A stretch of DNA of 62,369 nucleotides from a virus. How positions within the stretch are numbered: the first letter of the stretch is position 1; each line of letters begins with the position of its first letter. Location: IMG/VR virus record IMGVR_UViG_3300035681_000025, positions 1 to 62,369 of that record. One strand, given 5' to 3'. Position numbers and translations under genes: made by a program. The notes under the pieces were generated by a model. The model saw only the letters and a program-made list of their open reading frames with translations. It searched no databases and was not told the origin of the DNA. Shown here piece after piece: positions 1 to 62,369 of the stretch.

Positions 1-526
1 TGATTTTTGAAACATAATCGTTTTTTACTTCAACCGTGCCATCCGATTTGTGAGTATGGATTTCAGCCCTTATCCGAAAAGGTCGACATTCATTATTGAT
101 TACATCCATAATGTGGGACAGGGTAGTTTGGTCTTTGGTATCAATGTCCACAATCCACCTTTTCTCATTGGTCTTGAGCTGGCCAACCACAGAGTCGAAT
201 AGGTTCTTTTGGTTGTGTTGTCCGCCGCGGATCCTCTCAGCAAGTGAGATCATCATATCTAAGGAAACATCGTGGTGATTTTGTTTTTGGACGTGGATAT
301 ATGCCCGAGCCTTGAACATTTCACAAAGTTGTTTGACTTCATCGTATCGTTTTTCTAGGTGATCAATACTTTCGATACAATATGTTTTGACGGTGCGAAC
401 CGATTGATGATTGTCTCTTTCACTCTCTGGTTGATCTTTCTTACGCTTGAATACATACAGCATATAGAAATCACCCTCATTTTCAAAGTTCAAAAGTGGT
501 TTGATTAGATCTAAGTTATTGATCAT
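1..526 (-). CDS. Conserved phage protein of unknown function, truncated by window edge
   Basis: An open frame runs on the minus strand from an ATG at 524-526 to the window edge without a stop, so the C-terminus is missing. It begins MINNLDLIKPLLNFENEGDF and continues through YMLYVFKRKK, a Lys/Glu-rich stretch, and WIVDIDTKDQTTLSHIMDVI, with mixed alpha/beta character and no signal peptide or membrane segment. The sequence resembles a family I associate with other large Bacteroidota phages, for which I know no function. The plus-strand frame at 96-278 is its shadow. Base composition is slightly less AT-rich than the small genes that follow. Confidence 0.75.
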   Translation of the reverse strand, partial: MINNLDLIKPLLNFENEGDFYMLYVFKRKKDQPESERDNHQSVRTVKTYCIESIDHLEKRYDEVKQLCEMFKARAYIHVQKQNHHDVSLDMMISLAERIRGGQHNQKNLFDSVVGQLKTNEKRWIVDIDTKDQTTLSHIMDVINNECRPFRIRAEIHTHKSDGTVEVKNDYVSKI

Positions 527-679
527 TTGATTGAGATTTTGATGGATTTGGATGAGTAGAATGTATAAACTTTTTTTTCAAATCTTTATAATTTTTTAGA
601 TCATTTGAAGCTAACTGACTATAAAAGAACTAGTTATATTTAATTACGTATATGCGGTAGTTATAGGTAATAAAATTTA

Positions 680-913
680 CTACTCCTCATCCGTAACATC
701 ATCCTCTATCAATTCATAAGTAACTTTGTATTTCGCTATCTTATACTTCTCTTTATTCTCAAACATCCCATGACAATTAGCAGTCCTCGCTTCATTAGCA
801 CTTCTAAAATCATATTCATCACAATATGCCCTACTATAAGAGCCAATCGCATCACCTGTTTGTTTATCAATAATGCGAAATACAATTTCTGGTTTCTTTT
901 CTTTTGGTTTCAT
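680..913 (-). CDS. Small hypothetical protein (77 aa)
   Basis: It begins MKPKEKKPEIVFRIIDKQTG and ends in an acidic tail (EDDVTDEE). No recognisable domain; soluble, probably a compact beta-rich protein. It belongs to a run of short minus-strand genes between 680 and 3540, each preceded by a repeated hairpin or TAnnTTTG-like element, a layout typical of early host-takeover genes. Function unknown. Confidence 0.65.
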   Translation of the reverse strand: MKPKEKKPEIVFRIIDKQTGDAIGSYSRAYCDEYDFRSANEARTANCHGMFENKEKYKIAKYKVTYELIEDDVTDEE

Positions 914-936
914 AATCCGTAAATTTTACATACCTA

Positions 937-986
937 TAACAAATGATAAACAACATTAAAACGATTGTTTATCATCAGACGTTATA
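937..986 (-). repeat. Intergenic repeat R1, copy 1 (hairpin)
   Basis: 50-base unit repeated without change at 2700-2749. It contains a perfect 9-bp stem (GATAAACAA at 945-953 with TTGTTTATC at 965-973) around the 11-base loop CATTAAAACGA. It lies in the leader region of the minus-strand gene at 680-913. Confidence 0.8.
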
Positions 987-995
987 AATAATAAA

Positions 996-1196
996 TTAAA
1001 TTTTATCATCTTTAAATATTAACTTACCTGTTTCATTATCCATCCAAACTATTCCTTGTCCTTTATTTCTAAATTCTTCCAATGTTAATTCTTTTGGCTC
1101 TATTGTTCCTTCTACTTTTATTGTAGAGTAATAGTTTGGATTAACTGGATTATCACTATATTTACTTTTAAACTTTTTATTTGTTTTCTTTTTCAT
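996..1196 (-). CDS. Small hypothetical protein (66 aa)
   Basis: Begins MKKKTNKKFKSKYSDNPVNP, basic at the N-terminus, acidic and hydrophobic later (GIVWMDNETGKLIFKDDKI). An in-frame ATG 12 codons upstream (1232) exists, but a TATATTTG box (1230-1237) sits over it, so transcription would start downstream of that codon; the ATG at 1196 is preferred. No domain recognised; likely an early phage gene. Confidence 0.6.
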   Translation of the reverse strand: MKKKTNKKFKSKYSDNPVNPNYYSTIKVEGTIEPKELTLEEFRNKGQGIVWMDNETGKLIFKDDKI

Positions 1197-1220
1197 AGGT
1201 ATAAAATTTAATTTACATAT

Positions 1221-1301
1221 TTCTAACAGCAAATATAAGTAATAAATTTTGATTTTCCGAATCTCAATAGAAAAATTTACTACTCATATTTGTGGACGTT
1301 A
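1221..1301 (-). repeat. Intergenic repeat R2, copy 1 with early-type promoter
   Basis: 81-base unit nearly identical to 2375-2456. On the minus strand it carries TATATTTG (1230-1237), matching the Bacteroidota -7 box TAnnTTTG. No TTG is seen 19-20 bases upstream, so this is a weaker promoter call. Confidence 0.7.
1230..1237 (-). promoter_or_regulatory. Early-type -7 box TATATTTG
   Basis: TAnnTTTG match on the minus strand, about 34 bases upstream of the ATG at 1196. It lies within repeat R2, and the second copy repeats the box before the 57-aa gene at 2142-2315. Confidence 0.45.
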
Positions 1302-1317
1302 TAAACAATAAAAAACC

Positions 1318-1677
1318 TTAAAGTGGTGGTTCTAAATTGTCTTTTATCTTATCATAAGATTCTTTAATCGCTTCGGATAATACTTGTTCGATAGGTTTTT
1401 TACTATTTATAACAACGGATATATGAAATAAAAAATTAATAGATTCTACAAACTTTCTAATTTCTTCTTCTGATTTACATTCTCGTTGAACAACACAAAA
1501 TTCACCCCTAACTACTTTACAAGTTTGGGTTTCTATGTTGTAATAAAGTATTGGTAATTTACAAGGGTTTCCGCATATCTCAGTATCTTCTTCACCTAAA
1601 ACCCAAACTTGTTTCCCAGTGAATACATCAAGTATCTCACTAAAACCTAATTCTGTTAAATTTTGTGTTGTTATCAT
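1318..1677 (-). CDS. Hypothetical protein (119 aa)
   Basis: Begins MITTQNLTELGFSEILDVFT. It contains a Cys-containing stretch (EICGNPCKLPILYYN) and a C-terminal helix-rich part. An alternative ATG at 1716 would add 13 residues rich in basic and hydrophobic residues; the MITT start gives a more ordinary protein. No domain recognised. Same small-gene block as its neighbours. Confidence 0.6.
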   Translation of the reverse strand: MITTQNLTELGFSEILDVFTGKQVWVLGEEDTEICGNPCKLPILYYNIETQTCKVVRGEFCVVQRECKSEEEIRKFVESINFLFHISVVINSKKPIEQVLSEAIKESYDKIKDNLEPPL

Positions 1678-1738
1678 CGTTCTAATTATTAATTTTTTAC
1701 ATTCATATATCCGCAAACGTTATAAGTAATAAAATTGA

Positions 1739-2044
1739 TTAGATGTATTCAATCTTATATTCAGTGTTTATTGTTTTAAATGTGTTCCCATCAATAATTT
1801 CAACAATCGGTGTTGAAGAAAAAACAATTTCTTTATCGTCATTTACCAATCTGAAATTTTCACCTACTCTATATTTGGAAAAACAATAACCTTCTCTAAC
1901 GAAATTGTTTTTCCATTGTTCGTGTTTTGTTGAAATTATTGACAAACGAATTTTCGGTTTATCAATTTTACTACTTATAACATCAGATATATGTAATTTT
2001 TTATCTGTGTTATCAAGTTCTGTGTTCTTATTTACTTCTTCCAT
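1739..2044 (-). CDS. Hypothetical protein (101 aa)
   Basis: Begins MEEVNKNTELDNTDKKLHIS and has a beta-rich C-terminal half (YRVGENFRLVNDDKEIVF). No known domain, no signal peptide or membrane segment. An R1-like hairpin with the same loop (2098-2126) and a TATATTTA box lie directly upstream. Confidence 0.6.
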   Translation of the reverse strand: MEEVNKNTELDNTDKKLHISDVISSKIDKPKIRLSIISTKHEQWKNNFVREGYCFSKYRVGENFRLVNDDKEIVFSSTPIVEIIDGNTFKTINTEYKIEYI

Positions 2045-2097
2045 ATTATTTAAGTTTATTATTTCAATTTAAGAAAACCTAAATATATCTGAGTATC

Positions 2098-2126
2098 GTT
2101 AGAAAACATTAAAACGATTTTCTAAC
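2098..2126 (-). repeat. R1-like hairpin with a different stem and the same loop
   Basis: GTTAGAAAA pairs with TTTTCTAAC around the 11-base loop CATTAAAACGA. The loop is identical to that of repeats at 937-986 and 2700-2749, while the stem sequence differs but still pairs fully, as expected for a functional RNA or DNA hairpin. Confidence 0.6.
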
Positions 2127-2141
2127 AAAGTATAAATTCAA

Positions 2142-2315
2142 TTAAAAATTATATTTATCTGTTCTGCTTTTTAAGAACCTTCTGATTTTCCTTGAACAAA
2201 ATAATCGTTCAAACCAATTAAGTTCCATGATGAACTTTTCAGCTTCAATATATCTTTCAGTTAATTCTTCCATTTTGTTCAATGAAAATTCTGCTATCTT
2301 TTTTGTATTTTCCAT
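2142..2315 (-). CDS. Small hypothetical protein (57 aa)
   Basis: ATG at 2313-2315, TAA at 2142-2144. Begins MENTKKIAEFSLNKMEELTE and continues as a strongly helical, charged sequence ending in a basic segment (SRKIRRFLKSRTDKYNF), which suggests nucleic-acid or protein binding. It sits in an otherwise empty gap between two small genes and has the R2 promoter repeat directly upstream (2375-2456). Confidence 0.55.
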   Translation of the reverse strand: MENTKKIAEFSLNKMEELTERYIEAEKFIMELNWFERLFCSRKIRRFLKSRTDKYNF

Positions 2316-2374
2316 ATTATAATTTTTTTAACTAAATTTATACTCGGACGTTAGAAACAATTATGTCTAACTAT

Positions 2375-2456
2375 TTCTAACAGCAAATATAAGTAATAAA
2401 TTTTGATTTTCCAAATCTACATAGAAAAAATTTACTACTCATATTTGAGGACGTTA
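2375..2456 (-). repeat. Intergenic repeat R2, copy 2
   Basis: Near-identical copy of 1221-1301, again containing TATATTTG on the minus strand and ending in the same GACGTTA-type junction. It lies between two small minus-strand genes, as does copy 1. Confidence 0.75.
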
Positions 2457-2468
2457 GGTTCAATTAAA

Positions 2469-2657
2469 TTATTGTTTTGGATTTTTAATGACAACCCCTT
2501 TAAATACTTTTCTCGTTTCATAATGTTGAACACCATCAATCCATCCACATTTATAAGTTTCATCCTCAAATATGAAGTTAATATCTCCATCATATTTTTC
2601 TTTGATTAGTTCAACAATATCTTCTTTTGTTAATTTTATTTGTGTCGTAATTTCCAT
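2469..2657 (-). CDS. Small hypothetical protein (62 aa)
   Basis: Begins MEITTQIKLTKEDIVELIKE and continues into a beta-rich part (INFIFEDETYKCGW, FKGVVIKNPKQ). Helix followed by strands suggests a small alpha/beta fold. No homology recognised. R1 copy 2 lies upstream. Confidence 0.6.
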   Translation of the reverse strand: MEITTQIKLTKEDIVELIKEKYDGDINFIFEDETYKCGWIDGVQHYETRKVFKGVVIKNPKQ

Positions 2658-2699
2658 ATCCTATATTTTTAATCGGTAAAACAATAATTTAACTAAACC

Positions 2700-2749
2700 T
2701 AACAAATGATAAACAACATTAAAACGATTGTTTATCATCAGACGTTATA
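2700..2749 (-). repeat. Intergenic repeat R1, copy 2 (hairpin)
   Basis: Same 50-base unit as 937-986, including the 9-bp stem and the loop CATTAAAACGA, placed upstream of the gene at 2469-2657. Confidence 0.8.
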
Positions 2750-2773
2750 TTGAATTAAACAAAATTTATGAGT

Positions 2774-2962
2774 TTAATCAAAAAACCATATAGCAGTTAA
2801 TGCACCACCAATAATCATAACCGCTAATGTTATCCAACTAATTTTTGAAATTTTGAACCATAAATCACTTCTTTTATTATCACTATTCATAAGTGACCAA
2901 GTAACTCCAGCAATTATAAGAGTGACAAAAATTAGTGTGAAGTAAATTTTAAAATATATCAT
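2774..2962 (-). CDS. Small two-helix membrane protein (62 aa)
   Basis: Two clear transmembrane segments: residues 5-24 (KIYFTLIFVTLIIAGVTWSL) and about 40-59 (ISWITLAVMIIGGALTAIW), with a charged loop NSDNKRSD between them. Such small membrane proteins are common among early phage genes (superinfection exclusion, host membrane modulation), but nothing here identifies the role. Confidence 0.6.
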   Translation of the reverse strand: MIYFKIYFTLIFVTLIIAGVTWSLMNSDNKRSDLWFKISKISWITLAVMIIGGALTAIWFFD

Positions 2963-3039
2963 GTTTTTTGTTTTTAATTGTATAAATTTTGTTTAACTAA
3001 ATATAACAACAAATATATCTGTAACCGTTAGCACCAATA

Positions 3040-3357
3040 CTACGAAAGTGTTTCGGAGTGACAATTTTGTTCATCTAAAACTTCATCTACATAAGGTTGG
3101 TTTTCTAATCGTTCTACAACAATATTCAAGGCATCAGCGTGATGTATTCCTTGACCAGCACCAAATGATATCGTTGTCAATCCTAAGACTTCATTATCAA
3201 CAAAGTGTCTGAACTTACCTTTTTGTTTATTTACTTCCCAGTCCATTGAAACATCATTCCAATCGTTTAATACCACCTCGTGTCCACTTTTGTTTTTGTA
3301 AACCAACCTTATCACATTGTTGTGACTAAAGTTTTTAATAAATTCTCCTAATTTCAT
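3040..3357 (-). CDS. Hypothetical protein (105 aa)
   Basis: Start chosen at ATG 3355-3357 (MKLGEFIKNFSHNNVIRLVY). A longer frame back to 3516 exists, but that stretch is used in another frame by the PspC-like gene at 3368-3538, so the short start is favoured. The protein contains YKNKSGHEVVLNDWNDVSMD and a Cys/His-containing tail (DEQNCHSETLS). No domain recognised. It follows the PspC-like gene by 10 bases, an operon arrangement. Confidence 0.6.
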   Translation of the reverse strand: MKLGEFIKNFSHNNVIRLVYKNKSGHEVVLNDWNDVSMDWEVNKQKGKFRHFVDNEVLGLTTISFGAGQGIHHADALNIVVERLENQPYVDEVLDEQNCHSETLS

Positions 3358-3367
3358 ATTTTTAATT

Positions 3368-3538
3368 TTAAAAATTTCTTTCGAGAAAGATCCATAAAAT
3401 GATGTAAATCCAAAAGGCATATGGAAAAATGAAAATAAATGCAATCCTCCATAAAATCGGAGGCAAACCTGACCAGGCCCCGAGACCAGCACAAACTCCT
3501 CCAATATATCCATCACTTAATTTTAACTTTTTTTCCAT
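3368..3538 (-). CDS. PspC-domain small membrane protein (56 aa)
   Basis: Begins MEKKLKLSDGYIGGVCAGLG, followed by AWSGLPPILWRIAFIFIF and PYAFWIYIILWIFLE. The signature G-x-x-G-V-C-A-G-L-G, then a Pro/Leu/Trp/Arg-Ile segment and a hydrophobic helix, is that of the PspC stress-response family. In bacteria PspC senses envelope stress; a phage copy could modulate the host membrane response (inference). It overlaps, in a different frame, a long spurious extension of the next gene. Confidence 0.65.
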   Translation of the reverse strand: MEKKLKLSDGYIGGVCAGLGAWSGLPPILWRIAFIFIFPYAFWIYIILWIFLERNF

Positions 3539-3605
3539 AATAGAATTATTTCTTTAAGTAAAGATAAGGCATAATCGTTAATGAATCAAATTATTTTTGG
3601 TGTGA

Positions 3606-3613
3606 TATTTATA
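3606..3613 (+). promoter_or_regulatory. Late-type promoter motif TATTTATA
   Basis: TATTTATA 11 bases before the ATG at 3625. First of the TATTTAT(A/C) motifs found close upstream of late-type genes in this window. Confidence 0.5.
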
Positions 3614-3624
3614 GACGACGTTCG

Positions 3625-4200
3625 ATGAAAAATTTACTCAACATAATTATAGAAAAAAACCCTAAGGCTCAACAATACAGAGAAGAGATCGAAAGGTATC
3701 TTAATAATTCAGGAGTCGATGAAATTGAGTTTATGCCGATTAAACACGCATTGGGAATTGCTTTAGACGATAGAGTAATTATAGATTCTTCTGTGTTGAA
3801 ATATCCCTTTGTTAGATTTTTATACGTCGTTTTTCATGAACTTGCACATGCATATCAATTTAAGAAATATGGTCAAACAAAAAAATGGCTGATGTATTTC
3901 AATGAACAACCAATAGTAGAATCGGCAAATTTTATGAAATATATTGAGGATATTGCCGACGAGTTTGCGATTAGAAAATTACGAGAATTTCAGAAAGTTG
4001 GATTGTTATCTCAAAATGAGGTACAATCTATTATACCAAGGTACAAAAACACACCTCTCACTTATTTTATCAAATTTATAGAAACATTCAGAAAAATAGT
4101 CCAAGAAAAAGGAATTACAGATCATTCACAAATCAAAGATCTTTTTTATTACTACGTTAAAGTTGGAAATGTGGAATTGTTCAAGTTGAATTCAAATTGA
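3625..4200 (+). CDS. Putative zinc metallopeptidase (HELAH), with leader peptide
   Basis: Contains VVFHELAHAYQF, an HExxH zinc site with a following His/Tyr/Gln context, and downstream EDIADEFA, a possible third ligand (Glu/Asp). The family is not assigned. The N-terminus MKNLLNIIIEKN ends in I-I-E, matching the (L/I)-x-E cleavage rule of T4-type prohead proteases, and resembles leaders of other genes here. A late-type promoter motif lies 11 bases upstream. Likely a virion or late protein with protease fold; activity is inferred from the motif only. Confidence 0.6.
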   Translation: MKNLLNIIIEKNPKAQQYREEIERYLNNSGVDEIEFMPIKHALGIALDDRVIIDSSVLKYPFVRFLYVVFHELAHAYQFKKYGQTKKWLMYFNEQPIVESANFMKYIEDIADEFAIRKLREFQKVGLLSQNEVQSIIPRYKNTPLTYFIKFIETFRKIVQEKGITDHSQIKDLFYYYVKVGNVELFKLNSN

Positions 4201-4293
4201 ATTGTAAAAAAATATAGTATTGGATTAATGTGACCCATTTGTCAAGAAAATACCATGATAAGTTAAATCATCAAATATTCTTTCAATCAATGA

Positions 4294-4300
4294 TATTTAT
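4294..4300 (+). promoter_or_regulatory. Late-type promoter motif TATTTAT
   Basis: TATTTAT followed directly by TGATATG, where the ATG (4305) starts the next gene. The same tight spacing recurs before 5936, 6877 and 50391, which supports both motif and start. Confidence 0.5.
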
Positions 4301-4304
4301 TGAT

Positions 4305-5048
4305 ATGATTGATAAAAAACTTAGTTACATTTCGGATACTGACAGAGACAGAATTTTAGAAATGCACATAGTCTCAACCAAAAATTTGTATTTAAATGAA
4401 CAGCCGTTTAATTCTGCTGGAGAACCTTTAATGACGTATAACCAATATAGAGATTATAGTGAACCCTCAGAACCTGATACAGACGATTATCAGGACGATC
4501 CTCCTATAGATGTACGTTCGGAGCTAATGAAAGAATTAACCAAAAATGGTATTATACTATCACATATGTCAGATAGAAGTTGGGAAGTAGATACTTGGGT
4601 GGATGAATTTTATTTTTTAATTGAATTTTTAGGGAGCGATCAAATAGAGATATTCAAAAACCATAATGGTATTCTTGAACATAAACTTTTCGGAGAATAC
4701 GAATTCGATGATGCGGTGGATTATATTTTGCGACACAAACCTTTTTTTATTAGACCTAGTTTAGATCAAACCAAGAAAAGTAAAAATGAATCCTTGAGTA
4801 CGAGTTCAAAAAATTATCTGAACATTATTCTTAAAGAGTACTACGATAAGAATAAATTGTATTTACGTGAACCATTAATCGAGAAATTGTTACGTAAAGA
4901 TAAACGTGGTAAATTTATCGCTCCACGTGAAATTAGATCTTATGTCAATAATCTTCCTGAGATCCCTTGTACCGATTTTGATGGTAATCAAACAGTTTGT
5001 ACTAAAATTCCCGAAGTTCTGTATATTTATATTACAGGTCGTTATTAA
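4305..5048 (+). CDS. Conserved late protein with RILEMH-type leader (247 aa)
   Basis: The upstream frame opens at a GTG (4230), but the ATG at 4305 sits at the standard distance from a late-type motif and gives the N-terminus MIDKKLSYISDTDRDRILEM. This is followed by HIVSTKNLYLNEQ, a leader type in which a helix ends in L-N-E-Q. The middle is acidic and Pro-rich (SEPDTDDYQDDPPIDV), then comes a folded region and a basic C-terminal part with LRKDKRGKFIAPREIRSYV. No enzymatic motif. Probably a virion-associated protein; function unknown. Confidence 0.55.
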   Translation: MIDKKLSYISDTDRDRILEMHIVSTKNLYLNEQPFNSAGEPLMTYNQYRDYSEPSEPDTDDYQDDPPIDVRSELMKELTKNGIILSHMSDRSWEVDTWVDEFYFLIEFLGSDQIEIFKNHNGILEHKLFGEYEFDDAVDYILRHKPFFIRPSLDQTKKSKNESLSTSSKNYLNIILKEYYDKNKLYLREPLIEKLLRKDKRGKFIAPREIRSYVNNLPEIPCTDFDGNQTVCTKIPEVLYIYITGRY

Positions 5049-5058
5049 AAATTAAAAA

Positions 5059-5376
5059 ATGAAAACTAATTTCAGGAAAATTGAACATATTAAAAAATCC
5101 AATCAAATTTTGGAGAGACGAGTTGTAAAAGAGCAACCAGAAATACAAAATAATTCATTATCTTATCGAATCACACTAGAAATACCATCAAGGATCAGAA
5201 AACATATGGTATCATTGGGTATACCCGAAAAAAATTATCAGAAGGTATTCCAAAATTATCTCGAGGATATGATGGGTCTACCCTATAATATGGAACTTGA
5301 TTATTTCAAAAAGTATACAAATAATGATGATAATATAATAGACTACAAAGAGTATACCGATTTCGAAGAACTGTAA
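5059..5376 (+). CDS. Hypothetical protein (105 aa)
   Basis: Begins MKTNFRKIEHIKKSNQILER, a basic N-terminus, and ends in an acidic tail (DYKEYTDFEEL). The centre (RITLEIPSRIRKHMVSLGIP) could form a small strand-helix fold. It follows the previous gene by 10 bases and is probably co-transcribed. No family recognised. Confidence 0.6.
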   Translation: MKTNFRKIEHIKKSNQILERRVVKEQPEIQNNSLSYRITLEIPSRIRKHMVSLGIPEKNYQKVFQNYLEDMMGLPYNMELDYFKKYTNNDDNIIDYKEYTDFEEL

Positions 5377-5392
5377 TCATATTTGATTTGTA

Positions 5393-5851
5393 TCAGTAAT
5401 TTTGTTTGAAAAACAACTTGAAATTCTCATTGTAAGCACCATTTGAACACTTTCCGCAAGAAGAATTCTTTCGAACAACACGGGTTCTGTTGAACTCGGT
5501 ATTACAACCTTTACAAACCGCGGTGTATTTAAGTTTTGGTTGAACCACCTCAGTCGTACTATAGCAACGATTTCCGGAACAACCAATCTCGATAGCTTTC
5601 CTTCGCCAAACATGGTTGTGATGTTGTCCAGGACAAAGAGCATGGGCTATTTCGTGTAAAATAGTGTCAACAACCTTTTCTTTTGAATTCAACTTACATA
5701 GATGTCGTGAGAGTGTAATTACTTTGTCCGTATAATTACAACATCCAAATCTGACTTTTGCATTATCAAATTTGAAACACCAACCTTTATCCAACAACCC
5801 ATATTTATCCATCAATTCGATTGCCGTCAGATTAGCTTGTCGTATGTCCAT
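5393..5851 (-). CDS. SprT-like zinc metalloprotease (152 aa)
   Basis: Contains DTILHEIAHALCPGQHHNHVW: HEIAH with a third His in HxxxW context, the SprT/Spartan signature. A C-terminal zinc ribbon follows (CKGCNTEF and CGKC). Domain order and length match bacterial SprT-like proteins of about 150 residues. In eukaryotes the family degrades proteins crosslinked to DNA; phage copies are common but unproven in function. A TATATTTG box at 5872-5879 lies just upstream, so it is probably expressed early, unlike its plus-strand neighbours. Confidence 0.8.
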   Translation of the reverse strand: MDIRQANLTAIELMDKYGLLDKGWCFKFDNAKVRFGCCNYTDKVITLSRHLCKLNSKEKVVDTILHEIAHALCPGQHHNHVWRRKAIEIGCSGNRCYSTTEVVQPKLKYTAVCKGCNTEFNRTRVVRKNSSCGKCSNGAYNENFKLFFKQNY

Positions 5852-5871
5852 AGTTTATTTTTTTTGTACGA

Positions 5872-5879
5872 CAAATATA
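5872..5879 (-). promoter_or_regulatory. Early-type -7 box TATATTTG
   Basis: TAnnTTTG match on the minus strand 20 bases upstream of the SprT-like start; GTG (not TTG) stands 19 bases further upstream. Confidence 0.5.
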
Positions 5880-5924
5880 CGACAAGATATTTAATATGCA
5901 CCCGTCAAAACTAAATATTTCGAA

Positions 5925-5931
5925 TATTTAC
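5925..5931 (+). promoter_or_regulatory. Late-type promoter motif TATTTAC
   Basis: TATTTAC followed by TGATATG; the ATG at 5936 starts the next gene. Same spacing as at 4294, 6866 and 50380. Confidence 0.45.
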
Positions 5932-5935
5932 TGAT

Positions 5936-6862
5936 ATGGTCTTTCAGCCGAAAAATAAAAAAACTATGAATCTTTATAAAATTCATTTTGAAAATGAAAT
6001 TAAAGAAAATTTAAAACAATATATTCTAGAAAAATTTTTAAATGAAAATCCTAGACTTATTCAACCTATTTACAAAGCAGGATCTCAGTTTGTAAAAAAA
6101 ATTTTTCAGCCAAATAATACACAAAAATTACATAAAATAAGAACTTTACAACAACAATACCAATCAGAACAGAATTTTTTTATAGAAAAACTGAAAAAAA
6201 AAGAAATCAGTCGTGAACAATATGCCAAAGAAATAGAAAAATTGAATTTGAAATATGGAATGGATGTTAATAATTCAAAAAACTTAATAAACGCTGAAAA
6301 TGCTTTAAGAAACAAAATTTTACAAAATAAAAACATAACATTAGTACAAAATAGTCCACAAAAAGATATTTTACGATTTCCTACTCAATTAAAAAATAAA
6401 ATAAACATATCTGGTGGTGCAGGGTTAAATAATAAAGGTGTATTTGACTTAGGAAATGGATATGTAGCTAAAGCTGGAACAGGTTGGACTGATCCAGGTA
6501 TTCAAAATTTAAAATTTATGAATACAGTTAAATCACCAAGAGTCATGAAAACTGTACAAGTAAAATCTTTTCGCGATTTAAAAGGTAATGAAACAGTTTA
6601 TTTAGTACAACAAAAAGCTATTGGTAAGTCTATGGAAAAAATGACAAAAGAAGAAATTAAGGCGATTCCTTCGAATCATATAAAAAATTTTGAAAACGAT
6701 TTACAAGAACTTTATAGTAAAAAAATACAACTTGACCCTAAAAGAAGTAATTTTATTTATGATCCACAAAAAGGAATACAATTTGTAGACTTATTAGGTA
6801 TAAATTCTAGTGTAATGACACCAGAAAGTGTAATGAGAAATGTGTTACGCAGAACAAATTGA
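5936..6862 (+). CDS. Hypothetical protein, possible kinase-like fold (308 aa)
   Basis: Start at 5936 fits the late-motif spacing. The N-terminal 120 residues are helical and Lys/Gln-rich, with QYILEKFLNENPRL offering two (L/I)-x-E sites. The C-terminal half has GVFDLGNGYVAKAGTG, a Lys in a strand after a Gly-rich turn, and later SNFIYDPQKGIQFVDLLG. Together these recall the ATP-binding Lys and catalytic-loop regions of protein-kinase-like folds. The similarity is weak and no HRD or DFG triad is clear, so the assignment is tentative. Confidence 0.4.
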   Translation: MVFQPKNKKTMNLYKIHFENEIKENLKQYILEKFLNENPRLIQPIYKAGSQFVKKIFQPNNTQKLHKIRTLQQQYQSEQNFFIEKLKKKEISREQYAKEIEKLNLKYGMDVNNSKNLINAENALRNKILQNKNITLVQNSPQKDILRFPTQLKNKINISGGAGLNNKGVFDLGNGYVAKAGTGWTDPGIQNLKFMNTVKSPRVMKTVQVKSFRDLKGNETVYLVQQKAIGKSMEKMTKEEIKAIPSNHIKNFENDLQELYSKKIQLDPKRSNFIYDPQKGIQFVDLLGINSSVMTPESVMRNVLRRTN

Positions 6863-6865
6863 TAA

Positions 6866-6872
6866 TATTTAC
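6866..6872 (+). promoter_or_regulatory. Late-type promoter motif TATTTAC
   Basis: TATTTAC followed by CAATATG; the ATG at 6877 is the start of the next gene. Confidence 0.45.
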
Positions 6873-6876
6873 CAAT

Positions 6877-7410
6877 ATGATCTTCCAAATTAATGAAAAT
6901 ACAATTAAAAGATTAATTCACGAGAGTGACTTAGAAAGTTTTATCAAAAGTAACTCGAAAAAAGAATTGATTGATTTGATTGGTAAACCGTTAAACCTTG
7001 TGATGATGATCGAAATAAAAAAATTCGATCCCAAAACTAGATTAATCAATAAAAAATACAAAAAAAAGAAATTAGAAGGTCAAATAGAAGATATTTTATC
7101 CTGGGATCTTTATTCAGATCCAACAATTGTGTATAAATCAGATGAGGGTGTTTATAATTTGAAATTTAATGATAAAAAAAACACCTTTGTTTTAGAAGAC
7201 TATGATCTTAAAAACCATGTCCTACCTTATAAAAATACGGACTCTGAAAAATTGGATCAGTTCAAAAAACATTTTTACAATGAGGACATTATAAGTGGTA
7301 GGAGTGATGTCACCGAAAAATGGTCCGAGAAATACAAGAAATCAATTAATTGTAATGACCCAAAAGGGTTTTCACAGAGAGCACATTGTCAAGGCCGAAA
7401 AAAAAATTAA
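6877..7410 (+). CDS. Late protein with leader and Cys-containing C-terminal motif (177 aa)
   Basis: An upstream in-frame ATG at 6859 overlaps the previous gene; the ATG at 6877 fits the late-motif spacing and gives MIFQINENTIKRLIHESDLE, a helical leader. The C-terminus CNDPKGFSQRAHCQGRKKN is a motif seen at the ends of phage proteins, and it resembles the C-terminal RARHKC motif of the gene at 40289. It may bind metal or nucleic acid (inference). No catalytic motif. Confidence 0.5.
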   Translation: MIFQINENTIKRLIHESDLESFIKSNSKKELIDLIGKPLNLVMMIEIKKFDPKTRLINKKYKKKKLEGQIEDILSWDLYSDPTIVYKSDEGVYNLKFNDKKNTFVLEDYDLKNHVLPYKNTDSEKLDQFKKHFYNEDIISGRSDVTEKWSEKYKKSINCNDPKGFSQRAHCQGRKKN

Positions 7411-7413
7411 AAG

Positions 7414-7421
7414 TATTTATA
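7414..7421 (+). promoter_or_regulatory. Late-type promoter motif TATTTATA
   Basis: TATTTATA 13 bases before the ATG at 7435. Confidence 0.5.
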
Positions 7422-7434
7422 CAAAAAAACACGC

Positions 7435-8415
7435 ATGAAAAAAATAATTAAATTAGACGAATCTGATTTACTGAAAATAATTAATAAAGTATTATCAGAA
7501 CAAGGTTTAGGGAGACCAATACCTTCCAATTTCGGTCAAGATATAATATCACGTACACAAAATACCCAAAGTGCAAAAAACATTACCACTATTCAAACAA
7601 AACTTAAGAGTTTGGGATATAATTTGGGTACTTCAGGACCAAATAGAGATGGAATTGATGGAGTTTATGGAAAAATGACTCGGGATGCAATAGTTGACTT
7701 TCAAAGAAAAAATAGTTTAACACCAGATGGGATTGTAGGTACAAATACCGCCACAAAATTAGGTGTAAGTCCATTGAGTAATGATCAAATAAGAATGTTA
7801 CAAAAAGGACAAACTATCAAGACAAGTACAGGAACATCCAAAACACCGACTACCACATACGATAAAGAACAATGTAATAGTCCTGAATCTATCCTGACAC
7901 CTACTTTCTTAAATAGAATTTCGTATATGATACCTGTACATTTAAGAATGTTTTTATTTTTTTTAGCGGGAAGAACTGGTGCTGCTACTAACAAAGATTT
8001 TACCAAAGAAGAAATTAATTATATTACAAAAAAAGTTAATAATTTTTGTTTAAATAAGATCAACTGTAAAGGTAATATAGATTTTTATAAAGATAATGTT
8101 TCCTTTGAAAAAATGAAAAAGGGAGACGAGACTCACTTTTCAGTTGACATACCAAAACAAATCGCTTATAGTCTTGGAAATGCACAAGTAATGGAATCTA
8201 ATGGTTTTTATGTTTTGACGGATATGTATGATTTTAATAATTTCAAAAATAACCCAAAAGCTTACAATTTTAAAAATATACCTTCGACAATTTTAACCGC
8301 GCTCAAAAAAATATGTAATTTTAACTTAGTCCAGGGAGTAGAGGAGTTGGCATCATTCAAACAAGCGTCAGGTTATGATGGATTTCCTGTAACTCTTAAA
8401 ATTAAAAAAAATTAA
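7435..8415 (+). CDS. Peptidoglycan-binding domain protein with leader (326 aa)
   Basis: Residues 1-23 (KIIKLDESDLLKIINKVLSE) form a leader almost identical to those at 8919 and 25794 and end in L-S-E-Q. Residues about 50-105 are a PG_binding_1 domain: ITTIQTKLKSLGYN, DGVYGKMTRDAIVDFQRKN, LTPDGIVGTNTATKLGV. The C-terminal 190 residues are of unknown fold, contain a hydrophobic patch (YMIPVHLRMFLFFLAG) and may hold a catalytic or pore function. Probably a late cell-wall-directed or capsid-packaged protein. Confidence 0.75.
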   Translation: MKKIIKLDESDLLKIINKVLSEQGLGRPIPSNFGQDIISRTQNTQSAKNITTIQTKLKSLGYNLGTSGPNRDGIDGVYGKMTRDAIVDFQRKNSLTPDGIVGTNTATKLGVSPLSNDQIRMLQKGQTIKTSTGTSKTPTTTYDKEQCNSPESILTPTFLNRISYMIPVHLRMFLFFLAGRTGAATNKDFTKEEINYITKKVNNFCLNKINCKGNIDFYKDNVSFEKMKKGDETHFSVDIPKQIAYSLGNAQVMESNGFYVLTDMYDFNNFKNNPKAYNFKNIPSTILTALKKICNFNLVQGVEELASFKQASGYDGFPVTLKIKKN

Positions 8416-8840
8416 ATTTCAAACTCTGAATATACCCAAAAAGGTTTACAATTAAAGACGTGAACAATATTATCATATATTTTCAATTCGAAGATTCCAA
8501 AATTTAAATAGGTAAAAACACGACCAGAATGGTCGAATTTTATGTATTGTTTGATTATAACTTTATTCTTTTTTTTGGTCATATGAAAACCATTGATAGC
8601 GTAAGATAATCTCCAATCATCACTTTGATTGAATTTAATAATTCTAGTTTCATTAATTCGCATTTTTTCCAAATTACTAACTATTACTGGAGATTTTGAA
8701 AAATAATTAGAATTTAAAATCAATTTTTCACCTTGACCAAAACAATAGTGTTGTAAAATTTTAGAAGCTTCTGGATAAATCGGGATTGACCCGATCATAA
8801 TCGAAATCAAAAAGACTTTAGTGAAAAAACTGATTATCAT
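8412..8840 (-). CDS. Secreted or membrane-anchored hypothetical protein (142 aa)
   Basis: An N-terminal hydrophobic stretch FFTKVFLISIMIGSIPIYPE reads as a signal peptide or anchor; the rest is soluble and beta-rich. A full Bacteroid-type promoter, TTG-N19-TATATTTG (8860-8889), lies just upstream, so it is probably expressed early, facing the late plus-strand genes. Its last codons overlap the end of the PG-binding gene by 4 bases. Function unknown; envelope location is inferred. Confidence 0.55.
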   Translation of the reverse strand: MIISFFTKVFLISIMIGSIPIYPEASKILQHYCFGQGEKLILNSNYFSKSPVIVSNLEKMRINETRIIKFNQSDDWRLSYAINGFHMTKKKNKVIIKQYIKFDHSGRVFTYLNFGIFELKIYDNIVHVFNCKPFWVYSEFEI

Positions 8841-8859
8841 TCTTCATTATTTTATTTTA

Positions 8860-8889
8860 CAAATATAATTACATTTTTCGTATGAACAA
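8860..8889 (-). promoter_or_regulatory. Early promoter TTG-N19-TATATTTG
   Basis: On the minus strand, TTG (8887-8889), a 19-base spacer and TATATTTG (8860-8867) exactly match the Bacteroidota housekeeping promoter, upstream of the gene starting at 8840. Confidence 0.75.
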
Positions 8890-8906
8890 CTTTTACGCCT
8901 AATTTA

Positions 8907-8913
8907 TATTTAT
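8907..8913 (+). promoter_or_regulatory. Late-type promoter motif TATTTAT
   Basis: TATTTAT followed by CAATAATG, a few bases before the ATG at 8919. Confidence 0.5.
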
Positions 8914-8918
8914 CAATA

Positions 8919-9638
8919 ATGAAAAAAATAATCAAGTTAACTGAATCTGAATTGGTTGATATAATCAACAAGGTTTTGAATGAACAAAACTTATTTAAAA
9001 AAATAAAAAGGACTTTGGGTATTGAAAAACCAAAAATTGCTGTTCATCCTCAAATGAACCCTGAATTCAAAAAACAAATTGATTTTTCAGAGATTAGTAC
9101 CGATAGTTCTACCAACAGAATTTGTAAACCAAACGATGAAAATTGTGCACAATTCATTAATGATATTTCCGACGATTTGAATTATATCGGTAAAGCTTGG
9201 ACAACCTATAAACAAGGTCCTGGTAAGATAGTCTATTCCGCATTCAACAACATTCCCCCTGAAAAAATTAAATACGCTCAACAAATGTGGAATACTATAA
9301 ATCAAAAAGGAGGTGGTGTTCAAAATGGTCCTTATAAAGACAAAGTTGCACAATTTGTAAATGGTATTGTACCATCTAGACCAAATATTCCTCTACAAAA
9401 TGGAGATTTAGTTGGTATATTTTATCCACCATCTTCACATCATGAGGAGGCATTTTACGAAGGTTTTTTGAGTGATAAAAATAGGAATCAAAATAATTTG
9501 TGGGCGATGAACACGCATGTTGGTAGAGTAATGGTCATTGTGGACAATGTACCAATTGTGTTACATAATGTTGGAGGTAATGTTCAAGCAACACCAGCTC
9601 ATTTATTAAGAATTGCTTGGGTTAAAAGAAAAAATTAA
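8919..9638 (+). CDS. Putative NlpC/P60- or CHAP-like cysteine hydrolase with leader (239 aa)
   Basis: The leader KIIKLTESELVDIINKVLNE ends in L-N-E-Q and matches the leader at 7435. The catalytic region shows CKPNDENCAQFINDIS (candidate nucleophile Cys at the start of a helix), GDLVGIFYPPSSHHEEA, and NTHVGRVMVIVDNVPIVLHN (candidate catalytic His followed by strands), the order expected of papain-like peptidoglycan hydrolases. The exact family is uncertain. It is followed by the next gene with a 1-base gap and is likely co-transcribed with it. Confidence 0.55.
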   Translation: MKKIIKLTESELVDIINKVLNEQNLFKKIKRTLGIEKPKIAVHPQMNPEFKKQIDFSEISTDSSTNRICKPNDENCAQFINDISDDLNYIGKAWTTYKQGPGKIVYSAFNNIPPEKIKYAQQMWNTINQKGGGVQNGPYKDKVAQFVNGIVPSRPNIPLQNGDLVGIFYPPSSHHEEAFYEGFLSDKNRNQNNLWAMNTHVGRVMVIVDNVPIVLHNVGGNVQATPAHLLRIAWVKRKN

Positions 9639-9639
9639 T

Positions 9640-11160
9640 ATGAAAAAAATACTTAATGAAAGATTAGGTGTACCAGATGGATTATACCAAGCGTCCGTTA
9701 AAGTATACGAAGGGTTTATAAGACATTTGGAGGATGAACTCAACGAATCACAAACTGATTATACTTTAAACTTTAAATTGAACCCACCAGCACAGATTGG
9801 TGACATGAATTTAGATAATATAAATTTTGATGTAGAATTATTTGTAACAGATAAAGTTGATTCACCAAAAATTTTAGAATGGACTCAAAAAGGTAAAATT
9901 AGAACTAAAATCGAAGATAAAAAACTAAAAATTAACAATAAGTTAGAAGTAGGATCAGTCAATTTAGGAGTAGAGATAGCGGTTCCTGAAAATTGGGACG
10001 TGACAGACCTCAAAATATTTTTATCCGAAAATTATAAATCGTCAATTTCATCAATAGCTCATGAATTAAAACATTTATATGATGACTATAAGTCAAAAGG
10101 AATTAATTCTAGAAAATTAATATCCTATCACGCGGCTAAAAAAATGATGGGATCAATAAAACCTCTTAAGAGGTTGGCGTTTAATCTGTATTATACCTCA
10201 AATATTGAATCATTGGTGAGACCTTCTGAAATCGCCACACAAATGATTTTACAAGACATTGATAAGAGCAAATTTTTGGATTTCCTTTTATCCAATGAGA
10301 CCTATCTAAGACTACAAAAAATATCACAGTTTTCCAAAGAAAAGTTTAAAAAAAGTTTGTACAATTATATTGATGAAATAAAACAAATTTTGGAAGGTGT
10401 CGGCAAAAACCTCGATGATTATCAAAATGATGATGAATTGGTTAACGCCATGATTGAATTATGGGTTAAAACTTTTAGAAACCGTAATATAGAAAGGTTC
10501 ACACATTTTTTAGCCGATGATCCTATTGAACGAATGTTTGGTGTTTTTAAAGGAGAAAAACGTGAAATTTACGAAAAATTTGTTAAGAATAAGGTGGATA
10601 AACTTATGTCAGATCCAAATAAATTTTTGGACAAAACGGAAAAATTGTTTAAGTTTGTATCAATGAAAATGATTAAAAAATTATCCAAATTATACGACTA
10701 TATTGGTCACACAAAAATGAATGAATCTATTGTAAATTTTGAATTGTATGCTCAGTTAAAAAACAAAAATATTTTTGAAGATAGTTTTGTTAATAAACAA
10801 GGGAATTTATCCGATTTTGAAAAAATTTTCTATGATTTTGACAATGTAAGAGATTTTGTTGAGTGGTTTCAGGAGACTCATGGTGAAGAAGCCCGAAGAC
10901 AAGGTTGGGATATTTACGAGTCAGACTCTTCAGAACCTAATGAAAAATATTTTAGTATAAGACTTATCAATGACAAACCCGTCGAAGGTTATTATTATGT
11001 AGTTGAACGTATTGACGAACCTAAAGAAGGAGAAGCGGTGACTGGTAAACTAAAAAATGATTTTGAAGCTAAAAGATTAGCCGAGAAAATGAAAATTATG
11101 GTTGATGAGTATGGTGTAATTTACGGATTCAAAGGTTGGGAGTTCTTTCCGATTGAATGA
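9640..11160 (+). CDS. Putative zinc metallopeptidase-like late protein, HELKH (506 aa)
   Basis: Start set at ATG 9640 (MKKILNERLGVPDGLYQASV), immediately after the preceding stop; an earlier ATG at 9613 lies inside that gene. Residues about 143-150 (SIAHELKHLYDDY) form an HExxH site. N-terminus and motif context match the minus-strand gene at 13660-14703 (LITEKLGV, YHEFTHFYEYY), so the two are paralogues. The C-terminal 100 residues (from about FEKIFYDFDNVRDFV) look like a separate small domain. Activity is inferred from the motif only. Confidence 0.55.
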   Translation: MKKILNERLGVPDGLYQASVKVYEGFIRHLEDELNESQTDYTLNFKLNPPAQIGDMNLDNINFDVELFVTDKVDSPKILEWTQKGKIRTKIEDKKLKINNKLEVGSVNLGVEIAVPENWDVTDLKIFLSENYKSSISSIAHELKHLYDDYKSKGINSRKLISYHAAKKMMGSIKPLKRLAFNLYYTSNIESLVRPSEIATQMILQDIDKSKFLDFLLSNETYLRLQKISQFSKEKFKKSLYNYIDEIKQILEGVGKNLDDYQNDDELVNAMIELWVKTFRNRNIERFTHFLADDPIERMFGVFKGEKREIYEKFVKNKVDKLMSDPNKFLDKTEKLFKFVSMKMIKKLSKLYDYIGHTKMNESIVNFELYAQLKNKNIFEDSFVNKQGNLSDFEKIFYDFDNVRDFVEWFQETHGEEARRQGWDIYESDSSEPNEKYFSIRLINDKPVEGYYYVVERIDEPKEGEAVTGKLKNDFEAKRLAEKMKIMVDEYGVIYGFKGWEFFPIE

Positions 11161-11215
11161 TATTTATGAATGATTGTTAGCGCTTACAAATCATAATCCG
11201 TTAAACCAAAAAAAT

Positions 11216-11386
11216 ATGAAATTATCAAAAGAACAATTAATGGGGATCGTAAGACATGGTCTCACATTCGTTGGAGGTCTTTTACTCATGAAAGGACTTG
11301 TTGATGAAACGATGGTTCAAGAAATTACAGGTGCTGTAATTACATTCATCGGAACTATTTGGTCAGTATTCGATAAAAAAAAGTAA
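11216..11386 (+). CDS. Small holin-like membrane protein (56 aa)
   Basis: Start at ATG 11216 (MKLSKEQLMGIVRHGLTFVG); an upstream in-frame ATG at 11174 adds an unlikely 14-residue extension. One long hydrophobic segment, HGLTFVGGLLLMKGLV, is followed by a second, ITGAVITFIGTIWSVF, and a basic tail DKKK. Size, topology and position among peptidoglycan hydrolases suggest a holin or lysis accessory. A strong terminator follows at 11407. Confidence 0.5.
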   Translation: MKLSKEQLMGIVRHGLTFVGGLLLMKGLVDETMVQEITGAVITFIGTIWSVFDKKK

Positions 11387-11406
11387 TACACACCAATAAG
11401 AAGAAA

Positions 11407-11429
11407 GCCCCTCCAATGTGAGGGGTTTT
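11407..11429 (+). terminator. Rho-independent terminator
   Basis: CCCCTC-CAATGT-GAGGGG followed by TTTTT, just after the holin-like gene and before the next late promoter. Confidence 0.85.
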
Positions 11430-11441
11430 TCAGTTTAAGAG

Positions 11442-11449
11442 TATTTATA
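11442..11449 (+). promoter_or_regulatory. Late-type promoter motif TATTTATA
   Basis: TATTTATA 4 bases before the ATG at 11454, directly after a terminator, so the next gene must start its own transcript. Confidence 0.6.
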
Positions 11450-11453
11450 AACA

Positions 11454-11870
11454 ATGGAAGTATTGAACGAATTAAAAAGGATTAGGCAAGTTATGGGTCT
11501 AATTTCTGAAGAGAACAAAGAAAATATGAACACGTTGATCAAACCACAATTCATTCATGAACAAAGTAATCTACAACTTTTGGGTAGGAAAATTCAAATA
11601 AACGGAGATGGGTCAATTTTTTTAGAAAACAAAGACAAAAAAATGATTAAACTCAGATTTTCAGTACCTTCATTAAACCGAATTGTTAATGTTGTTTCGC
11701 TAAAACCAATTTCAGGCGGGTACAAAATAATAACAAAAATGGGTTATGAAAAAGAACTAAACAATAATACCATTAAACAGATACTAAACTTTGTTGATAG
11801 TGATTTAAATCAAACTAAAATCGATTCTGGAACCATATTACCATCGCTTGGTGTTACCAAAGTTGAATAA
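11454..11870 (+). CDS. Late protein with LNELKRIRQVMGL leader (138 aa)
   Basis: Begins MEVLNELKRIRQVMGLISEE, with L-N-E and I-S-E candidate cleavage sites, then a second candidate, FIHEQS, and a beta-rich domain (IQINGDGSIFLENKDK, LKPISGGYKIITKMGY). It has its own promoter between a terminator and an AT-rich gap. Probably a virion or capsid-internal protein; function unknown. Confidence 0.55.
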   Translation: MEVLNELKRIRQVMGLISEENKENMNTLIKPQFIHEQSNLQLLGRKIQINGDGSIFLENKDKKMIKLRFSVPSLNRIVNVVSLKPISGGYKIITKMGYEKELNNNTIKQILNFVDSDLNQTKIDSGTILPSLGVTKVE

Positions 11871-11951
11871 TTTTTTTTTACTATTCGGATAACAACTACC
11901 ACCTACATTCCCGACAATCAAGAAAAAAAATAAAATTAAAAAAACGCTCAT
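11838..11951 (-). CDS. Possible tiny lipoprotein (37 aa)
   Basis: ATG at 11949-11951, TAA at 11838-11840. MSVFLILFFFLIVGNVGGSC is a hydrophobic signal with a lipobox-like GGS-C, then a short basic tail YPNSKKKLFNFGNTKRW. It overlaps the 3' end of the plus-strand gene by 33 bases. A run of nine A in the coding strand makes the frame uncertain. It resembles other mini-lipoproteins here (54465-54623). Confidence 0.35.
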   Translation of the reverse strand: MSVFLILFFFLIVGNVGGSCYPNSKKKLFNFGNTKRW

Positions 11952-11965
11952 TTGTTATTTAAATA

Positions 11966-11973
11966 TATTTATA
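11966..11973 (+). promoter_or_regulatory. Late-type promoter motif TATTTATA
   Basis: TATTTATA 13 bases before the ATG at 11987. Confidence 0.5.
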
Positions 11974-11986
11974 AATAAAATTTAAG

Positions 11987-12427
11987 ATGAAAGTTAAATT
12001 AAATGAACAGCAATTACAGAAATTGGCCGAATGGTTGAAGGTCGATAGTAAATCAATTTTGGAAGAGGGTTTTAAACCTTATTACGAAATAGATCCACCA
12101 AGATCACCTAAATCAAGTATGTCTAGTGAAATTGAACCAGGAATTCCTGCTATGAAAAAAAGAGGTCGACCTCGTAAAAATCCTTTAGATACCCCAACTA
12201 CAGAACCTATTTCTAGTGAAATGAAAAGACGTGGAAGACCAAGAATGAATTTGGATTCAGAACCAAAAATACCATCTCCACTTGGATCAAGAGGAAGACC
12301 AGCAAATACTGAAAAAATCATCGATAAGTTCAAAAGTTATTTAGATCGAAATATATTCTCAACACAACAATTGAACGATTTGGGAGAATTGATACTTAAT
12401 GCTGTTGTCAATTCAAAATCAAAATGA
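11987..12427 (+). CDS. AT-hook DNA-binding protein with leader (146 aa)
   Basis: Three AT-hook cores: KKRGRPRKNP (about residues 57-66), KRRGRPRMN (81-89) and GSRGRPAN (102-109), each an R-G-R-P in a basic, Pro-rich setting that binds the minor groove of AT-rich DNA. The N-terminus MKVKLNEQQLQKLAEWL carries L-N-E near the start like other leader proteins. The spacers are acidic, Ser/Pro-rich and disordered, and a C-terminal helix (STQQLNDLGELILNAV) may oligomerise. A capsid-packaged DNA-condensing or early-injected protein is a reasonable inference. The 3' end overlaps the next convergent gene by 9 bases. Confidence 0.75.
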   Translation: MKVKLNEQQLQKLAEWLKVDSKSILEEGFKPYYEIDPPRSPKSSMSSEIEPGIPAMKKRGRPRKNPLDTPTTEPISSEMKRRGRPRMNLDSEPKIPSPLGSRGRPANTEKIIDKFKSYLDRNIFSTQQLNDLGELILNAVVNSKSK

Positions 12428-12922
12428 TTTCGGATTTAAATCTAATATTGTTGGCCTAGTCCTTAGGGTTGCTGAGTGATAATTTGTAATAAAATATCCA
12501 CTTGGTGCCTCTTTTACTACCGAGTCAATTTGAATAGATATTACACCAAGATTATAAAAATACAATGTGTCAATTATGGGAAATAACAATCGTTTTTGAG
12601 TTTTCATACTCGGTGCAGTATCAAGATAGTCATTCGTGACATAAACATATACACTCAATATTTTTGTACGTTCGTATTTAGTATTCAAGAAATTACCTTT
12701 TTCATCATAGATAGCAAGAAGAAATTGAGCAGGGTATATTTCGATACTTTCTACACATTCAAAAAAATCTTTTTGGTAATTGCCCCACGAACGATTTTTT
12801 AAATTACGTAAAATATTTGTGGATAATTTTTTTAAAGCGTTTCTGTATAAAGTTTCGTCTTCTAAATTGTTAAAAAGAAATTTTTCGTCAGTCTCTCGTC
12901 GAAGAATTATATCGTAGAACAT
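12419..12922 (-). CDS. Hypothetical protein (167 aa)
   Basis: Begins MFYDIILRRETDEKFLFNNL and contains beta-rich segments (SIEIYPAQFLLAIYDEKGNF, ILSVYVYVTNDYLD). No signal peptide and no recognised domain. Convergent with the AT-hook gene, divergent from the lysozyme-like gene; the TATTTATA at 12922-12929 reads TATAAATA on this strand, so that motif region may serve both directions. Confidence 0.5.
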   Translation of the reverse strand: MFYDIILRRETDEKFLFNNLEDETLYRNALKKLSTNILRNLKNRSWGNYQKDFFECVESIEIYPAQFLLAIYDEKGNFLNTKYERTKILSVYVYVTNDYLDTAPSMKTQKRLLFPIIDTLYFYNLGVISIQIDSVVKEAPSGYFITNYHSATLRTRPTILDLNPKSF

Positions 12923-12929
12923 ATTTATA
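12922..12929 (+). promoter_or_regulatory. Late-type promoter motif TATTTATA between divergent genes
   Basis: TATTTATA 19 bases before the ATG at 12949. It overlaps the first codon of the divergent minus-strand gene at 12922. Confidence 0.4.
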
Positions 12930-12948
12930 AATATATTATTTTAGAAAA

Positions 12949-13656
12949 ATGAAAAAATTAAATGAAGAAATTCTGAGACAACATCAGTTGATGTATGAAC
13001 AAAATTTCATTTTAGATTTATTGAAACAAGGACTCGAAAATGAAAAAAACACTTTTTTAAATCGAAACAAAACATACGGAGATGATTTTGAAATGGGGTC
13101 TAACGTAAAATTCGAAAATTTTAGACAAGCAACTGATAAAATTATTGAAGATTTAGAGGGTGGATATTATAACCCTTCATGGCATTACAATAGTAAAATG
13201 GGTAAGTCAGGAGAAACCTTGTTTGGTTTAGATCGAAAACATGGTGGTCACTTAAACACTACACCTGAAGGATTAGAATTTTGGAAACTAGTGGACCAAA
13301 ATAAAAATAAGGATGTTTGGAAATATAATTACAAACCAACAGGAAGTCTTGGTGAGAGGTTAAGAAATTTATTGAGTAGAATACTAGAAAAGTCTTATGA
13401 TAATTTATCGAAAAAATATCTTAACCCTGAAAGTATTAAGATTGTTAATTCCGATCCAAAATTAAAATTTCATTTCATATATGCTACTTGGAATGGACCA
13501 GGGTTTTTTCAAAAATTTGCAAATAAATTGAATAATAGAATTGGAAATCAAAATATCTTGAATCCCAACGAACTTTTCAAATTATCGATGCAAGATAGAC
13601 GTGATAGTGTAGTAGCATCTTCGGTACCAAAAATAGAAAAAATATTCCGAGTTTGA
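12949..13656 (+). CDS. Putative lysozyme-like muramidase with leader (235 aa)
   Basis: Leader MKKLNEEILRQHQLMYEQN. The domain starts around residue 52: NFRQATDKIIEDLEGGYYNP, then KMGKSGETLFGLDRKHGG. The order helix, E-G-G-Y, a small-residue segment, G-E-T-x-F-G-x-D and H-G-G resembles GH108-like and related phage N-acetylmuramidases, in which the Glu of EGG is catalytic. The later part is helical (LRNLLSRILEKSYDNLSKKY). I infer peptidoglycan cleavage, possibly by a virion-borne enzyme. Confidence 0.55.
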   Translation: MKKLNEEILRQHQLMYEQNFILDLLKQGLENEKNTFLNRNKTYGDDFEMGSNVKFENFRQATDKIIEDLEGGYYNPSWHYNSKMGKSGETLFGLDRKHGGHLNTTPEGLEFWKLVDQNKNKDVWKYNYKPTGSLGERLRNLLSRILEKSYDNLSKKYLNPESIKIVNSDPKLKFHFIYATWNGPGFFQKFANKLNNRIGNQNILNPNELFKLSMQDRRDSVVASSVPKIEKIFRV

Positions 13657-13659
13657 AAT

Positions 13660-14703
13660 CTACAAAGGGATTCCAAACTGGTCTTTTGAATTCATAGACG
13701 AAAAGGTGAGTACTTTTCTATTAAGATCTCTACCAACTTTATTAATTCGTTGTTCGAATTTTTTCATCAATGACTTGATATCTTTAGCCTTCATCACAAT
13801 CTTTTCAAGAGGTGGGTTACCACTAGAAACATAATCTTTCATATACCAATTGTACAATCGAGTTAAAATACTTGTTTCCAAATTCGGATTATAATTTGAG
13901 ATCTCTTCCAATATCTTATTATATTCTTCCTCAGCGTTGAAATTAATCATTTTTTCTATGATTATACCATATGGTGTTTTTCTGAATTCACTTAGAGGCA
14001 TTCTTTTCAGTTTGTTAGAAATTTCTTGTGTAACTGCTCTAACTTCATATGGTTCTGAAAAATAAATGAGGTACAGAAATTTACTCCAAAGTTTAAAAAT
14101 AGGTTTGGGAACATTGTAGTTTTTAGATCCAGCATAGGATAAAGTAAAGTCTAGGGCTTTAGAACCAGATTCTAAACGTTTATAGTATTCATAAAAATGT
14201 GTGAATTCGTGGTAGATTGTATCTTCCAAATCATTCAGAATGGTTTTTAATTCTTCTTCAGATGATGTTGGACTCATTTCTACGTCAAAATTAGACTTAA
14301 GAACTAAACTTTTTTGAATATCTTCTAAAACATATTTAGGTAGTTTTGAACTACTTTTTTTGATGTACGATACATTATCTTCGCGTCTACCAATTTCATA
14401 TGCCGCACCCATAGTTGAGTATGTTACACCTAAATTCACTAGTTCTTTATTTTTTTGTGGTTTTCTCACTGCTGTATAATTTATGACTATTTTTTCAACA
14501 GGGAATTGAACAAATAATGAAAAATACTCTTTGTAAATGAAAGACATATCTTTGAGATTTATTACAATCTTTTCTTCATATTTCGTTAAATTTGAATTAT
14601 AAAACTCTATTGTCTTACCTTTGAGTTCCTCGTACACTATGGTAATATATGGTAAAGTTGGTTCTGCTACTCCAAGCTTCTCAGTAATTAAATTTTTAAC
14701 CAC
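13660..14703 (-). CDS. Putative zinc metallopeptidase-like protein, HEFTH (347 aa)
   Basis: Begins MVKNLITEKLGVAEPTLPYI, parallel to the leader of the gene at 9640, and contains LEDTIYHEFTHFYEYYKRL, an HExxH zinc site. SEPYEVRAVTQEI downstream offers Glu residues as a possible third ligand. It is a paralogue of the 506-aa protein, shorter at the C-terminus. It stands on the opposite strand, 3 bases from the convergent lysozyme-like gene. Substrate unknown. Confidence 0.55.
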   Translation of the reverse strand: MVKNLITEKLGVAEPTLPYITIVYEELKGKTIEFYNSNLTKYEEKIVINLKDMSFIYKEYFSLFVQFPVEKIVINYTAVRKPQKNKELVNLGVTYSTMGAAYEIGRREDNVSYIKKSSSKLPKYVLEDIQKSLVLKSNFDVEMSPTSSEEELKTILNDLEDTIYHEFTHFYEYYKRLESGSKALDFTLSYAGSKNYNVPKPIFKLWSKFLYLIYFSEPYEVRAVTQEISNKLKRMPLSEFRKTPYGIIIEKMINFNAEEEYNKILEEISNYNPNLETSILTRLYNWYMKDYVSSGNPPLEKIVMKAKDIKSLMKKFEQRINKVGRDLNRKVLTFSSMNSKDQFGIPL

Positions 14704-14757
14704 AATTAATAATAATTTCGTATATTTATTAAATATTTCAAAACATAAAAAAATAGA

Positions 14758-15513
14758 ATGAGCTCATTACCTAATTATTTAGACGAAATCCCAAAAGAGT
14801 TTTTATCAAAGAAAGTCTCTGATTTAATTCAATCAATACTTGAAGAAATGTATCGAGATTATATCGGACAAATTGATGAACCGCCTTGTAAAACTCGTGA
14901 AGGGTTTTTAAACATATTTCCTGTCGATGAAAATACCAGTTGGTCTATTTTGAATTTCTTTTATTCCAATAGAAAAATGAAAACTAAAATGTATAGGTTT
15001 TTCGTAAAATCGATCTTACGGAGTTTACCTCCACGAGAGCAAACAGTTGATAATTTTATGGAATGGATGAAAGAAAATAAAGAAATTTTATTTGGAGAGG
15101 AGGGAGATACCGCAAAACAATTGAGAGATGTTGTTTGGTCGACTAGTGCTCGAGGATTTGAATTGGAGAAATCAACCTTACAAAGATTAAAAAAAGCCTA
15201 CAATACACTTACGGATGATAGGATCAAGGTTTTTTGTAAAGGTTCTCCAGAAGATGAAAAAGAAGGCATTGATTTTATGGTGGATGGAAAAGGATTTCAG
15301 ATAAAACAATTAGTCGGCGCAACCCAAAAAAATGGAAAATGGGAAATTACCACAATAGGTATGAAACAATATCCTAGTCCTCGTCTTAATTTTATGGTTT
15401 ACAGTAATGACAATAAAATTTTGATTTTTTTAAATCGAAACTCCGAAACAATTTCAAGACAAGGTGATAGATATGTCATTCGATATGACAAACCACCAGT
15501 GAGAGAATGTTAG
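14758..15513 (+). CDS. PD-(D/E)XK-like nuclease (251 aa)
   Basis: The C-terminal half shows a nuclease core: GFELEKSTLQRLKKAYN (helix with Glu), KEGIDFMVDGKGFQIKQLVG (Asp in a strand, then Q-x-K), then MKQYPSPRLNFMVYSND and ILIFLNRNS strands. This order matches PD-(D/E)XK folds in which the second acid is replaced by Gln. The N-terminal half is helical and may bind DNA. It could be a restriction-type or recombination nuclease; target unknown. Confidence 0.55.
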   Translation: MSSLPNYLDEIPKEFLSKKVSDLIQSILEEMYRDYIGQIDEPPCKTREGFLNIFPVDENTSWSILNFFYSNRKMKTKMYRFFVKSILRSLPPREQTVDNFMEWMKENKEILFGEEGDTAKQLRDVVWSTSARGFELEKSTLQRLKKAYNTLTDDRIKVFCKGSPEDEKEGIDFMVDGKGFQIKQLVGATQKNGKWEITTIGMKQYPSPRLNFMVYSNDNKILIFLNRNSETISRQGDRYVIRYDKPPVREC

Positions 15514-15556
15514 TATTGGCCTGAAAAAAAAATGGTCACAATGTGGACTAATCAAT

Positions 15557-16048
15557 TCACCTCACATAGACCAATTGACAATTGTCCATTACCCATTTTT
15601 TAGATATACATATGTGATTTGAACTAGTGGACATAGTTTCAAATTTCTTGAGACATTCAGATAGAACATCCGAGGTGGCCCCCTTCCATATCTTCAAACA
15701 TTTCAACCCATCGTTCTGATCGAACAGAGCGAAAAAAAACGCATTGTTTCTTTCGATACGATGAAGATTGTTCCTATGAATACGGTCCAATTGGAATGTA
15801 CCACCTTCTTTACAAGATAAGTATTCGTATTTCTCTGTGCCATCCAATGAAGTAGCATCGGCGCCATGTTTGGTCTTGTGACATTTATGACCCAAAATAT
15901 CGGATACCAACCACTCTTTGATGAATCCTGGTGTCAATAAATCTTGTTCAAAACCATGAGAATTTTTCAACAAATTCAACGTATCGATTAACAAAGACAA
16001 TTTGTTGGGTTGATGGTTTATGATATGAAGTAACTCGTCCGGTGTCAT
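15557..16048 (-). CDS. Restriction-endonuclease-like PD-(D/E)XK protein (163 aa)
   Basis: Contains GFIKEWLVSDILGHKCHKTK (Glu and Asp on a helix), HGADATSLDGTEKYEYLSCK (Asp, then E-x-x-x-C-K), then EGGTFQLDRI. The D...ExK arrangement with an N-terminal helix Glu fits a type II restriction fold. The length is short for a complete restriction enzyme. It may degrade host DNA, with the methyltransferase at 27052 protecting phage DNA, but the two are far apart and specificity cannot be read here. A TATATTTG box lies about 20 bases upstream (16068-16075). Confidence 0.5.
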   Translation of the reverse strand: MTPDELLHIINHQPNKLSLLIDTLNLLKNSHGFEQDLLTPGFIKEWLVSDILGHKCHKTKHGADATSLDGTEKYEYLSCKEGGTFQLDRIHRNNLHRIERNNAFFFALFDQNDGLKCLKIWKGATSDVLSECLKKFETMSTSSNHICISKKWVMDNCQLVYVR

Positions 16049-16067
16049 TTGAAATAAATTGAAAACA

Positions 16068-16075
16068 AATATACA
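16068..16075 (-). promoter_or_regulatory. Early-type -7 box TATATTTG
   Basis: TAnnTTTG on the minus strand upstream of the nuclease gene starting at 16048; a TTG lies about 18 bases further upstream. Confidence 0.5.
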
Positions 16076-16143
16076 TATTTTTTTTCAAATTACCAAACTT
16101 TATACTTTTAATTCTTGAAAAAAATTGAAATATTTTGATCTAG

Positions 16144-16215
16144 TAGGTCCACCAAGATTCGAACTTGGAACGTCAGCTTAGAAGGCAGAAGTTATATCCC
16201 TTTAACTATGGACCC
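16144..16215 (-). tRNA. tRNA-Arg(TCT)
   Basis: Acceptor GGGTCCA pairs with TGGACCT, D-arm GTTA..TAAC, anticodon loop CTTCTAA, T-loop TTCGAAT. One T-T mismatch in the anticodon stem. Last gene of the array on the minus strand. Confidence 0.9.
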
Positions 16216-16240
16216 AAATTAATTGAGAAAAATTTCTCAG

Positions 16241-16314
16241 TAGGGGAAGCGGGACTCGAACCCACAACCTCGTGCTCCCAAAGCACGTAATCTAACCAAT
16301 TGATATATTCCCCT
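16241..16314 (-). tRNA. tRNA-Pro(TGG)
   Basis: Acceptor AGGGGAA/TTCCCCT perfect, anticodon stem CGTGC/GCACG, loop TTTGGGA, T-loop TTCGAGT. Confidence 0.93.
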
Positions 16315-16324
16315 GTGTTTAAGT

Positions 16325-16403
16325 AGTCAGGACAGGATTCGAACCTGTAATATCAGCTTGCTTATTAGGCTTGCTTCTGTGCTACCAATTCCACCACCTG
16401 ACT
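16325..16403 (-). ncRNA. Scaffold RNA L1 (tRNA-Leu-like ends, non-canonical core)
   Basis: Perfect acceptor AGTCAGG/CCTGACT and T-arm ACAGG-TTCGAAT-CCTGT shared with ten other RNAs here, D-arm GTGG..GCAC. At the anticodon position the stem CAAGC/GCAAG has two A-A mismatches, and AAGCAAGC occurs as a direct repeat. At 79 bases it is the shortest of the family. It could be a degenerate tRNA or a tRNA-like RNA without decoding function. Confidence 0.6.
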
Positions 16404-16447
16404 ATTTTTCCCGACTCTGAGATTCGAGGGGGTCTTGACTAACCCTG

Positions 16448-16519
16448 AGCGAATAGACAGAATCGAACTGTCGTCTCCAACTTGGAAGGATGGAGTAATA
16501 ACCACTATACGATATTCGC
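16448..16519 (-). tRNA. tRNA-Gly(TCC)
   Basis: Acceptor GCGAATA/TATTCGC, anticodon loop CTTCCAA, T-loop TTCGATT. One T-T mismatch in the anticodon stem. Confidence 0.9.
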
Positions 16520-16560
16520 GATGTTGCAACTAACCCTAGTACCTGAGTTACTATTGCATC
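16520..16560 (-). other. Inter-tRNA spacer closed by its own ends
   Basis: GAT(GTT)GCAA at one end pairs with TTGCATC at the other, leaving a 3-base bulge. The helix directly abuts tRNA-Gly and nearly abuts tRNA-Thr. Same design as longer spacers in the array. Confidence 0.45.
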
Positions 16561-16562
16561 AG

Positions 16563-16633
16563 AGCCCCCACTCGGAATCGAACCAAGAATAATTGATTAC
16601 AAATCAATTGTTATACCGTTTAACTATAGAGGC
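16563..16633 (-). tRNA. tRNA-Thr(TGT)
   Basis: Acceptor GCCTCTA/TGGGGGC with G-T pairs, anticodon stem ATTGA/TCAAT, loop TTTGTAA, T-loop TTCGATT. Confidence 0.9.
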
Positions 16634-16642
16634 ATTTTTTTG

Positions 16643-16716
16643 TGGACCATGTGAGAATCGAACTCACCACATCTTCATTGCAAGTGAAGATCGCCAACCT
16701 TGGTACATGACAGCCC
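16643..16716 (-). tRNA. tRNA-Ala(TGC)
   Basis: Acceptor GGGCTGT/ATGGTCC (three G-T pairs), long anticodon stem ATCTTCA/TGAAGAT, loop CTTGCAA, T-arm GTGAG-TTCGATT-CTCAC. Confidence 0.85.
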
Positions 16717-16720
16717 TTTG

Positions 16721-16795
16721 GTGCGGGGGAGGGAATCGAACCCTCGTAGTTGGGCTTATGAGACCCAGCTGGCACCGTCTCCAGTCTACCCCGCA
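16721..16795 (-). tRNA. tRNA with CAT anticodon (Met or Ile2)
   Basis: Acceptor TGCGGGG/CCCCGCA, anticodon loop CTCATGA, T-arm GAGGG-TTCGATT-CCCTC. The three G-C pairs of an initiator are offset by one position. Elongator Met, initiator Met or lysidine-modified Ile2 cannot be separated by eye; a second CAT tRNA lies at 17483. Confidence 0.85.
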
Positions 16796-16802
16796 ATATA
16801 AA

Positions 16803-16905
16803 AAAGTATTAACGAGTTTAAGGCGTTCTTATGGTTGCCACCCACTTTATTCAAGCGTTTTCGTACGAAACACTTCACCCTAATGAGTCGGGTGGTTAAT
16901 ACTTT
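16803..16905 (-). other. Structured inter-tRNA spacer with 11-bp closing helix
   Basis: AAAGTATTAAC (16803-16813) pairs perfectly with GTTAATACTTT (16895-16905). It fills the gap between the CAT tRNA (5' end 16795) and RNA L2 (3' end 16909). The inside holds CCACCC/GGGTGG and a GTTTTCGTACGAAAC palindrome. Candidate processing domain or separate small RNA. Confidence 0.6.
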
Positions 16906-16908
16906 TGC

Positions 16909-17017
16909 AGTCAGGACAGGATTCGAACCTGTATGTGATTTGACATGCTTTTTTATAATGCTTCTTAAATCACTTATCCGCCTTCAGTTTTTGCGTCTAC
17001 CATTCCGCCACCTGACT
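16909..17017 (-). ncRNA. Scaffold RNA L2 (109 bases)
   Basis: Acceptor, D-arm (GCGG..ACGC) and T-arm identical to the family consensus. The core between D- and T-arm is about 60 bases and includes a 7-bp helix GTGATTT/AAATCAC just before the T-arm. No normal 5-bp/7-base anticodon arm is visible. AGCAT occurs twice as a direct repeat. Confidence 0.65.
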
Positions 17018-17076
17018 AACCCTTTTGTTTGACTTCAGAGATCGGGTACTCTTGCACAACACTCATTGTTGGTTGG

Positions 17077-17148
17077 CGGTCTATCACGGATTCGAACCGA
17101 GGCTACCTCATAGACAGTGAGGCGTGTTAACCACTACACTAATAGACC
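17077..17148 (-). tRNA. tRNA-Asp(GTC)
   Basis: Acceptor GGTCTAT/ATAGACC, anticodon stem CCTCA/TGAGG, loop CTGTCTA, discriminator G. Confidence 0.95.
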
Positions 17149-17197
17149 AAAAATTTATCATAGCTACATTTTATGTAACATATTCAAATTTTTTTTG

Positions 17198-17269
17198 CGT
17201 CCTGAAAAGGATTCGAACCTATGACCTAGTGGTTAACAGCCACTTGCTCTACCTCTGAGCTATCAAGAC
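17198..17269 (-). tRNA. tRNA-Asn(GTT)
   Basis: Acceptor GTCTTGA/TCAGGAC, D-arm GCTC..GAGC, anticodon stem AGTGG/CCACT, loop CTGTTAA, discriminator G. Confidence 0.95.
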
Positions 17270-17304
17270 AAATATACGAATTTTTTTTGTATTTCCAAAT
17301 TGTG

Positions 17305-17392
17305 CGGAAGATATTGGATTCGAACCAATGAATCAGTTTCCCAATTAACACCTTAGCAGGGTGCCGCTTTAGACCAGCTCAGCCAATCTTCC
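17305..17392 (-). tRNA. tRNA-Ser(GCT)
   Basis: 88 bases with a normal class II variable arm; acceptor GGAAGAT/ATCTTCC, anticodon loop CTGCTAA, discriminator G. A useful contrast with the oversized L RNAs. Confidence 0.95.
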
Positions 17393-17396
17393 AAAA

Positions 17397-17469
17397 GGGT
17401 GATCAATGGGTTTCGAACCCATACTAACAGAATCACAATCTGTCGTGCTACCATTACACTATAAACACC
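17397..17469 (-). tRNA. tRNA-His(GTG)
   Basis: Anticodon stem ACAGA/TCTGT, loop TTGTGAT, T-arm ATGGG-TTCGAAA-CCCAT, discriminator C as usual for His. One mismatch in the acceptor. Confidence 0.9.
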
Positions 17470-17482
17470 ATAAATAATAGAG

Positions 17483-17556
17483 TAGCGAGAAGCAGAATTG
17501 AACTGCCGACCTTAGGGTTATGAATCCTACGCTCTAACCATCTGAGCTATCTCGCC
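17483..17556 (-). tRNA. tRNA-Met(CAT)
   Basis: Elongator-like: D-arm GCTC..GAGC, anticodon loop TTCATAA, T-arm GGCAG-TTCAATT-CTGCT, discriminator A. Confidence 0.9.
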
Positions 17557-17563
17557 ATTTTGG

Positions 17564-17634
17564 CGCGGGTGCAAGGATTTGAACCTCGAACTGCGGTGTT
17601 GGAGACCGTAATGATACCATTTCAACACACCCAC
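17564..17634 (-). tRNA. tRNA-Trp(CCA)
   Basis: Acceptor GTGGGTG/CACCCGC, anticodon loop CTCCAAC, discriminator G, T-loop TTCAAAT. Confidence 0.9.
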
Positions 17635-17643
17635 TTTTTTTTG

Positions 17644-17714
17644 AGGTACTGGTTGGATTTGAACCAACATAAGAGCTTTTGCAGAGCTCGACCTTGCCAA
17701 TCGGACACAGTACC
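17644..17714 (-). tRNA. tRNA-Cys(GCA)
   Basis: Acceptor GGTACTG/CAGTACC perfect, anticodon stem GAGCT/AGCTC, loop CTGCAAA, discriminator T. Confidence 0.95.
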
Positions 17715-17719
17715 AAATG

Positions 17720-17793
17720 TTGGAATAGCCAGATTCGAACTAGCGACCTTTTGAATATCAGTCAAATGCTCTAACCAACTGAGCTATATTCCA
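17720..17793 (-). tRNA. tRNA-Ile(GAT)
   Basis: Acceptor TGGAATA/TATTCCA, D-arm GCTC..GAGC, anticodon stem TTTGA/TCAAA, loop CTGATAT. Confidence 0.95.
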
Positions 17794-17798
17794 ATGTG

Positions 17799-17880
17799 TG
17801 CCTGCAGAAGGACTCGAACCTCCGAACTCAAACGAGAACTGATTTACAGTCAGTTGCAATTGCCGCTATGCGATACAGGC
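17799..17880 (-). tRNA. tRNA-Tyr(GTA)
   Basis: 82 bases, class II variable arm, acceptor GCCTGTA/TGCAGGC, anticodon stem ACTGA/TCAGT, loop CTGTAAA. Confidence 0.95.
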
Positions 17881-17888
17881 GTATTGTG

Positions 17889-17963
17889 TGGTGAGAATCG
17901 GACTCGAACCGATATCCCTGGATTTTCAGTCCAGTGCGAACTGACCATCTGCGCTATCTCACC
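17889..17963 (-). tRNA. tRNA-Phe(GAA)
   Basis: Acceptor GGTGAGA/TCTCACC, anticodon stem CTGGA/TCCAG, loop CTGAAAA. Confidence 0.95.
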
Positions 17964-17967
17964 AATG

Positions 17968-18042
17968 TACACCCTGAAGGATTTGAACCTCCGACCCTTT
18001 GCTTGTAAGGCAAATGCTCTAAACCAACTGAGCTAAGGATGT
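17968..18042 (-). tRNA. tRNA-Val(TAC)
   Basis: Acceptor ACATCCT/AGGGTGT, anticodon stem TTTGC/GCAAA, loop CTTACAA. Confidence 0.93.
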
Positions 18043-18049
18043 ATGTTTG

Positions 18050-18131
18050 TACCGATGAAAGGACTCGAACCTTCACGTCGTTAGACACTAGTGCCTAAAA
18101 CTAGCGTGGCTACCTATTTCACCACATCGGC
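18050..18131 (-). tRNA. tRNA-Leu(TAG)
   Basis: 82 bases with an ordinary anticodon arm CTAGT-TTTAGGC-ACTAG and a normal variable arm. A regular Leu tRNA is therefore present independently of the L scaffold RNAs. Confidence 0.93.
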
Positions 18132-18137
18132 ATAAAA

Positions 18138-18224
18138 CAAAAGAAACAACAAATAACTTTAAGTCGACATCTACATCACGACCTTAGATATCTTCACCCT
18201 ATGTAGTAGGTTTAGTTTCCTTTG
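18138..18224 (-). other. Structured inter-tRNA spacer with closing helix
   Basis: CAAAAGAAAC (18138-18147) pairs with GTTTCCTTTG (18215-18224), 9 of 10 positions. It lies between tRNA-Leu(TAG) and tRNA-Lys, a few bases from each. Confidence 0.5.
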
Positions 18225-18227
18225 TAG

Positions 18228-18301
18228 TGACCCCACCGAGACTCGAACTCTGGACTCCCCTGGTTAAAAGCCAGGTGCTTTACCAATTAAGCTATGAGGT
18301 C
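18228..18301 (-). tRNA. tRNA-Lys(TTT)
   Basis: Acceptor GACCTCA/TGGGGTC, anticodon stem CCTGG/CCAGG, loop CTTTTAA. Its first 15 bases are also the last codons of the HNH gene. A 20-base copy of its 5' part remains at 18970-18989. Confidence 0.93.
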
Positions 18302-18904
18302 GTATTCTTTTTTTAATCTATGACATCTATTATAGTTTCCACCTTTGGGGGTTAATCCAACAAAAATCAAAGATTGTCTGAAATTCCATTTATTAATCAA
18401 CAATGATTCTAACAAGGTTTCATCGGTAACTTTCATTTTTCTTTCTTTTTTATTTCTACCTCTCCATGTAGAAGTGAGTGAATGGCAGTTAGGACATAAC
18501 ATTTCTAAATTATTTCTATTGTTATTAAAATGATTACCATCTTTATGTTCTAATTCCAAAATTAAAGGGGTGTTTAACCACTCATCTAATCCACATTTAT
18601 TGCATTTTTTATTTTGCTCATAAAGTATTCTAAACCTGAGGGACTGAAAACTAAGTTCGGAGTATTCTGATTGTAATATTCGGTTTTTATGATTTTCTTT
18701 TCTTATATTTCCAATATTAATCCAAAAACTATTAGGTCTACTAGAGTTTGATTTTTTAACCTTTTCAGAGTTTTTTGCAGATTTAGATTTTTTTAACTTA
18801 TCAGATTCTGTCCAATTTCTACTATTTCTACAGGACAACGAGCAATAATTAACTAAACCTCTAGATGGTTCAAATTCATTTCCACATTTTTTACATTTTT
18901 TCAT
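18287..18904 (-). CDS. HNH homing endonuclease inserted in tRNA-Lys (205 aa)
   Basis: N-terminal zinc finger (MKKCKKCGNEF, then YCSLSC), a Lys/Ser-rich linker, then the HNH core LELEHKDGNHFNNNRNNLEM with LCPNCHS and CNKCG zinc cysteines. The C-terminus LTPKGGNYNRCHRLKKEY looks like a helix-turn-helix DNA reader. It is the only protein gene in the middle of the tRNA array. Its last codons (Y-D-L-I-A-stop) are the 5' end of tRNA-Lys, and a remnant of that same tRNA segment lies beyond its start, so it appears to have entered the tRNA gene and rebuilt it. Confidence 0.85.
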   Translation of the reverse strand: MKKCKKCGNEFEPSRGLVNYCSLSCRNSRNWTESDKLKKSKSAKNSEKVKKSNSSRPNSFWINIGNIRKENHKNRILQSEYSELSFQSLRFRILYEQNKKCNKCGLDEWLNTPLILELEHKDGNHFNNNRNNLEMLCPNCHSLTSTWRGRNKKERKMKVTDETLLESLLINKWNFRQSLIFVGLTPKGGNYNRCHRLKKEYDLIA

Positions 18905-18969
18905 GATTTCCCATTTTATGTAAATATTAAGTTGAACTCAGAAACATTAAAAAATTAAAAAATAAATTA

Positions 18970-18989
18970 ACCAATTAAGCTACGAGGTC
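18970..18989 (-). repeat. Remnant of tRNA-Lys 5' end left by HNH insertion
   Basis: Matches 18282-18301 at 19 of 20 positions; it contains the acceptor 5' strand and D-arm start of tRNA-Lys on the minus strand but no 3' half. The single change falls at acceptor position 7. Confidence 0.75.
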
Positions 18990-18994
18990 TTTTG

Positions 18995-19067
18995 TACTCC
19001 CGACAGGATTTGAACCTGTAACCTCGATGGTATAAGCATCTTGCGCTAACCGTTGCGCCACGAGAGC
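18995..19067 (-). tRNA. tRNA-Ile(TAT)
   Basis: Acceptor GCTCTCG/CGGGAGT, anticodon loop CTTATAC, T-arm ACAGG-TTCAAAT-CCTGT. Reads AUA, frequent in AT-rich genomes. Confidence 0.9.
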
Positions 19068-19075
19068 ATAATGTG

Positions 19076-19161
19076 AGGAAGGAGTGAGATTCGAACTCAC
19101 GGAGCTTTTACACCCTTCAGTTTTCAAGACTGACGCAATAGACCCACTCTGCCATCCTTCC
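19076..19161 (-). tRNA. tRNA-Ser(TGA)
   Basis: 86 bases, class II, acceptor GGAAGGA/TCCTTCC, anticodon stem TCAGT/ACTGA, loop CTTGAAA. Confidence 0.95.
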
Positions 19162-19163
19162 AT

Positions 19164-19271
19164 TACACCGTTCGTTGGTACTTAGCCGTTATCTGCAGAT
19201 TCGGTGTTTTCCCCGTTCTTGTTTTATTTAAGTGTACTACCCTACTCGGTGCTTGTAGCCAACACTGTGTA
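19164..19271 (-). other. Structured inter-tRNA spacer
   Basis: TACAC/GTGTA at the extreme ends and GTTGG/CCAAC just inside close the spacer between tRNA-Ser(TGA) and RNA L3. Confidence 0.45.
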
Positions 19272-19354
19272 GTCAGGACAGGATTCGAACCTGTATGAGT
19301 TTCTTTCGCCTCTACCCCTGATAGGGCTGCGTCTCTCCATTCCGCCACCTGACT
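19271..19354 (-). ncRNA. Scaffold RNA L3 (84 bases)
   Basis: Family acceptor and T-arm, D-arm GCGG..ACGC. At the anticodon position the best fold is GCC-CTAT/GTAG-GGC with a bulged A and a 5-base loop CAGGG, not a 7-base anticodon loop. Confidence 0.6.
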
Positions 19355-19510
19355 AATTTAGTAATTCATCTGTTGAGTATCCAGTCAACATTAAACACTT
19401 AATTTCCGTTTTTAGCATTCTAAAAAATATAAAAAATACTCTTCTACTAGGTCTTTTCCAAAACAATTTCCAAATATAATTTAATGTTCTAAACATATCT
19501 TTAATTTTGT
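19355..19510 (-). other. Spacer with internal 9-bp helix
   Basis: AACATTAAA (19387-19395) pairs with TTTAATGTT (19480-19488); outer TTTAG/CTAAA extends it. Between L3 and L4; no gene seen. Confidence 0.4.
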
Positions 19511-19612
19511 AGTCAGGACAGGATTCGAACCTGCGGTCATCAGAGTATAGGTACTTGGTTACCACTCCTCAGACTCTTCCAAGTTAGCGTTAGCCCACTC
19601 CGCCACCTGACT
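19511..19612 (-). ncRNA. Scaffold RNA L4 (102 bases)
   Basis: Family acceptor, T-arm with one end change. The anticodon-position stem ACTTGG/CCAAGT carries a 20-base loop instead of 7; inside it CTGAGGA would offer a GAG (Leu) anticodon after T33. AGAGT/ACTCT adds a further long-range pairing. Confidence 0.6.
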
Positions 19613-19827
19613 GTGTTTCCCCACTCTGAGATTCCAAGTGAGTAGTCATTCCGGTTTTTTCATATTGAATAAACCTGCAGGGCATCCCCTATTAAAAAAG
19701 TCACACTACGAAGGAGGAGCTGTGATTGGCGCCTTTGACCCTAAGAACTGGCGTTCCGCTGTCCAGTTTGAGCGGATCTATTTTTTAAGTCTTAGACACA
19801 AGACTCTGAGTATCTCTTACTCATTGT
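19613..19827 (-). other. Unassigned 215-base spacer
   Basis: Contains a hairpin GGTTT..AAACC near 19650 and several short complementary stretches, but I find no single closing helix and no coding frame with support. Confidence 0.3.
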
Positions 19828-19931
19828 CCATTCTGCTGGGTTCGAACCAGCTTACTCGTCTTACATTCGGATCAGCGCTAACCAGGCGATGTAAGAGTCA
19901 AAGTGTTTTAACCACATAACACTAAGAATGG
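19828..19931 (-). ncRNA. tRNA-like RNA, possible Thr(GGT) with extended anticodon stem
   Basis: Acceptor CCATTCT/AGAATGG perfect, D-arm GTGT..ACAC, T-arm GCTGG-TTCGAAC-CCAGC. The apical loop CTGGTTA (GGT anticodon, T33 present) sits on CGC/GCG, but an extra 8-bp helix TCTTACAT/ATGTAAGA and a 9-base bulge lie below it, making 104 bases in all. Either a tRNA with an enlarged anticodon arm or a tRNA-like RNA. Confidence 0.6.
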
Positions 19932-19935
19932 AGGA

Positions 19936-20019
19936 TTAGAAGCTTGGGATTTTCACCCTCGAACATCTTTATTGATACGTCTATCAATTAGATTGAAACG
20001 CGTATTGCGACACTTCTAA
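19936..20019 (-). ncRNA. tRNA-shaped domain without anticodon (84 bases)
   Basis: The ends TTAGAAG/CTTCTAA form a perfect 7-bp acceptor-like helix. Inside are GGG-TGAAAAT-CCC at the T-arm position and ATTGATA-GACG-TATCAAT at the anticodon position. There is no TTCGA loop and no 7-base anticodon loop. Lies 4 bases from the Thr-like RNA. Confidence 0.4.
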
Positions 20020-20026
20020 TTAGTTT

Positions 20027-20092
20027 GGAGGTCAGTTTACGTTCAGTGACTATGGCTTGTACTTCGCCTCAAGGGTTTACCCCTATACCTCC
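20027..20092 (-). ncRNA. Small cloverleaf-like domain beside tRNA-Glu (66 bases)
   Basis: GGAGGT/ACCTCC closes three hairpins: AGGG-GTAAA-CCCT, GGC..GCC and GTCA..TGAC. The 3' end lies 4 bases from the tRNA-Glu gene. No tRNA consensus loops; possibly a structured spacer. Confidence 0.35.
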
Positions 20093-20096
20093 AAGG

Positions 20097-20168
20097 TAGT
20101 CGGTATGGGAATCGAACCCATGTGACAAGAATGAAAATCTTGTATCCTAACCTCTAGATGAACCGACC
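20097..20168 (-). tRNA. tRNA-Glu(TTC)
   Basis: Acceptor GGTCGGT/ACCGACT, anticodon stem CAAGA/TCTTG, loop TTTTCAT, T-loop TTCGATT. Confidence 0.93.
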
Positions 20169-20172
20169 AAAT

Positions 20173-20309
20173 AAGACAATGATGGAGTACCCGTCTCTCT
20201 CCAATCTTAACAGCTTAATCGTAGTTTTACGAGGCCTCGGCTGAGGGTGCTGAATTCCGATTCCATTCTGGATTGTCGACATCCGTTGAATGGGGAAAAC
20301 CATTGTCTT
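20173..20309 (-). other. Structured inter-tRNA spacer with 9-bp closing helix
   Basis: AAGACAATG (20173-20181) pairs perfectly with CATTGTCTT (20301-20309). It fills the gap between tRNA-Glu (5' end 20168) and RNA L5 (3' end 20313), 4 bases from each. Confidence 0.6.
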
Positions 20310-20312
20310 TGC

Positions 20313-20414
20313 AGTCAGGACAGGATTCGAACCTGTTACGGCTTTGCCATAAAGAGTCAGCATCACCTGTTACTCAACCTTGGGGAGGTGCCCCCAACCA
20401 ATGGGCTCCTGACT
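20313..20414 (-). ncRNA. Scaffold RNA L5 (102 bases)
   Basis: Family acceptor and T-arm; the D-arm is different (CCC-ATTGGTT-GGG). Anticodon-position stem CACCT/AGGTG has a 17-base loop containing TTGAGTA, and TATGGC-AAA-GCCGTA forms a hairpin before the T-arm. Confidence 0.6.
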
Positions 20415-20620
20415 ATTTCGGGACGGGAGTAAGCCGCTCCCATTTGTCCCTACTGAATTATAGTTGGTTTGTTGTTATAAAGAACTCAAACCCATCTATC
20501 AAAAAAAAACTTCTACCTTCGTTTAGTGAACCTGTATCCTGCCGTTCCCTAATCAATCGATTGTTACTTTTACGTCTCAACAATCCACGTCCACGGCAGA
20601 CAAGAAAAAAAGACGGCTTG
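20415..20620 (-). other. Structured spacer between L5 and the next tRNA-like RNA
   Basis: Contains hairpin GGGAC..GTCCC with inner GGAG..CTCC (about 20420-20452) and a 7-bp helix CTGCCGT/ACGGCAG further along. No supported protein gene. Confidence 0.35.
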
Positions 20621-20710
20621 TTGACTAAAAAGGATTCGAACCTTAATCCTGCGTCCCCTTTCTGCTTGGAAGCGTACTCCGTTCTGCTGTGCGCCATTAC
20701 ACCATAGTCA
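20621..20710 (-). ncRNA. tRNA-like RNA with Gln/Leu-like D region and odd core (90 bases)
   Basis: Acceptor TGACTAT/TTAGTCA (six pairs), D region TGGTGTAATGGC, T-loop TTCGAAT. The core is about 15 bases longer than a class I tRNA, has AGCAGAA twice as a direct repeat and no clear anticodon arm. Confidence 0.5.
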
Positions 20711-20760
20711 CCGAGAGTTTCGAACCTCTCAGTCTTAGGTTAATTACTCCTAAGGTTTGT

Positions 20761-20928
20761 AGTCAGGACAGGATTCGAACCTGTATGCTATCTGTGGTTT
20801 TCTCTTCCATTTACGTTTGCAACCGTACCACCAGCGTTTTGCCACTCCTGCACGATGTCCGCTTACGTCTAGCGCGCAATATCAACCTTGCGAGTTAATG
20901 TGTGCGTCTACCATTCCGCCACCTAACT
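20761..20928 (-). ncRNA. Scaffold RNA L6 (168 bases, longest)
   Basis: Acceptor with one G-T pair, family D-arm and T-arm. The core has a 5-bp stem TTAAC/GTTGA with the 7-base loop TCGCAAG (position 33 is C, not T), followed by about 85 further bases before the T-arm. Twice the size of a normal class II tRNA. Confidence 0.6.
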
Positions 20929-20988
20929 GTGTTCCTCGTCTTTCCGAGGCGTCACCCCTTTTATTTGGTAAGGATGGGAAACCCTTGT

Positions 20989-21081
20989 AGTCAGGACAGG
21001 ATTCGAACCTGTTCGTTAGCTTTACATTTCGTTGACTAACCGCACCTTGAAGCGAGCGTTTACCAATTCCGCCACCTGACT
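20989..21081 (-). ncRNA. Scaffold RNA L7, possible Leu(CAA) (93 bases)
   Basis: Family ends. A short anticodon-like hairpin CGC-TTCAAGGT-GCG would present CAA after T33, but the stem is only 3-4 bp. A variable-arm helix GTTAG/CTAAC with a 16-base loop precedes the T-arm. The member closest to a decoding tRNA. Confidence 0.6.
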
Positions 21082-21089
21082 AATATTTG

Positions 21090-21154
21090 CCTAGTACCAA
21101 CTCTTCAGTCTTTACCATAAAAACATCTCGTGACTTTCATATGGTGGTACCAGG
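21090..21154 (-). other. Structured inter-tRNA spacer with closing helix
   Basis: CCTAGTACCA (21090-21099) pairs with TGGTACCAGG (21145-21154) at 9 of 10 positions; flanking TAATA/TATTA extends toward both neighbouring RNAs. Confidence 0.5.
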
Positions 21155-21169
21155 TCTAGTGTTTATTAG

Positions 21170-21289
21170 TAGTCGGTGCAAGAATCGAACTTGCTCCTAG
21201 GGACGGTTCCCTTCTCAGTTACACAGAGCTAATTACTTCACTGCTTTACCTGCCGTGTAATGCTTTGTGGCCACTCCGCACTACCAAAG
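21170..21289 (-). ncRNA. Ser-like tRNA-like RNA with 30-base anticodon-position loop
   Basis: T-arm GCAAG-TTCGATT-CTTGC and variable-arm hairpin GGGA-ACCG-TCCC are regular. The anticodon-position stem TTACAC/GTGTAA encloses about 30 bases. The acceptor pairs at only 5 of 7 positions, so it may be decaying. Confidence 0.5.
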
Positions 21290-21393
21290 GCCTCCAAAGA
21301 CCGACCGACTTCCGCTGTCTTCCCAGCTGTGTGTGTTTAGTATTGACTTGCCCGCCAACGTGGACGAGCGCTTGCCCCAAACAAAGGCTAGGT

Positions 21394-21503
21394 AGTCAGG
21401 ACAGGATTCGAACCTGTATGAAATCATCTTTGGGTACATAAATGTATTTCTACATTCAAGCTGACTTCTCACTTTGTTAGCGTCTACATTCCGCCACCTG
21501 ACT
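21394..21503 (-). ncRNA. Scaffold RNA L8 (110 bases)
   Basis: Family ends. Only 11 bases separate the D-arm from a 7-bp helix GAAGTCA/TGATTTC that closes just before the T-arm, so there is no room for an anticodon arm. Inside the helix is AATGTA-GAAA-TACATT. Confidence 0.65.
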
Positions 21504-21567
21504 AATGTTTATGCTGTTGACTCGATTCGTAAATCTATAGGACCAGCTTTTTCCGAGAATAAACATT
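21504..21567 (-). other. Structured inter-RNA spacer with 9-bp closing helix
   Basis: AATGTTTAT (21504-21512) pairs perfectly with ATAAACATT (21559-21567), directly beside L8 and 3 bases from L9. Confidence 0.6.
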
Positions 21568-21570
21568 TGT

Positions 21571-21665
21571 AGTCAGGACAGGTTTCGAACCTGTAATTAG
21601 GATTATTTAATCGGGCTCCATACCGTACCTATCTTTCGATGCGTCTACCATTCCGCCACCTGACT
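21571..21665 (-). ncRNA. Scaffold RNA L9 (95 bases)
   Basis: Family ends with one T-loop change. The core has ATC-GAAA-GAT and GATTA/TAATC hairpins but no recognisable anticodon arm. Confidence 0.6.
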
Positions 21666-21678
21666 ATATTTTTTTATG

Positions 21679-21749
21679 TTGTCCCCCAAGGATTCGAACC
21701 TCGATAAGCAGAATCAAAGTCTGCTGTCCTGCCGTTAGACGAGGGGACA
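21679..21749 (-). tRNA. tRNA-Gln(TTG)
   Basis: Acceptor TGTCCCC/GGGGACA perfect, anticodon stem GCAGA/TCTGC, loop CTTTGAT. Confidence 0.95.
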
Positions 21750-21875
21750 GTTCCTTCTCCTAGGTGTAAAACTTAATACACACCCTATCAACGTTGAATG
21801 CTATTTCAAGCATTTGTCCAATGATAACTACACTATATTTCATTGGTTGGAGAAATTATTAGTTTTTGTAATTGT
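21750..21875 (-). other. Spacer with possible degenerate tRNA pieces
   Basis: Contains CCAATGA/TCATTGG, AATGCT/AGCATT and GGTGT/ACACC helices and a D-like stretch ATAGTGTAGTTATCA, but no TTCGA loop. May be a decayed tRNA or a structured spacer. Confidence 0.3.
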
Positions 21876-22004
21876 CGTCAGGACAGGATTCGAACCTGTA
21901 TTGCAAGCATTAGGGGTAGTAATACTCTACATTCATCGGACTGAGCCGACCCTCTCATTACCTTGCCGCCCTGTAGTGGGTGAGACTCCATTCTCCACCT
22001 GACT
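21876..22004 (-). ncRNA. Scaffold RNA L10 (129 bases)
   Basis: Family T-arm and acceptor with a changed last pair; D-arm GAGA..TCTC. CCC-ACTACA-GGG follows the D-arm, and a helix GCAAG/CTTGC just before the T-arm encloses about 60 bases with TCGG..CCGA and GTAG..CTAC hairpins. Shares GAATGTAGA with L8. Confidence 0.6.
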
Positions 22005-22050
22005 AAATTTTGAAGTCTCACGACTCAAAACATTTCAATTTTTTCCAAGA

Positions 22051-22062
22051 TGTCAAAGAACA
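22051..22062 (-). promoter_or_regulatory. boxA-like antitermination element 2
   Basis: TGTTCTTTGACA on the minus strand, 10 of 12 matches to the E. coli rrn boxA, just downstream of the promoter at 22098-22105. Confidence 0.55.
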
Positions 22063-22097
22063 AGTTGTGATTGTTGATCTCTCAACCATCAACATTA

Positions 22098-22105
22098 CAA
22101 AGGTA
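22098..22105 (-). promoter_or_regulatory. Promoter -7 box TACCTTTG for tRNA-like cluster
   Basis: TAnnTTTG match on the minus strand, followed by a boxA-like leader. ATG rather than TTG is at the -33 position. It lies downstream of the terminator at 22146 and would restart transcription of the array. Confidence 0.5.
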
Positions 22106-22145
22106 CGAATGATTTTATTAGTTTCATCCTTTTTACGAAAAAAAA

Positions 22146-22182
22146 AACCCGAATTTCTTCGGGTTTAATTTTTTTTCATATG
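22146..22182 (-). terminator. Strong hairpin terminator within the RNA array
   Basis: ACCCGAA-GAAA-TTCGGGT with a long T run on the minus strand and an AT-rich T run on the other, so it may act in both directions. It separates the 28-aa frame and L11/Leu(TAA) from the remainder of the array. Confidence 0.85.
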
Positions 22183-22195
22183 TAAGGAGTACATA

Positions 22196-22282
22196 TCAAA
22201 CAAACCCGTAAAAGTCATATCCTATGGCTGTTCTATCGAACCATGACGGATTAAAACTGATATAGAGTTTTTGTGAAAGCAT
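22196..22282 (-). CDS. Possible 28-aa microprotein with its own late promoter and terminator
   Basis: The frame opens with MLSQKLYISFNPSWF and ends YDFYGFV-stop. A TATTTATA motif (22299-22306) lies 16 bases upstream and a strong terminator directly downstream, after a palindrome ATATGTA-AGGAG-TACATAT. The transcription unit is well delimited; whether the product is the peptide or the RNA is open. Confidence 0.4.
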   Translation of the reverse strand: MLSQKLYISFNPSWFDRTAIGYDFYGFV

Positions 22283-22298
22283 GACGTACTTTTGTTTC

Positions 22299-22306
22299 TA
22301 TAAATA
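22299..22306 (-). promoter_or_regulatory. Late-type promoter motif TATTTATA (minus strand)
   Basis: Within the RNA array, 16 bases upstream of the 28-aa frame at 22196-22282. Confidence 0.45.
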
Positions 22307-22343
22307 TAGCCATACTTCAAAAAAAATCAATCCCCCAAAAAGT

Positions 22344-22458
22344 AGTCAGGACAGGATTCGAACCTGTATGGTATTTTGTATCTGTTCCTGGTGTGTACTT
22401 AACTAGTATCTATACCTCACATTTTAAAAATTAGCGTCTACCATTCCGCCACCTGACT
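22344..22458 (-). ncRNA. Scaffold RNA L11 (115 bases)
   Basis: Consensus acceptor, D-arm and T-arm. TTTAAAA after the D-arm could offer a TAA anticodon, but the flanks pair poorly. A helix GGTAT/ATACC before the T-arm encloses about 37 bases. Confidence 0.6.
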
Positions 22459-22460
22459 AA

Positions 22461-22693
22461 AATATTGGACCTATCAAGAGCACGTATCTAAAGTTAAGAA
22501 GGTCATTAGTTTGATCCACACAAGTATCTACAATTGAAGAGTTCTTTACGAAGTAGTATTAGCGTGTTTTATGCTCGGACTTATACACGGTATCAGTCAT
22601 TTTAGAAGCAGACCTATCGTAAACACTTTTTCAAAGGGTGGAATGAACAAAGCCTAATCCCCGTTGGGTTTAACCAATGAAGGATCCAATATT
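22461..22693 (-). other. Large structured spacer (233 bases) with 8-bp closing helix
   Basis: AATATTGG (22461-22468) pairs perfectly with CCAATATT (22686-22693), 2 bases from L11 on one side and from tRNA-Leu(TAA) on the other. No coding frame with support inside. Confidence 0.55.
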
Positions 22694-22694
22694 G

Positions 22695-22779
22695 TACCAG
22701 AGATGGGACTCGAACCCACACGAGCGCTTAGCCCAATTAATTTTAAGTCAATCTTGTCTGCCTATTCCAACACTCTGGC
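22695..22779 (-). tRNA. tRNA-Leu(TAA)
   Basis: 85 bases, acceptor GCCAGAG/CTCTGGT, anticodon stem ATTGA/TTAAT, loop CTTAAAA, ordinary variable arm. First gene of the array after the main promoter. Confidence 0.93.
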
Positions 22780-22790
22780 AATTTTCATGA

Positions 22791-22802
22791 TTTCAAAGAA
22801 CA
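22791..22802 (-). promoter_or_regulatory. boxA-like antitermination element 1
   Basis: TGTTCTTTGAAA on the minus strand between the main array promoter and the first tRNA; 9 of 12 matches to rrn boxA, and nearly identical to element 2. Confidence 0.55.
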
Positions 22803-22826
22803 AGTCCAATTTGACCCGAACATTTA

Positions 22827-22856
22827 CAAAGATACAACAAACTTGAGTTTAATCAA
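22827..22856 (-). promoter_or_regulatory. Main promoter of the tRNA array, TTG-N19-TATCTTTG
   Basis: TTG (22854-22856), exactly 19 bases, then TATCTTTG (22827-22834) on the minus strand: a full Bacteroidota housekeeping promoter. Confidence 0.8.
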
Positions 22857-22870
22857 ATTTTTTTTCTGTA

Positions 22871-22878
22871 TATTTATA
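22871..22878 (+). promoter_or_regulatory. Late-type promoter motif TATTTATA
   Basis: TATTTATA 3 bases before the ATG at 22882. Confidence 0.5.
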
Positions 22879-22881
22879 CAG

Positions 22882-23748
22882 ATGCACAAAAAGAGTTTTT
22901 TAATTTCAGAAAGTCGAATTAGAGAAATTAGATCTAAATACAAGGAGTACATTGATGCGGAAATAGAAGTAAGTATGTTCATTGCTGAAGGTAATACCAA
23001 TATGTATACCTTATCGTTGAATAATGAATTTATGATACGTACTAAACAAAAATATTTAGATTTTTTGTTAAAGAATTGGTATTCCCCAGGTATGTCTCCA
23101 TTTCGATGGGATCGTGTGGTAGAGTATAATAAACCAAATCCATTAGACACGAGTGAAAATTACAGAGAATGGAGTCTCAGAACGATGTTAGAAATTTTGG
23201 GAACTATGGCGCTTAGGGTCGAAAAAATTGAGTATCTAAATGATTTTGTTAAAGTGGTTTCTCTTTTCGATAGAATGAGCCACAAGTTTACTTATCAGGA
23301 TATCAATCAATTTCCATATTTTGCGGATGTAAAAGACGAGTATTTAAAAATCTTAAAACAAAAAGAGGGTGATACTCCAAAAGCTAAAAAAATATATGAT
23401 GATGGCGAATATTTGGTTGTAGTTCCGTTAAATCATGCGGCCTCGTGTAAATACGGAGCAAATACAAGATGGTGTACAACTGAAACTTCTGATACCCATT
23501 TTAGAAATATTACTCAAAAAGGCCCACTATATTACATAATATCTAAAGTCCTCAAATCTCCTTTTGAGAAATTGGCAATCCATTTTGATTTAAGTAGGGA
23601 TGCTGAAAATATTGAAGATTATGATTGGTGGGATTCTACAGATGACAAAATAGCCTATAAATGGAAACAATTGCTCACAATGGTATATCCAAAGGATATG
23701 TTGAAAACAATGAAAGAAGATTTCGAAATGTTTGGCATAGAATATTGA
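22882..23748 (+). CDS. WCTT-motif phage protein A (288 aa)
   Basis: Start at ATG 22882 (MHKKSFLISESRIREIRSKY), next to the late motif, not the earlier ATG at 22843. The core is DDGEYLVVVPLNHAASCKYG, ANTRWCTTE, then a strand region (GPLYYIISKVLKSPFEKLAI). The gene at 41167-42096 carries the same order (DNDEWLLVRPLTYEA, YGAETKWCTTS, GLLVYCINKNTGLKVAV). The invariant Tyr-Gly-Ala/Thr/Trp-Cys-Thr-Thr suggests an active or binding site. I know this as a recurring large-phage family without assigned function. Confidence 0.65.
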   Translation: MHKKSFLISESRIREIRSKYKEYIDAEIEVSMFIAEGNTNMYTLSLNNEFMIRTKQKYLDFLLKNWYSPGMSPFRWDRVVEYNKPNPLDTSENYREWSLRTMLEILGTMALRVEKIEYLNDFVKVVSLFDRMSHKFTYQDINQFPYFADVKDEYLKILKQKEGDTPKAKKIYDDGEYLVVVPLNHAASCKYGANTRWCTTETSDTHFRNITQKGPLYYIISKVLKSPFEKLAIHFDLSRDAENIEDYDWWDSTDDKIAYKWKQLLTMVYPKDMLKTMKEDFEMFGIEY

Positions 23749-23750
23749 AA

Positions 23751-23884
23751 AAAGAAGAGACTGGTTACCTCTTCAGTACCGTTTTCCCGGTTGACGATCT
23801 TTCTGTTCACACCGATCCTGTGGATCTACAGTGACTGGTTGTTACCTGAGATTGATTACCAGAAAGAACTCACTCAATCTCAAG
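23751..23884 (+). ncRNA. Structured intergenic element, possible small RNA
   Basis: Higher GC than its surroundings. Hairpins AAGAG-ACTGGTTAC-CTCTT and GAGATTG/CAATCTC can form, and GACTGGTT occurs twice. It lies between convergent genes. No open frame of note. Strand uncertain. Confidence 0.35.
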
Positions 23885-23892
23885 CCGGACTT

Positions 23893-24096
23893 TTAAAATT
23901 TGTTTTTTTTGTATATTTTTTTCTGAATGTCCACAACATCTATACCATTTTTGATTCCAAAATTTAAAAAATTTGAGAATGATTCATTAATTAATTTGTT
24001 CATAGGTCTTTTTACAAATTTTAAAAAAACCAAATAACCAATTACAAAAGTGGTTAGAAATCCAATCAAAAATCCAATTATTAATCCTGTAATCAT
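23893..24096 (-). CDS. Small membrane-anchored protein (67 aa)
   Basis: Start at ATG 24096 (MITGLIIGFLIGFLTTFVIG), placed downstream of a TTG-N20-TATCTTTG promoter that overlaps the longer frame. One N-terminal transmembrane helix, then a basic, helical cytoplasmic part (NKLINESFSNFLNFGIKNG). An early membrane protein of unknown role. Confidence 0.55.
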   Translation of the reverse strand: MITGLIIGFLIGFLTTFVIGYLVFLKFVKRPMNKLINESFSNFLNFGIKNGIDVVDIQKKIYKKNKF

Positions 24097-24107
24097 ATTT
24101 TTTCTTA

Positions 24108-24138
24108 CAAAGATAATTGAAAAATTCTCGAAAATCAA
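24108..24138 (-). promoter_or_regulatory. Early promoter TTG-N20-TATCTTTG
   Basis: TTG at 24136-24138 and TATCTTTG at 24108-24115 on the minus strand, upstream of the ATG at 24096. Confidence 0.6.
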
Positions 24139-24165
24139 ATTTTTTTTTTAAGTGTATTTGTATTT

Positions 24166-25770
24166 ATGAAAAAAAGTGTTTTGAAACTAATTAAAAATCT
24201 TTCAAATTTGATCTTAGAAGGGTCAAAGGTCAAAATTTTGGTAGAAAAACTTGGTTTATCTCAAACCACCGCGGAAACTCTACAAAAAATATGTGGAAAT
24301 CTTTCTGTGTGGATTGCAAATAAAATTTTGGATACATCAGCCTTTGGGCCAAGAAATAGACCTTCGTATGTCTCAGTTGAACCTGGGACTATAAATGGTT
24401 ACGTAAGTAATTTTATTCTAAAATATCGTAGCATTATAGTTGGTATTATTGACTATGTTCGAGTACACTTAAATGGAGACATAAGTTCAATTAAACAACT
24501 TAGTTGGTCTCAACTAACTGCACTTCAACATGAATGGCATCATAGTTTACAAATAGGAACTGGAAATATCAATTATGACGAAAAAAACGAAATAATTAAG
24601 GATTTTAGGGACTCTGACGGTTTGGGTTACTATTGGGTAACTTTGGGAACTAATAACTCACCTGAAGAATGTGAACGAATGGGTCATTGTGGTAGGTCTA
24701 GAGCTAATCTATATTCTTTAAGATCGTTTCAAAAATTATCAGACAAATTTACAATAAACCGAAGTCACGTTACCGCGGCAATTGATAATGATGGTGTTGT
24801 GATTCAAATGAAAGGGCCTAAAAATTCTAAACCTGATGAAGAATATATCAAATACATACTTCCACTACTTACTTTGAAAATCCATGATGCTAATAATGGA
24901 TCGGAATATTTTATAAATAAATTTAAAAGTGAATATAGACCTGAAACAGATTTCCAAATTTGGGATCTTTCCAAAGACCAAATAGACACCTTAATGTCCC
25001 AAAGACCTGACCTTTTCAATGGATTTATCACAAAATATAAACTTGCCAAAATGGGATTAATTGATAAAAACCCATTTGAAGGTAAAGATCTTACATTTGA
25101 AATTTCTATCGACCCAGAATCTGTGAAAGATTATGTCGATGGGGATTGGACAGTAAGAAGAAGAACAACTCCAAGTGGTAGAACAATCCAAGTTGGGTTT
25201 TTTGAAACACTTTTGAGTGGAGACTTTTGGGATCATTATGACTATTATGATTATTCCCTGAGTGAACTTATAGACGATGTTAGTAAAAAAAATGCAGAAA
25301 CTATTTGGGGTATAATTAGAGAAACCGCAAATGAACATAGTATTGAAGAAATTCCTGAAGAGCTAGAAGAGGCTATTGAGGAATTTAATGATTTGGTAGA
25401 TATAAAAAGTGCTATAAATTCAGCAAGGAATGATTGTGAAGAGGCCGCAACTTATGACCATTATTATGACACGTTGAAAAGGGCTTTGAGTCAATACGGG
25501 GAAGTGGTTGAAATGAACGACGCTGGCGTTAAATTAAAAATAAATGGTTTTGATTTACTACCATTTTTAGAAAATTCTGATTTGGATGAGATTGCAGAAT
25601 CTATGGAGAGTGCAAATGAAACTTCGTTAGAAATATTTCTATTATATCTTTTTGACTACTACAAAAATATAATTAAACAACCTTCATTCTCTATAGATAG
25701 TCGTTGGAGTCCATGGTGTGATGATAGTGAGTTTAATTCTTACCTTTCTGACAGATTAGCTGATTTGTAA
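24166..25770 (+). CDS. Large conserved phage protein with MGHCG motif (534 aa)
   Basis: Leader MKKSVLKLIKNLSNLILEGS ends in I-L-E. The central region has LQHEWHHSLQIG, NSPEECERMGHCGRSRANLY and HVTAAIDNDGVVIQMKGPKN, an arrangement I recall from other large Bacteroidota phages as one conserved domain with a Cys-His pair (MGHCGR). The later half is acidic and helical. Whether HEWHH binds metal is unclear; the HExxH spacing is met, but no third ligand is evident. A late-type motif TATTTAT directly precedes the start. Function unknown. Confidence 0.55.
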   Translation: MKKSVLKLIKNLSNLILEGSKVKILVEKLGLSQTTAETLQKICGNLSVWIANKILDTSAFGPRNRPSYVSVEPGTINGYVSNFILKYRSIIVGIIDYVRVHLNGDISSIKQLSWSQLTALQHEWHHSLQIGTGNINYDEKNEIIKDFRDSDGLGYYWVTLGTNNSPEECERMGHCGRSRANLYSLRSFQKLSDKFTINRSHVTAAIDNDGVVIQMKGPKNSKPDEEYIKYILPLLTLKIHDANNGSEYFINKFKSEYRPETDFQIWDLSKDQIDTLMSQRPDLFNGFITKYKLAKMGLIDKNPFEGKDLTFEISIDPESVKDYVDGDWTVRRRTTPSGRTIQVGFFETLLSGDFWDHYDYYDYSLSELIDDVSKKNAETIWGIIRETANEHSIEEIPEELEEAIEEFNDLVDIKSAINSARNDCEEAATYDHYYDTLKRALSQYGEVVEMNDAGVKLKINGFDLLPFLENSDLDEIAESMESANETSLEIFLLYLFDYYKNIIKQPSFSIDSRWSPWCDDSEFNSYLSDRLADL

Positions 25771-25793
25771 ACAAATTCCACTGATTGTAACTT

Positions 25794-27047
25794 ATGAAAA
25801 ATTTATCAAATTATTCTCCAAAAATTATTAGATTGACCGAAAACGATTTGGTTAAAATAATAGAAAAGGTTATTTTAGAATCAAAAAGAGATCTGTTAAA
25901 TAAGAATAAAAAGATGGAATATTCTGACTTTGTTGAAAAAGCACAAACTATACATCAACACAAATATAGTTACCCAGAAGAAAATGATATTACATGGGAT
26001 GGGATAGAAAAAACTGGACCAATTAAAGTTGAATGTCAATACCATGAACCTTTTTATATTACACCACTTAATCACATTCATAGAAAAAGTGGTTGTCCTA
26101 AATGTAGACAAAAAGAAAATTTTGAAAAAAAAGCAAAAAAGTACCACTCAATTTCTGGTACTCCAAAATACACTGGATATACAGAAATTGAACTTTCAGA
26201 TAAAAATTTAAATAAGTGTAATGAAATCGAACTATTTTGTCCTGTGAAAGCAAACAACTTTCCTGACGGAAATTTGAATAATTTTGAAGAAGAGCCACAT
26301 GGTTATTTTACAGTTTCACCTAGTAACCACATTGACCCGAATAAAAAAGTAGGTTGTCCTAAGTGTCCAAATGCTAAAGGTAAAAACATAAAAGATGACA
26401 AATTTACCTGGTTAGATAAAATAATTAAAAGTAATGAATCTTTCCTTGAAAATGGAAAATTAATTTATGACTATAATGAAACTATTTTTACAAAAATGAA
26501 TGAAATGGTTACCGTTACTTGTCCAAAACACGGACACGGACCTTGGCCTGTGCGTGCCAGTGCTCATTTACACGATGAATCGGGGTGCCCAAAGTGTTTA
26601 AAGTTTGAAGAATCCAAGGGAGAACTATCAACTGCTAATTATTTTAATAAGAATAAAATTAGTGTTATAGCCAAGAAAGTGTTTGATGGATGTAAAGGAC
26701 GGCCCAACCAAAAAGGAACGTGTAGACTATTGAAATTTGATTTTTACTTACCAGAACTAAAAACCGCAGTAGAAATTGATGGTAGATATCATTTTGAAGA
26801 AATACACGGTAATGATTTGCAATCACAAATCATAAATGATGAAAGAAAAAATGAATTCGTTGAAAATCTAGAAACTATAGAACCTGAAAAATTAATCAGG
26901 ATTGAATATAATTCAGGTAAAATTGACGATTTGATAAAAGATCTAGGAGATCTTTTGGAAAAAATAAAATCTGAGAAAAAAGGCACAATCTTACTTTCTG
27001 ATAAGTACCCCAAAAAAGGGTGGAATGACCCCAACAATAGGGATTAA
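25794..27047 (+). CDS. Zinc-ribbon repeat and VSR/PD-(D/E)XK-like endonuclease with leader (417 aa)
   Basis: Residues 10-31 hold a leader IIRLTENDLVKIIEKVILES, matching those at 7435 and 8919. Then come three repeats with HKYSYPEE, CQYHEPFYITPLNHIH and SGCPKC (CxxC zinc sites). The C-terminal nuclease domain has LLKFDFYLPELKTAVEIDG, RYHFEEI and later NDERKNEFV, with Asp and Glu of the VSR/PD-(D/E)XK type. Similar nucleases occur in many phages, often as mobile genes. The leader suggests it may be packaged in the capsid or processed. The methyltransferase gene ends 5 bases away on the opposite strand. Confidence 0.75.
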   Translation: MKNLSNYSPKIIRLTENDLVKIIEKVILESKRDLLNKNKKMEYSDFVEKAQTIHQHKYSYPEENDITWDGIEKTGPIKVECQYHEPFYITPLNHIHRKSGCPKCRQKENFEKKAKKYHSISGTPKYTGYTEIELSDKNLNKCNEIELFCPVKANNFPDGNLNNFEEEPHGYFTVSPSNHIDPNKKVGCPKCPNAKGKNIKDDKFTWLDKIIKSNESFLENGKLIYDYNETIFTKMNEMVTVTCPKHGHGPWPVRASAHLHDESGCPKCLKFEESKGELSTANYFNKNKISVIAKKVFDGCKGRPNQKGTCRLLKFDFYLPELKTAVEIDGRYHFEEIHGNDLQSQIINDERKNEFVENLETIEPEKLIRIEYNSGKIDDLIKDLGDLLEKIKSEKKGTILLSDKYPKKGWNDPNNRD

Positions 27048-27051
27048 ACAA

Positions 27052-28065
27052 TCAAACTTCCACTATTTCTGTAATTGTATCAGAGATTGTAGGTTCTTGA
27101 ATGTATTCGTAGAAAAATTCTTTAAAGATTACTTCCATAACTGGAACACATATCGAATTACCTGCTAATGAAATGTGGGCTCTAGTTGATAAAGATGTTG
27201 TTAATAGTTTATCGATATCTTGATCATGGACACCCATAAATCTATACCCCTCTCTTGCGGTAAGTGTTCTTACTCTACCATCCCGTGTCATAATTTGTGG
27301 AGACCCACTAGTGGTTAAACAAGGTGAACAAGCGTCTATAGAGTAAATCCGTTTTGCTTGATCATAATTAATATCATTTCGTCTAGCGGCTAACTTACAG
27401 ACAGTGTTTTGTTTTGTTTTGTGTAATGTGAATGGACAATTGATAAACAATGATGAGTCATTAGTTTCCTCAACGAACAACGACATTGGTACTCTAGTTT
27501 TTTTATACTTATCAACATTCATCATCTTTTGTTTAACGTCTTCTAGATCACCATTTAGAACAGACATCATAAAAATTCTTTCTCTGTTTTGTGGACAACC
27601 AAAATCAGCACCATTTAATAATTTCCAAGAAGAACTATATCCTAATTGTTTCAGAAAAAGAATGTGGTTTTCAAATGATTCAATATGTTTTTTAGATATT
27701 AGGTTCTTTACATTTTCCATTAAAAGGTATTTCGGTCTATTCACTGATAAGATTCTTTCCACATCAAATAATAAACCACTTCTTGTACCTTCTTTGATTC
27801 CTTGTTGTTTACCTGAAATTGAAACATCAACACACGGAAAAGAGTATGTCAAAAAGTCACAATTAGGAAATTCATTCTCTTTTATCAGTTTAATATCACC
27901 AAGATTACCGTTAGAGGTTTGGTGTAAAACATCATAACATTCATTTGCTTGGTTAAAATTATCACAGTTAGCAATAACCTCATAATTCACTCCGATATAT
28001 TTTAATGCCAATTCTTGTGTTCCATATCCTGAAAATAATGAAACTATTTTTAATTTATCAGTCAT
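27052..28065 (-). CDS. dcm: DNA (cytosine-5) methyltransferase (337 aa)
   Basis: Start at ATG 28065 (MTDKLKIVSLFSGYGTQELA); an 8-residue upstream extension is unlikely. Motif I VSLFSGYG, motif IV FPCVDVS with the catalytic Pro-Cys, motif VI LLMENVKN, motif VIII QNRERIFM, motifs IX/X YRFMGVHD and AGNSICVPVMEVI are all present in order, so it should be active. The target-recognition region is short. No cognate restriction enzyme is adjacent, so it is probably an orphan protecting phage DNA from host restriction. Confidence 0.92.
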   Translation of the reverse strand: MTDKLKIVSLFSGYGTQELALKYIGVNYEVIANCDNFNQANECYDVLHQTSNGNLGDIKLIKENEFPNCDFLTYSFPCVDVSISGKQQGIKEGTRSGLLFDVERILSVNRPKYLLMENVKNLISKKHIESFENHILFLKQLGYSSSWKLLNGADFGCPQNRERIFMMSVLNGDLEDVKQKMMNVDKYKKTRVPMSLFVEETNDSSLFINCPFTLHKTKQNTVCKLAARRNDINYDQAKRIYSIDACSPCLTTSGSPQIMTRDGRVRTLTAREGYRFMGVHDQDIDKLLTTSLSTRAHISLAGNSICVPVMEVIFKEFFYEYIQEPTISDTITEIVEV

Positions 28066-28130
28066 CTTTTTTTTTAATAAATATAACAATTTACGACTAC
28101 AGTGTCAATTTTTTTTTAAAAGTTACTATT

Positions 28131-28138
28131 TATAGTAA
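28131..28138 (+). promoter_or_regulatory. Late-type motif TATTTATA inside a palindrome
   Basis: GTTACTA-TTTA-TAGTAAC forms a hairpin around the motif, about 57 bases upstream of the ATG at 28194; TAACCC/GGGTTA adds a second hairpin in the leader. Confidence 0.35.
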
Positions 28139-28193
28139 CCCATAGAATAATAAAGGGTTATGCTTATTAATCAAATTAAAATGTCCTAAAATT

Positions 28194-29225
28194 ATGAAAT
28201 ATATCTTGTCCGAAAAAAATTTGACATACATCGTAGACTATGTGAGTGAAGCTCAAACAGCGGATGACCTAGTATCGGTATACAAAGTTCCATTTCAAAT
28301 TGATGGTAAAACTTACAATTATTACACTGTAACGAGTAAAAAAACTAATGAAGTGATTCCTCTGTTAATTTCACAGGCAAAAAATAGATACAAAAATAAT
28401 AAATATAGAGAAATTTCAGTAGACAAATATGGACAACCAACCAAACCCGAAGACAGTTATTTATATCAATGGATTGTAGATAGAATGATTACTGAAACAG
28501 AGGATAATGTCGATTCTTATGATAGTAGATTTTTCACAAACTATTTTAAACAATTTTTTGGTGAACCCGAATTACTTACACCCGAACCAATTAGAAGAGA
28601 AGAAGCCAATAAAATGAGGAATCAACTTTTTTTCCAGGATGGTGAATCCTTCAAATCTAAAATGAGTTCGATACAAAAAGTCAACAAAGATGCGTTCACT
28701 CAAGAATTTGAAAAAATAACTGGGAAAAAAATGGAAAATGTTGTATATTTTAGTCAACCATATGTAAACTTTTCTAATAAATTTATTGATTTTGGCAAAG
28801 AACGAGTAGGTGGAACTACACTCGGACCAAATGCGCTAAACTATTGGAATAAATTTTCAACCTACAACAACGAAGACCCTACTGATAATAAATTTTGTAT
28901 CGTTAGTTGGAAACCTTTCCAAAAATTAATGAATGACCCACAATTAGTGAACGAACCTAGTTATGAAAAAATTAATGCTGAATTGAATGAAATTTTATTA
29001 AGTCCACAATTTGTAAAAATTAATAGAAAAATATTAGGATTTTCAGATGCACAAACTTATCGGTTGATTCCTATGACAAAAAAATTACCTTTTATGAATT
29101 ATATTTGTAAAAAAAGATTTGAAAGAGCGGCAAAGGGTTCTGAGACTATTGTACCACAAACAGCCTTGAAAACTGGAAAATCAATTACAACTCCACTTTA
29201 CACAAAAAAAAGTAAGAAAAAATGA
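28194..29225 (+). CDS. Hypothetical late protein (343 aa)
   Basis: Begins MKYILSEKNLTYIVDYVSEA with L-S-E and V-S-E near the N-terminus. The body is soluble with many aromatic residues (FSQPYVNFSNKFIDFGKERV), and the C-terminus is basic (KSITTPLYTKKSKKK). No domain recognised. Overlaps the next gene by 4 bases (ATGA), implying coupled translation. Confidence 0.55.
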   Translation: MKYILSEKNLTYIVDYVSEAQTADDLVSVYKVPFQIDGKTYNYYTVTSKKTNEVIPLLISQAKNRYKNNKYREISVDKYGQPTKPEDSYLYQWIVDRMITETEDNVDSYDSRFFTNYFKQFFGEPELLTPEPIRREEANKMRNQLFFQDGESFKSKMSSIQKVNKDAFTQEFEKITGKKMENVVYFSQPYVNFSNKFIDFGKERVGGTTLGPNALNYWNKFSTYNNEDPTDNKFCIVSWKPFQKLMNDPQLVNEPSYEKINAELNEILLSPQFVKINRKILGFSDAQTYRLIPMTKKLPFMNYICKKRFERAAKGSETIVPQTALKTGKSITTPLYTKKSKKK

Positions 29226-29431
29226 ACAACGAAAAAATTGCAAAAATTCTGAATCTTGAATCTGTAATTTTTGACATGAGGAAAAAAGATGAGACAGTAC
29301 CTGACAATCTTCTCATTAATCTCAACAAAATGTATAACACCTTAACAGATGATGAATTGACCTATGTTGAAAAGAAACTTAAAGCCAAACTTGTCGAAGA
29401 TTACGATGAGATTTTGATAAAAGGTAAGTAG
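29222..29431 (+). CDS. Small helical protein (69 aa)
   Basis: Begins MNNEKIAKILNLESVIFDMR; all-helical, charged, no Cys. Start overlaps the preceding stop (ATGA). Probably a small partner or chaperone of the 343-aa protein (inference from coupling). Confidence 0.55.
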   Translation: MNNEKIAKILNLESVIFDMRKKDETVPDNLLINLNKMYNTLTDDELTYVEKKLKAKLVEDYDEILIKGK

Positions 29432-29434
29432 TCT

Positions 29435-29836
29435 TCAAACTAATTTAGTTCTTGAACTTACCCTTCCGTCAGACCAATAAGTTTCGTCTCCGTAAAATAC
29501 CAAAATTTCTTCACCTGGGGCAATCTCTTTGATTGCTACAAACCTAAAAACTTTTTTTAAATTTGGATGATGGACCCACATTGCATTGGGCGTGTCTGAA
29601 TGATTATACAAACTACCGTAACCTAATGCTATAACTTGTTCTTCAAAATCTAAACCTAAAGGATAATTGAATCGGTAATCCAACAAGAGACTAGAACTTT
29701 CACCTTTTTTAATCGGTAGTGATAACAAAGGACAATCCTCGATAGTTTCACCTTGAGATATACTCTCACTAGCAAAAACACCTAAACCTTTACCATGTGA
29801 AGGTCTGATAAAAATTTTTTTTGGACTATTTATCAT
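29435..29836 (-). CDS. SET-domain protein (133 aa)
   Basis: SET landmarks in order: HGKGLGVFASESISQGETI (N-terminal SET strand), ALGYGSLYNHSDTPNAMWVH (the NHS region that binds S-adenosylmethionine) and EILVFYGDETYW (C-terminal strand with the catalytic Tyr region). At 133 residues it is a minimal SET domain without pre- or post-SET zinc sites. In eukaryotes SET domains methylate histone lysines; viral single-domain SET proteins are known. The target here could be a host or virion protein. Confidence 0.8.
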   Translation of the reverse strand: MINSPKKIFIRPSHGKGLGVFASESISQGETIEDCPLLSLPIKKGESSSLLLDYRFNYPLGLDFEEQVIALGYGSLYNHSDTPNAMWVHHPNLKKVFRFVAIKEIAPGEEILVFYGDETYWSDGRVSSRTKLV

Positions 29837-29854
29837 AAAAATATTTAAAAATAT

Positions 29855-30817
29855 ATGTCAAGACCACTTACAGATAAAGAGATTGCTTTTTTCAAATACT
29901 TTAACAAAAAAAATTTATTGAATAAAAAGACTAGAGAAGGGTTAGCTTTTGTTAAAGGTTTGTTTAATTCAACAAATACTACGGGTGATTGGAAAAAAAC
30001 ATATTACTTATACCGACAAAATTACAGACCACAAGGAGATTATGAAAATATTACTTGGAATGATTTTGTTGATAAAACAAATATAAAAACCAAAAGAACC
30101 ACGAACTCAAATGCTCGAGAGTACACGGCTAGTAAAATGCCTTTTGTCGCCTCAAATTTGAAGGGGGAATGGAAATATAACTATCCAGGAGAATTGATTT
30201 ATGTTGTATATTCATATGGACATTACCCTATTTACATTTTTAGAGATGGAATATGGTTTATTAATTCAGACAAATACTCAGTCACAACAGCAAAACACAT
30301 TAGTCGCTCTTTACCTAGTGGAGACAGAGAGTCAAAAATGATTATGGTCGGCCGAGATGTTATGAAAGACATTAACACATATGGTGAAATGAGTAATGAA
30401 GACATAATCAAATCGAGAAAAGATAAATTGGGGCAAGAAATCGAAAACCTTTTACCCAAAAAATTAACAAATTTGAAAGCCGCTTGGAATTCAAATTTCA
30501 AAATCAAATTTAAAATTAAAAAAATAGAAATTGATCAAGATGGTGATGTGAATGTAATTATAAACGTTTTAGGGTTATTCGATGGCCCAATTGCTGTGAA
30601 TTACAACGACCCTAAAGTTAAAGAAAAATTCAGATATGTGACAATGAATGAAAAAGAAATAGAAAATATAATAGTGAGAAAATTATTTTCCAATTTACAA
30701 GATTATTTACCGCCCAAAAAAATGGATAAATATTTAGATAGAAATGTGATTCCTGATGAAGGGTATTTAAAATTTACGTTTGAGCATCAACCACTTCCTG
30801 AATACAATACTGATTGA
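29855..30817 (+). CDS. Tandem paralogue A, late protein of unknown function (320 aa)
   Basis: Begins MSRPLTDKEIAFFKYFNKKN. The central motif PGELIYVVYSYGHYPIYIFR then DGIWFINSD is shared with the next gene (DLIYLVKSYNSPIYLYRDGI), as are the N-terminus and the C-terminal DYLPPKKMDKYLD. The two arose by tandem duplication. The repeated strand pattern suggests a structural domain; no catalytic motif. Confidence 0.55.
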   Translation: MSRPLTDKEIAFFKYFNKKNLLNKKTREGLAFVKGLFNSTNTTGDWKKTYYLYRQNYRPQGDYENITWNDFVDKTNIKTKRTTNSNAREYTASKMPFVASNLKGEWKYNYPGELIYVVYSYGHYPIYIFRDGIWFINSDKYSVTTAKHISRSLPSGDRESKMIMVGRDVMKDINTYGEMSNEDIIKSRKDKLGQEIENLLPKKLTNLKAAWNSNFKIKFKIKKIEIDQDGDVNVIINVLGLFDGPIAVNYNDPKVKEKFRYVTMNEKEIENIIVRKLFSNLQDYLPPKKMDKYLDRNVIPDEGYLKFTFEHQPLPEYNTD

Positions 30818-30821
30818 AAAT

Positions 30822-31763
30822 ATGGAAAAATTATTAAGTGATTCCGAAGCAAAATTATTTAATTATTTGAACAAAAAAAATTTATTCAAAAAAAATAAAT
30901 TTGACGCGGCAAAACTCATAAAAAGTGTTTTAAATGCTGCACCACTATCAAATTATGACCCTAGTGTATTACTTTACCTTTACAGATTACTCTATAATCG
31001 AAATGGAAATTATGAAAAAATTACGTTACAAGACCTCGCAAAAAGAATAGAAGAATATGGTACTAGAACAATTAATGGTAAACATATTAAAAATTTTATT
31101 TCCAAAAAAATTCCATTCAAGGCATCAAATATGTCAGGAACTTTGAAATACATTTCTAATGGTGATTTAATATATCTCGTTAAATCTTATAATAGTCCAA
31201 TTTATCTCTATCGTGATGGTATTTGGTTTTTTTCTAAAAATTCTCGAGAAGCCCATCATTGGTTGGCATACCCTAAACTAGATGTTAACGCAAAATTAGT
31301 TCCAATAAACATTTGGGACATGTATAAAATATTACGATCAGGCACGCCTATTTCAAATGAAGAACTTTTGAAAAAAAGAAAAGAAGAATTTACAAGTAGG
31401 TATAATAGTTTAATACCTACAAGAAAAAAAAATATAAATTTATTTTATTACCATCCAAAAATTAAATTCAAAGTTACAGACATTCAAAAAAAAGATGATG
31501 ATACTATTGAAATAGTTGTTACAATTTTCAGTATCTATAATAAATATGGTCCTTTGAAATATGAAGATGTTTCTGCGGTTTCTCTTTATTGGGCGGTCCA
31601 AGTAAAAAAAACCGATGTTGAAGAAAAAATAATCAAAAATATCACTAAAAATTTACATGAGTATTTACCTCCTCAAAAAATAAGTACATATTTAGACATT
31701 GACCAAATACCTGAAGATGGTTACATCAAAATAGTATTTGACCATAAACTAATCGAACAATAA
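30822..31763 (+). CDS. Tandem paralogue B, late protein of unknown function (313 aa)
   Basis: Start at ATG 30822 (MEKLLSDSEAKLFNYLNKKN), 4 bases after the preceding stop; the ATG at 30780 lies inside paralogue A. Shares the DGIWFF motif and the C-terminal EYLPPQKISTYLD with paralogue A. Rich in Lys. Operon with the next small gene. Confidence 0.55.
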   Translation: MEKLLSDSEAKLFNYLNKKNLFKKNKFDAAKLIKSVLNAAPLSNYDPSVLLYLYRLLYNRNGNYEKITLQDLAKRIEEYGTRTINGKHIKNFISKKIPFKASNMSGTLKYISNGDLIYLVKSYNSPIYLYRDGIWFFSKNSREAHHWLAYPKLDVNAKLVPINIWDMYKILRSGTPISNEELLKKRKEEFTSRYNSLIPTRKKNINLFYYHPKIKFKVTDIQKKDDDTIEIVVTIFSIYNKYGPLKYEDVSAVSLYWAVQVKKTDVEEKIIKNITKNLHEYLPPQKISTYLDIDQIPEDGYIKIVFDHKLIEQ

Positions 31764-31767
31764 AAAA

Positions 31768-31953
31768 ATGGATATAAATCAAAGAAAAGCTGAAAGATAT
31801 CAGTGGTTGCTAGAACAACATGATTTTCTCACTGAAAAAATTAGACAAATTAAGGGTAATAATTTCGACCAAACTTTAGAAGAACAAAAACAAATAAAGT
31901 TTTTCGAAGGTAAACAAAGAGAAATTATGATCGAAGTTCAAAAATTATTTTAA
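31768..31953 (+). CDS. Small coiled-coil protein (61 aa)
   Basis: Begins MDINQRKAERYQWLLEQHDF and is almost entirely charged helix (EEQKQIKFFEGKQREIMIEV). It follows the previous gene by 4 bases. Possibly a scaffold or antirepressor-like helper; no specific evidence. Confidence 0.5.
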   Translation: MDINQRKAERYQWLLEQHDFLTEKIRQIKGNNFDQTLEEQKQIKFFEGKQREIMIEVQKLF

Positions 31954-31984
31954 TGTAAATCTCATGATTTTGAATGGTTGGATA

Positions 31985-31992
31985 TATTTATA
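31985..31992 (+). promoter_or_regulatory. Late-type promoter motif TATTTATA before the surface cassette
   Basis: TATTTATA 17 bases before the ATG at 32010. The leader contains CCGACCAAGATTATGAAA, of which a one-mismatch copy lies at 43243-43260. Confidence 0.55.
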
Positions 31993-32009
31993 GACAACCG
32001 ACCAAGATT

Positions 32010-32243
32010 ATGAAAAAATTCTTAACTCAAATTTTCCAAGACGAAAAAGGATCATTTTCTAGCAAAAGATTTGTTGGAATAATGTGTGCAATTTCTTTAT
32101 GCGTCACAATGTACCATAACTCATTCTCGACTGTTGATGTGGCCCCAGCTCCCGCATTAATTCAGTCCGTAGCCGCTTTGGCTTTTGGTGCACTCGGACT
32201 AGCGTCTGCTGATAAAATTTTTACGAAAAAAAATTCAGAATAA
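32010..32243 (+). CDS. Holin-like two-helix membrane protein (77 aa)
   Basis: Start at ATG 32010 (MKKFLTQIFQDEKGSFSSKR). Transmembrane segments FVGIMCAISLCVTMYH and ALIQSVAALAFGALGLASA, separated by a short Ser/Val/Pro-rich loop, with a basic C-terminus. Topology and size fit class II holins and match small proteins found beside endolysins in related phages. It opens the cassette of membrane and secreted proteins. Confidence 0.6.
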   Translation: MKKFLTQIFQDEKGSFSSKRFVGIMCAISLCVTMYHNSFSTVDVAPAPALIQSVAALAFGALGLASADKIFTKKNSE

Positions 32244-32244
32244 C

Positions 32245-32595
32245 ATGGGATTATTTAAATCACTTTTGTACAATACGGAATTCCAAAATGTACAACCCGA
32301 CCAAAGGTTTAATTTTATGCTACAACAAATGCAATCAAATCGTTGGAAAATTACATTATTAATTTTATTTACCTTTTTCTTTATCGTTTTTGGTATTGTA
32401 ATGGCAGTAATGTTTAAAGCAACGATTGAAGAAGCATGGAAAGAGTTACTTCTTATTCTTTTAGGGGCTTTTGTTGGTAACTTGAATAAAGTTATCGATT
32501 TTTGGTTTTCGAACGAAGATAGAGATAAAATGTTAGTTCAAAAAATGGACGAAGAAGATGGGGTTTCTTTATCATCCAATAACGAAGTCAACTGA
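32245..32595 (+). CDS. Membrane protein with two helices (116 aa)
   Basis: Hydrophobic segments WKITLLILFTFFFIVFGIVM and ELLLILLGAFVGNLNKVIDF, flanked by polar ends. Starts 1 base after the holin-like gene and is co-transcribed with it. It could be an antiholin or holin partner, or assist the secretion genes that follow. Confidence 0.55.
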   Translation: MGLFKSLLYNTEFQNVQPDQRFNFMLQQMQSNRWKITLLILFTFFFIVFGIVMAVMFKATIEEAWKELLLILLGAFVGNLNKVIDFWFSNEDRDKMLVQKMDEEDGVSLSSNNEVN

Positions 32596-32602
32596 TTCTA
32601 TT

Positions 32603-34504
32603 ATGAAAAAAATAATTTTAGGATTTTTATTATTGTTTTCTGTAAATGTATATGGACAGAATGGGAGAAACGAAGTATTAGTTTCTCCCAATTCATCGTC
32701 ACCTTATTTTTTGATAGATACTGTATTCACGTTGGGTAGTATACTCAATGACACGACAGTCGTATACTTACACTATCATAATCCAACTACGACCAACTAT
32801 GTTGGTTTTCAAGTAAGGTTTTTTTATCCGCCTCAATCATTCAAAACTCCTATTGTGAAATGGGGTCCGAGTGTAAGTACAATTTCCACAAAATATGGTT
32901 CGTACTATACACAACCTGGTTGGGTTAATGCAACTGCAATTTATACAGGAAACCAAGCAATATTTGATTTTCCAGATGGAGCGGTTTTTGAGATTTTACT
33001 ACCGCATTCATCAACATTCAATCCATCTTCAGTTGACTCATTGAGAGTTCAGGGTACACCTTCTTATTCTAATATAGCAACAACAATGAGTGGATTTGAT
33101 AACACTTTGGGAACTTTCAATTATGGTGGCGGATTCAAAATGGATACCGTTCGTATTCCGATTACAGTGTTGAATGTTGATGGTACACCAGCACCTGAAA
33201 TGCCATTTGCCTACGACTTCAAACTAAAGTCGTCTCAGGTTTATTTTAGAGGAGATCGTTTCACAACCAATACAAATGGTATCGCTCTTATAAAAATCCC
33301 ATATGATACTTCTTTTTATAATGTAAAATTAGTTTCCAATTTGGACACTTTATCAGACAATTCATCTATAAACATTACTGATGCTTACCGTTTGTCTGAC
33401 ATGAGTATTTATGCGGATACCGCTCAGTCCTATGAATTCCAACAAGGTGATGTAAATAGAAGTGGCAATTTATCAGTATCTGACGCCTACCTTATATTCA
33501 ATCGTTTAGCCACAGGACGTTCATCTTGGTCACCTGTTATTGCAAACGAGTATAATGTAAGATATTACACAACAAATGAATACAATACCATCATCGCCAA
33601 TCCCAATATTTTCCAAACAGGAATTATAGGAACTACATTGATAGACCAAAATCTGAACGGTACTAATGGAATAACATACTATGGATACGTTTTGGGGGAT
33701 GTCACCAATACAGGATTGAATAATTTATCATTTCAAATTCAAAGAGTAAATAACCCAAGTGTAGGGACTTCTTATGTTTTGGATGAGGGAACTATTTATC
33801 AGAATATTCAAGACTCAGTACAATTTAGAATACCTAGATTAACGATCTCTGATGATAACACCGTAAACGTTGGAGTTACTTTCATTACTCATGGTAACAA
33901 AGTTGGCGCAGCACAAATAGGTTTACAATTTGATCCCAATATTTTCAGATTTTCAGAAATTAATGTTGGTCCTGAGGCTAGTTCTTGGAACTCATTTATT
34001 TCCACAAAACCAGGCGAAATTTTATGGGGAGGACATGAGTCAAAAATGTCACCATCCTTAATAACAAATTCAACTCAAATGTTCAACTTCAAGTTTAATA
34101 TTTTGAATTCAAATTGGGAACAATCACCAATCAAAATTACCAACAAAGCGGCTGGTAACGATAAAGCCGAAGATCTGAATATTATTCCATCACCTGTTGA
34201 TGCAACAGTTATTAATGGAAGAAGAGCAAGAGAACTTGTCAATGAATTAGTAAACGGTTTTAGAGTTTATCCAAACCCAGTAAATGATAATTTGAGTATT
34301 GACTACTATCAAACAAATTGGGGATATTTATATTACGAAATCTATGATTACACAGGTAAGTTATACTTTACAAACAGGGAATTTGTCACTCAAAATGAAA
34401 TTGTCACAAGACAAATAGATGTTAGTAATTTAAAACCAGGTTTCTACTTTGTAAGATTAACAACCAATGAAAAACAAAAGATTCATAAAATAATTAAAAA
34501 GTAA
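32603..34504 (+). CDS. Secreted protein with type IX secretion sorting domain (633 aa)
   Basis: Start at ATG 32603: MKKIILGFLLLFSVNVYGQ is a signal peptide. GDVNRSGNLSVSDAYLIFNR is a dockerin-like calcium segment, and GAAQIGLQFDPNIFRFSEIN looks cohesin-like. The last 75 residues (FRVYPNPVNDNLSIDYYQ, then YDYTGKLYF, VSNLKPGFYFVRLTT, KIHKIIKK) are a T9SS type A sorting domain: PNP motif, G-K turn, L-x-x-G-x-Y and a basic end. In Bacteroidota this domain sends proteins through the outer membrane to the cell surface. A phage copy implies use of the host T9SS or homology to tail-fibre-like surface proteins. Confidence 0.85.
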   Translation: MKKIILGFLLLFSVNVYGQNGRNEVLVSPNSSSPYFLIDTVFTLGSILNDTTVVYLHYHNPTTTNYVGFQVRFFYPPQSFKTPIVKWGPSVSTISTKYGSYYTQPGWVNATAIYTGNQAIFDFPDGAVFEILLPHSSTFNPSSVDSLRVQGTPSYSNIATTMSGFDNTLGTFNYGGGFKMDTVRIPITVLNVDGTPAPEMPFAYDFKLKSSQVYFRGDRFTTNTNGIALIKIPYDTSFYNVKLVSNLDTLSDNSSINITDAYRLSDMSIYADTAQSYEFQQGDVNRSGNLSVSDAYLIFNRLATGRSSWSPVIANEYNVRYYTTNEYNTIIANPNIFQTGIIGTTLIDQNLNGTNGITYYGYVLGDVTNTGLNNLSFQIQRVNNPSVGTSYVLDEGTIYQNIQDSVQFRIPRLTISDDNTVNVGVTFITHGNKVGAAQIGLQFDPNIFRFSEINVGPEASSWNSFISTKPGEILWGGHESKMSPSLITNSTQMFNFKFNILNSNWEQSPIKITNKAAGNDKAEDLNIIPSPVDATVINGRRARELVNELVNGFRVYPNPVNDNLSIDYYQTNWGYLYYEIYDYTGKLYFTNREFVTQNEIVTRQIDVSNLKPGFYFVRLTTNEKQKIHKIIKK

Positions 34505-34508
34505 AATT

Positions 34509-34904
34509 ATGTCAGAAGAAACAGAAAATGATGGCTCTTGGGGTGGTTTAAAGAAAACCATCGTAGGAACACTTGCCACTATCGTAACAGGTGGGGGTGT
34601 ATGGATTTCCACAACTTTGTTTGGTGGTGGAAGTGATAATGAAGAAACTAAAACCGAACAAGTAACACCAGCTGCGGCTCCAGTTATTAATCTTAACTTG
34701 GAGAATAACAACCAGAGTAATGCGTCTTCAGGTGGAGGTGGAACTACTGTAATTAGAGAAAAAGAAACAATTAGAGAAGTTGCTCCAGCAGCTCAACCAG
34801 CAACACAACCTGCGGTAGTACCTGCTGAAGAGAAAAAAGAAACATCTGCCGAAAGAATGAAAAGATTGAGAGCTAAACAGTTGGAAAACGAAGAAGAAGA
34901 ATGA
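34509..34904 (+). CDS. Small membrane protein with Pro/Ala-rich tail (131 aa)
   Basis: N-terminus acidic, then a hydrophobic Gly-rich segment VGTLATIVTGGGVWISTTLF, followed by a disordered Ala/Pro/Gln-rich region (VAPAAQPATQPAVVPAEE) and a charged helix ending in EEEE. The topology suggests an inner-membrane anchor with a periplasmic or cytoplasmic spacer. It overlaps the CsgG-like gene by 4 bases (ATGA). Confidence 0.5.
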   Translation: MSEETENDGSWGGLKKTIVGTLATIVTGGGVWISTTLFGGGSDNEETKTEQVTPAAAPVINLNLENNNQSNASSGGGGTTVIREKETIREVAPAAQPATQPAVVPAEEKKETSAERMKRLRAKQLENEEEE

Positions 34905-35593
34905 AAAAAATTATTATTATTTCGACTCTAAATTTATTTTTATTGTTAGGTTGTAAATCAACGATTTCGACTCAACAGTATCAAGCCGATTTTGAAAAAA
35001 CTGATCGTACACTAGAAAGTATTTCTACTTACACTGGTAAAAAACAAACAGTGCAACTTTCCAAATTAAATGTCAATAAAGATCTTTGGGAGAGTTTTCC
35101 TGAATTGAGAGAGAAAAGATTGGGTTTAGGTGTTTCGAATAGAATTGTTGAGAACTTACTTTACACCAACAGATTTGAATTTGCAGAAGAAAAAGATGCA
35201 ATTGTAAACCAAATGTTAGATGCATGGGAAAAGAAAATTGAAGGTTTAGATGACGGTAAAACAAAACTTAAAACAGATGGTATTAGATTACCAAAGTTTA
35301 TCGCTTATGCCGAAATTTACGACTTCTCCGTATCATACGCTGAAAGCTACGATAAGGGTAAGTCGAAGAAAACCAATACAACCATCATAGGAATTCAAAT
35401 TAGATTAGTAAAAGTTGACAACTCACAATACATAGTGGCATCAGGTCAAGGTCAATCAACTCAATTTGGTGAGGGTTATTTTAAAAATCCAACAATGGGT
35501 TTTGACCAATCAACCGTTGGTATTGCTACTCAGAAAGCTTTAGAGGTCGCTACGATGAACCTTGTAAAGCGTCTAGAGCAAAATGGTTGGTAA
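34901..35593 (+). CDS. csgG: CsgG-like outer-membrane lipoprotein (230 aa)
   Basis: MKKIIIISTLNLFLLLGCKS is a lipoprotein signal with Cys at the end of the lipobox. It contains LGLGVSNRIVENLLYTNRFE, FAEEKDAIVNQMLDAWEKK, LPKFIAYAEIYDFSVSYAES and VKVDNSQYIVASGQGQS, the CsgG family pattern (regular Gly, helix, strand, then long transmembrane strands). CsgG forms a ring channel for curli secretion. Standing between signal-peptide proteins, it may form a dedicated export pore, or be a virion or lysis lipoprotein of this fold. Confidence 0.75.
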   Translation: MKKIIIISTLNLFLLLGCKSTISTQQYQADFEKTDRTLESISTYTGKKQTVQLSKLNVNKDLWESFPELREKRLGLGVSNRIVENLLYTNRFEFAEEKDAIVNQMLDAWEKKIEGLDDGKTKLKTDGIRLPKFIAYAEIYDFSVSYAESYDKGKSKKTNTTIIGIQIRLVKVDNSQYIVASGQGQSTQFGEGYFKNPTMGFDQSTVGIATQKALEVATMNLVKRLEQNGW

Positions 35594-36785
35594 AAAAATT
35601 TTATTTCTATTCATCTTTTTATTAGGTGGAATTTTGGGAACTCACGCTCAAAATTTCACCTATTTTTATATTAACCCTTGTAACGGAAAGACTGAGTCAG
35701 TACAACTTGAAACTCAAAGTTCTAGTGTTACTATGTTTTATGCGGGACAATTTAGGTCTTTCACATACGCAGAGTTAGACGCTGGTGCATACAATCTATG
35801 GGTTCAAGGAATCAAGGACGCTTTACCTTTAGGTGCTAATCCATGTGCCTCAGAAGGTGTAGAAACGTCCAACAACGTATCTAATTTTTTAGGTAGTGTT
35901 ACCGCAAACGCAGTGGTTAATATTACATCTGTGGTCTCTATGGCTAGTTCTATTGGAAGTTCTGTTGGTAATATACCTACACCTCCACCTCCACCGAGAA
36001 ATAGCGGTAGTGGGTCTAATAATGATAATAACAACAGCTCATCCGAAGGTGGTAGTGAAATAACAACAGCCGATGATAAAAACCAACAAATTGCAAGTGG
36101 TGGTGAGAGTGAAAATAATGGTGGAGGTGGTGGTAAAAGTTCTTCTAAAGTATCTAATGGTGCTTTAATTGCTACTGGAGATATTGTTATAATAAGAAAT
36201 GATTCTAATATTACAAAAAGTGGAAATGATAATTTTAGGTTTAACACGTCACTAACACACATAAACACGGAACAGACCTTTATCAAAGGAATAAACATTA
36301 ACTATCAGACGGGTCAAAACATTTTAAATTTATCTGGGTATGGATCATTGAAATACAAAAGGTATATGGGAATATTCTCCACTTCATTTATGACAAATTT
36401 TAATACTGATTGGTTTTTGACGGCATCTTTGTTAAATGCTCAAAAGTTAAACAAGGTTACTTTGATGGGAGGAACAACTTATACGACTGGACAAATCAAT
36501 AAGAATGATTTTCGTAATTGGTCTTTAATAGGTGGGGGATTTACCAACTTTAAAGGGGGTAAATCAATAGGGTTGAATTTTTTAGGGTTAGGTGTATATT
36601 CTCCATATATTTTCTTTTATGCTGGTCAGTGGTATAAAAGTGGATTTTTGATTATACCTATGGTAAATACAGATTTTAAAGTTACAGATAAATTTAAATG
36701 GACTGTTAGTTTTTCAGGTGTATACCAACTGAATCAAAGTTTTCAAAATTGGCAAGTTTTAACCGGAACAAAAATTTTGTTGTGA
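35583..36785 (+). CDS. Predicted outer-membrane or surface protein (400 aa)
   Basis: Signal peptide (KILFLFIFLLGGILGTHAQ), an N-terminal globular domain, then a low-complexity Pro/Gly/Ser/Asn-rich linker at about residues 135-195 (PPPPPRNSGSGSNND). The C-terminal half alternates strands with aromatic girdle residues (YKRYMGIFSTSFMTNFNTDW, TGQINKNDFRNWSLIGGGF), suggesting an outer-membrane beta-barrel. It overlaps the CsgG-like gene by 11 bases. Confidence 0.6.
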   Translation: MVGKKILFLFIFLLGGILGTHAQNFTYFYINPCNGKTESVQLETQSSSVTMFYAGQFRSFTYAELDAGAYNLWVQGIKDALPLGANPCASEGVETSNNVSNFLGSVTANAVVNITSVVSMASSIGSSVGNIPTPPPPPRNSGSGSNNDNNNSSSEGGSEITTADDKNQQIASGGESENNGGGGGKSSSKVSNGALIATGDIVIIRNDSNITKSGNDNFRFNTSLTHINTEQTFIKGININYQTGQNILNLSGYGSLKYKRYMGIFSTSFMTNFNTDWFLTASLLNAQKLNKVTLMGGTTYTTGQINKNDFRNWSLIGGGFTNFKGGKSIGLNFLGLGVYSPYIFFYAGQWYKSGFLIIPMVNTDFKVTDKFKWTVSFSGVYQLNQSFQNWQVLTGTKILL

Positions 36786-37927
36786 AAAAATTAATACTAT
36801 TTTTATTATTACCCATATCAATATTTGGACAGACATTTACACATTCAGGTTCAATTAGAACTGAAAATGATATTCCTGTTCCAAATATAACATCTAAATT
36901 GTATAAACGAGGGACAATAAACACATTATCAAATAATCTTAATGTTAAGATATTTTCAACACATAATGGAAATGGTAGTACGTCCCAATATGGTCAATAT
37001 CCAACCAATACACTAGAATTTGATAGATTGTTTAATACTTCGTTTTCAAATACACAACTTAGATGGTCAGGAACATTATCAACAACTACATGTTTAAATT
37101 TTACAACATATACAACAATTAGAAATGCTGGAGCGACAGTTCCAAATAATGGAGAATACTATTCAGTTGAAGTTACAGGAACTTTTATACCTGTTGTAAC
37201 TGGGACCTATTCTTTTGGAATAAATTCTGATGATGGTAGTGATTTATTTATTGGTGGAACATTTGTGGTTAGTTATTATGGTGGACACGGAATGAGTGGA
37301 CCAATTTATGGAAATATAAATTTAGTCGCAGGGACTCAATATACGTTCAGAGCAAGAATGCAAGAATATGGTGGTGGTGATGGGTTAACTGTAGTTTGGA
37401 GAAGGCCAGGACAATCTACACATTCTCTACAAACATCGGAATTAGGTATTTTAGCATCTACTTTTACTCCTTGGACTCAACAAACTACATCTACAACAAA
37501 TACTTCGGGACAATATTCATTTTCACAATCAGTATCAAATGGGGATGAATGGTATATTGAAGTTGTTATACCAATCACAACGTCAAACTTATCCTCTGCT
37601 GATTTTGTAGGAATTGACGATATTGTTTTACAAAGAACACCAATCAAATCATATCATTATCACAAATATGAGGTTAGTGGTGATAATCTTATTACAATAA
37701 ATGATATTTATACTATATCAAAAAGAATAAACGGATTAAATTATACAAAAAGAACTTTGTTGTTTACAGAATCACAATGGGATAGTTTGAATACAGGATC
37801 TGCAGATTTAAGAACATCTATTCCTGGAGTACAAAATACTTACACATTTACACCAAGTTCAGGTGGTATTACTAATCTTTATATTCTTTCTCCTGGTTTT
37901 ACCAATCAATCAAATTTAAATTATTAA
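36782..37927 (+). CDS. Secreted PA14-domain protein (381 aa)
   Basis: The in-frame ATG at 36749 lies inside the previous gene; a GTG at 36782, overlapping its stop, gives VKKLILFLLLPISIFGQ, a clear signal peptide. PA14 domain at about 110-215: SVEVTGTFIPVVTGTYSFGI, NSDDGSDLFIGG, FRARMQEYGGGDGLTVVWRR. PA14 domains bind sugars in bacterial adhesins and enzymes. The later part has a dockerin-like GDNLITINDIYTISKR. A cell-surface glycan-binding protein of the cassette. Confidence 0.75.
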   Translation: MKKLILFLLLPISIFGQTFTHSGSIRTENDIPVPNITSKLYKRGTINTLSNNLNVKIFSTHNGNGSTSQYGQYPTNTLEFDRLFNTSFSNTQLRWSGTLSTTTCLNFTTYTTIRNAGATVPNNGEYYSVEVTGTFIPVVTGTYSFGINSDDGSDLFIGGTFVVSYYGGHGMSGPIYGNINLVAGTQYTFRARMQEYGGGDGLTVVWRRPGQSTHSLQTSELGILASTFTPWTQQTTSTTNTSGQYSFSQSVSNGDEWYIEVVIPITTSNLSSADFVGIDDIVLQRTPIKSYHYHKYEVSGDNLITINDIYTISKRINGLNYTKRTLLFTESQWDSLNTGSADLRTSIPGVQNTYTFTPSSGGITNLYILSPGFTNQSNLNY

Positions 37928-37929
37928 TT

Positions 37930-38334
37930 ATGGATACATTAGTGTGTTATTTTATATCAAGTGTAATAACTTTTGCACATATGAACGGAGTTCCTGATAC
38001 AAAATTAACTTATGGAGCAAAACAAATTGTAACAGAACTTGTAAATGAAAATTATAGTCTATGTGAAAACGGGAGACCTGTCACTGTAGAAATTTTGTCT
38101 ATAGAAGCTCCGACAAAGGGGATAAGAGTAGGACCATTTGAGTTTAAACAGAAAAAAACAATTGTTAAAACCAAAATCACGATGGATGGTAAAGAATATA
38201 TTGGGGAGGGAACTAACAAAACCTCAGTTTCTTCTACTATATTACAACTTCAAGATGATAAATTACCGTTCGAACGAACTGAATTTAGCTCGGCATTAAG
38301 ACAGGCACTATCGAAATCTTTTGAGAAAGATTGA
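37930..38334 (+). CDS. Hypothetical protein of the surface cassette (134 aa)
   Basis: Begins MDTLVCYFISSVITFAHMNG, a weak hydrophobic N-terminus, followed by GAKQIVTELVNENYSLCENG and long strands (FEFKQKKTIVKTKITMDGKE). It follows the PA14 gene by 2 bases and is convergent with the next pair. It could be a CsgG partner or a soluble regulator; no domain assigned. Confidence 0.5.
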   Translation: MDTLVCYFISSVITFAHMNGVPDTKLTYGAKQIVTELVNENYSLCENGRPVTVEILSIEAPTKGIRVGPFEFKQKKTIVKTKITMDGKEYIGEGTNKTSVSSTILQLQDDKLPFERTEFSSALRQALSKSFEKD

Positions 38335-38341
38335 TCAAGTA

Positions 38342-38854
38342 TCAAGTATATTTTAATTGTTCGCTAATGTCATCAAGCTCTACACGATCTAATTCACTAT
38401 CTATAGTTTCGAAATCAGGTGAAAACTCATACCAATCACTCCAATCCTCCGCTATTTCATTGAGATTTTCTTTTAATTGTTTTTCTGTGAATACTCCCTC
38501 AATATCTACTTCATAGTCACCTCTTCTTTTTTTACTTTCTCTAAATGAAAAAACCATCCTAAAAAATTTTTTTTCTGGTATATCCATATTGTCAACTCTT
38601 AATAAATCTCTTTTCAAACTACTAAAATTTTTTATAACTAGATTCATAGAAAAGAAAAAGAAAGATTCTGAGTCTCTAAATTTGGGAACATTAGGGTTGT
38701 TTATAAAATCGACCCAAAAATCTGTATAAATAGTATTATTAAGATTAACTTCAGATTCACTAATTTCAACATTCGAATAATTTTTATAAAATTCTTCGTA
38801 AAGAAATTTTAAATAATTAAAACAATCTTCTTTGTTTTTAAAAAACTCATTCAT
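38342..38854 (-). CDS. Paralogue pair member 2, hypothetical (170 aa)
   Basis: The frame could start at 38944, but that would overlap the preceding gene by about 100 bases. The ATG at 38854 overlaps its stop by 8 bases (ATGAATGA) and gives MNEFFKNKEDCFNYLKFLYE, which aligns with the N-terminus of the upstream gene. Shared later block: FRMVFSFRESKKRRGDYEVD with TFELEVVVTIWESEFGTYDI; both end in an acidic WSDWY/WSYPF region. Function unknown. Confidence 0.55.
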   Translation of the reverse strand: MNEFFKNKEDCFNYLKFLYEEFYKNYSNVEISESEVNLNNTIYTDFWVDFINNPNVPKFRDSESFFFFSMNLVIKNFSSLKRDLLRVDNMDIPEKKFFRMVFSFRESKKRRGDYEVDIEGVFTEKQLKENLNEIAEDWSDWYEFSPDFETIDSELDRVELDDISEQLKYT

Positions 38855-39386
38855 ATATTGGAAAAGATTTAATTTTTCTAAGTCTTCGTTGATCAGTGTC
38901 AGATTCATCCTGTTCAGTATCCGTATATTCATAATCCCAATCAAACGGGTATGACCAATCTGGGATTAACTCATCATAATTAATTTCTAACTGTTCCTTA
39001 GTCATATATCCCTCATAATCTATGTCATATGTACCAAATTCACTTTCCCATATAGTAACAACCACCTCTAATTCAAACGTTTGTATTTCGGGCACCTCAA
39101 AATTGTCCAATGTAATGGTACCATTATCAAGATTTTCAATATTTTCAGCAATACAATTCATAATAAAAAAAAATTGTCTTACATCATCTTTATTCATTCC
39201 AATAGAATTTGCTAATGAAGCCCAAAATTTCCAATAAGATCCTACATAACTATTTATAAGGTCTTCATCAAAGTTGTTTAATGTTATTTCTAATTTTTTA
39301 GAAAACATTTTGTAATAAGCTTTTATAAATCTAAATAGATTTTCTTTTGTTGGGAAACGTCCTAAAATTTCAATCCGACTAACCAT
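38847..39386 (-). CDS. Paralogue pair member 1, hypothetical (179 aa)
   Basis: Begins MVSRIEILGRFPTKENLFRF and contains the block TFELEVVVTIWESEFGTYDI, DYEGYMTKEQLEINYDELIP, which parallels the downstream paralogue. The tail has several Asp/Glu and ends in RRLRKIKSFPIYE. Translationally coupled to the next gene. Confidence 0.55.
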   Translation of the reverse strand: MVSRIEILGRFPTKENLFRFIKAYYKMFSKKLEITLNNFDEDLINSYVGSYWKFWASLANSIGMNKDDVRQFFFIMNCIAENIENLDNGTITLDNFEVPEIQTFELEVVVTIWESEFGTYDIDYEGYMTKEQLEINYDELIPDWSYPFDWDYEYTDTEQDESDTDQRRLRKIKSFPIYE

Positions 39387-39406
39387 AATACCGATGAATC
39401 ATTAGA

Positions 39407-40243
39407 TTAATTTAACAATGAATAATATTCTTTGAAATGTTTAATTCTATCACTTAATCCAATAACACCCCCATTTACTCTTTTTGTTACCGCAGTAACG
39501 GTAGCGTCGTCAGCCCCTTTATCACAAATAGCCCATAATTTGTTAGAATCAAAGAAAAATGCCGCAGAAGCCAAAGGATATTTGTTAGCAACTAAATCAG
39601 GATTAGCAACGGTATCTTCACCAATAAATTTTGCAAAATTTGTATAGTTTTGTTTTCCTGTTAATTGAATGTATCCTCTACCTCTGAATTTATAACCTTC
39701 TTTTGTTGTTTCGTCTCCATTACCCATTCTTCCACCATACACTTTCGATGCTATTTTTTCGGGATTTCTAGCGTAGGATTCTGCTAAGTTACCTGGAAAA
39801 TATTTTGGAAAAATCTTTTTTAGACCGTCGGCTGAATAGTTTAAATTTTCTTGAATGTGTTTAAATCCACCTGATTCATGGCCACATTGTGCTAAAAAAT
39901 GTGCAAGACGTAAAGGTGTTGTTATATTAAATTTTTGAGCCGTATCTGGAATTTGTGCAATTACAGAGTCTGGTATATGACCTTTTAATTTTTCTAATTT
40001 GAAATTGGAAGTTTTGGTAATTACAACATCTTCTTTAACAATTTCAGGTTTGGTTGATGTTGTTGGGAACATTTTACTCCAAGTACCATCACCGACAATA
40101 CCATCAGGGGTCAGCCCGTTTGTTGATTGCCATTCTTTTACTTTTTTCTCTGTACCTGCTCCAAAAATTCCATCAGGAGTTAAACCTAATTTAGTTTGAA
40201 GTTTTTTAACATCTTCACCTTTTGAATTTAATTTTAGTATCAT
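39407..40243 (-). CDS. Endolysin: PG-binding domain plus GH19 chitinase/lysozyme (278 aa)
   Basis: Residues 1-60 are a PG_binding_1 domain with two half-repeats (KLQTKLGLTPDGIFGAGTEK, WQSTNGLTPDGIVGDGTWSK). The GH19 catalytic domain follows: LRLAHFLAQCGHESGGFKHI with the catalytic Glu in HES, YKFRGRGYIQLTGKQNY (the GRGxxQLTG substrate motif), LASAAFFFDSNKLW and VTKRVNGGVIGLSDRIKHF. No signal peptide, so release needs a holin. Length and order match phage GH19 endolysins. Confidence 0.92.
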   Translation of the reverse strand: MILKLNSKGEDVKKLQTKLGLTPDGIFGAGTEKKVKEWQSTNGLTPDGIVGDGTWSKMFPTTSTKPEIVKEDVVITKTSNFKLEKLKGHIPDSVIAQIPDTAQKFNITTPLRLAHFLAQCGHESGGFKHIQENLNYSADGLKKIFPKYFPGNLAESYARNPEKIASKVYGGRMGNGDETTKEGYKFRGRGYIQLTGKQNYTNFAKFIGEDTVANPDLVANKYPLASAAFFFDSNKLWAICDKGADDATVTAVTKRVNGGVIGLSDRIKHFKEYYSLLN

Positions 40244-40288
40244 AATTTTAATTTTATTTATAAATATTTATATTTATAAAAAAAAATT

Positions 40289-40894
40289 ATGAAAGAAGTA
40301 ATTAAAAAGATTTTACGTGAAGATCTAACACAACGACCTATGTTACTCAAGGAAAGTTGTAATATTTCAGAAAGTTTAAAACATCACATAGACAATCGTC
40401 TAACTTTGTCAGAAAACGTTTTTAGACCATACTCTGACAACTATTTTCATTTGATAAATGAAGTAAGAGAACTCTATAGTATGGATATGATAGAGTTGAA
40501 TAAAGAAGATGAATGGTTAGTGAACACCGACATTGGAAAAACAGCTTACTACAATGGAGATGAAGTTTGGTTGGATATACCATTCCGAGATGGAAACTTT
40601 TTGTCTGAAGCTGAATATAGAGGTCGAAAAGTTAATTTAAATTCCCCATTCAGAACTCCAGGTGGTCCAAAAAAATTTTCAGTTTATGTAAAGAATAAAA
40701 CCGGAAATGTGATAAAAGTATCTTTTGGCGACCCGAACTTAAGAGTCAGAAGTAATAATCCTAAAGCTGCTAAATCTTTTAGAGCTAGACATAAATGTCA
40801 TACCAAAAAAGACAAAACTACTGCTGGGTATTGGTCTTGTAATATCTCTAGGTACAGAAAAAAATTAGGTATAAAATCATCAAGTCCTTGGTAA
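40289..40894 (+). CDS. Late protein with leader and SFRARHKC C-terminal motif (201 aa)
   Basis: Leader MKEVIKKILREDLTQRPMLL with L-R-E. The C-terminus SFRARHKCHTKKDKTTAGYW followed by SCNISRYRKKLG contains two Cys and many basic residues; I recall this motif from phage structural proteins, and it parallels GFSQRAHC in the gene at 6877. It may bind zinc or nucleic acid. Overlaps the next start by one base (TAATG). Motifs TATTTATA lie at about 40263-40280. Confidence 0.55.
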   Translation: MKEVIKKILREDLTQRPMLLKESCNISESLKHHIDNRLTLSENVFRPYSDNYFHLINEVRELYSMDMIELNKEDEWLVNTDIGKTAYYNGDEVWLDIPFRDGNFLSEAEYRGRKVNLNSPFRTPGGPKKFSVYVKNKTGNVIKVSFGDPNLRVRSNNPKAAKSFRARHKCHTKKDKTTAGYWSCNISRYRKKLGIKSSSPW

Positions 40895-41163
40895 TGTCTA
40901 AACGCCCTTTCAAACAGACAAAAGAAGATAATATAATTATTCGTAAATTTTCTAACAAGGTTAAAGGTCACGAACTAAAGTGGCATTACGATCTGAAACA
41001 TCGTATTGTTATTTGTGAACATGAAACAAACTGGTTATTTCAAATGGATAATGAATTACCCAAGAAAATTGAAAAAAATTCAATTATTGAAATACCACCT
41101 TATGTCTATCACAGAGTAATTAAGGGTGACGGAGATTTAATCGTTTCAATCAAAGAAAGTTGA
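40894..41163 (+). CDS. Cupin-like protein (89 aa)
   Basis: Start at ATG 40894 (MSKRPFKQTKEDNIIIRKFS). It contains LKWHYDLKHRIVICEHETNW, FQMDNELPKK, EIPPYVYHRVIKGDGDLIVS, a double-stranded beta-helix pattern with His residues at metal-binding positions. Small single-domain cupins occur in phages as enzymes or binding proteins of unknown substrate. Confidence 0.6.
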   Translation: MSKRPFKQTKEDNIIIRKFSNKVKGHELKWHYDLKHRIVICEHETNWLFQMDNELPKKIEKNSIIEIPPYVYHRVIKGDGDLIVSIKES

Positions 41164-41166
41164 ATC

Positions 41167-42096
41167 TTATCCACCATGGAGCATTGGTAGATCGTTTTCT
41201 TCAGCCGTGTTGATACGTACTCGCTCTTGAACGTAATTAGCTATAGGTTGTGCTTCCATGTAGATTTCTCCTCGTATTTCATAGTCGTTTATAAGTTCCA
41301 TCAAATTTGGATCATTTGAAATTATTTCTAATACTTCTTTTGAACACAATTCATAATTTGATGATCTATCCATTTCCCTTATAATTTTAAGAATTTCACT
41401 TGGTAAGTCAGACATTATTGAGTCAATTTGAAAATCTAAAACATTCCAAAAAGTAGGGGAGGTGGCGTCTTTTTCCCAATGTACTGCTACTTTAAGTCCT
41501 GTATTTTTATTAATACAATACACGAGTAGACCATGATAAGCATATCTGTAAAAATGTCTTGAAGATTCTCTTGATGTTGTACACCATTTAGTTTCAGCTC
41601 CGTACACCTTTGAAGCTTCGTAAGTTAAAGGTCTAACAAGTAACCATTCATCATTATCAAAAACTTTAATAACCTCTTTTTTGGAATAATTTTGAAGATA
41701 TTTGGCGTGAGCTTTCTTATAGATTTCACTCAATTCTGCAATACTTTTAATGTTGTTTACATCAACACCTGTAATGTAATTTTTTTGATATAAATCTATA
41801 AACTCTTTAATTACATTACCCGACACGTCTTCGAAAAGATTGTTAAATACTTCATTAAAAAAATGAAATGATTGTATGGTTATATTGTTTGTGATTTTTC
41901 TATTTGTTTCTCTTTCGATACGTTCGACAAACTCAGGATCTTTCTTTGATTTTTTTTCCTCTAGTTGAGCCTGGATTAATTTTAACAACATAGGTAAAAA
42001 CTTGTTGGTTTCAGATTTGTCCAAGTAAGTAAGATAATCAATAAAAGAAAAATCTAATTCTGCAAAATCTTTTTTGATTTGTGATAATTTAGCCAT
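41167..42096 (-). CDS. WCTT-motif phage protein B (309 aa)
   Basis: Core DNDEWLLVRPLTYEASKVYG, AETKWCTTSRESS, then GLLVYCINKNTGLKVAVHW, aligning with the 288-aa protein at 22882. Its N-terminus (LSQIKKDFAELDFSFIDYLT) lacks an obvious leader, unlike A. It follows the thioesterase gene (8-base overlap) on the same strand. Function unknown; probably not membrane-bound. Confidence 0.6.
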   Translation of the reverse strand: MAKLSQIKKDFAELDFSFIDYLTYLDKSETNKFLPMLLKLIQAQLEEKKSKKDPEFVERIERETNRKITNNITIQSFHFFNEVFNNLFEDVSGNVIKEFIDLYQKNYITGVDVNNIKSIAELSEIYKKAHAKYLQNYSKKEVIKVFDNDEWLLVRPLTYEASKVYGAETKWCTTSRESSRHFYRYAYHGLLVYCINKNTGLKVAVHWEKDATSPTFWNVLDFQIDSIMSDLPSEILKIIREMDRSSNYELCSKEVLEIISNDPNLMELINDYEIRGEIYMEAQPIANYVQERVRINTAEENDLPMLHGG

Positions 42097-42499
42097 TTGT
42101 TTGGTTTTTAATAAGGTTATTAATTTTAAGTTTTACTCTTTCACTCAGTGGAATTGCGTTTCCGTCTTCATCAATTCTCACGAATTTTATATTTGTTTTT
42201 ACAATTGTTTTTTGATCCCCTGTGTATACATTGTGGGCTCGTGCCTCAACATAAAACGTGGCGGAAGTATTACCGACAGAATGTGGTTTAGCATAAATTT
42301 TTACAAGTTGACCTTCTCGTGCTGGTTTTTCGAATAAACAAGAATCGATGGATAGTGTTACCATTCGAGGAGTATCACATAATTGCATCGCATAAGAAAC
42401 CGCGGAAGCGTCAATCCAAGCCAATGCTTTTCCACCAAAAAGATTCCCATGAAATCCCAAATCAGATTTTTTAACAGGATGTGTCGATATAAGTTCCAT
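42089..42499 (-). CDS. Acyl-CoA thioesterase, hot-dog fold (136 aa)
   Basis: Contains VKKSDLGFHGNLFGGKALAW with IDASAV, a hot-dog thioesterase (YciA/BACH type) active-site region, followed by strands (VTLSIDSCLFEKPAREGQLV, ATFYVEARAHN). Length and order match single-domain acyl-CoA thioesterases. As a phage metabolic gene it could adjust host lipid or CoA pools. A later role or moonlighting is open. Confidence 0.8.
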   Translation of the reverse strand: MELISTHPVKKSDLGFHGNLFGGKALAWIDASAVSYAMQLCDTPRMVTLSIDSCLFEKPAREGQLVKIYAKPHSVGNTSATFYVEARAHNVYTGDQKTIVKTNIKFVRIDEDGNAIPLSERVKLKINNLIKNQTNG

Positions 42500-42582
42500 A
42501 CAAAAAAAATAAAAAGAAATATATCGAAGTCAAATTACGGACTTGAAAAAAACAACTAAAAAACGTTTTTTTGGATAGTAAC

Positions 42583-43179
42583 TTATTTTTTTTCTTTGGT
42601 TACTTTTTGTAATAGTTTCTTAATCGTATATTGATTAATTGCAACTACACTGAGTGCTACCACTCTTTTTGCTAATTCTGTGAAATCTTCACTAGTCAAG
42701 TTATTATCACCGATTTTCAGAAGATAATCTAACATTGGTAATAGGAAGGTAAAAAAAATTATTTCATTTGCCATTTTGACTGACTTGACTGAATTAGTCA
42801 CAAAAAGTCTTAACAAATCAATTAATTTATCAATTTTACGTTTTGCAAAATTGAACTCTTTTATCAAATTTCTTTCTCTGATCAATCTAGTAATTTGTCT
42901 TATCTCCGAAGCATTTTGATTATACAAAATTGAACAAATCCCAATTATAAGTAATGTTCTTTCAGGTCCCGTGAGAGATGGGAACTCCAAGTTCAAAGTC
43001 GCATTCAATGGTCTAGCCAATGCTCCGATCATTGCCGAATATGTTAATAAAAACTTTGTATTTTCGACACCTAATGTTTTAGCGGTATTGTAAATGGCCT
43101 TAGTTGTTTTCTCAAATTTAGAAAAAATAGAATTTATATCTTCTATTACATTTTCTTGTAAAACCATAGTGTTTGTCAT
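42583..43179 (-). CDS. Hypothetical membrane-associated protein (198 aa)
   Basis: Start at ATG 43179 (MTNTMVLQENVIEDINSIFS); the longer frame would overlap the leader hairpin region. It contains hydrophobic stretches (FLLTYSAMIGALARPL, TLLIIGICSILY, IIFFTFLLPMLDYLL) among basic helices. A long leader with a GTCACACGG/CCGTGTGAC hairpin and nine T lies upstream (43212-43282). May be a membrane-bound virion or injection protein. Confidence 0.5.
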   Translation of the reverse strand: MTNTMVLQENVIEDINSIFSKFEKTTKAIYNTAKTLGVENTKFLLTYSAMIGALARPLNATLNLEFPSLTGPERTLLIIGICSILYNQNASEIRQITRLIRERNLIKEFNFAKRKIDKLIDLLRLFVTNSVKSVKMANEIIFFTFLLPMLDYLLKIGDNNLTSEDFTELAKRVVALSVVAINQYTIKKLLQKVTKEKK

Positions 43180-43202
43180 TATTCTAAATACAACGATATT
43201 TA

Positions 43203-43282
43203 AAAAAAAAGTCACACGGTAACCCCCAAATTTAAATAACAATCGCCGACCAAGACTATGAAATTAATTTGACCCGTGTGAC
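43203..43282 (-). promoter_or_regulatory. Leader hairpin with T-run (possible terminator/attenuator)
   Basis: GTCACACGG (43212-43220) pairs with CCGTGTGAC (43274-43282); on the minus strand the helix is followed by TTTTTTTTT. Between the arms is CCGACCAAGACTATGAAA, a one-mismatch copy of the leader before the gene at 32010, followed by an immediate stop. It may end TnpB transcripts or regulate the downstream gene. Confidence 0.45.
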
Positions 43283-43321
43283 ATTTGAAATATAAAATAT
43301 TTTTTTTAAGAATCAAATATT

Positions 43322-44545
43322 TATTTTGAACTACCCAACCACTAAAGATGGTTGGGATTCTGAAACCAAGTTCAGAATTTTGGACGCTTCAGCGATTGTG
43401 CCAACGGGTGTTGGTCTTATTTCATCTCCACGTCTGTAATCGTCAGTTCCTGACGATATTTGTTTATATCCTTCATTAAGGATGTTTACGCTCGCATTTA
43501 AATCTCTATCTAACTTGGTATGACAAGATGGACAGGTCCACTCTCTAACACTTAAATCAAGATTTTGATTTACGTATCCACAACAATTACAAGTTTTACT
43601 AGAAGGAAAGAATCTATCAATTTTAACTATCTGTTTATCATTCCATCCTGCTTTGTAAGAAAGAAGTTCTATGAACTTAGACCAGCTTGCATCAGAAATG
43701 TGTTTTGACAATTTATGATTTTTAATCATACCTTTAATGTTCAGATCTTCTAATATGATTGTATCATATTTTCGGATCAACTCTGTGGATACTTTGTGCA
43801 AATTATCTAAACGAGAATTGGTTATCTTCTTGTGTAGCTTTGCAACTTTTAATCTTTGGTTCTCATATCTATGAGAACCGAAGGTTTTTCTACTTAAATG
43901 TTGTTGATTTTTTTTAAGTAAGGTTTGATACTTTTTTGTATAACGATTATTTTTGTACTTAAAACCTTCGGAAGTAATTACAAAATCTTTAAGTCCTAGG
44001 TCAATACCGATTGATTTTCCTGTTTTGGGTAAAGTGGTATGTGTAGTTTCTACAAGAATGGAAACAAAATATTCATTTGTTGGTGCTCTAGATATGGTAC
44101 ATTGTTTAATAATTCCTGTAAAACTTCTACTTAAAATTAAATCAATTGGTTCTTTAAATTTGGGTATTCGTAATTTACCTTTTTCCAATTTTACAAATTG
44201 TGGAACTTTAAAACTATTTTTCGTATGTTTTGATTTAAATTTTGGAAAACCTGTTCTTTTTTTAAAAAAACCATTATATGCGGCTTCTAAATTTTTTAAA
44301 GTATCTTGTAACGACTGTGAGTTGACTTCGTTCAACCATGAGTATTCTTCTTGATTTTTTAATTCTGTTAATGTTTTTGCATTATCATAATAATTTAAAC
44401 TTTGTTTGTTTGTTTCATATTCCTTTTTTCTTTCGTTTAGAAAATAGTTATAAACATACCTCATAGATCCAAAATGTTTATTCAATAAAACAATTTGTTC
44501 TTTAGATGGTTTGAGTTTATATTTATATGATTTTAACATTTAACT
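43322..44545 (-). mobile_element. IS200/IS605-type element with tnpB only (approximate bounds)
   Basis: The RE-like hairpin CCCAACC/GGTTGGG (43334-43356, loop containing CTTTAG) and the tail GGGTAGTTCAA sit at the 3' end of tnpB as in IS605 elements. No tnpA is present. The left end is not clear. The element splits late-type genes that otherwise adjoin. Confidence 0.55.
43331..44539 (-). CDS. tnpB: TnpB RNA-guided nuclease (402 aa)
   Basis: N-terminal helix-turn region MLKSYKYKLKPSKEQIVLLN; RuvC acids in SIGIDLGLKDFVIT (Asp), TIILEDLNIKGM (Glu) and KLDRDLNASVNIL (Asp); zinc ribbon CNCCG and CPSC. TnpB is an omega-RNA-guided DNA nuclease, ancestral to Cas12. The last about 40 residues continue into the RE region, a sign that the guide RNA gene overlaps the 3' end. 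With no tnpA, movement needs help in trans, or the protein has been kept for another use. Confidence 0.92.
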   Translation of the reverse strand: MLKSYKYKLKPSKEQIVLLNKHFGSMRYVYNYFLNERKKEYETNKQSLNYYDNAKTLTELKNQEEYSWLNEVNSQSLQDTLKNLEAAYNGFFKKRTGFPKFKSKHTKNSFKVPQFVKLEKGKLRIPKFKEPIDLILSRSFTGIIKQCTISRAPTNEYFVSILVETTHTTLPKTGKSIGIDLGLKDFVITSEGFKYKNNRYTKKYQTLLKKNQQHLSRKTFGSHRYENQRLKVAKLHKKITNSRLDNLHKVSTELIRKYDTIILEDLNIKGMIKNHKLSKHISDASWSKFIELLSYKAGWNDKQIVKIDRFFPSSKTCNCCGYVNQNLDLSVREWTCPSCHTKLDRDLNASVNILNEGYKQISSGTDDYRRGDEIRPTPVGTIAEASKILNLVSESQPSLVVG

Positions 44546-44643
44546 TGTATTTATTTTTAATGATAAATATCTACAAAAAGTAGAAAAATTTGTTTTTTAA
44601 AAAAATATTTATAATTCAGATATTTACTATAACCACCTTCCAT

Positions 44644-44671
44644 CCCATCGGCTAAAGACCGATGGGTTTTT
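44644..44671 (+). terminator. Hairpin terminator near the tnpB left side
   Basis: CCCATCGG-CTAAAGA-CCGATGGG followed by TTTTT. The loop sequence resembles that of the RE hairpin, so it might instead be an IS end remnant. Confidence 0.6.
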
Positions 44672-44696
44672 CGGTGGATTTAATATAAAAAAAATT

Positions 44697-45284
44697 ATGA
44701 ACGCATTTTTCGTAGGAATCACTCAACAAGAGAAAAATAACATCTTGGACCAACATAAAAAAATTTATGATGGTTATAGAATTATACATCAAACCGATAA
44801 TAAACCTCAACCCTTGTATGTACAAGATTTTGCCAACGACAAAGAAGGGCTTGTGGTTAACAATAGTGGTGAAGTGAAAAAATATACAAATGTGGGGATC
44901 AATGAATCGGAGGAAATGTATTCTGATTTATTTTTGGATGAGGTTGAAGAATCGGAATGTATGGAATGTGGAATGAAGGAAACTTACGAAGAGACTGAGT
45001 TTGAGGATGCGTATGCGTTCAGAGACAATGAAAGAGATGAGGAGGTGGATACTGATTTTGAAACCATCGATTTGATAGGAATGGACCAAGATTACGAACC
45101 AATGGATGATGATGAATTAACTCCTAGAGAAGGTGATGAAACGTTAAGTCCTCAGGAAGATGAAGAGGACAATAATTGGATGTTTGTTGAGGATGAATTT
45201 ACTGAAAACGAAGATTTGGATGAATCATTCCACAATCAGAGGAACAGAATCTTGGAAATGTTTCAGAGAACATCCAAGTTTTGA
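44697..45284 (+). CDS. Acidic late protein (195 aa)
   Basis: Begins MNAFFVGITQQEKNNILDQH, followed by KKIYDGYRI, related to the ISDxxxxRILEMH leader type at 4305. The centre and C-terminus are extremely acidic (DDDELTPREGDETLSPQEDE, EEDNNWMFVEDEF). Acidic disordered proteins in phages often serve as scaffolds or DNA mimics; no direct evidence for either. Overlaps the end of the convergent gene by 22 bases. Confidence 0.55.
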   Translation: MNAFFVGITQQEKNNILDQHKKIYDGYRIIHQTDNKPQPLYVQDFANDKEGLVVNNSGEVKKYTNVGINESEEMYSDLFLDEVEESECMECGMKETYEETEFEDAYAFRDNERDEEVDTDFETIDLIGMDQDYEPMDDDELTPREGDETLSPQEDEEDNNWMFVEDEFTENEDLDESFHNQRNRILEMFQRTSKF

Positions 45285-45556
45285 AAATTGTCAGTGAGTT
45301 TACGGTACACAAAATACCCTTCAATATCTCTTAGTATTTGTTGAATGTAGTCGTATTTCCTATTACCCTTAGACACCTTTTTGTTCGATATCAAATGATT
45401 TATTGAGGTTCCTTTGATTTTTTTGATGGTTACCACAACCCCATTGGATAGGAATATTTTTTTGTCGGTCCTTTTGATACAAGTCACATTGTCGTAAGAA
45501 TTACCAACTTCTATGTTCAAAAGAAACATATGTGCGTCGTGCCATAAATTATTCAT
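45263..45556 (-). CDS. Small early-type protein (97 aa)
   Basis: Begins MNNLWHDAHMFLLNIEVGNS with strands (IKRTDKKIFLSNGVVVTIKK) and a helical end. A TATATTTG box (45561-45568) lies right upstream, unlike its late neighbours. Function unknown. Confidence 0.55.
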   Translation of the reverse strand: MNNLWHDAHMFLLNIEVGNSYDNVTCIKRTDKKIFLSNGVVVTIKKIKGTSINHLISNKKVSKGNRKYDYIQQILRDIEGYFVYRKLTDNFQNLDVL

Positions 45557-45560
45557 GGGT

Positions 45561-45568
45561 CAAATATA
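45561..45568 (-). promoter_or_regulatory. Early-type -7 box TATATTTG
   Basis: TAnnTTTG on the minus strand 4 bases upstream of the ATG at 45556, so the transcript would be nearly leaderless; no TTG 19-20 bases further up. Confidence 0.4.
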
Positions 45569-45652
45569 CACAAATAATTTGATATTTTATTTTTTTTTAT
45601 GTAAAAATTGGTTTTTTTCGGAAAATCGAAATATTTGTAAGGAAAAAAAACT

Positions 45653-45955
45653 ATGGAAATAAGAGAAATTTTTGAAACAAATTTATCATCGAATAATTTG
45701 GAAGTCAAATTCAGGATGAATGAGGACTCTGATGAGGTAATTCGAACACATACATTCGATATTGACGAAATCGTCGAATATGGGTATGAAATTTTTAAAA
45801 GTCCTGATGATTTGGATGAACTAGACGAAGATAGTTCAGAAGAAGAATATGAATTAAATGATTGGGATATTGATATTGACGAGTCGGAATTGACCTCATT
45901 TATGAATGAATATTTTTCAATCAATGAAAATATTCCTGATGCAGAAATATATTAA
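45653..45955 (+). CDS. Acidic hypothetical protein (100 aa)
   Basis: Begins MEIREIFETNLSSNNLEVKF and ends in a strongly acidic half (DDLDELDEDSSEEEYELNDW). Possible DNA mimic or scaffold fragment. It lies 17 bases before the next gene, which has its own late motif. Confidence 0.5.
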   Translation: MEIREIFETNLSSNNLEVKFRMNEDSDEVIRTHTFDIDEIVEYGYEIFKSPDDLDELDEDSSEEEYELNDWDIDIDESELTSFMNEYFSINENIPDAEIY

Positions 45956-45960
45956 TTTGA

Positions 45961-45967
45961 TATTTAT
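45961..45967 (+). promoter_or_regulatory. Late-type promoter motif TATTTAT
   Basis: TATTTAT followed by CAATTATG; ATG at 45973. Confidence 0.5.
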
Positions 45968-45972
45968 CAATT

Positions 45973-46206
45973 ATGAGTGGTGTAGATATAGATTATTATA
46001 TTAGAATGTTACAATCGTTGATTAGTGACAAGGTTGAGGTTGGAGAACAGGAAATGGAAACATCTTCAGCTAGTCCTCCTGCCGCATACCCCACGGTCAC
46101 CAAATGGGAAACAGGGATCAAAAGAGGTTCCGCAAATCAAATAGGAAACACAAAATGGAAAGATTCATACCCTATAGTGAGGGGTAAAGCAAATACTTTG
46201 TTATAA
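45973..46206 (+). CDS. Small late protein (77 aa)
   Basis: Begins MSGVDIDYYIRMLQSLISDK; the middle is Ser/Pro-rich (SSASPPAAYPTVTKWETGIK) and the end basic. The C-terminal half, rich in Gly/Asn/Lys, could bind nucleic acid or a partner. No family recognised. Confidence 0.5.
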   Translation: MSGVDIDYYIRMLQSLISDKVEVGEQEMETSSASPPAAYPTVTKWETGIKRGSANQIGNTKWKDSYPIVRGKANTLL

Positions 46207-46211
46207 TCGTA

Positions 46212-46218
46212 TATTTAT
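46212..46218 (+). promoter_or_regulatory. Late-type promoter motif TATTTAT
   Basis: TATTTAT 9 bases before the ATG at 46228. Confidence 0.5.
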
Positions 46219-46227
46219 TGAAAAATA

Positions 46228-47466
46228 ATGAAACAATTAATTTCAGAAAAAGAAAGAATGAGAATTACAAATCTGTATGAGATTGTAACACCGATGGATT
46301 ATGTTATTTCTGACTGGTTATCACCAGATGAGAAATACGTAATTTTTTTAGATGAATTATATGATGTAATACAACAAAAGAAAATTGGAAATATTTGGGA
46401 AAATTTTGATAATTTTAAAATGTTTATTCAACATTCATTTGAAGTTTCAACTACAATACCACAACAAATAAAAGAAGAACTTTCAAATTTGATTAATTCT
46501 TTCGTCATTATAGAATCAACCCGAAATTTGTCCAAGCTTAAACCTATTTTTAAACAAATTTTAGAACAAGAAAACAAATATGGACTTCTAGGGGATTTTG
46601 GTAATTGGGCAAAAGATACTGCAACAAATGCTATTTCATCAACTACAGATTTTTTTAAAACAGGGTATGAAGGTCTTAAAAAAATGGGAATAGCAATATC
46701 TCAGGGTGAGTGGTCACAAGTAGTTGATTTATTAAAAAAGGGGTCATTATATGTGGCAAGACGTATAAGGGCGGCACTCTATAATCCAGTTGGATTAATT
46801 CTTGATGCTATTTTAGTTGCTTCTGGAGTTGGAGTCGGTCTAAAAATGTTACCTTGGGCGATAGTGGTTGGTCTAGATCTATATGAATTTGGGACTGGGA
46901 ATTATGAAGAACCCGATTTGAGTATGGGGTGGAGATTGTTATTCTTTGCGGTTGATTGTATGGGACTGGTTCTCCCCGCCTTAGCAGCAAAAGGGCCAAG
47001 AGTAATGATTAGAAATTTAATAAATAAATTTGGAAAAACTGATAAAGGATTACTAACGGCCATAAGACAATCGAAACCTTTACAATCTTTTTTTAAAGTT
47101 GTACTTGATAATATTAACAAAGTGTCAGGTCTTATGCAAAAATCGACTACATATCTGAAACAAAAATCACCAAAAATTTATAATTTTTTATCGGGCAGTT
47201 TGGGATTGTTAGATAGGTTTTTATTGAAACTTATTACTTTGATTAAATCCCTTTTAAAAGGGGTTGGTTTTGTACTTTCCGCTCCTGGAAAAATTACCAC
47301 AAAACTTGGTGGTGGAGGTAAAATAGGTGCGACAGCAAATACGTTTGTTCCTTTAGCTGGGTTGGGTACTTACCAACAAAATCAACAAAGGAATTATGAA
47401 GAAGATTTAGTTGACAAATTACAAAATAAATCAGTAGAATCAGAATATGATCCTAATCAAATTTAA
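46228..47466 (+). CDS. Probable inner-virion or membrane-active protein (412 aa)
   Basis: Leader MKQLISEKERMRITNLYEIV with I-S-E. From about residue 130 it is a series of amphipathic and hydrophobic helices (NPVGLILDAILVASGVGVGL, MLPWAIVVGLDLYEFG, LLFFAVDCMGLVLPALAAKG), a pattern typical of phage ejection or pore proteins. First of three genes spaced 4-9 bases apart. A role in injection or membrane insertion is inferred from hydrophobicity only. Confidence 0.5.
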   Translation: MKQLISEKERMRITNLYEIVTPMDYVISDWLSPDEKYVIFLDELYDVIQQKKIGNIWENFDNFKMFIQHSFEVSTTIPQQIKEELSNLINSFVIIESTRNLSKLKPIFKQILEQENKYGLLGDFGNWAKDTATNAISSTTDFFKTGYEGLKKMGIAISQGEWSQVVDLLKKGSLYVARRIRAALYNPVGLILDAILVASGVGVGLKMLPWAIVVGLDLYEFGTGNYEEPDLSMGWRLLFFAVDCMGLVLPALAAKGPRVMIRNLINKFGKTDKGLLTAIRQSKPLQSFFKVVLDNINKVSGLMQKSTTYLKQKSPKIYNFLSGSLGLLDRFLLKLITLIKSLLKGVGFVLSAPGKITTKLGGGGKIGATANTFVPLAGLGTYQQNQQRNYEEDLVDKLQNKSVESEYDPNQI

Positions 47467-47475
47467 TATAAAAAA

Positions 47476-48612
47476 ATGGAAAATCAAAACGCAAATTTAA
47501 TCAGAACGTATATCAATTTATTTGAATCATTAAATAAAACAATATCACTAAATGGTAAAAATTTTATTAATGAAACAAAGGCGATCACTAATTTAGCACG
47601 GGGGAAGAATATTGTGGGCCCAGAACTAGAGGGATTTTTGAAAACAATGAAACAAAACACGGGCACAAATAAACTATTAACAGATTTAAAAATAACAAAC
47701 GTAGATGACTTATTATTGGCAGTAAACCGTGGGAGTAAACAAGATAAGCGATTGTTAGGCACTTTAGAATTAACAATTCTTAAATCTAACACTTCTAACA
47801 CAAAATTAATTGATGCCGCCACATCTAGTTTAGTCAAAGACGGTAAATTTATAGAAAAATATACAAAATTTAAAAATCAAGGTCAACCACAACTAGAAGC
47901 CGCATTGAAACAAGCTGGTTATTCTGACCGTGCAATTACTAGTATTGTAAATAAATTCCAAACAAGTACAAAAGGAAGTCCAAGAGCATTCAATACAACA
48001 CCTCGTAATAAAAATAAAAAGGTTGCAATCGAAAAAACAAAATCTATTGTAAATAACCCAAACAATGCAAAGGTAATCGATGAAATTAAACTTGCGGTAG
48101 GTGAGGGTAAAGATTTAGGTAATGGTGTAAAAAAATGGACAATAGGTGATAAAGTTTTTGCTACTGTTATGGCTCTTGGTGGTATAGGTATTTTGTACGC
48201 TATTTTGTCTAGAAATGGAGATGGTAGTGATGTTGAATTAGAAAAACAAGACGGGACTCAATTGAATCCACCAGGCTCACCAAAAGCCACTCCATTAACC
48301 GATAACGAAGGTCCCAAAATAACGGAATTTACATGTAAAGTTCCTGGTGATAAAAATTATGCTTATACATTTAAGGACAATAATTGGTTTGCATTGAATC
48401 TTAAGAATAAACAAAGATTTAATTTGACATATTTACTTACTAGTGGATTTCCAGGATACAAAAAAACAATAGATGTTTTGGTAAAAACTTGTCCTACACA
48501 ACAACCTACCTCTGACTCTGAAGTTAAAATTCCATTCAGGAACGTAAAAGATGTATTCCCAACCCCGCAATTAACAAATAATGACCTTAGTCAATTCAAT
48601 GTAAATCAATAA
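47476..48612 (+). CDS. Probable virion protein with one membrane helix (378 aa)
   Basis: Begins MENQNANLIRTYINLFESLN. The N-terminal half is helical and Lys/Asn-rich, a single transmembrane segment (KVFATVMALGGIGILYAILS) sits near residue 235, and the C-terminus holds a small Cys-containing domain (ITEFTCKVPGDKNYAYTFKD). It lies between two probable inner-virion genes and may act with them. Confidence 0.5.
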   Translation: MENQNANLIRTYINLFESLNKTISLNGKNFINETKAITNLARGKNIVGPELEGFLKTMKQNTGTNKLLTDLKITNVDDLLLAVNRGSKQDKRLLGTLELTILKSNTSNTKLIDAATSSLVKDGKFIEKYTKFKNQGQPQLEAALKQAGYSDRAITSIVNKFQTSTKGSPRAFNTTPRNKNKKVAIEKTKSIVNNPNNAKVIDEIKLAVGEGKDLGNGVKKWTIGDKVFATVMALGGIGILYAILSRNGDGSDVELEKQDGTQLNPPGSPKATPLTDNEGPKITEFTCKVPGDKNYAYTFKDNNWFALNLKNKQRFNLTYLLTSGFPGYKKTIDVLVKTCPTQQPTSDSEVKIPFRNVKDVFPTPQLTNNDLSQFNVNQ

Positions 48613-48616
48613 GAAT

Positions 48617-49294
48617 ATGAATACTATAACAAAAAGTTTAAGAAAAAATATTAACGAAATCAAAGAAACTAAAAAAAATTTGATTATCGAACACTCTATC
48701 GTTCAGTCACGTTTAAAATTTGTACTTGAACAGAATTATAAAAGTGATCGTGAAAAGTCTATGTTTCTATTATCCGAAATGATTATCTTAGAAGAACAAG
48801 GATATGACTTAAGACAATTGAATGAACAATTTGATATATTTGGATTTTTGGGTAGTTTATTTGGTGGATCTGTAAGATCACTTCCAGAAGTTATAGGCGA
48901 GTATTTAGTTGATAAAGTTGCAAAATTATTAGGTATTAATAAACAAGATTATTTTTACAATGTTCTTAAAAGCGTCATTACAACTACAAAAATAACGGAT
49001 TATCCTAAACTTTTTACAAATTGTAGATTTTTAACTAATCAGATTGCTGATGGATTTATTGAAGCTGTTCTTACACAACAACAAGCTAAACGCGGTCTAG
49101 ACACGGGCGCTGGAGGATTTTTTCTAAATGCTTTAAGAAATTCTTTTATGAAAATAATAGCAGATCAAAGAGGTTCAGTAATCCAAAATTTGGAAGATGT
49201 ATTGTCAGATATAATTTGTGGTGCAGTATCTAAGTGGAAAGAAAATATTGTAAATTTAGGTAAGAGCATGGTAGGTAAAGTTGGCACCGCTTAA
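48617..49294 (+). CDS. Probable virion protein (225 aa)
   Basis: Begins MNTITKSLRKNINEIKETKK with LIIEHSIV and later FVLEQNYK, several (L/I)-x-E sites in the first 50 residues. It continues with MFLLSEMIILEEQGYDLRQL and FDIFGFLGSLFGGSVRSL, then helices and a Cys (IICGAVSKW). Third of the tight three-gene group. Its end overlaps the convergent HNH gene by 4 bases. Confidence 0.5.
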   Translation: MNTITKSLRKNINEIKETKKNLIIEHSIVQSRLKFVLEQNYKSDREKSMFLLSEMIILEEQGYDLRQLNEQFDIFGFLGSLFGGSVRSLPEVIGEYLVDKVAKLLGINKQDYFYNVLKSVITTTKITDYPKLFTNCRFLTNQIADGFIEAVLTQQQAKRGLDTGAGGFFLNALRNSFMKIIADQRGSVIQNLEDVLSDIICGAVSKWKENIVNLGKSMVGKVGTA

Positions 49295-49782
49295 AAAAAA
49301 TCTTTTTTAAACGTTTCCCATACATTTTCCAAACTTCTACCCGCTATTTCAGTGAAGAACTGCGGTTCATAAGGTTGTGAATTAAGTTTCATCTTAGATT
49401 GCTCCAAACTTTTATCACCTTTTTTAACATTACAACTGAAACATGATGTAACCATATTGGTCCAAGTATTAAGACCACCCTTTGATCTTGGTATGACATG
49501 GTCTATGGTTAGACTTTTTTTAGAACCACAATAGACACATTGGTGATTATCTCTAGCATAAATTCTGTGACGACTAATTTTGATTGGTTTTGTTCTAAAT
49601 TTAACATAATTTAACAGTCTAATTATGAGAGGTCGTACAAACTCACCCGAGGTGGTTAATATTTTTTCTATATTTTCTTTTAATACTTCAGCTTTCCCTT
49701 TCAAGACGAGTTTAACACTCTTCTGAAGAGAAGTTACATTTAATGGTGTAAAATCTGAATTCAACACTAAAACTTGATTCAT
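49291..49782 (-). CDS. HNH endonuclease (163 aa)
   Basis: The HNH core is RDNHQCVYCGSKKSLTIDHV, IPRSKGGLNTWTNMVTSCFS and CNVKKGD: zinc Cys pairs, His-Asn-His context and DHVIPRSKGG. The N-terminus (VLVLNSDFTPLNVTSLQKSV) matches bacterial and phage stand-alone HNH proteins of this type. Likely a homing or packaging-linked nuclease; no intron boundary is visible. Confidence 0.85.
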   Translation of the reverse strand: MNQVLVLNSDFTPLNVTSLQKSVKLVLKGKAEVLKENIEKILTTSGEFVRPLIIRLLNYVKFRTKPIKISRHRIYARDNHQCVYCGSKKSLTIDHVIPRSKGGLNTWTNMVTSCFSCNVKKGDKSLEQSKMKLNSQPYEPQFFTEIAGRSLENVWETFKKDFF

Positions 49783-49831
49783 CGTTTGACTTTTTACTGA
49801 AAAGTATTAATTTTTAATCAAAAATCAAATC

Positions 49832-50023
49832 ATGTCGTACTGTATTATTAAAATGGTAGAAATAAAAAATACCGATACAAATAAGAAAATTTTACCTGTT
49901 ATTCTCTTAGATAGTCAAGATGAAGTTTTGGAGTTTGAAAATTTAGATGAGGCTGAAAAATTTAGAGATTTATTACAATTAAATTCCGATTCAGGTCACA
50001 AATATTTAATTAAGAAAATCTAA
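49832..50023 (+). CDS. Small hypothetical protein (63 aa)
   Basis: Begins MSYCIIKMVEIKNTDTNKKI and contains LDSQDEVLEFENLDEAEKFR, a small alpha/beta fold. A later ATG at 49853 is possible. It ends 1 base before the DUF6915 gene and is co-transcribed with it. Confidence 0.5.
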   Translation: MSYCIIKMVEIKNTDTNKKILPVILLDSQDEVLEFENLDEAEKFRDLLQLNSDSGHKYLIKKI

Positions 50024-50024
50024 C

Positions 50025-50378
50025 ATGGCTCACCCAATTTTACATTCTAAATCTTCCGCAAAAAAATTCGGTGGTAAATGGGAGGATTATATTCATTTAC
50101 ACAATTGGTTGGATGAAACTAAATCCTGGGTCGGTCATTCAGTGCATAGGATGTTTAGACATCATAGTGAAGGGATTTTCGAAATGGAAAAAATTTTTGG
50201 AAGTTCATTTGTAAATAGTGATGAAAAAGTTGTGTATGTGAGATATGTTGGTGAACAACACGTTTTAGAAGATTGTTACAATTACATTCCAACAGCAAAA
50301 GAATGGATTGAAGCTATCAAAGCGGAAAAAAAACCAATGTGGTTTATTCGAACTGCCAAACTAGAATTGGAAGATTAG
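50025..50378 (+). CDS. DUF6915 family protein (117 aa)
   Basis: Sequence HPILHSKSSAKKFGGKWEDY, IHLHNWLDETKSWVGHSVHR, MFRHHSEGIFEMEKIFG, then VVYVRYVGEQHVLEDC. This order of His-rich segments and the conserved RYVGEQH match the DUF6915 family found in phages and bacteria. Function unknown; the His residues may bind metal. Confidence 0.7.
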   Translation: MAHPILHSKSSAKKFGGKWEDYIHLHNWLDETKSWVGHSVHRMFRHHSEGIFEMEKIFGSSFVNSDEKVVYVRYVGEQHVLEDCYNYIPTAKEWIEAIKAEKKPMWFIRTAKLELED

Positions 50379-50379
50379 A

Positions 50380-50386
50380 TATTTAT
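50380..50386 (+). promoter_or_regulatory. Late-type promoter motif TATTTAT
   Basis: TATTTAT followed by CAATATG; the ATG at 50391 is the next start. Confidence 0.5.
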
Positions 50387-50390
50387 CAAT

Positions 50391-51119
50391 ATGGCAGATA
50401 CAAAAAAAGGATTAACAAAACTTATTCAATGGTGGGGAACCAAATGTAATAAAGTAACAATTGAAGTTAACGAAGATTATGCTTTAGAATATACAGACAC
50501 ATGTGAATGTATCAACAAAAATGGAGAAAATACTACATTACGTCATCCGTTTCAAATACAAGAGGTAATAGATTTTCTCTGCGATGATATTCGTGATTTG
50601 CGTTCGACATTAGATGATTCTATCGATGTGAATGACCCATATATCAACAGATATAACTTAAATTTTGATTTTGATTCGAATAAATTTATTGTAAATGTAC
50701 AATATTCATTTAATAGTGAAGGCGAAGAAAAGATAGATGTACGATCTGTAGAAGAAAATGAGAGTTTAATTGAAATATTTAATGATCTTGAAAGAAATGG
50801 AGCACGTGGTATATGTCAAGTTGATTTTAATGGAAGTGGTGACTCTGGATATATTGAAGACAGTTTACTTGACTCTAATGGGCGTAGATTACAAGTACCT
50901 ACAGAATTGGAAAATGAATTATATGACTTTCTAGAAAATGAACATGGAGGGTGGGAAATTAATGAAGGGAGCTTTGGACAGTTTATGATTAATTTACCAA
51001 AAAAAGAAATCGAACTGTATTACACTGAAAATTTCGAAGAAAATGAGGAGACGGTTATTTATGAATCATCAATAGATGAATTAATCGACGAAATTAACTC
51101 AAAGGATGATGTTGATTGA
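50391..51119 (+). CDS. Tandem paralogue C, late protein (242 aa)
   Basis: Begins MADTKKGLTKLIQWWGTKCN; CECINKNGENTTLRHPFQIQ and NEGSFGQFMINLPKKEIELY are shared with the next gene, about half of residues identical by eye. Acidic and strand-rich. Each copy has its own late motif. Function unknown. Confidence 0.55.
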   Translation: MADTKKGLTKLIQWWGTKCNKVTIEVNEDYALEYTDTCECINKNGENTTLRHPFQIQEVIDFLCDDIRDLRSTLDDSIDVNDPYINRYNLNFDFDSNKFIVNVQYSFNSEGEEKIDVRSVEENESLIEIFNDLERNGARGICQVDFNGSGDSGYIEDSLLDSNGRRLQVPTELENELYDFLENEHGGWEINEGSFGQFMINLPKKEIELYYTENFEENEETVIYESSIDELIDEINSKDDVD

Positions 51120-51154
51120 TCTGTATGTTTACAAAATCAAACTTATTATTTAAA

Positions 51155-51161
51155 TATTTAC
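51155..51161 (+). promoter_or_regulatory. Late-type promoter motif TATTTAC
   Basis: TATTTAC followed by TAACATG; ATG at 51166. Confidence 0.45.
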
Positions 51162-51165
51162 TAAC

Positions 51166-51900
51166 ATGTCAGATCCAAAAAAAGCATTAATAAAACTCAT
51201 TCAATGGTGGGGGACCAAATGCATTGAAGTACAAATAAATGTGGGTGAGGAGGGTCGTTTGGATTTTTCCAATAAAGATAAATGTGAATGTATTAACAAA
51301 AATGGAGAAGATACCAAATTACGTCATCCGTTTCAAATAGACAGTGTAATAAAAATTTTATGTAAAGACATTCTTGATTTAGATCAAATAATGTATGACT
51401 CAATTGATGTTGAGGATCCAAATATATCAGAATATGAAGTATCTTTTAATTTTAAATCTAATAAATTTATAGTCGTAGGGAATTATAATTATTTCTATCT
51501 TAACGATTCGGTCTATAAAACAAAAGATTTTAGTAAATCTTCAGATACTCTTGAAATTTTTGAAGATTACACAGAAGCAGGACATACAGGAAAATGGATA
51601 GTAACATTCGATGGTTGGGGTGATACTGGTGAAATTCATGATATAATGACACAGCAAGATAAATCTATAGGTGTGTCCGCAAGTCTACAGGATTTACTTT
51701 ACGGAATGTTAAATAATGCAGCGTGGGGATGGGATCAAAACGAAGGAAGTACTGGTCATTTTTCGATAGATTTGGACTCAGCAAAAATTGCCTTAGAATT
51801 TCGAGAAAGACAAGAAATTTTTGAAGATGAAGTAATTTACGAAACAACTATAGATGAACTAATTAACGAAATTAGTGTCTATGATGACGGTGTCAACTAA
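51166..51900 (+). CDS. Tandem paralogue D, late protein (244 aa)
   Basis: Begins MSDPKKALIKLIQWWGTKCI and contains CECINKNGEDTKLRHPFQID and NEGSTGHFSIDLDSAKIALE, aligned with paralogue C along the full length. The divergence is concentrated in the middle. Its last 42 bases overlap the convergent lipoprotein gene. Confidence 0.55.
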   Translation: MSDPKKALIKLIQWWGTKCIEVQINVGEEGRLDFSNKDKCECINKNGEDTKLRHPFQIDSVIKILCKDILDLDQIMYDSIDVEDPNISEYEVSFNFKSNKFIVVGNYNYFYLNDSVYKTKDFSKSSDTLEIFEDYTEAGHTGKWIVTFDGWGDTGEIHDIMTQQDKSIGVSASLQDLLYGMLNNAAWGWDQNEGSTGHFSIDLDSAKIALEFRERQEIFEDEVIYETTIDELINEISVYDDGVN

Positions 51901-52230
51901 CTTTAAACGATTGTAATGGTCTTTCATCATCAAAATCAAACATTCTTTTTCTTTTTGTTTGATTATTTTTTCTTTGATTTTGACTTGGTTTTGAATTTTA
52001 ATTAAAGAGTCCGATTTGTTTTCATTATCCTCAGTTATTATCTTAATTTTTTCCACTTTAATTTCGATTTTGTCTAATACCTCGTTGATACTGTCCAAAT
52101 TTACTGTAGTAACATTTGTATCAATTACAATTGTAGAATCAATTTCTTCTAATTTAAATTCATAATTAGTTTTACCAAATTCTGTACAAGAGTAAGAAAA
52201 TAATATTATAAATAAAAATATTTTTTTCAT
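51859..52230 (-). CDS. Outer-membrane lipoprotein, spanin-like (o-spanin candidate, 123 aa)
   Basis: MKKIFLFIILFSYSCTEFGK is a lipoprotein signal. The rest is a long charged helix or coiled coil (EVLDKIEIKVEKIKIITEDN, QVKIKEKIIKQKEKECL). It overlaps by 4 bases the upstream membrane-anchored coiled-coil gene, the arrangement of two-component spanins that fuse inner and outer membranes at lysis. It is longer than most o-spanins, so the call rests on topology and pairing. Confidence 0.5.
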   Translation of the reverse strand: MKKIFLFIILFSYSCTEFGKTNYEFKLEEIDSTIVIDTNVTTVNLDSINEVLDKIEIKVEKIKIITEDNENKSDSLIKIQNQVKIKEKIIKQKEKECLILMMKDHYNRLKLVDTVIIDTNFVN

Positions 52231-52481
52231 TGCAAATCTTTGTCAATAACTGATAATATTCCTTGTGTTCTAGCTAAAGTGGAATCAGTCTTTCTTAATC
52301 GTTCTCTTAGTTGTTCTACATCCGTACTTAATTTTTCTACATTTGTTGAGCATTCTGTAATCCTCGATTGATAATTCATTTTGTTATCGATCCATAGATA
52401 TCCTACGACCAAAATCAAAATAAATTGGATGTATTTTAGGGGATCTTTAAGATAATCTTCAAAAGATAGTGGAATTTTCAT
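52227..52481 (-). CDS. Inner-membrane coiled-coil protein, spanin-like (i-spanin candidate, 84 aa)
   Basis: N-terminal helix PLKYIQFILILVVGYLWIDN spans the membrane; the rest is a coiled coil (CSTNVEKLSTDVEQLRERLR). Single N-terminal transmembrane helix plus periplasmic coiled coil is the i-spanin layout, and the lipoprotein gene overlaps by ATGA. A late-type TATTTATC motif lies at 52489-52496 on the minus strand. Confidence 0.55.
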   Translation of the reverse strand: MKIPLSFEDYLKDPLKYIQFILILVVGYLWIDNKMNYQSRITECSTNVEKLSTDVEQLRERLRKTDSTLARTQGILSVIDKDLQ

Positions 52482-53149
52482 ATACTTACGATAAATATCT
52501 AAAAATTAATTTTGTGCCATATCTAAATCATAATATACCTACAATCACATGTTTTATACGAAATGAGTTTTTATTCAATCATGAAAAAGGACATGGTGAA
52601 TTTACTCTAGCTGATGTTCATTCTGTTGCATCAATTGAAAAAAGAGTCCCTTTATTTGAATCTTTTTTAGAGAATGGTGTAAATTGGACTAGAAGACCAA
52701 TTCATGCATTTTGTTGGAAACAAGATGCCGAAAAACTCCCTTTAAGTGAACACATATATTGGGATTGTTTTAGTTCATACATAGACGTACAAGTAAGAGC
52801 CCGTTTGAGTGGTAAAAGTGCTGATTTAATTTCTATATCAGGTGTAAAAAGACAAGGTGTTTATCTATTTACATTGGATTGGTCATTTGAAAATAGATCT
52901 TTATTGGACACCAACTTTTCCGAAACCCCAGAACACAAATGTGGCCATGTTTTTAAAATGGATAATGGAAATTATTTCATATATCCAAACAATAGAATTA
53001 TATGGATAGATAATGCTTGGACATTTAATAGGATAGACAAAAATCCAGGGTATAAAATCGATATGAATATTTATTCAATAGAAAATAAAACAAATTTCGA
53101 AACAGATTATCAATATTTTACAGAATTTTCTAAGAAATCAGATATTTAA
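52469..53149 (+). CDS. Hypothetical late protein (226 aa)
   Basis: The frame opens at a GTG (52469) overlapping the divergent gene; the true start may lie slightly downstream. Beta-rich, aromatic sequence (YLKINFVPYLNHNIPTITCF, HIYWDCFSSYIDVQVRARLS, NRIIWIDNAWTFNRIDKNPG) suggests a structural or receptor-binding fold. No family assigned. Confidence 0.45.
   Translation: MEFSYTYDKYLKINFVPYLNHNIPTITCFIRNEFLFNHEKGHGEFTLADVHSVASIEKRVPLFESFLENGVNWTRRPIHAFCWKQDAEKLPLSEHIYWDCFSSYIDVQVRARLSGKSADLISISGVKRQGVYLFTLDWSFENRSLLDTNFSETPEHKCGHVFKMDNGNYFIYPNNRIIWIDNAWTFNRIDKNPGYKIDMNIYSIENKTNFETDYQYFTEFSKKSDI
52489..52496 (-). promoter_or_regulatory. Late-type promoter motif TATTTATC (minus strand)
   Basis: Eight bases upstream of the spanin-like ATG at 52481, within the overlapping start region of the divergent gene. 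Confidence 0.45.
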
Positions 53150-53168
53150 ATGAAACGAATATTCGGGA

Positions 53169-53798
53169 ATGAATTGGATAAATATTATTACCACATTAAT
53201 CACATCAACTACATCGATTATTGTGGCACTTATTGCCGCTGGTTTTTTCAAAACCTTATTTGAAAGAAATAGAGAAAAGAAAACACAAGGAAAACTTTTA
53301 AAACAAATTCAACAAGACGAAGTTGTTCATTTCACACTTAAAGAATTGAGAAGGAAATACAACGCTGATAGAATTTATATTATGCAGTTTCACAATGGAG
53401 GAATGTTTTATACACAAGCTCCGATGCAAAAAGTGTCAATAACCTTCGAAAGGTGTTCAGATGGTTTAGAAAGAATGTTCGAAAGATTCCAGAATGTATT
53501 TGTCTCCCATCATACTTGGTACATATCTGAAACTATAAATATGTCTATGTTTTCTAGTAATATAGAAGAGGATATTAGAGATTTACCGACTAGAAGTTTA
53601 TTTAAGAACTTCGGAAATTATGCACTCTGCTCAGTACCTATTTATGATCTCAATAACAATCTTATAGCATTATTCTCATTATCTTGGGTTTTTTCAGAGA
53701 TACCAAGTGAAATATTAAACAATGATAAATTCGATGATTTGTTCAAGAAAACTTTATTGGACGAAGCAAATTCACTAAAAACATATTTATTGACATGA
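53169..53798 (+). CDS. Membrane-anchored GAF-like protein (209 aa)
   Basis: N-terminal helix IITTLITSTTSIIVALIAAG anchors it in the inner membrane, followed by a basic linker. The cytoplasmic domain has RRKYNADRIYIMQFHNGGMF, VSITFERCSDGLERM and YALCSVPIYDLNNNLIALFS, resembling GAF domains as found in a widespread phage/bacterial family. It may sense a small molecule. Overlaps the M23 gene by 4 bases (ATGA). Confidence 0.55.
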   Translation: MNWINIITTLITSTTSIIVALIAAGFFKTLFERNREKKTQGKLLKQIQQDEVVHFTLKELRRKYNADRIYIMQFHNGGMFYTQAPMQKVSITFERCSDGLERMFERFQNVFVSHHTWYISETINMSMFSSNIEEDIRDLPTRSLFKNFGNYALCSVPIYDLNNNLIALFSLSWVFSEIPSEILNNDKFDDLFKKTLLDEANSLKTYLLT

Positions 53799-54415
53799 TT
53801 TTGTTTCCTTTAGAAAATGAACAACCAATAAGGCGTCATCATGGAGGTGAGGTACATGAGGTTGATTTTGAAACACCAGTAGGTAGTAAAATTATAGCTT
53901 CTCTAGATGGTACTGTTGTACAAGTAAAATCAAATAATGGAGACTGTGGTAATACCTTAGTGACTAAACATATCATAGGCACAGATACTTACACTTTAGG
54001 TTATTGTCATTTATCTAAATTTAACGTTAATCAAGGTCAACAAATAAAACAAGGAGATATTTTGGGTCTTACTGGTGGAGAACGTGGTGCTTTTGGAGCT
54101 GGAAATAGTGAAGGGCCTCATCTTCATTTCACTGTTAAAAAAAATGGAAGTCCATACCCTGTAAAAAACTTTTTGTCGACCGCAACAGTAGGATCTCCTA
54201 ACACCGATACAAATAAACCGAAAGATAAGGAACCAAAACCACCAAAAAAAGGTGAAATTACTGCTGACCCAATTGCCGCAATGTATAAAAACTATTTCAA
54301 AGCTACGACTTTTCCAGCGATAGCCGCGTCATTACCAGGTTTTGTTAATTCATCGATTGAAAAAAAAGAAAATCGAATTGTCGAAGAAATAAAAAGAATC
54401 AAAAAATTAATGTAA
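53795..54415 (+). CDS. M23-family (LytM) peptidase (206 aa)
   Basis: RRHHGGEVHEVDFETPVGSK holds the first zinc His and Asp, DTYTLGYCHLSKFNVNQGQQ the central strand, and SEGPHLHFTVKKNG the HxH motif; together this is a complete M23 active site. No signal peptide. A Pro/Lys-rich linker and a basic helical tail (EKKENRIVEEIKRIKKLM) follow the domain. Cleaves peptidoglycan cross-bridges; a virion or lysis role is likely. A terminator follows. Confidence 0.85.
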   Translation: MILFPLENEQPIRRHHGGEVHEVDFETPVGSKIIASLDGTVVQVKSNNGDCGNTLVTKHIIGTDTYTLGYCHLSKFNVNQGQQIKQGDILGLTGGERGAFGAGNSEGPHLHFTVKKNGSPYPVKNFLSTATVGSPNTDTNKPKDKEPKPPKKGEITADPIAAMYKNYFKATTFPAIAASLPGFVNSSIEKKENRIVEEIKRIKKLM

Positions 54416-54420
54416 AAAAA

Positions 54421-54453
54421 AAGTCCGAGGTGTCTCGGACTTAGTTGATTTTT
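54421..54453 (+). terminator. Rho-independent terminator
   Basis: AAGTCCGAG-GTGT-CTCGGACTT followed by an AT-rich run ending in TTTTT, directly after the M23 gene. Confidence 0.85.
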
Positions 54454-54464
54454 CAAGTTAATTT

Positions 54465-54623
54465 TTATTCAGTAACTTGAGTGGAATCATTTACGACTGC
54501 AGTTGTATCGACAACTTCAGTAGTTTCTTCAACAGCTGTTTCTTCAACAGTTGTTTCTTCGGTTGCTTCTTGACAAGAGACAAGAGCGGTGGCAATCAAT
54601 GCCAAGAAAAGTAAGTTTTTCAT
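54465..54623 (-). CDS. Small Thr/Glu-rich lipoprotein (52 aa)
   Basis: MKNLLFLALIATALVSCQEA is a lipoprotein signal with lipobox L-V-S-C. The mature part is an acidic low-complexity repeat (TEETTVEETAVEETTEVVD), a flexible surface tether. A full TTG-N19-TATATTTA promoter lies upstream (54644-54673). Too short for the usual length cut-off, but signal, promoter and terminator context support it. Possible superinfection-exclusion lipoprotein (inference). Confidence 0.7.
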   Translation of the reverse strand: MKNLLFLALIATALVSCQEATEETTVEETAVEETTEVVDTTAVVNDSTQVTE

Positions 54624-54643
54624 ATTTAATTTTGTTTATGATG

Positions 54644-54673
54644 TAAATATACACACAAAAATAAATTAATCAA
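54644..54673 (-). promoter_or_regulatory. Early promoter TTG-N19-TATATTTA
   Basis: TTG at 54671-54673, 19-base spacer, TATATTTA at 54644-54651 on the minus strand, 21 bases from the lipoprotein start. Confidence 0.7.
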
Positions 54674-54771
54674 TAATGTGTCTAAAAAAAAATATTTTTT
54701 AATTATTAGTGTATATTATTTTGGGCACTATTAATAATTTTAAAAATTTTGAAAAATTCCAAAATTACAGA

Positions 54772-54777
54772 TATTTA
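54772..54777 (+). promoter_or_regulatory. Late-type promoter motif TATTTA
   Basis: ATATTTAAGG shortly before the ATG at 54783; weaker form of the motif. Confidence 0.35.
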
Positions 54778-54782
54778 AGGAT

Positions 54783-55085
54783 ATGAACGATTTGAAAAGA
54801 ATATTAAGAGAAAATTTAAAAAGACATATCAGAGAAACCTCGAGTAAAAAAAAACCTGATGTGGATGTCCCTGAACATTGTTTTGGTGGTCCAAAAACTT
54901 ATACTGGTGGTTTAGTCACACTTATTCAATTATTAATGAAAGATAATACTAGAGAGGCTAAATTAGCAGTTGAAGATTTCAAACAATTTTTAAAAGGAAG
55001 TTCTAAAATTGATGGTAAGCAGGTTGTTGAAATTTTAAAAAAGCATGGTCAACACGGATACATAGGATTTGCTGGATGTTTTTAA
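54783..55085 (+). CDS. Small late protein with leader (100 aa)
   Basis: Leader MNDLKRILRENLKRHIRETS holds L-R-E and I-R-E. The rest is a small helical domain with two Cys (PEHCFGGPKTYTGGLVTLIQ, HGYIGFAGCF). No family recognised. Likely packaged or processed, judging by the leader. Confidence 0.5.
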   Translation: MNDLKRILRENLKRHIRETSSKKKPDVDVPEHCFGGPKTYTGGLVTLIQLLMKDNTREAKLAVEDFKQFLKGSSKIDGKQVVEILKKHGQHGYIGFAGCF

Positions 55086-55086
55086 A

Positions 55087-55110
55087 ACCCCATCAATTTT
55101 GATGGGTCTC
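55087..55110 (-). terminator. Terminator of the tmRNA gene
   Basis: On the minus strand CCCATCA-AAAT-TGATGGG followed by GTTTT, just after the tmRNA 3' end. Confidence 0.75.
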
Positions 55111-55115
55111 AAGTG

Positions 55116-55511
55116 TGGAGCTAGGTGGATTCGAACCACCGTCCTGTGAATTACTTCACGAAAGGTCTACATGATTATTTAGTTATTCTTAACTAACAAA
55201 TAGACGGTTCATTTAAATGAATGTCTCCGACAACTACATCAAGTTTTATTACGGAAAAACTTAATAAATCCTCCATTCCTGTTATGGTAGAAACCACACC
55301 TTTAGGACTTCTGTTGCAAGGTGTACAGTCCGTAACCCCTGGTGATTGCATCAATTAAGCTACAACCGCGACTTCGGTCTTCAAGAGTCCGATAGCCTCC
55401 ATGTTTGCGAAAACATCGCCATTTGATTTTTTGAATCAGTTTTTACGAGGTTAATTCAGCCCCGTCATGCCCTTTCAGATCCGTAGAAACCAGTCGATTC
55501 CTGTTAGCCCC
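55116..55511 (-). ncRNA. ssrA: tmRNA (ssrA)
   Basis: Minus-strand RNA beginning GGGGCTAACAGGAATCGACT and ending GGTTCGAATCCACCTAGCTC, with acceptor pairing GGGGCTA/TAGCTCC; this is the tRNA-like domain of tmRNA. The internal tag frame ends KTEVAVVA-stop (stop at 55355-55357). It can start at GCA (17 residues from Ala-Asn-Met) or four codons earlier at GGC. The C-terminus V-V-A differs from the usual A-L-A-A. CCA is not encoded. A TTG-N19-TATATTTA promoter precedes the gene. It rescues stalled ribosomes and tags proteins for degradation. Confidence 0.93.
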
Positions 55512-55520
55512 GAAGTAAAA

Positions 55521-55550
55521 TAAATATACTGCTATAATTTGAAATGTCAA
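55521..55550 (-). promoter_or_regulatory. tmRNA promoter TTG-N19-TATATTTA
   Basis: TTG at 55548-55550 and TATATTTA at 55521-55528 on the minus strand, about 10 bases from the tmRNA 5' end. Confidence 0.75.
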
Positions 55551-55568
55551 ATTTTTGATTTATATTTG
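55539..55568 (+). promoter_or_regulatory. Early promoter TTG-N19-TATATTTG
   Basis: TTG at 55539-55541 and TATATTTG at 55561-55568 on the plus strand, upstream of the peptidase at 55577; it overlaps the divergent tmRNA promoter. Confidence 0.75.
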
Positions 55569-55576
55569 TATGTAAT

Positions 55577-56395
55577 ATGGAATACCGAAATTACGAATTA
55601 TTAAAATCAATTTTATCAGTACCAACAAAAACTTATCAAGAAGACTTGATGATAGAGTTTTTGGATAAATTTCTTACTGAACAAAACATACCCCATTATA
55701 TCGATGATTATGGAAATGTGTACGCCACTAAAACTTCTGAAAGATTTTCAGACCAAGTATTTCCTTGTGTAATTGCACACACTGATACTGTTCACACGTT
55801 AGTTGACAAAATTATTGTCAAAGAATTCATAGGCAAGGACAGACAACAAAGGTCCAAAACATGTCTAAAAGGTGTTAACTCAAAAGGGATGCCGACAGGT
55901 ATTGGTGGTGATGATAAATGTGGAATTTTTGGTGCTCTTACAATTTTGATGGATCTACCGCATGTTAAAGCGGCATTTTTTGTAAGTGAGGAGACAGGTT
56001 GTCACGGGTCAAAAAATAGTGATCCTGAATTTTTTAAAAACGTTGGGTATACCATCCAACTTGATGCTCCCGAAAATTATATGGTTTCTGAAGTGTGTAG
56101 TGGTGTAAGATTGTTCAAAAGGGATTCAGATTTTTTTCGATGTGTAGATCCGATAATTTGTGAAATGATGATTGATCCTGAGTATATGTATCACCCGTAT
56201 ACTGATGTTTCTCAAATGGTTTTAAAACACGGATTGGCATCAATTAATATTTCTTGTGGATATTACAATTATCATACCGCAAATGAATATATCGTGTTGG
56301 ATGACCTTTATAATTCAATCGAGGTTGTGAAACGAATGATTGAATCATTAGGTTATGAAAGCTACTTAATGGAACCGAACGGAATCAGATGGTAA
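55577..56395 (+). CDS. M20/M28-like zinc peptidase (272 aa)
   Basis: Metal ligands in order: CVIAHTDTVHT (His/Asp), GIGGDDKCGIFGA (bridging Asp), AFFVSEETGCHGS (Glu-Glu, base and ligand), YTIQLDAPENY (Asp) and CGYYNYHTANEYI (His). This matches di-zinc aminopeptidases such as peptidase T. The dimerisation domain is short. Intracellular. It may recycle peptides with the Clp ATPase and DnaK encoded next to it. Has its own host-type promoter. Confidence 0.8.
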   Translation: MEYRNYELLKSILSVPTKTYQEDLMIEFLDKFLTEQNIPHYIDDYGNVYATKTSERFSDQVFPCVIAHTDTVHTLVDKIIVKEFIGKDRQQRSKTCLKGVNSKGMPTGIGGDDKCGIFGALTILMDLPHVKAAFFVSEETGCHGSKNSDPEFFKNVGYTIQLDAPENYMVSEVCSGVRLFKRDSDFFRCVDPIICEMMIDPEYMYHPYTDVSQMVLKHGLASINISCGYYNYHTANEYIVLDDLYNSIEVVKRMIESLGYESYLMEPNGIRW

Positions 56396-56396
56396 A

Positions 56397-56424
56397 AAAA
56401 AAGGGACTTAAGTCCCTTTTTTTG
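56397..56424. terminator. Bidirectional terminator between convergent genes
   Basis: Palindrome AAGGGACTTAAGTCCCTT with A and T runs on either side, shared by the peptidase and Clp genes. Confidence 0.8.
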
Positions 56425-58417
56425 TTGATATTCTGATCTCTTCTTCTTTGAAGCTTAGATAATAATTTTTACCTTCTACAATATCTCCTGAGAGATATTT
56501 TTCGGAGATTAGGTCCTCGATTTTTTCTTGTATAGCCCTTTTTATTGGTCGAGCACCATAGGTTTCATCAAAACCAACTTCGGCTATGTGATCAATAACT
56601 GAGTCCTGACAAATTACATTAATTTTCAAACTTTTCAGACGGGTTGTAAGTTTTGTGACTTCGATTTTAACAATCTCTTTTACCTCTTCTTTTCCCAATG
56701 AATTGAAAACAATTACATCATCAATACGATTGAGAAATTCTGGTTGGAAATATTTTTTCATTTCAGATTTAAGAATCAATTTCTTTTTCTCCTCTTCAGC
56801 GTATCGATTTGTCGTAAATCCAATCCCCGTTCCGAAATCTTGAATTTTTTTGATCCCAATATTTGAGGTCATAATAATTAAACAATTTTTGAAACTAATT
56901 TTTCTACCTAAACCATCGGTGATGTGTCCTTCATCCAACATTTGGAGAAGTGTATGAAAAATATCTTTGTTAGCTTTCTCAATTTCATCAAATAAAACGA
57001 GTGAGTATGGTTTTGCTTTTACTTGTTCAGTAAGTTGACCTCCTTGGTCGTAACCAACATAACCTGGGGGAGCCCCAATTAACCTAGATACAGTATGTTT
57101 TTCTTGATATTCACTCATATCAACCCGAATTAATGCATCAGAAGAACCGAAAACTTGTTCAGCAAGTTGTTTTGCTAAGTGGGTCTTTCCAACACCTGTC
57201 GCTCCTAAGAAAATGTAAGAACCAATCGGTTTGTTAGGATCTTTAAATTTAAGTCTATTCCTACGAATAGATTTTGAGATTTTTGTGACAGCCTCACTCT
57301 GACCTATTACTTTTTTAGATAACTCAGTTTCAAGATTCGATAAACTATTCTTATCGTCGAGAGTCAATCGATTCAAAGGTATTTTGGTCATATTGGAAAC
57401 AACATCTAATACAATGTCAACATCTATCGGACGTTTGTTCATCAGTAGTTCCTTTTCGAATTTGTTTTTTTCAATTTCTAATTTGTCCAATATTTTTTTC
57501 TCGGCATCTCTTAGATCTGCGGCTTTTTCATAGTCTTGTTTTTTAACTACGTCTAATTTTTGTTTTTTGATTTCTGCAGCCTTATTCTTGAGATTTTCAA
57601 TAATTGGTGGAGATTTGACATCAATTTGTGATTTTGAACCTACTTCATCCAAGATATCAAAAGCTTTATCTGGGAATTCTCTGTCCGTAATATATCGATC
57701 TGCTAAATTTACACATAGTTCCAAAACCTCATCCGAGTATGTCACCTTATGAAAATCTTCATATCTTGTTTTGGACTGTTTAATGATTTGAAGAGTTTCT
57801 GATTTGGAAGGTGGATCAACAACAACCTTCTGAAATCGTCTTTCGAGAGCTCCATCTTTTTCAATATGTTGTCGGTATTCATCAAATGTCGTAGCTCCGA
57901 TACAATGAATTTCCCCACGAGAAAGTGCGGGTTTGAAAATGTTCGAAGCGTCCATTGTCCCTGATGAATTTCCGGCGCCTACCATAGTGTGGATTTCATC
58001 TATGAAGATGATAACGTCTGGGTTTTCAGCAATTTCCTCGATGATAGCTTTCATTCGTTCTTCAAATTGACCACGATACTTGGTTCCAGCCACAATTGAA
58101 GTCAGATCCAAATTTACGATTCGTTTATCCCTTAAATTTCTCGGACATTTACCTTCATGAATTTGAATTGCCAAACCTTCTACTATAGAGGTTTTACCAG
58201 CCCCTGGTTCACCAATGATTATAGCATTATTTTTTTTCCTACGAGAAAGAATTTGTGCAATTCGAGAAATCTCAACTTCTCTACCAATAACTGGGTCTAG
58301 TTTGCCTTCAGATGCGAGTTTATTCAAATCTCTACTGAAATTATCCAAGACTGGAGTACCTCCACTTTTTTTACGAACTTCTTGTTCTTTTTCGTTGTCA
58401 TCCATTGATTCGATCAT
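56408..58417 (-). CDS. clpC: ClpA/ClpC-type AAA+ ATPase (669 aa)
   Basis: Two AAA+ modules: D1 with IIIGEPGAGKTSIVEG (Walker A), VIIFIDEIHTMVGAG (Walker B), GALERRFQKVVVDPPS (Arg finger region); D2 with YIFLGATGVGKTHLAKQ and SLVLFDEIEKA, then GYVGYDQGG pore loop and FLNRIDDVIVF. A short UVR-like helix (KQDYEKAADLRDAEKKIL) lies between. It lacks the N-terminal Clp-N domain, so substrates must bind otherwise. With the host ClpP it could degrade selected proteins; as a lone unfoldase it might act in assembly. An early-type promoter lies upstream. Confidence 0.9.
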   Translation of the reverse strand: MIESMDDNEKEQEVRKKSGGTPVLDNFSRDLNKLASEGKLDPVIGREVEISRIAQILSRRKKNNAIIIGEPGAGKTSIVEGLAIQIHEGKCPRNLRDKRIVNLDLTSIVAGTKYRGQFEERMKAIIEEIAENPDVIIFIDEIHTMVGAGNSSGTMDASNIFKPALSRGEIHCIGATTFDEYRQHIEKDGALERRFQKVVVDPPSKSETLQIIKQSKTRYEDFHKVTYSDEVLELCVNLADRYITDREFPDKAFDILDEVGSKSQIDVKSPPIIENLKNKAAEIKKQKLDVVKKQDYEKAADLRDAEKKILDKLEIEKNKFEKELLMNKRPIDVDIVLDVVSNMTKIPLNRLTLDDKNSLSNLETELSKKVIGQSEAVTKISKSIRRNRLKFKDPNKPIGSYIFLGATGVGKTHLAKQLAEQVFGSSDALIRVDMSEYQEKHTVSRLIGAPPGYVGYDQGGQLTEQVKAKPYSLVLFDEIEKANKDIFHTLLQMLDEGHITDGLGRKISFKNCLIIMTSNIGIKKIQDFGTGIGFTTNRYAEEEKKKLILKSEMKKYFQPEFLNRIDDVIVFNSLGKEEVKEIVKIEVTKLTTRLKSLKINVICQDSVIDHIAEVGFDETYGARPIKRAIQEKIEDLISEKYLSGDIVEGKNYYLSFKEEEIRISTKKGT

Positions 58418-58433
58418 TATTGTATTTTTTTTA

Positions 58434-58464
58434 CAAATATAGTGAACTATTGTCTAAAAAACAA
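58434..58464 (-). promoter_or_regulatory. Early promoter TTG-N20-TATATTTG
   Basis: TTG at 58462-58464, TATATTTG at 58434-58441 on the minus strand upstream of the Clp-like gene. Confidence 0.65.
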
Positions 58465-58578
58465 TGATTGTCAAATTGTCATATAAAATAAACTTTATAT
58501 GTCATATTGACACGTTTTACTATTTGGTATGTTATTTGTTTTTGATTGTATCAAAATAAAAATATAAAAAATAAAGTT

Positions 58579-60447
58579 ATGAATAAAAATGTAATTATCG
58601 GTATTGATTTAGGTACCACAAATTCAGCAGTAGCAATTATTGAAGGAGGTCAACCTTTGGTAATTGCCAATTCAGAAGGTAAAAGAACTACACCATCAAT
58701 TGTGGCTTTTACTGATAAAGACAGAAAAGTTGGTGACCCCGCTAAAAGACAAGCAGTTACCAATCCCGAAAAAACAATTTACTCAATTAAACGATTTGTT
58801 GGTAAAGATTTTGATAAATGTAAATCTGAAACTAAAAAAGTACCTTACAAAACAATAAAAACTTCGAATGGTTTGGTTGGTGTAAAAATTGATGATAGAA
58901 CATACACACCACAGGAGATCTCTGCGGCTATTCTACAAAAAATGAAAAAAACTGCAGAAGATTATTTGGGATATGAAGTAACAAGAGCAGTAATTACGGT
59001 ACCCGCATATTTTGGTGATCAAGAAAGAAGTGCGACAATCGAAGCTGGTGAAATTGCAGGGTTGAAGGTTGAAAGAATTATAAACGAACCAACGGCTGCA
59101 GCCTTAGCATATGGATTGGATAAAAAATCGAAAGATTCAAAAATTCTTGTGTTCGACTGTGGTGGTGGTACTCACGATGTTTCGGTATTAGAAATTGGTG
59201 ATGGTATTTTCGAAGTTAAATCAACTGATGGTGATACTCATTTGGGTGGGGACGATTTTGATAATGCTATCATCAATTGGATGGTATCTGAATTTAAAGC
59301 TGAATATAATATAGACCTTACCAAGGATCCTATGGCATTGCAAAGAATCAGAGAAGCCGCGGAAAAAACAAAAATTGAACTTTCTTCCTCACCATCAAGT
59401 GAAATTAATTTACCATATATCTCTGTTAGTGATAATGTGCCCATTCACTTTGTTAAATCTTTATCAAGAAGTAAATTTGAACAATTAACAAAAGATTTGG
59501 TAGATAGAACAATTGCTTGTGCAAAAAAAGCTTTGAAAAATGCAAACCTAAAACCTTCAGACATCGATGAAGTGGTTTTGGTCGGTGGATCTACTCGTAT
59601 TCCTGCAATTCAAGAAGCCGTTGAAAACTTTATTGGTAAAAAAGCAAACAAATCAGTAAATCCTGACGAGGTCGTGGCTTTAGGTGCTGCCATTCAAGGA
59701 GCTGTACTTACAGGAGAAGTTAATGATGTATTGTTGTTAGATGTAGTTCCACTTTCTTTCGGTATTGAAACTATGGGTGGTGTGATGACAAAAATTATCG
59801 AGGCAAATACGACAATACCAATCAAAAAACAACAAACATTCTCAACAGCTGCGGATAATCAACCAACAGTAGATATTCACGTGTTACAAGGTGAAAGACC
59901 AATGGCAAATGACAATCGTTCACTAGGAAGATTTTTCTTAGAAGGTATTACACCAGCTCCTAGAGGAGTACCACAAATTGAAGTTACAATAGATATTGAT
60001 GTTAACGGAATTTTACACGTAACCGCAAAAGATCAGGCATCAGGTAAAGAAAATAAAATAAGAATCGAAGGTGGATCCTCACTATCCACTGAAGAGATTG
60101 AAAGAATGAAACGAGAAGCTCAAGAAAACTTGGAAAAGGATAAACAAGCTCAACAACGAGTTGAATTATTCAATCAATGTGATTCTCAAATATTCAATAC
60201 AAAGAAAAATATGGAAGAATGGAAGGACAAATTCACTAAAGAACAATCTTCAAAGTTGAATGAAACACTCAGTCATTTAGAAAATGCATATTCAGAACGG
60301 AATGAAGAGAAGTGTAAAGAATATTCAGAAAAATTGAATAAAGTTTTTACAGAGGTTTCAAATGAAATTTATTCCACGATGAAACCTGACGATGGTAATG
60401 AAATTTCAAATAACGAAGTTCAAGATATCGAATATACTGAAGTGTAA
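58579..60447 (+). CDS. dnaK: DnaK/Hsp70 chaperone (622 aa)
   Basis: Start at ATG 58579 ([20 protein letters not shown]); an upstream ATG at 58546 adds 11 unlikely residues. Nucleotide-binding domain motifs [68 protein letters not shown]; substrate domain [20 protein letters not shown]; and a shorter lid with an acidic end ([11 protein letters not shown]). The DnaK C-terminal EEVD-like end is replaced. Probably assists virion protein folding or protects host proteins during infection. Confidence 0.95.
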
Positions 60448-60462
60448 AAATTAATGTCAGTA

Positions 60463-60470
60463 TATTTATA
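60463..60470 (+). promoter_or_regulatory. Late-type motif TATTTATA overlapping a terminator
   Basis: TATTTATA lies directly before the hairpin at 60471-60500, so a transcript started here would begin inside the terminator stem; read-through to the KTSC gene would be initiated past the hairpin's 5' arm. Confidence 0.35.
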
Positions 60471-60507
60471 AAAGACCGACCCCTTGAAAGGTCGGTCTTT
60501 TAATTTT
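60471..60507 (+). terminator. Rho-independent terminator after dnaK
   Basis: AAAGACCGACC-CCTTGAAA-GGTCGGTCTTT with TTTAATTTT. An 11-bp stem, the strongest in this part of the window. Confidence 0.85.
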
Positions 60508-60513
60508 AGGAAT

Positions 60514-60759
60514 ATGGGAATTTTAAAACAAACAATCGAGGGTACCAAAATTATAAATGAAATTCAATCATCGAATTTAATTCGATCGGAATACGACACT
60601 AGTGATAGTACTTTGGTGGTTGAATTCAAAAATGGTACGAGGTATTCATATGAAAATGTACCTCATAAAGTATATGCTCAATTTAGGTTAGCAGAATCTC
60701 AAGGTAATTTTTTTAATACAAAAATTGCCAAAGTATTCAAATACAAAAAACTGATTTGA
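60514..60759 (+). CDS. KTSC-domain protein (81 aa)
   Basis: Start at ATG 60514 (MGILKQTIEGTKIINEIQSS). NLIRSEYDTSDSTLVVEFKN, GTRYSYENVPHKVYAQFRLA, ESQGNFFNTKIAK match the KTSC domain (strand, F-x-x-G-x-x-Y-x-Y, small residue near the end). It occurs in phages and lysyl-tRNA synthetase-linked contexts; function unknown. Preceded by the dnaK terminator. Confidence 0.75.
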   Translation: MGILKQTIEGTKIINEIQSSNLIRSEYDTSDSTLVVEFKNGTRYSYENVPHKVYAQFRLAESQGNFFNTKIAKVFKYKKLI

Positions 60760-60764
60760 GTGAA

Positions 60765-60772
60765 TATTTATA
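60765..60772 (+). promoter_or_regulatory. Late-type promoter motif TATTTATA
   Basis: TATTTATA 4 bases before the ATG at 60777. Confidence 0.5.
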
Positions 60773-60776
60773 ATGA

Positions 60777-61511
60777 ATGGAAGGTTATCAAGAAATACTT
60801 AAGTCATTTGAAACTAGAGATATTCTCAATGGTGAAATATGGAATAATGTATTTACAGACAACCCAGTATTAAAACCTCAAATTAGAAAAGTTTTATTGA
60901 AAATAGCTTCTGAATTTCAGGGTTATTTAGGTGACGATGTTTTCGTTTCAGATGTAAGATTTACAGGATCTTTAGCAAATTTTAACTGGTCCAAATTTTC
61001 AGATATAGATTTACATGTAATTTTGGATTATGATCAATTCGAACCATCTGAAAGAGAATTGTATAAAGAACTTTTCAATTTAAAAAAAACACTTTTTAAT
61101 GAAAACCACGACATAACCGTAAAAGGTTATGAAGTGGAATTATACGCTGAAGATATTTCAGAAAAACATGTGTCCTCGGGGGTATTTTCAGTCCTTTACA
61201 ATGATTGGATTAATAAACCAGTTAAGAAAAAAGTATCAATTGATAAAAAGTTTTTCCTCAAAAAAGCGGACACAATGATGGATAGAATTGATAATTTAAT
61301 GATTGATGTCAAAGATTTGGATATTGACACCGCACTTAAAAAGATAAAAAATTTCACAGATAAATTAAAAAAATATAGAAAGTCAGGTTTAGATAGTGGT
61401 GGTGAATTATCTTATGAAAATATGATTTTTAAATTTTTGAGAAGAAATGGATATTTGGACAAATTGAATACATTCAAAAATCAATTAATGGATAGGAAAC
61501 TTTCATTGTAA
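60777..61511 (+). CDS. Nucleotidyltransferase-fold protein (244 aa)
   Basis: The core VSDVRFTGSLANFNWSKFSD followed by IDLHVILDYD is a Pol-beta type NTase: GS in a turn, then D-x-D in a strand, with a third acid candidate further on (GYEVELYAED). The C-terminal half is helical and basic (MMDRIDNLMIDVKDLDIDTA, KNFTDKLKKYRKSG). Such proteins add nucleotides to RNA, protein or antibiotics; substrate unknown here. In the context of tRNA and tmRNA genes, a tRNA or RNA end-modifying role is one possibility. Confidence 0.7.
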   Translation: MEGYQEILKSFETRDILNGEIWNNVFTDNPVLKPQIRKVLLKIASEFQGYLGDDVFVSDVRFTGSLANFNWSKFSDIDLHVILDYDQFEPSERELYKELFNLKKTLFNENHDITVKGYEVELYAEDISEKHVSSGVFSVLYNDWINKPVKKKVSIDKKFFLKKADTMMDRIDNLMIDVKDLDIDTALKKIKNFTDKLKKYRKSGLDSGGELSYENMIFKFLRRNGYLDKLNTFKNQLMDRKLSL

Positions 61512-61544
61512 TTTACAAAAAATGAATTATTTGTCATTTTAGTA

Positions 61545-61551
61545 TATTTAT
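61545..61551 (+). promoter_or_regulatory. Late-type promoter motif TATTTAT
   Basis: TATTTAT 14 bases before the ATG at 61566. Confidence 0.5.
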
Positions 61552-61565
61552 CTATAAAAAAAATT

Positions 61566-61754
61566 ATGGTAGGAGCATTTAGCGCTGGAACAGAATATTT
61601 TGAATGTAAAACTTGTTTCAGTACAACAGGTTGTACTTGTACAAGTGTAACTCAATCAACTTTACCACACCCTATTTGGTCGACCAACCAAGAAGTTGCA
61701 ATTATTCAATTAGGAATGGTTCAATTGGGTGGAATGCACGGGTTAAATTCATAA
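61566..61754 (+). CDS. Small Cys-rich protein (62 aa)
   Basis: MVGAFSAGTEYFECKTCFST then TGCTCTSVTQSTLPHPIW: four Cys in CxxC and CxC arrangement, possibly one zinc. Then IIQLGMVQLGGMHGL. It lies just upstream of a probable head protein with a 22-base gap. Unknown function. Confidence 0.5.
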   Translation: MVGAFSAGTEYFECKTCFSTTGCTCTSVTQSTLPHPIWSTNQEVAIIQLGMVQLGGMHGLNS

Positions 61755-61776
61755 TAAAATTAAAAAAAATAATAAA

Positions 61777-62369
61777 ATGGCAGACTTAAAACCGATCGGA
61801 AGTGAAAAACTAACAGGTGAATCTAAAATAAAAAGGATTTTAGAAATTTCACGATACAAAGAAAATATTCCGAGTAATATTAATGAAACTGATAGAACTG
61901 AATATAGTAAAGTTTTGTCAGATGGAAAAGAATATGAAATTGTTAAAGAAAAAATGGGATATGTCATCAAAAAAAGAGTTGATGAGTCATATGACTATAT
62001 TGAACCGATGAAAAATAGAAAACATTATAGTTCATATTCCGCAGCTCTTAAGCGTCTTAACTTAATTGCAAAAGAAGTCAACAGATTAACTGAGAATCAA
62101 GAGGAAACTCCACTTTTGAACATAGGTGAACAAAAAAAATTCACTCTTAAAACTCCAAAACCACCTGTAGCACCTGATCCTGTTACATCACAACCTGTTG
62201 CTCCACAAGAAATGCCTTCTGTTGATGTACAATCATCTCAGACAGGTACAACACCACCAGATGATTTACCTCCTATGGATATGAGTCAAGACATGAGTGG
62301 TTCTGGTGAACAAATGGGTGATATGGGCGATATGGGTGATGAGATGCCTGAAATGGGTGCAGAAATGCC
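61777..62369 (+). CDS. Probable virion protein, Met/Gly/Asp-rich tail (partial)
   Basis: Begins MADLKPIGSEKLTGESKIKR, with ILEISRYKE carrying I-L-E, and is helical to about residue 115. From about 125 it becomes Pro/Val-rich, then Met-Gly-Asp-rich (SGEQMGDMGDMGDEMPEMGA) at the window edge, where it continues. The repeated start type and disordered tail recall phage head or scaffold proteins. Truncated by the window end. Confidence 0.6.
   Translation, partial: MADLKPIGSEKLTGESKIKRILEISRYKENIPSNINETDRTEYSKVLSDGKEYEIVKEKMGYVIKKRVDESYDYIEPMKNRKHYSSYSAALKRLNLIAKEVNRLTENQEETPLLNIGEQKKFTLKTPKPPVAPDPVTSQPVAPQEMPSVDVQSSQTGTTPPDDLPPMDMSQDMSGSGEQMGDMGDMGDEMPEMGAEM

Follow-up and report, generated by a model that had tools for sequence, protein, structure and literature searches.

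Whether a tmRNA carried by a virus only supplements the rescue and tagging system of its host or directs tagged proteins to a different fate is seldom considered. tmRNAs are already known from phages (PMC4131195, PMC7162821, PMC9004378), although genome papers usually just mention them and do not address the purpose of the tagging, and the discussion in PMC9004378 is speculation. The question is raised by a 62,369-base IMG/VR virus record, analysed here over its whole length and called the window, for which a first-pass annotation had proposed that a tmRNA with an atypical tag may redirect tagging instead of supplementing it.

A phage tmRNA and its tag reading frame

A one-piece tmRNA gene was located at 55115..55511 on the minus strand by ARAGORN, by the Rfam family RF00023 and by a profile family of 118 full-length relatives. 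The Rfam match (55113-55511) is full-length, covering model positions 1-374 with 96.9 bits (E 1.5e-36), well above the gathering score of 47. As read from the sequence, the acceptor stem GGGGCTA/TAGCTCC contains the G3-U70 wobble that constitutes the alanine signature, and A is the discriminator base; the gene terminates in ACAC on the 3' side, so that CCA is not encoded and must be added. The predicted fold is more stable than that of shuffled sequence (z -2.98). These features indicate that the element is a working phage tmRNA with a tRNA-like domain and an alanine signature, and the earlier description of a tmRNA with all expected ends was confirmed by ARAGORN and Rfam, its coordinates being right to within one base. 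Three further Rfam matches in the window, to tRNAs of 103-116 nt (16908-17017, 19510-19612 and 22343-22458, minus strand), were not called by ARAGORN and have long inserts or long variable arms.

The tag frame, GDVFANMEAIGLLKTEVAVVA followed by the stop TAA, occupies 55355..55420 on the minus strand and was established from aligned relatives, the position of the resume codon and a codon selection test. The resume codon is GGC at 55418-55420 (RNA position 92) and the stop lies at 55357-55355, within the loop of the helix that follows, as in other tmRNAs; both the position and the upstream context of this codon resemble those of Bacteroidota tmRNAs, in which it is found at RNA position 90-99. 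The tag thus encodes 21 residues counted from GGC, and the KTEVAVVA end and the considerable length attributed to it initially are both right. A C-terminal L-A-A or close variant, by which a ClpXP-type ssrA degron is recognized, is absent, as the window tag ends V-V-A.

The first-pass annotation had named an ARAGORN call in another frame with a normal ALAA end as the result that would speak against its reading. ARAGORN does call another frame in the window, GMEDLLSFSVIKLDVVVGDIHLNEPSIC (beginning GMEDLLSFS, from RNA position 233), and this tag has no ALAA end. We consider it a miscall, unconserved and in the wrong place; it recurs in three near-identical contigs only, and for 15 other relatives ARAGORN itself chooses the frame described here, giving either the complete tag or its final 8 residues. 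Because the aligned relatives share the same kind of tag and GGC stands where Bacteroidota tmRNAs have their resume codon, we conclude that the originally proposed frame is the right one.

Conservation of the tag and the tags of likely hosts

A profile search of related loci recovered 118 full-length tmRNAs from about 111 contigs, with 99 distinct sequences, and all aligned relatives contain the same kind of tag in a shared reading frame. The 99 parsed tags are 21 (86 tags) or 22 (13 tags) residues long, begin with Gly in 95 cases and end with Ala in 98; the penultimate residue is V in 73 and otherwise mainly T, A or G, and none of them has an LAA or MAA end. Among the 71 distinct 21-residue tags, position 11 is invariably Gly and position 12 is Leu in 70. 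The best conserved part of the tag is an internal core (K, M/L, G, L; KM--IGL), and few positions are as well conserved as the C-terminal Ala. The sole full-length family tag with an Ile end, GNTFAKLAALGLTKEEAVVTI, is found at 15496-15875 (plus strand) of locus L055. A very compact tmRNA of 266 nt (Rfam 75 bits) lies at 8554-8819 (minus strand) of L162, a ClpP-bearing relative; its tag, read by eye, is GNIIDNLVLNGIVKYDDSTVLV and ends in Val rather than Ala, and much of its pseudoknot region is missing.

The DNA encoding the tag has diverged to as little as 37% identity across relatives. We arranged related tmRNAs in 32 non-overlapping pairs and counted single-base codon differences within them. 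In the tag frame 60 differences were synonymous and 28 non-synonymous, against an expected synonymous share of 0.256 (p 7e-17), whereas the other two frames gave synonymous to non-synonymous counts of 17:74 and 10:85, with no signal. As the test is significant in the tag frame only, the peptide is preserved and not the RNA alone; the tag is a clade-specific 21-residue peptide under strong amino-acid selection. Searching 50,697 phage records with the window tmRNA by blastn gave no match. A tblastn search with the consensus tag also gave none, which is weak evidence because a 21-residue query detects near-identical tags only. The literature that we found, in a search of incomplete coverage, contains no account of this tag family or of a linkage between phage tmRNA and ClpC.

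Bacteroidota are the likely hosts of the virus, as suggested by two genes in the window. The best 80 cellular relatives of its DnaK are all labelled Bacteroidota, and a protein with a TIGR04183 type 9 secretion sorting domain is encoded at 32558-34504 on the plus strand (score 46 bits, cut-off 23). This sorting domain is a Bacteroidota trait, and the virus seems to export cargo through the type 9 secretion system of its host. Huge phages of the Mahaphage clade (>634 kb) have been predicted to infect Bacteroidetes (PMC7162821), in agreement with this host assignment. The window also contains an IS200/IS605-type TnpB within the phage (43331-44539, minus strand; NCBIfam, above cut-off).

A tmRNA scoring above cut-off is present in 27 of 29 Bacteroidota genomes drawn from the DnaK relatives, and ARAGORN parsed 24 main tags from them, all of 9-10 residues with an LAA or MAA end (for example, GENNYALAA, GNEEYALAA and DNTSYALAA). 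The phage tag is unlike all 24 and about twice the usual host length. Rfam scores of the phage tmRNAs range from 50 to 118 bits, and those of the host tmRNAs are mostly 103-160 bits. One Flavobacteriia MAG from a lake contains a second tmRNA (L295, 985-1353, plus strand), whose 20-residue tag GINNALSNFFGSAEEMPLAA has a PLAA end. It was considered as kin of the phage tag family and rejected, as no link was found; the contig possibly belongs to another bacterium in the bin.

The Clp neighbourhood and its partners

A ClpC-type double-ring ATPase without an N-domain and with the docking loop GIGF is encoded at 56408..58417 on the minus strand. It matches S. aureus ClpC (PDB 6em8) with E 2e-214, and the two proteins have in common both AAA+ rings, the ClpC-type middle domain, the pore loops and the ClpP-docking loop. 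Unlike bacterial ClpC, the phage protein lacks the N-terminal adaptor-binding domain, because the alignment starts at ClpC residue 154; it begins just ahead of the first AAA+ ring, and no relative has more than 74 additional codons upstream. The docking loop reads GTGIGF in the window, in agreement with the pattern (I/L/V)G(F/L). The exact motif FGTG[IVL]G[FL] occurs in 103 of 153 ClpC proteins, with variants such as FGAGVGF in several others, and relatives retain the Walker motifs as well as the pore loops. Between the tmRNA and this ATPase lies a PepT-like M20/M42 metallopeptidase (55577..56395, plus strand), identified by Pfam and as a peptidase by PHROG, with an NCBIfam match below cut-off; its catalytic HxD, DDK, EE and H motifs are kept in nearly all of 156 relatives.

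This gene order is constant. In all 131 scorable loci (a small number of contigs being represented twice), clpC is followed downstream by the tmRNA on the same strand with the peptidase between them, and in 129 of these the peptidase is on the opposite strand. Nearly all loci that lack a tmRNA are cut off at a distance of about 3.5 kb or less from clpC. The first-pass annotation had noted that the window encodes its own Clp-type ATPase, and we can now specify that it is ClpC-type, of the ClpP-docking kind, and near the tmRNA in every scorable relative. Because the intervening peptidase sits on the other strand, the three genes are not an operon, and their constant order could reflect no more than conserved synteny.

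The peptidase partner of ClpC is present in part of the family. ClpP was found in 18 of 57 tmRNA-bearing fragments (9/20 and 9/37), and all 18 genes are on the far side of the tmRNA as seen from clpC, at a distance of 11-43 kb from the tmRNA. The Ser, His and Asp in ClpP motifs are present in all eight ClpP sequences read, and one of the proteins, compared with solved structures, matched bacterial ClpP with E 3e-47. SmpB occurs near the tmRNA in 11 loci and was found by profile in 5 of 22 records; neither ClpX nor SspB was found in 22 records. In the window, tblastn found neither ClpP nor SmpB, though 55 kb on the side that bears ClpP in relatives are present. Since the small clade of the window in the ClpC tree groups with ClpP-bearing phages, ClpP may have been lost or relocated.

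Among contigs that extend 30 kb or more past the tmRNA, ClpP was present in 13 of 13 with T at tag position 3 and in 2 of 17 with other residues; we do not accept that tag type follows ClpP presence, because this pattern amounts to no more than 3 changes when placed on the ClpC tree, for which a sign test gives a median p of 0.25. Several ClpP copies are found in huge phages, two in LR745206 and three in LR756502. The former (LR745206.1; W01, loci L005, L261, L168 and L296-L329) encodes ClpC, two ClpP and SmpB, and no tmRNA was found in it above the Rfam cut-off, by default ARAGORN or with the phage profile, relaxed ARAGORN settings giving noise; it has either an SmpB without an RNA partner or a very divergent tmRNA.

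Proposed function and comparison with known systems

A selected clade tag beside a phage unfoldase suggests, rather than proves, virus-owned marking and destruction of unfinished proteins. We give an even chance to the proposal that the tag is a phage-specific degron read by the phage ClpC in partnership with ClpP from the phage or the host, the recognition by ClpC being what we infer from the genomes. According to this proposal, the phage tmRNA and host SmpB (or, in some relatives, phage SmpB) would rescue ribosomes stalled during infection, and A-GDVFANMEAIGLLKTEVAVVA would be added to the stalled products. The long tag would then act as a degron of the phage, and its threading would fall mainly to the phage ClpC. 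This unfoldase would pass substrates to phage ClpP or, in phages that have none, to host ClpP, and the peptidase may trim the degradation products. The phage would in this way keep its own tag-unfold-degrade-recycle route alongside that of the host. ClpA reads ssrA tags by its pores. A ClpC without the N-domain, and hence without N-domain adaptors, would be left with pore-readable degrons, and a longer tag may offer a double-ring machine a greater length of unstructured chain to hold; for these two reasons ClpC is favoured as the reader. The initial idea of redirected tagging is partly supported, by a tag unlike those of the likely hosts, by amino-acid selection, by the adjacent Clp gene and by ClpP and SmpB in relatives, and is weakened by the lack of ClpP in the window; redirection itself would be one interpretation of these features.

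A stricter version, in which huge Bacteroidota phages use a private degron read only by the phage ClpC (together with phage ClpP in some of the clade), separately from host ClpXP, is possible but doubtful. If true, the phage would recycle amino acids or choose the proteins destroyed during infection. The terminal Ala of 98 of the 99 tags might be accepted by host ClpXP, and it may well read the V-V-A end, since LVA variants of the E. coli tag have been built and have served as degradation tags (PMC9382460). The suggestion that such an end is poorly recognized by host ClpXP is not supported.

The same LVA variants, together with the almost constant terminal Ala, the prevalence of V, or else mainly T, A or G, before it and the lack of ClpP in the window, are compatible with plain supplementation. 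In this case the tmRNA would provide extra rescue capacity while host translation fails, and its products would be degraded by host ClpXP or ClpCP, as host-tagged proteins are, by means of a divergent but ordinary Ala-ended ssrA degron. We regard this as rather unlikely, because a tag of 21-22 residues with an invariant Gly and a near-invariant Leu, unlike the parsed host tags, exceeds what a generic end needs, and because the linkage to a phage ClpC is constant. It is improbable that the tag is instead a label that stabilizes, localizes or inactivates truncated phage or host proteins, or binds a phage factor through the KM--IGL core, with rescue as the main benefit. The conservation of this internal core beyond the C-terminus would fit such a role, and in E. 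coli changes at the last residues make the tag resistant to degradation with rescue unharmed; however, the C-terminal Ala is as conserved as a pore-read degron would require, and a tag-like C-terminus was looked for on phage ORFs and none was found. That the tmRNA is a drifting, cell-derived passenger with a decayed tag is very improbable: the phage Rfam scores do lie below most host scores, but this reading is already contradicted by the purifying selection on the tag (p 7e-17), and almost all contigs of sufficient length carry the gene.

The proposed phage degron and its putative reader can be set beside several known systems. The one-piece tmRNAs of Bacteroidota (RF00023) share with those of the phages the RNA family, a length of about 400 nt and a Gly resume codon, mostly GGC. 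Their tags, such as GENNYALAA, have 9-10 residues and an ALAA or AMAA end, in contrast to the 21-22 residues, V-x-V/A-A end and internal Gly-Leu of the phage family. A non-LAA phage tag is not unique, because the tmRNA of Bacillus phage G carries AKLNITNNELQVA, which also ends VA rather than LAA; this tag has 13 residues, shows no sequence similarity to the window family and belongs to a Bacillus phage.

The precedent for a tag moved to another protease is Mesoplasma florum, whose longer tag has an NYAFA end and is read by Lon (PMC9382460, PMC8138137). Both systems combine a long tag and an unusual end with a different protease reader, established in M. florum by biochemistry, for Lon, in cells without ClpXP, and proposed here, for ClpC, from genomic evidence. 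A selected clade tag that is unlike host tags and tied by gene order to a phage Clp makes the purpose of phage tagging directly testable. If the tag is orthogonal to host ClpXP, it would form a natural virus-encoded pair of degron and protease, and the phages would join the mollicutes as a second example of a tag that has changed its reader.
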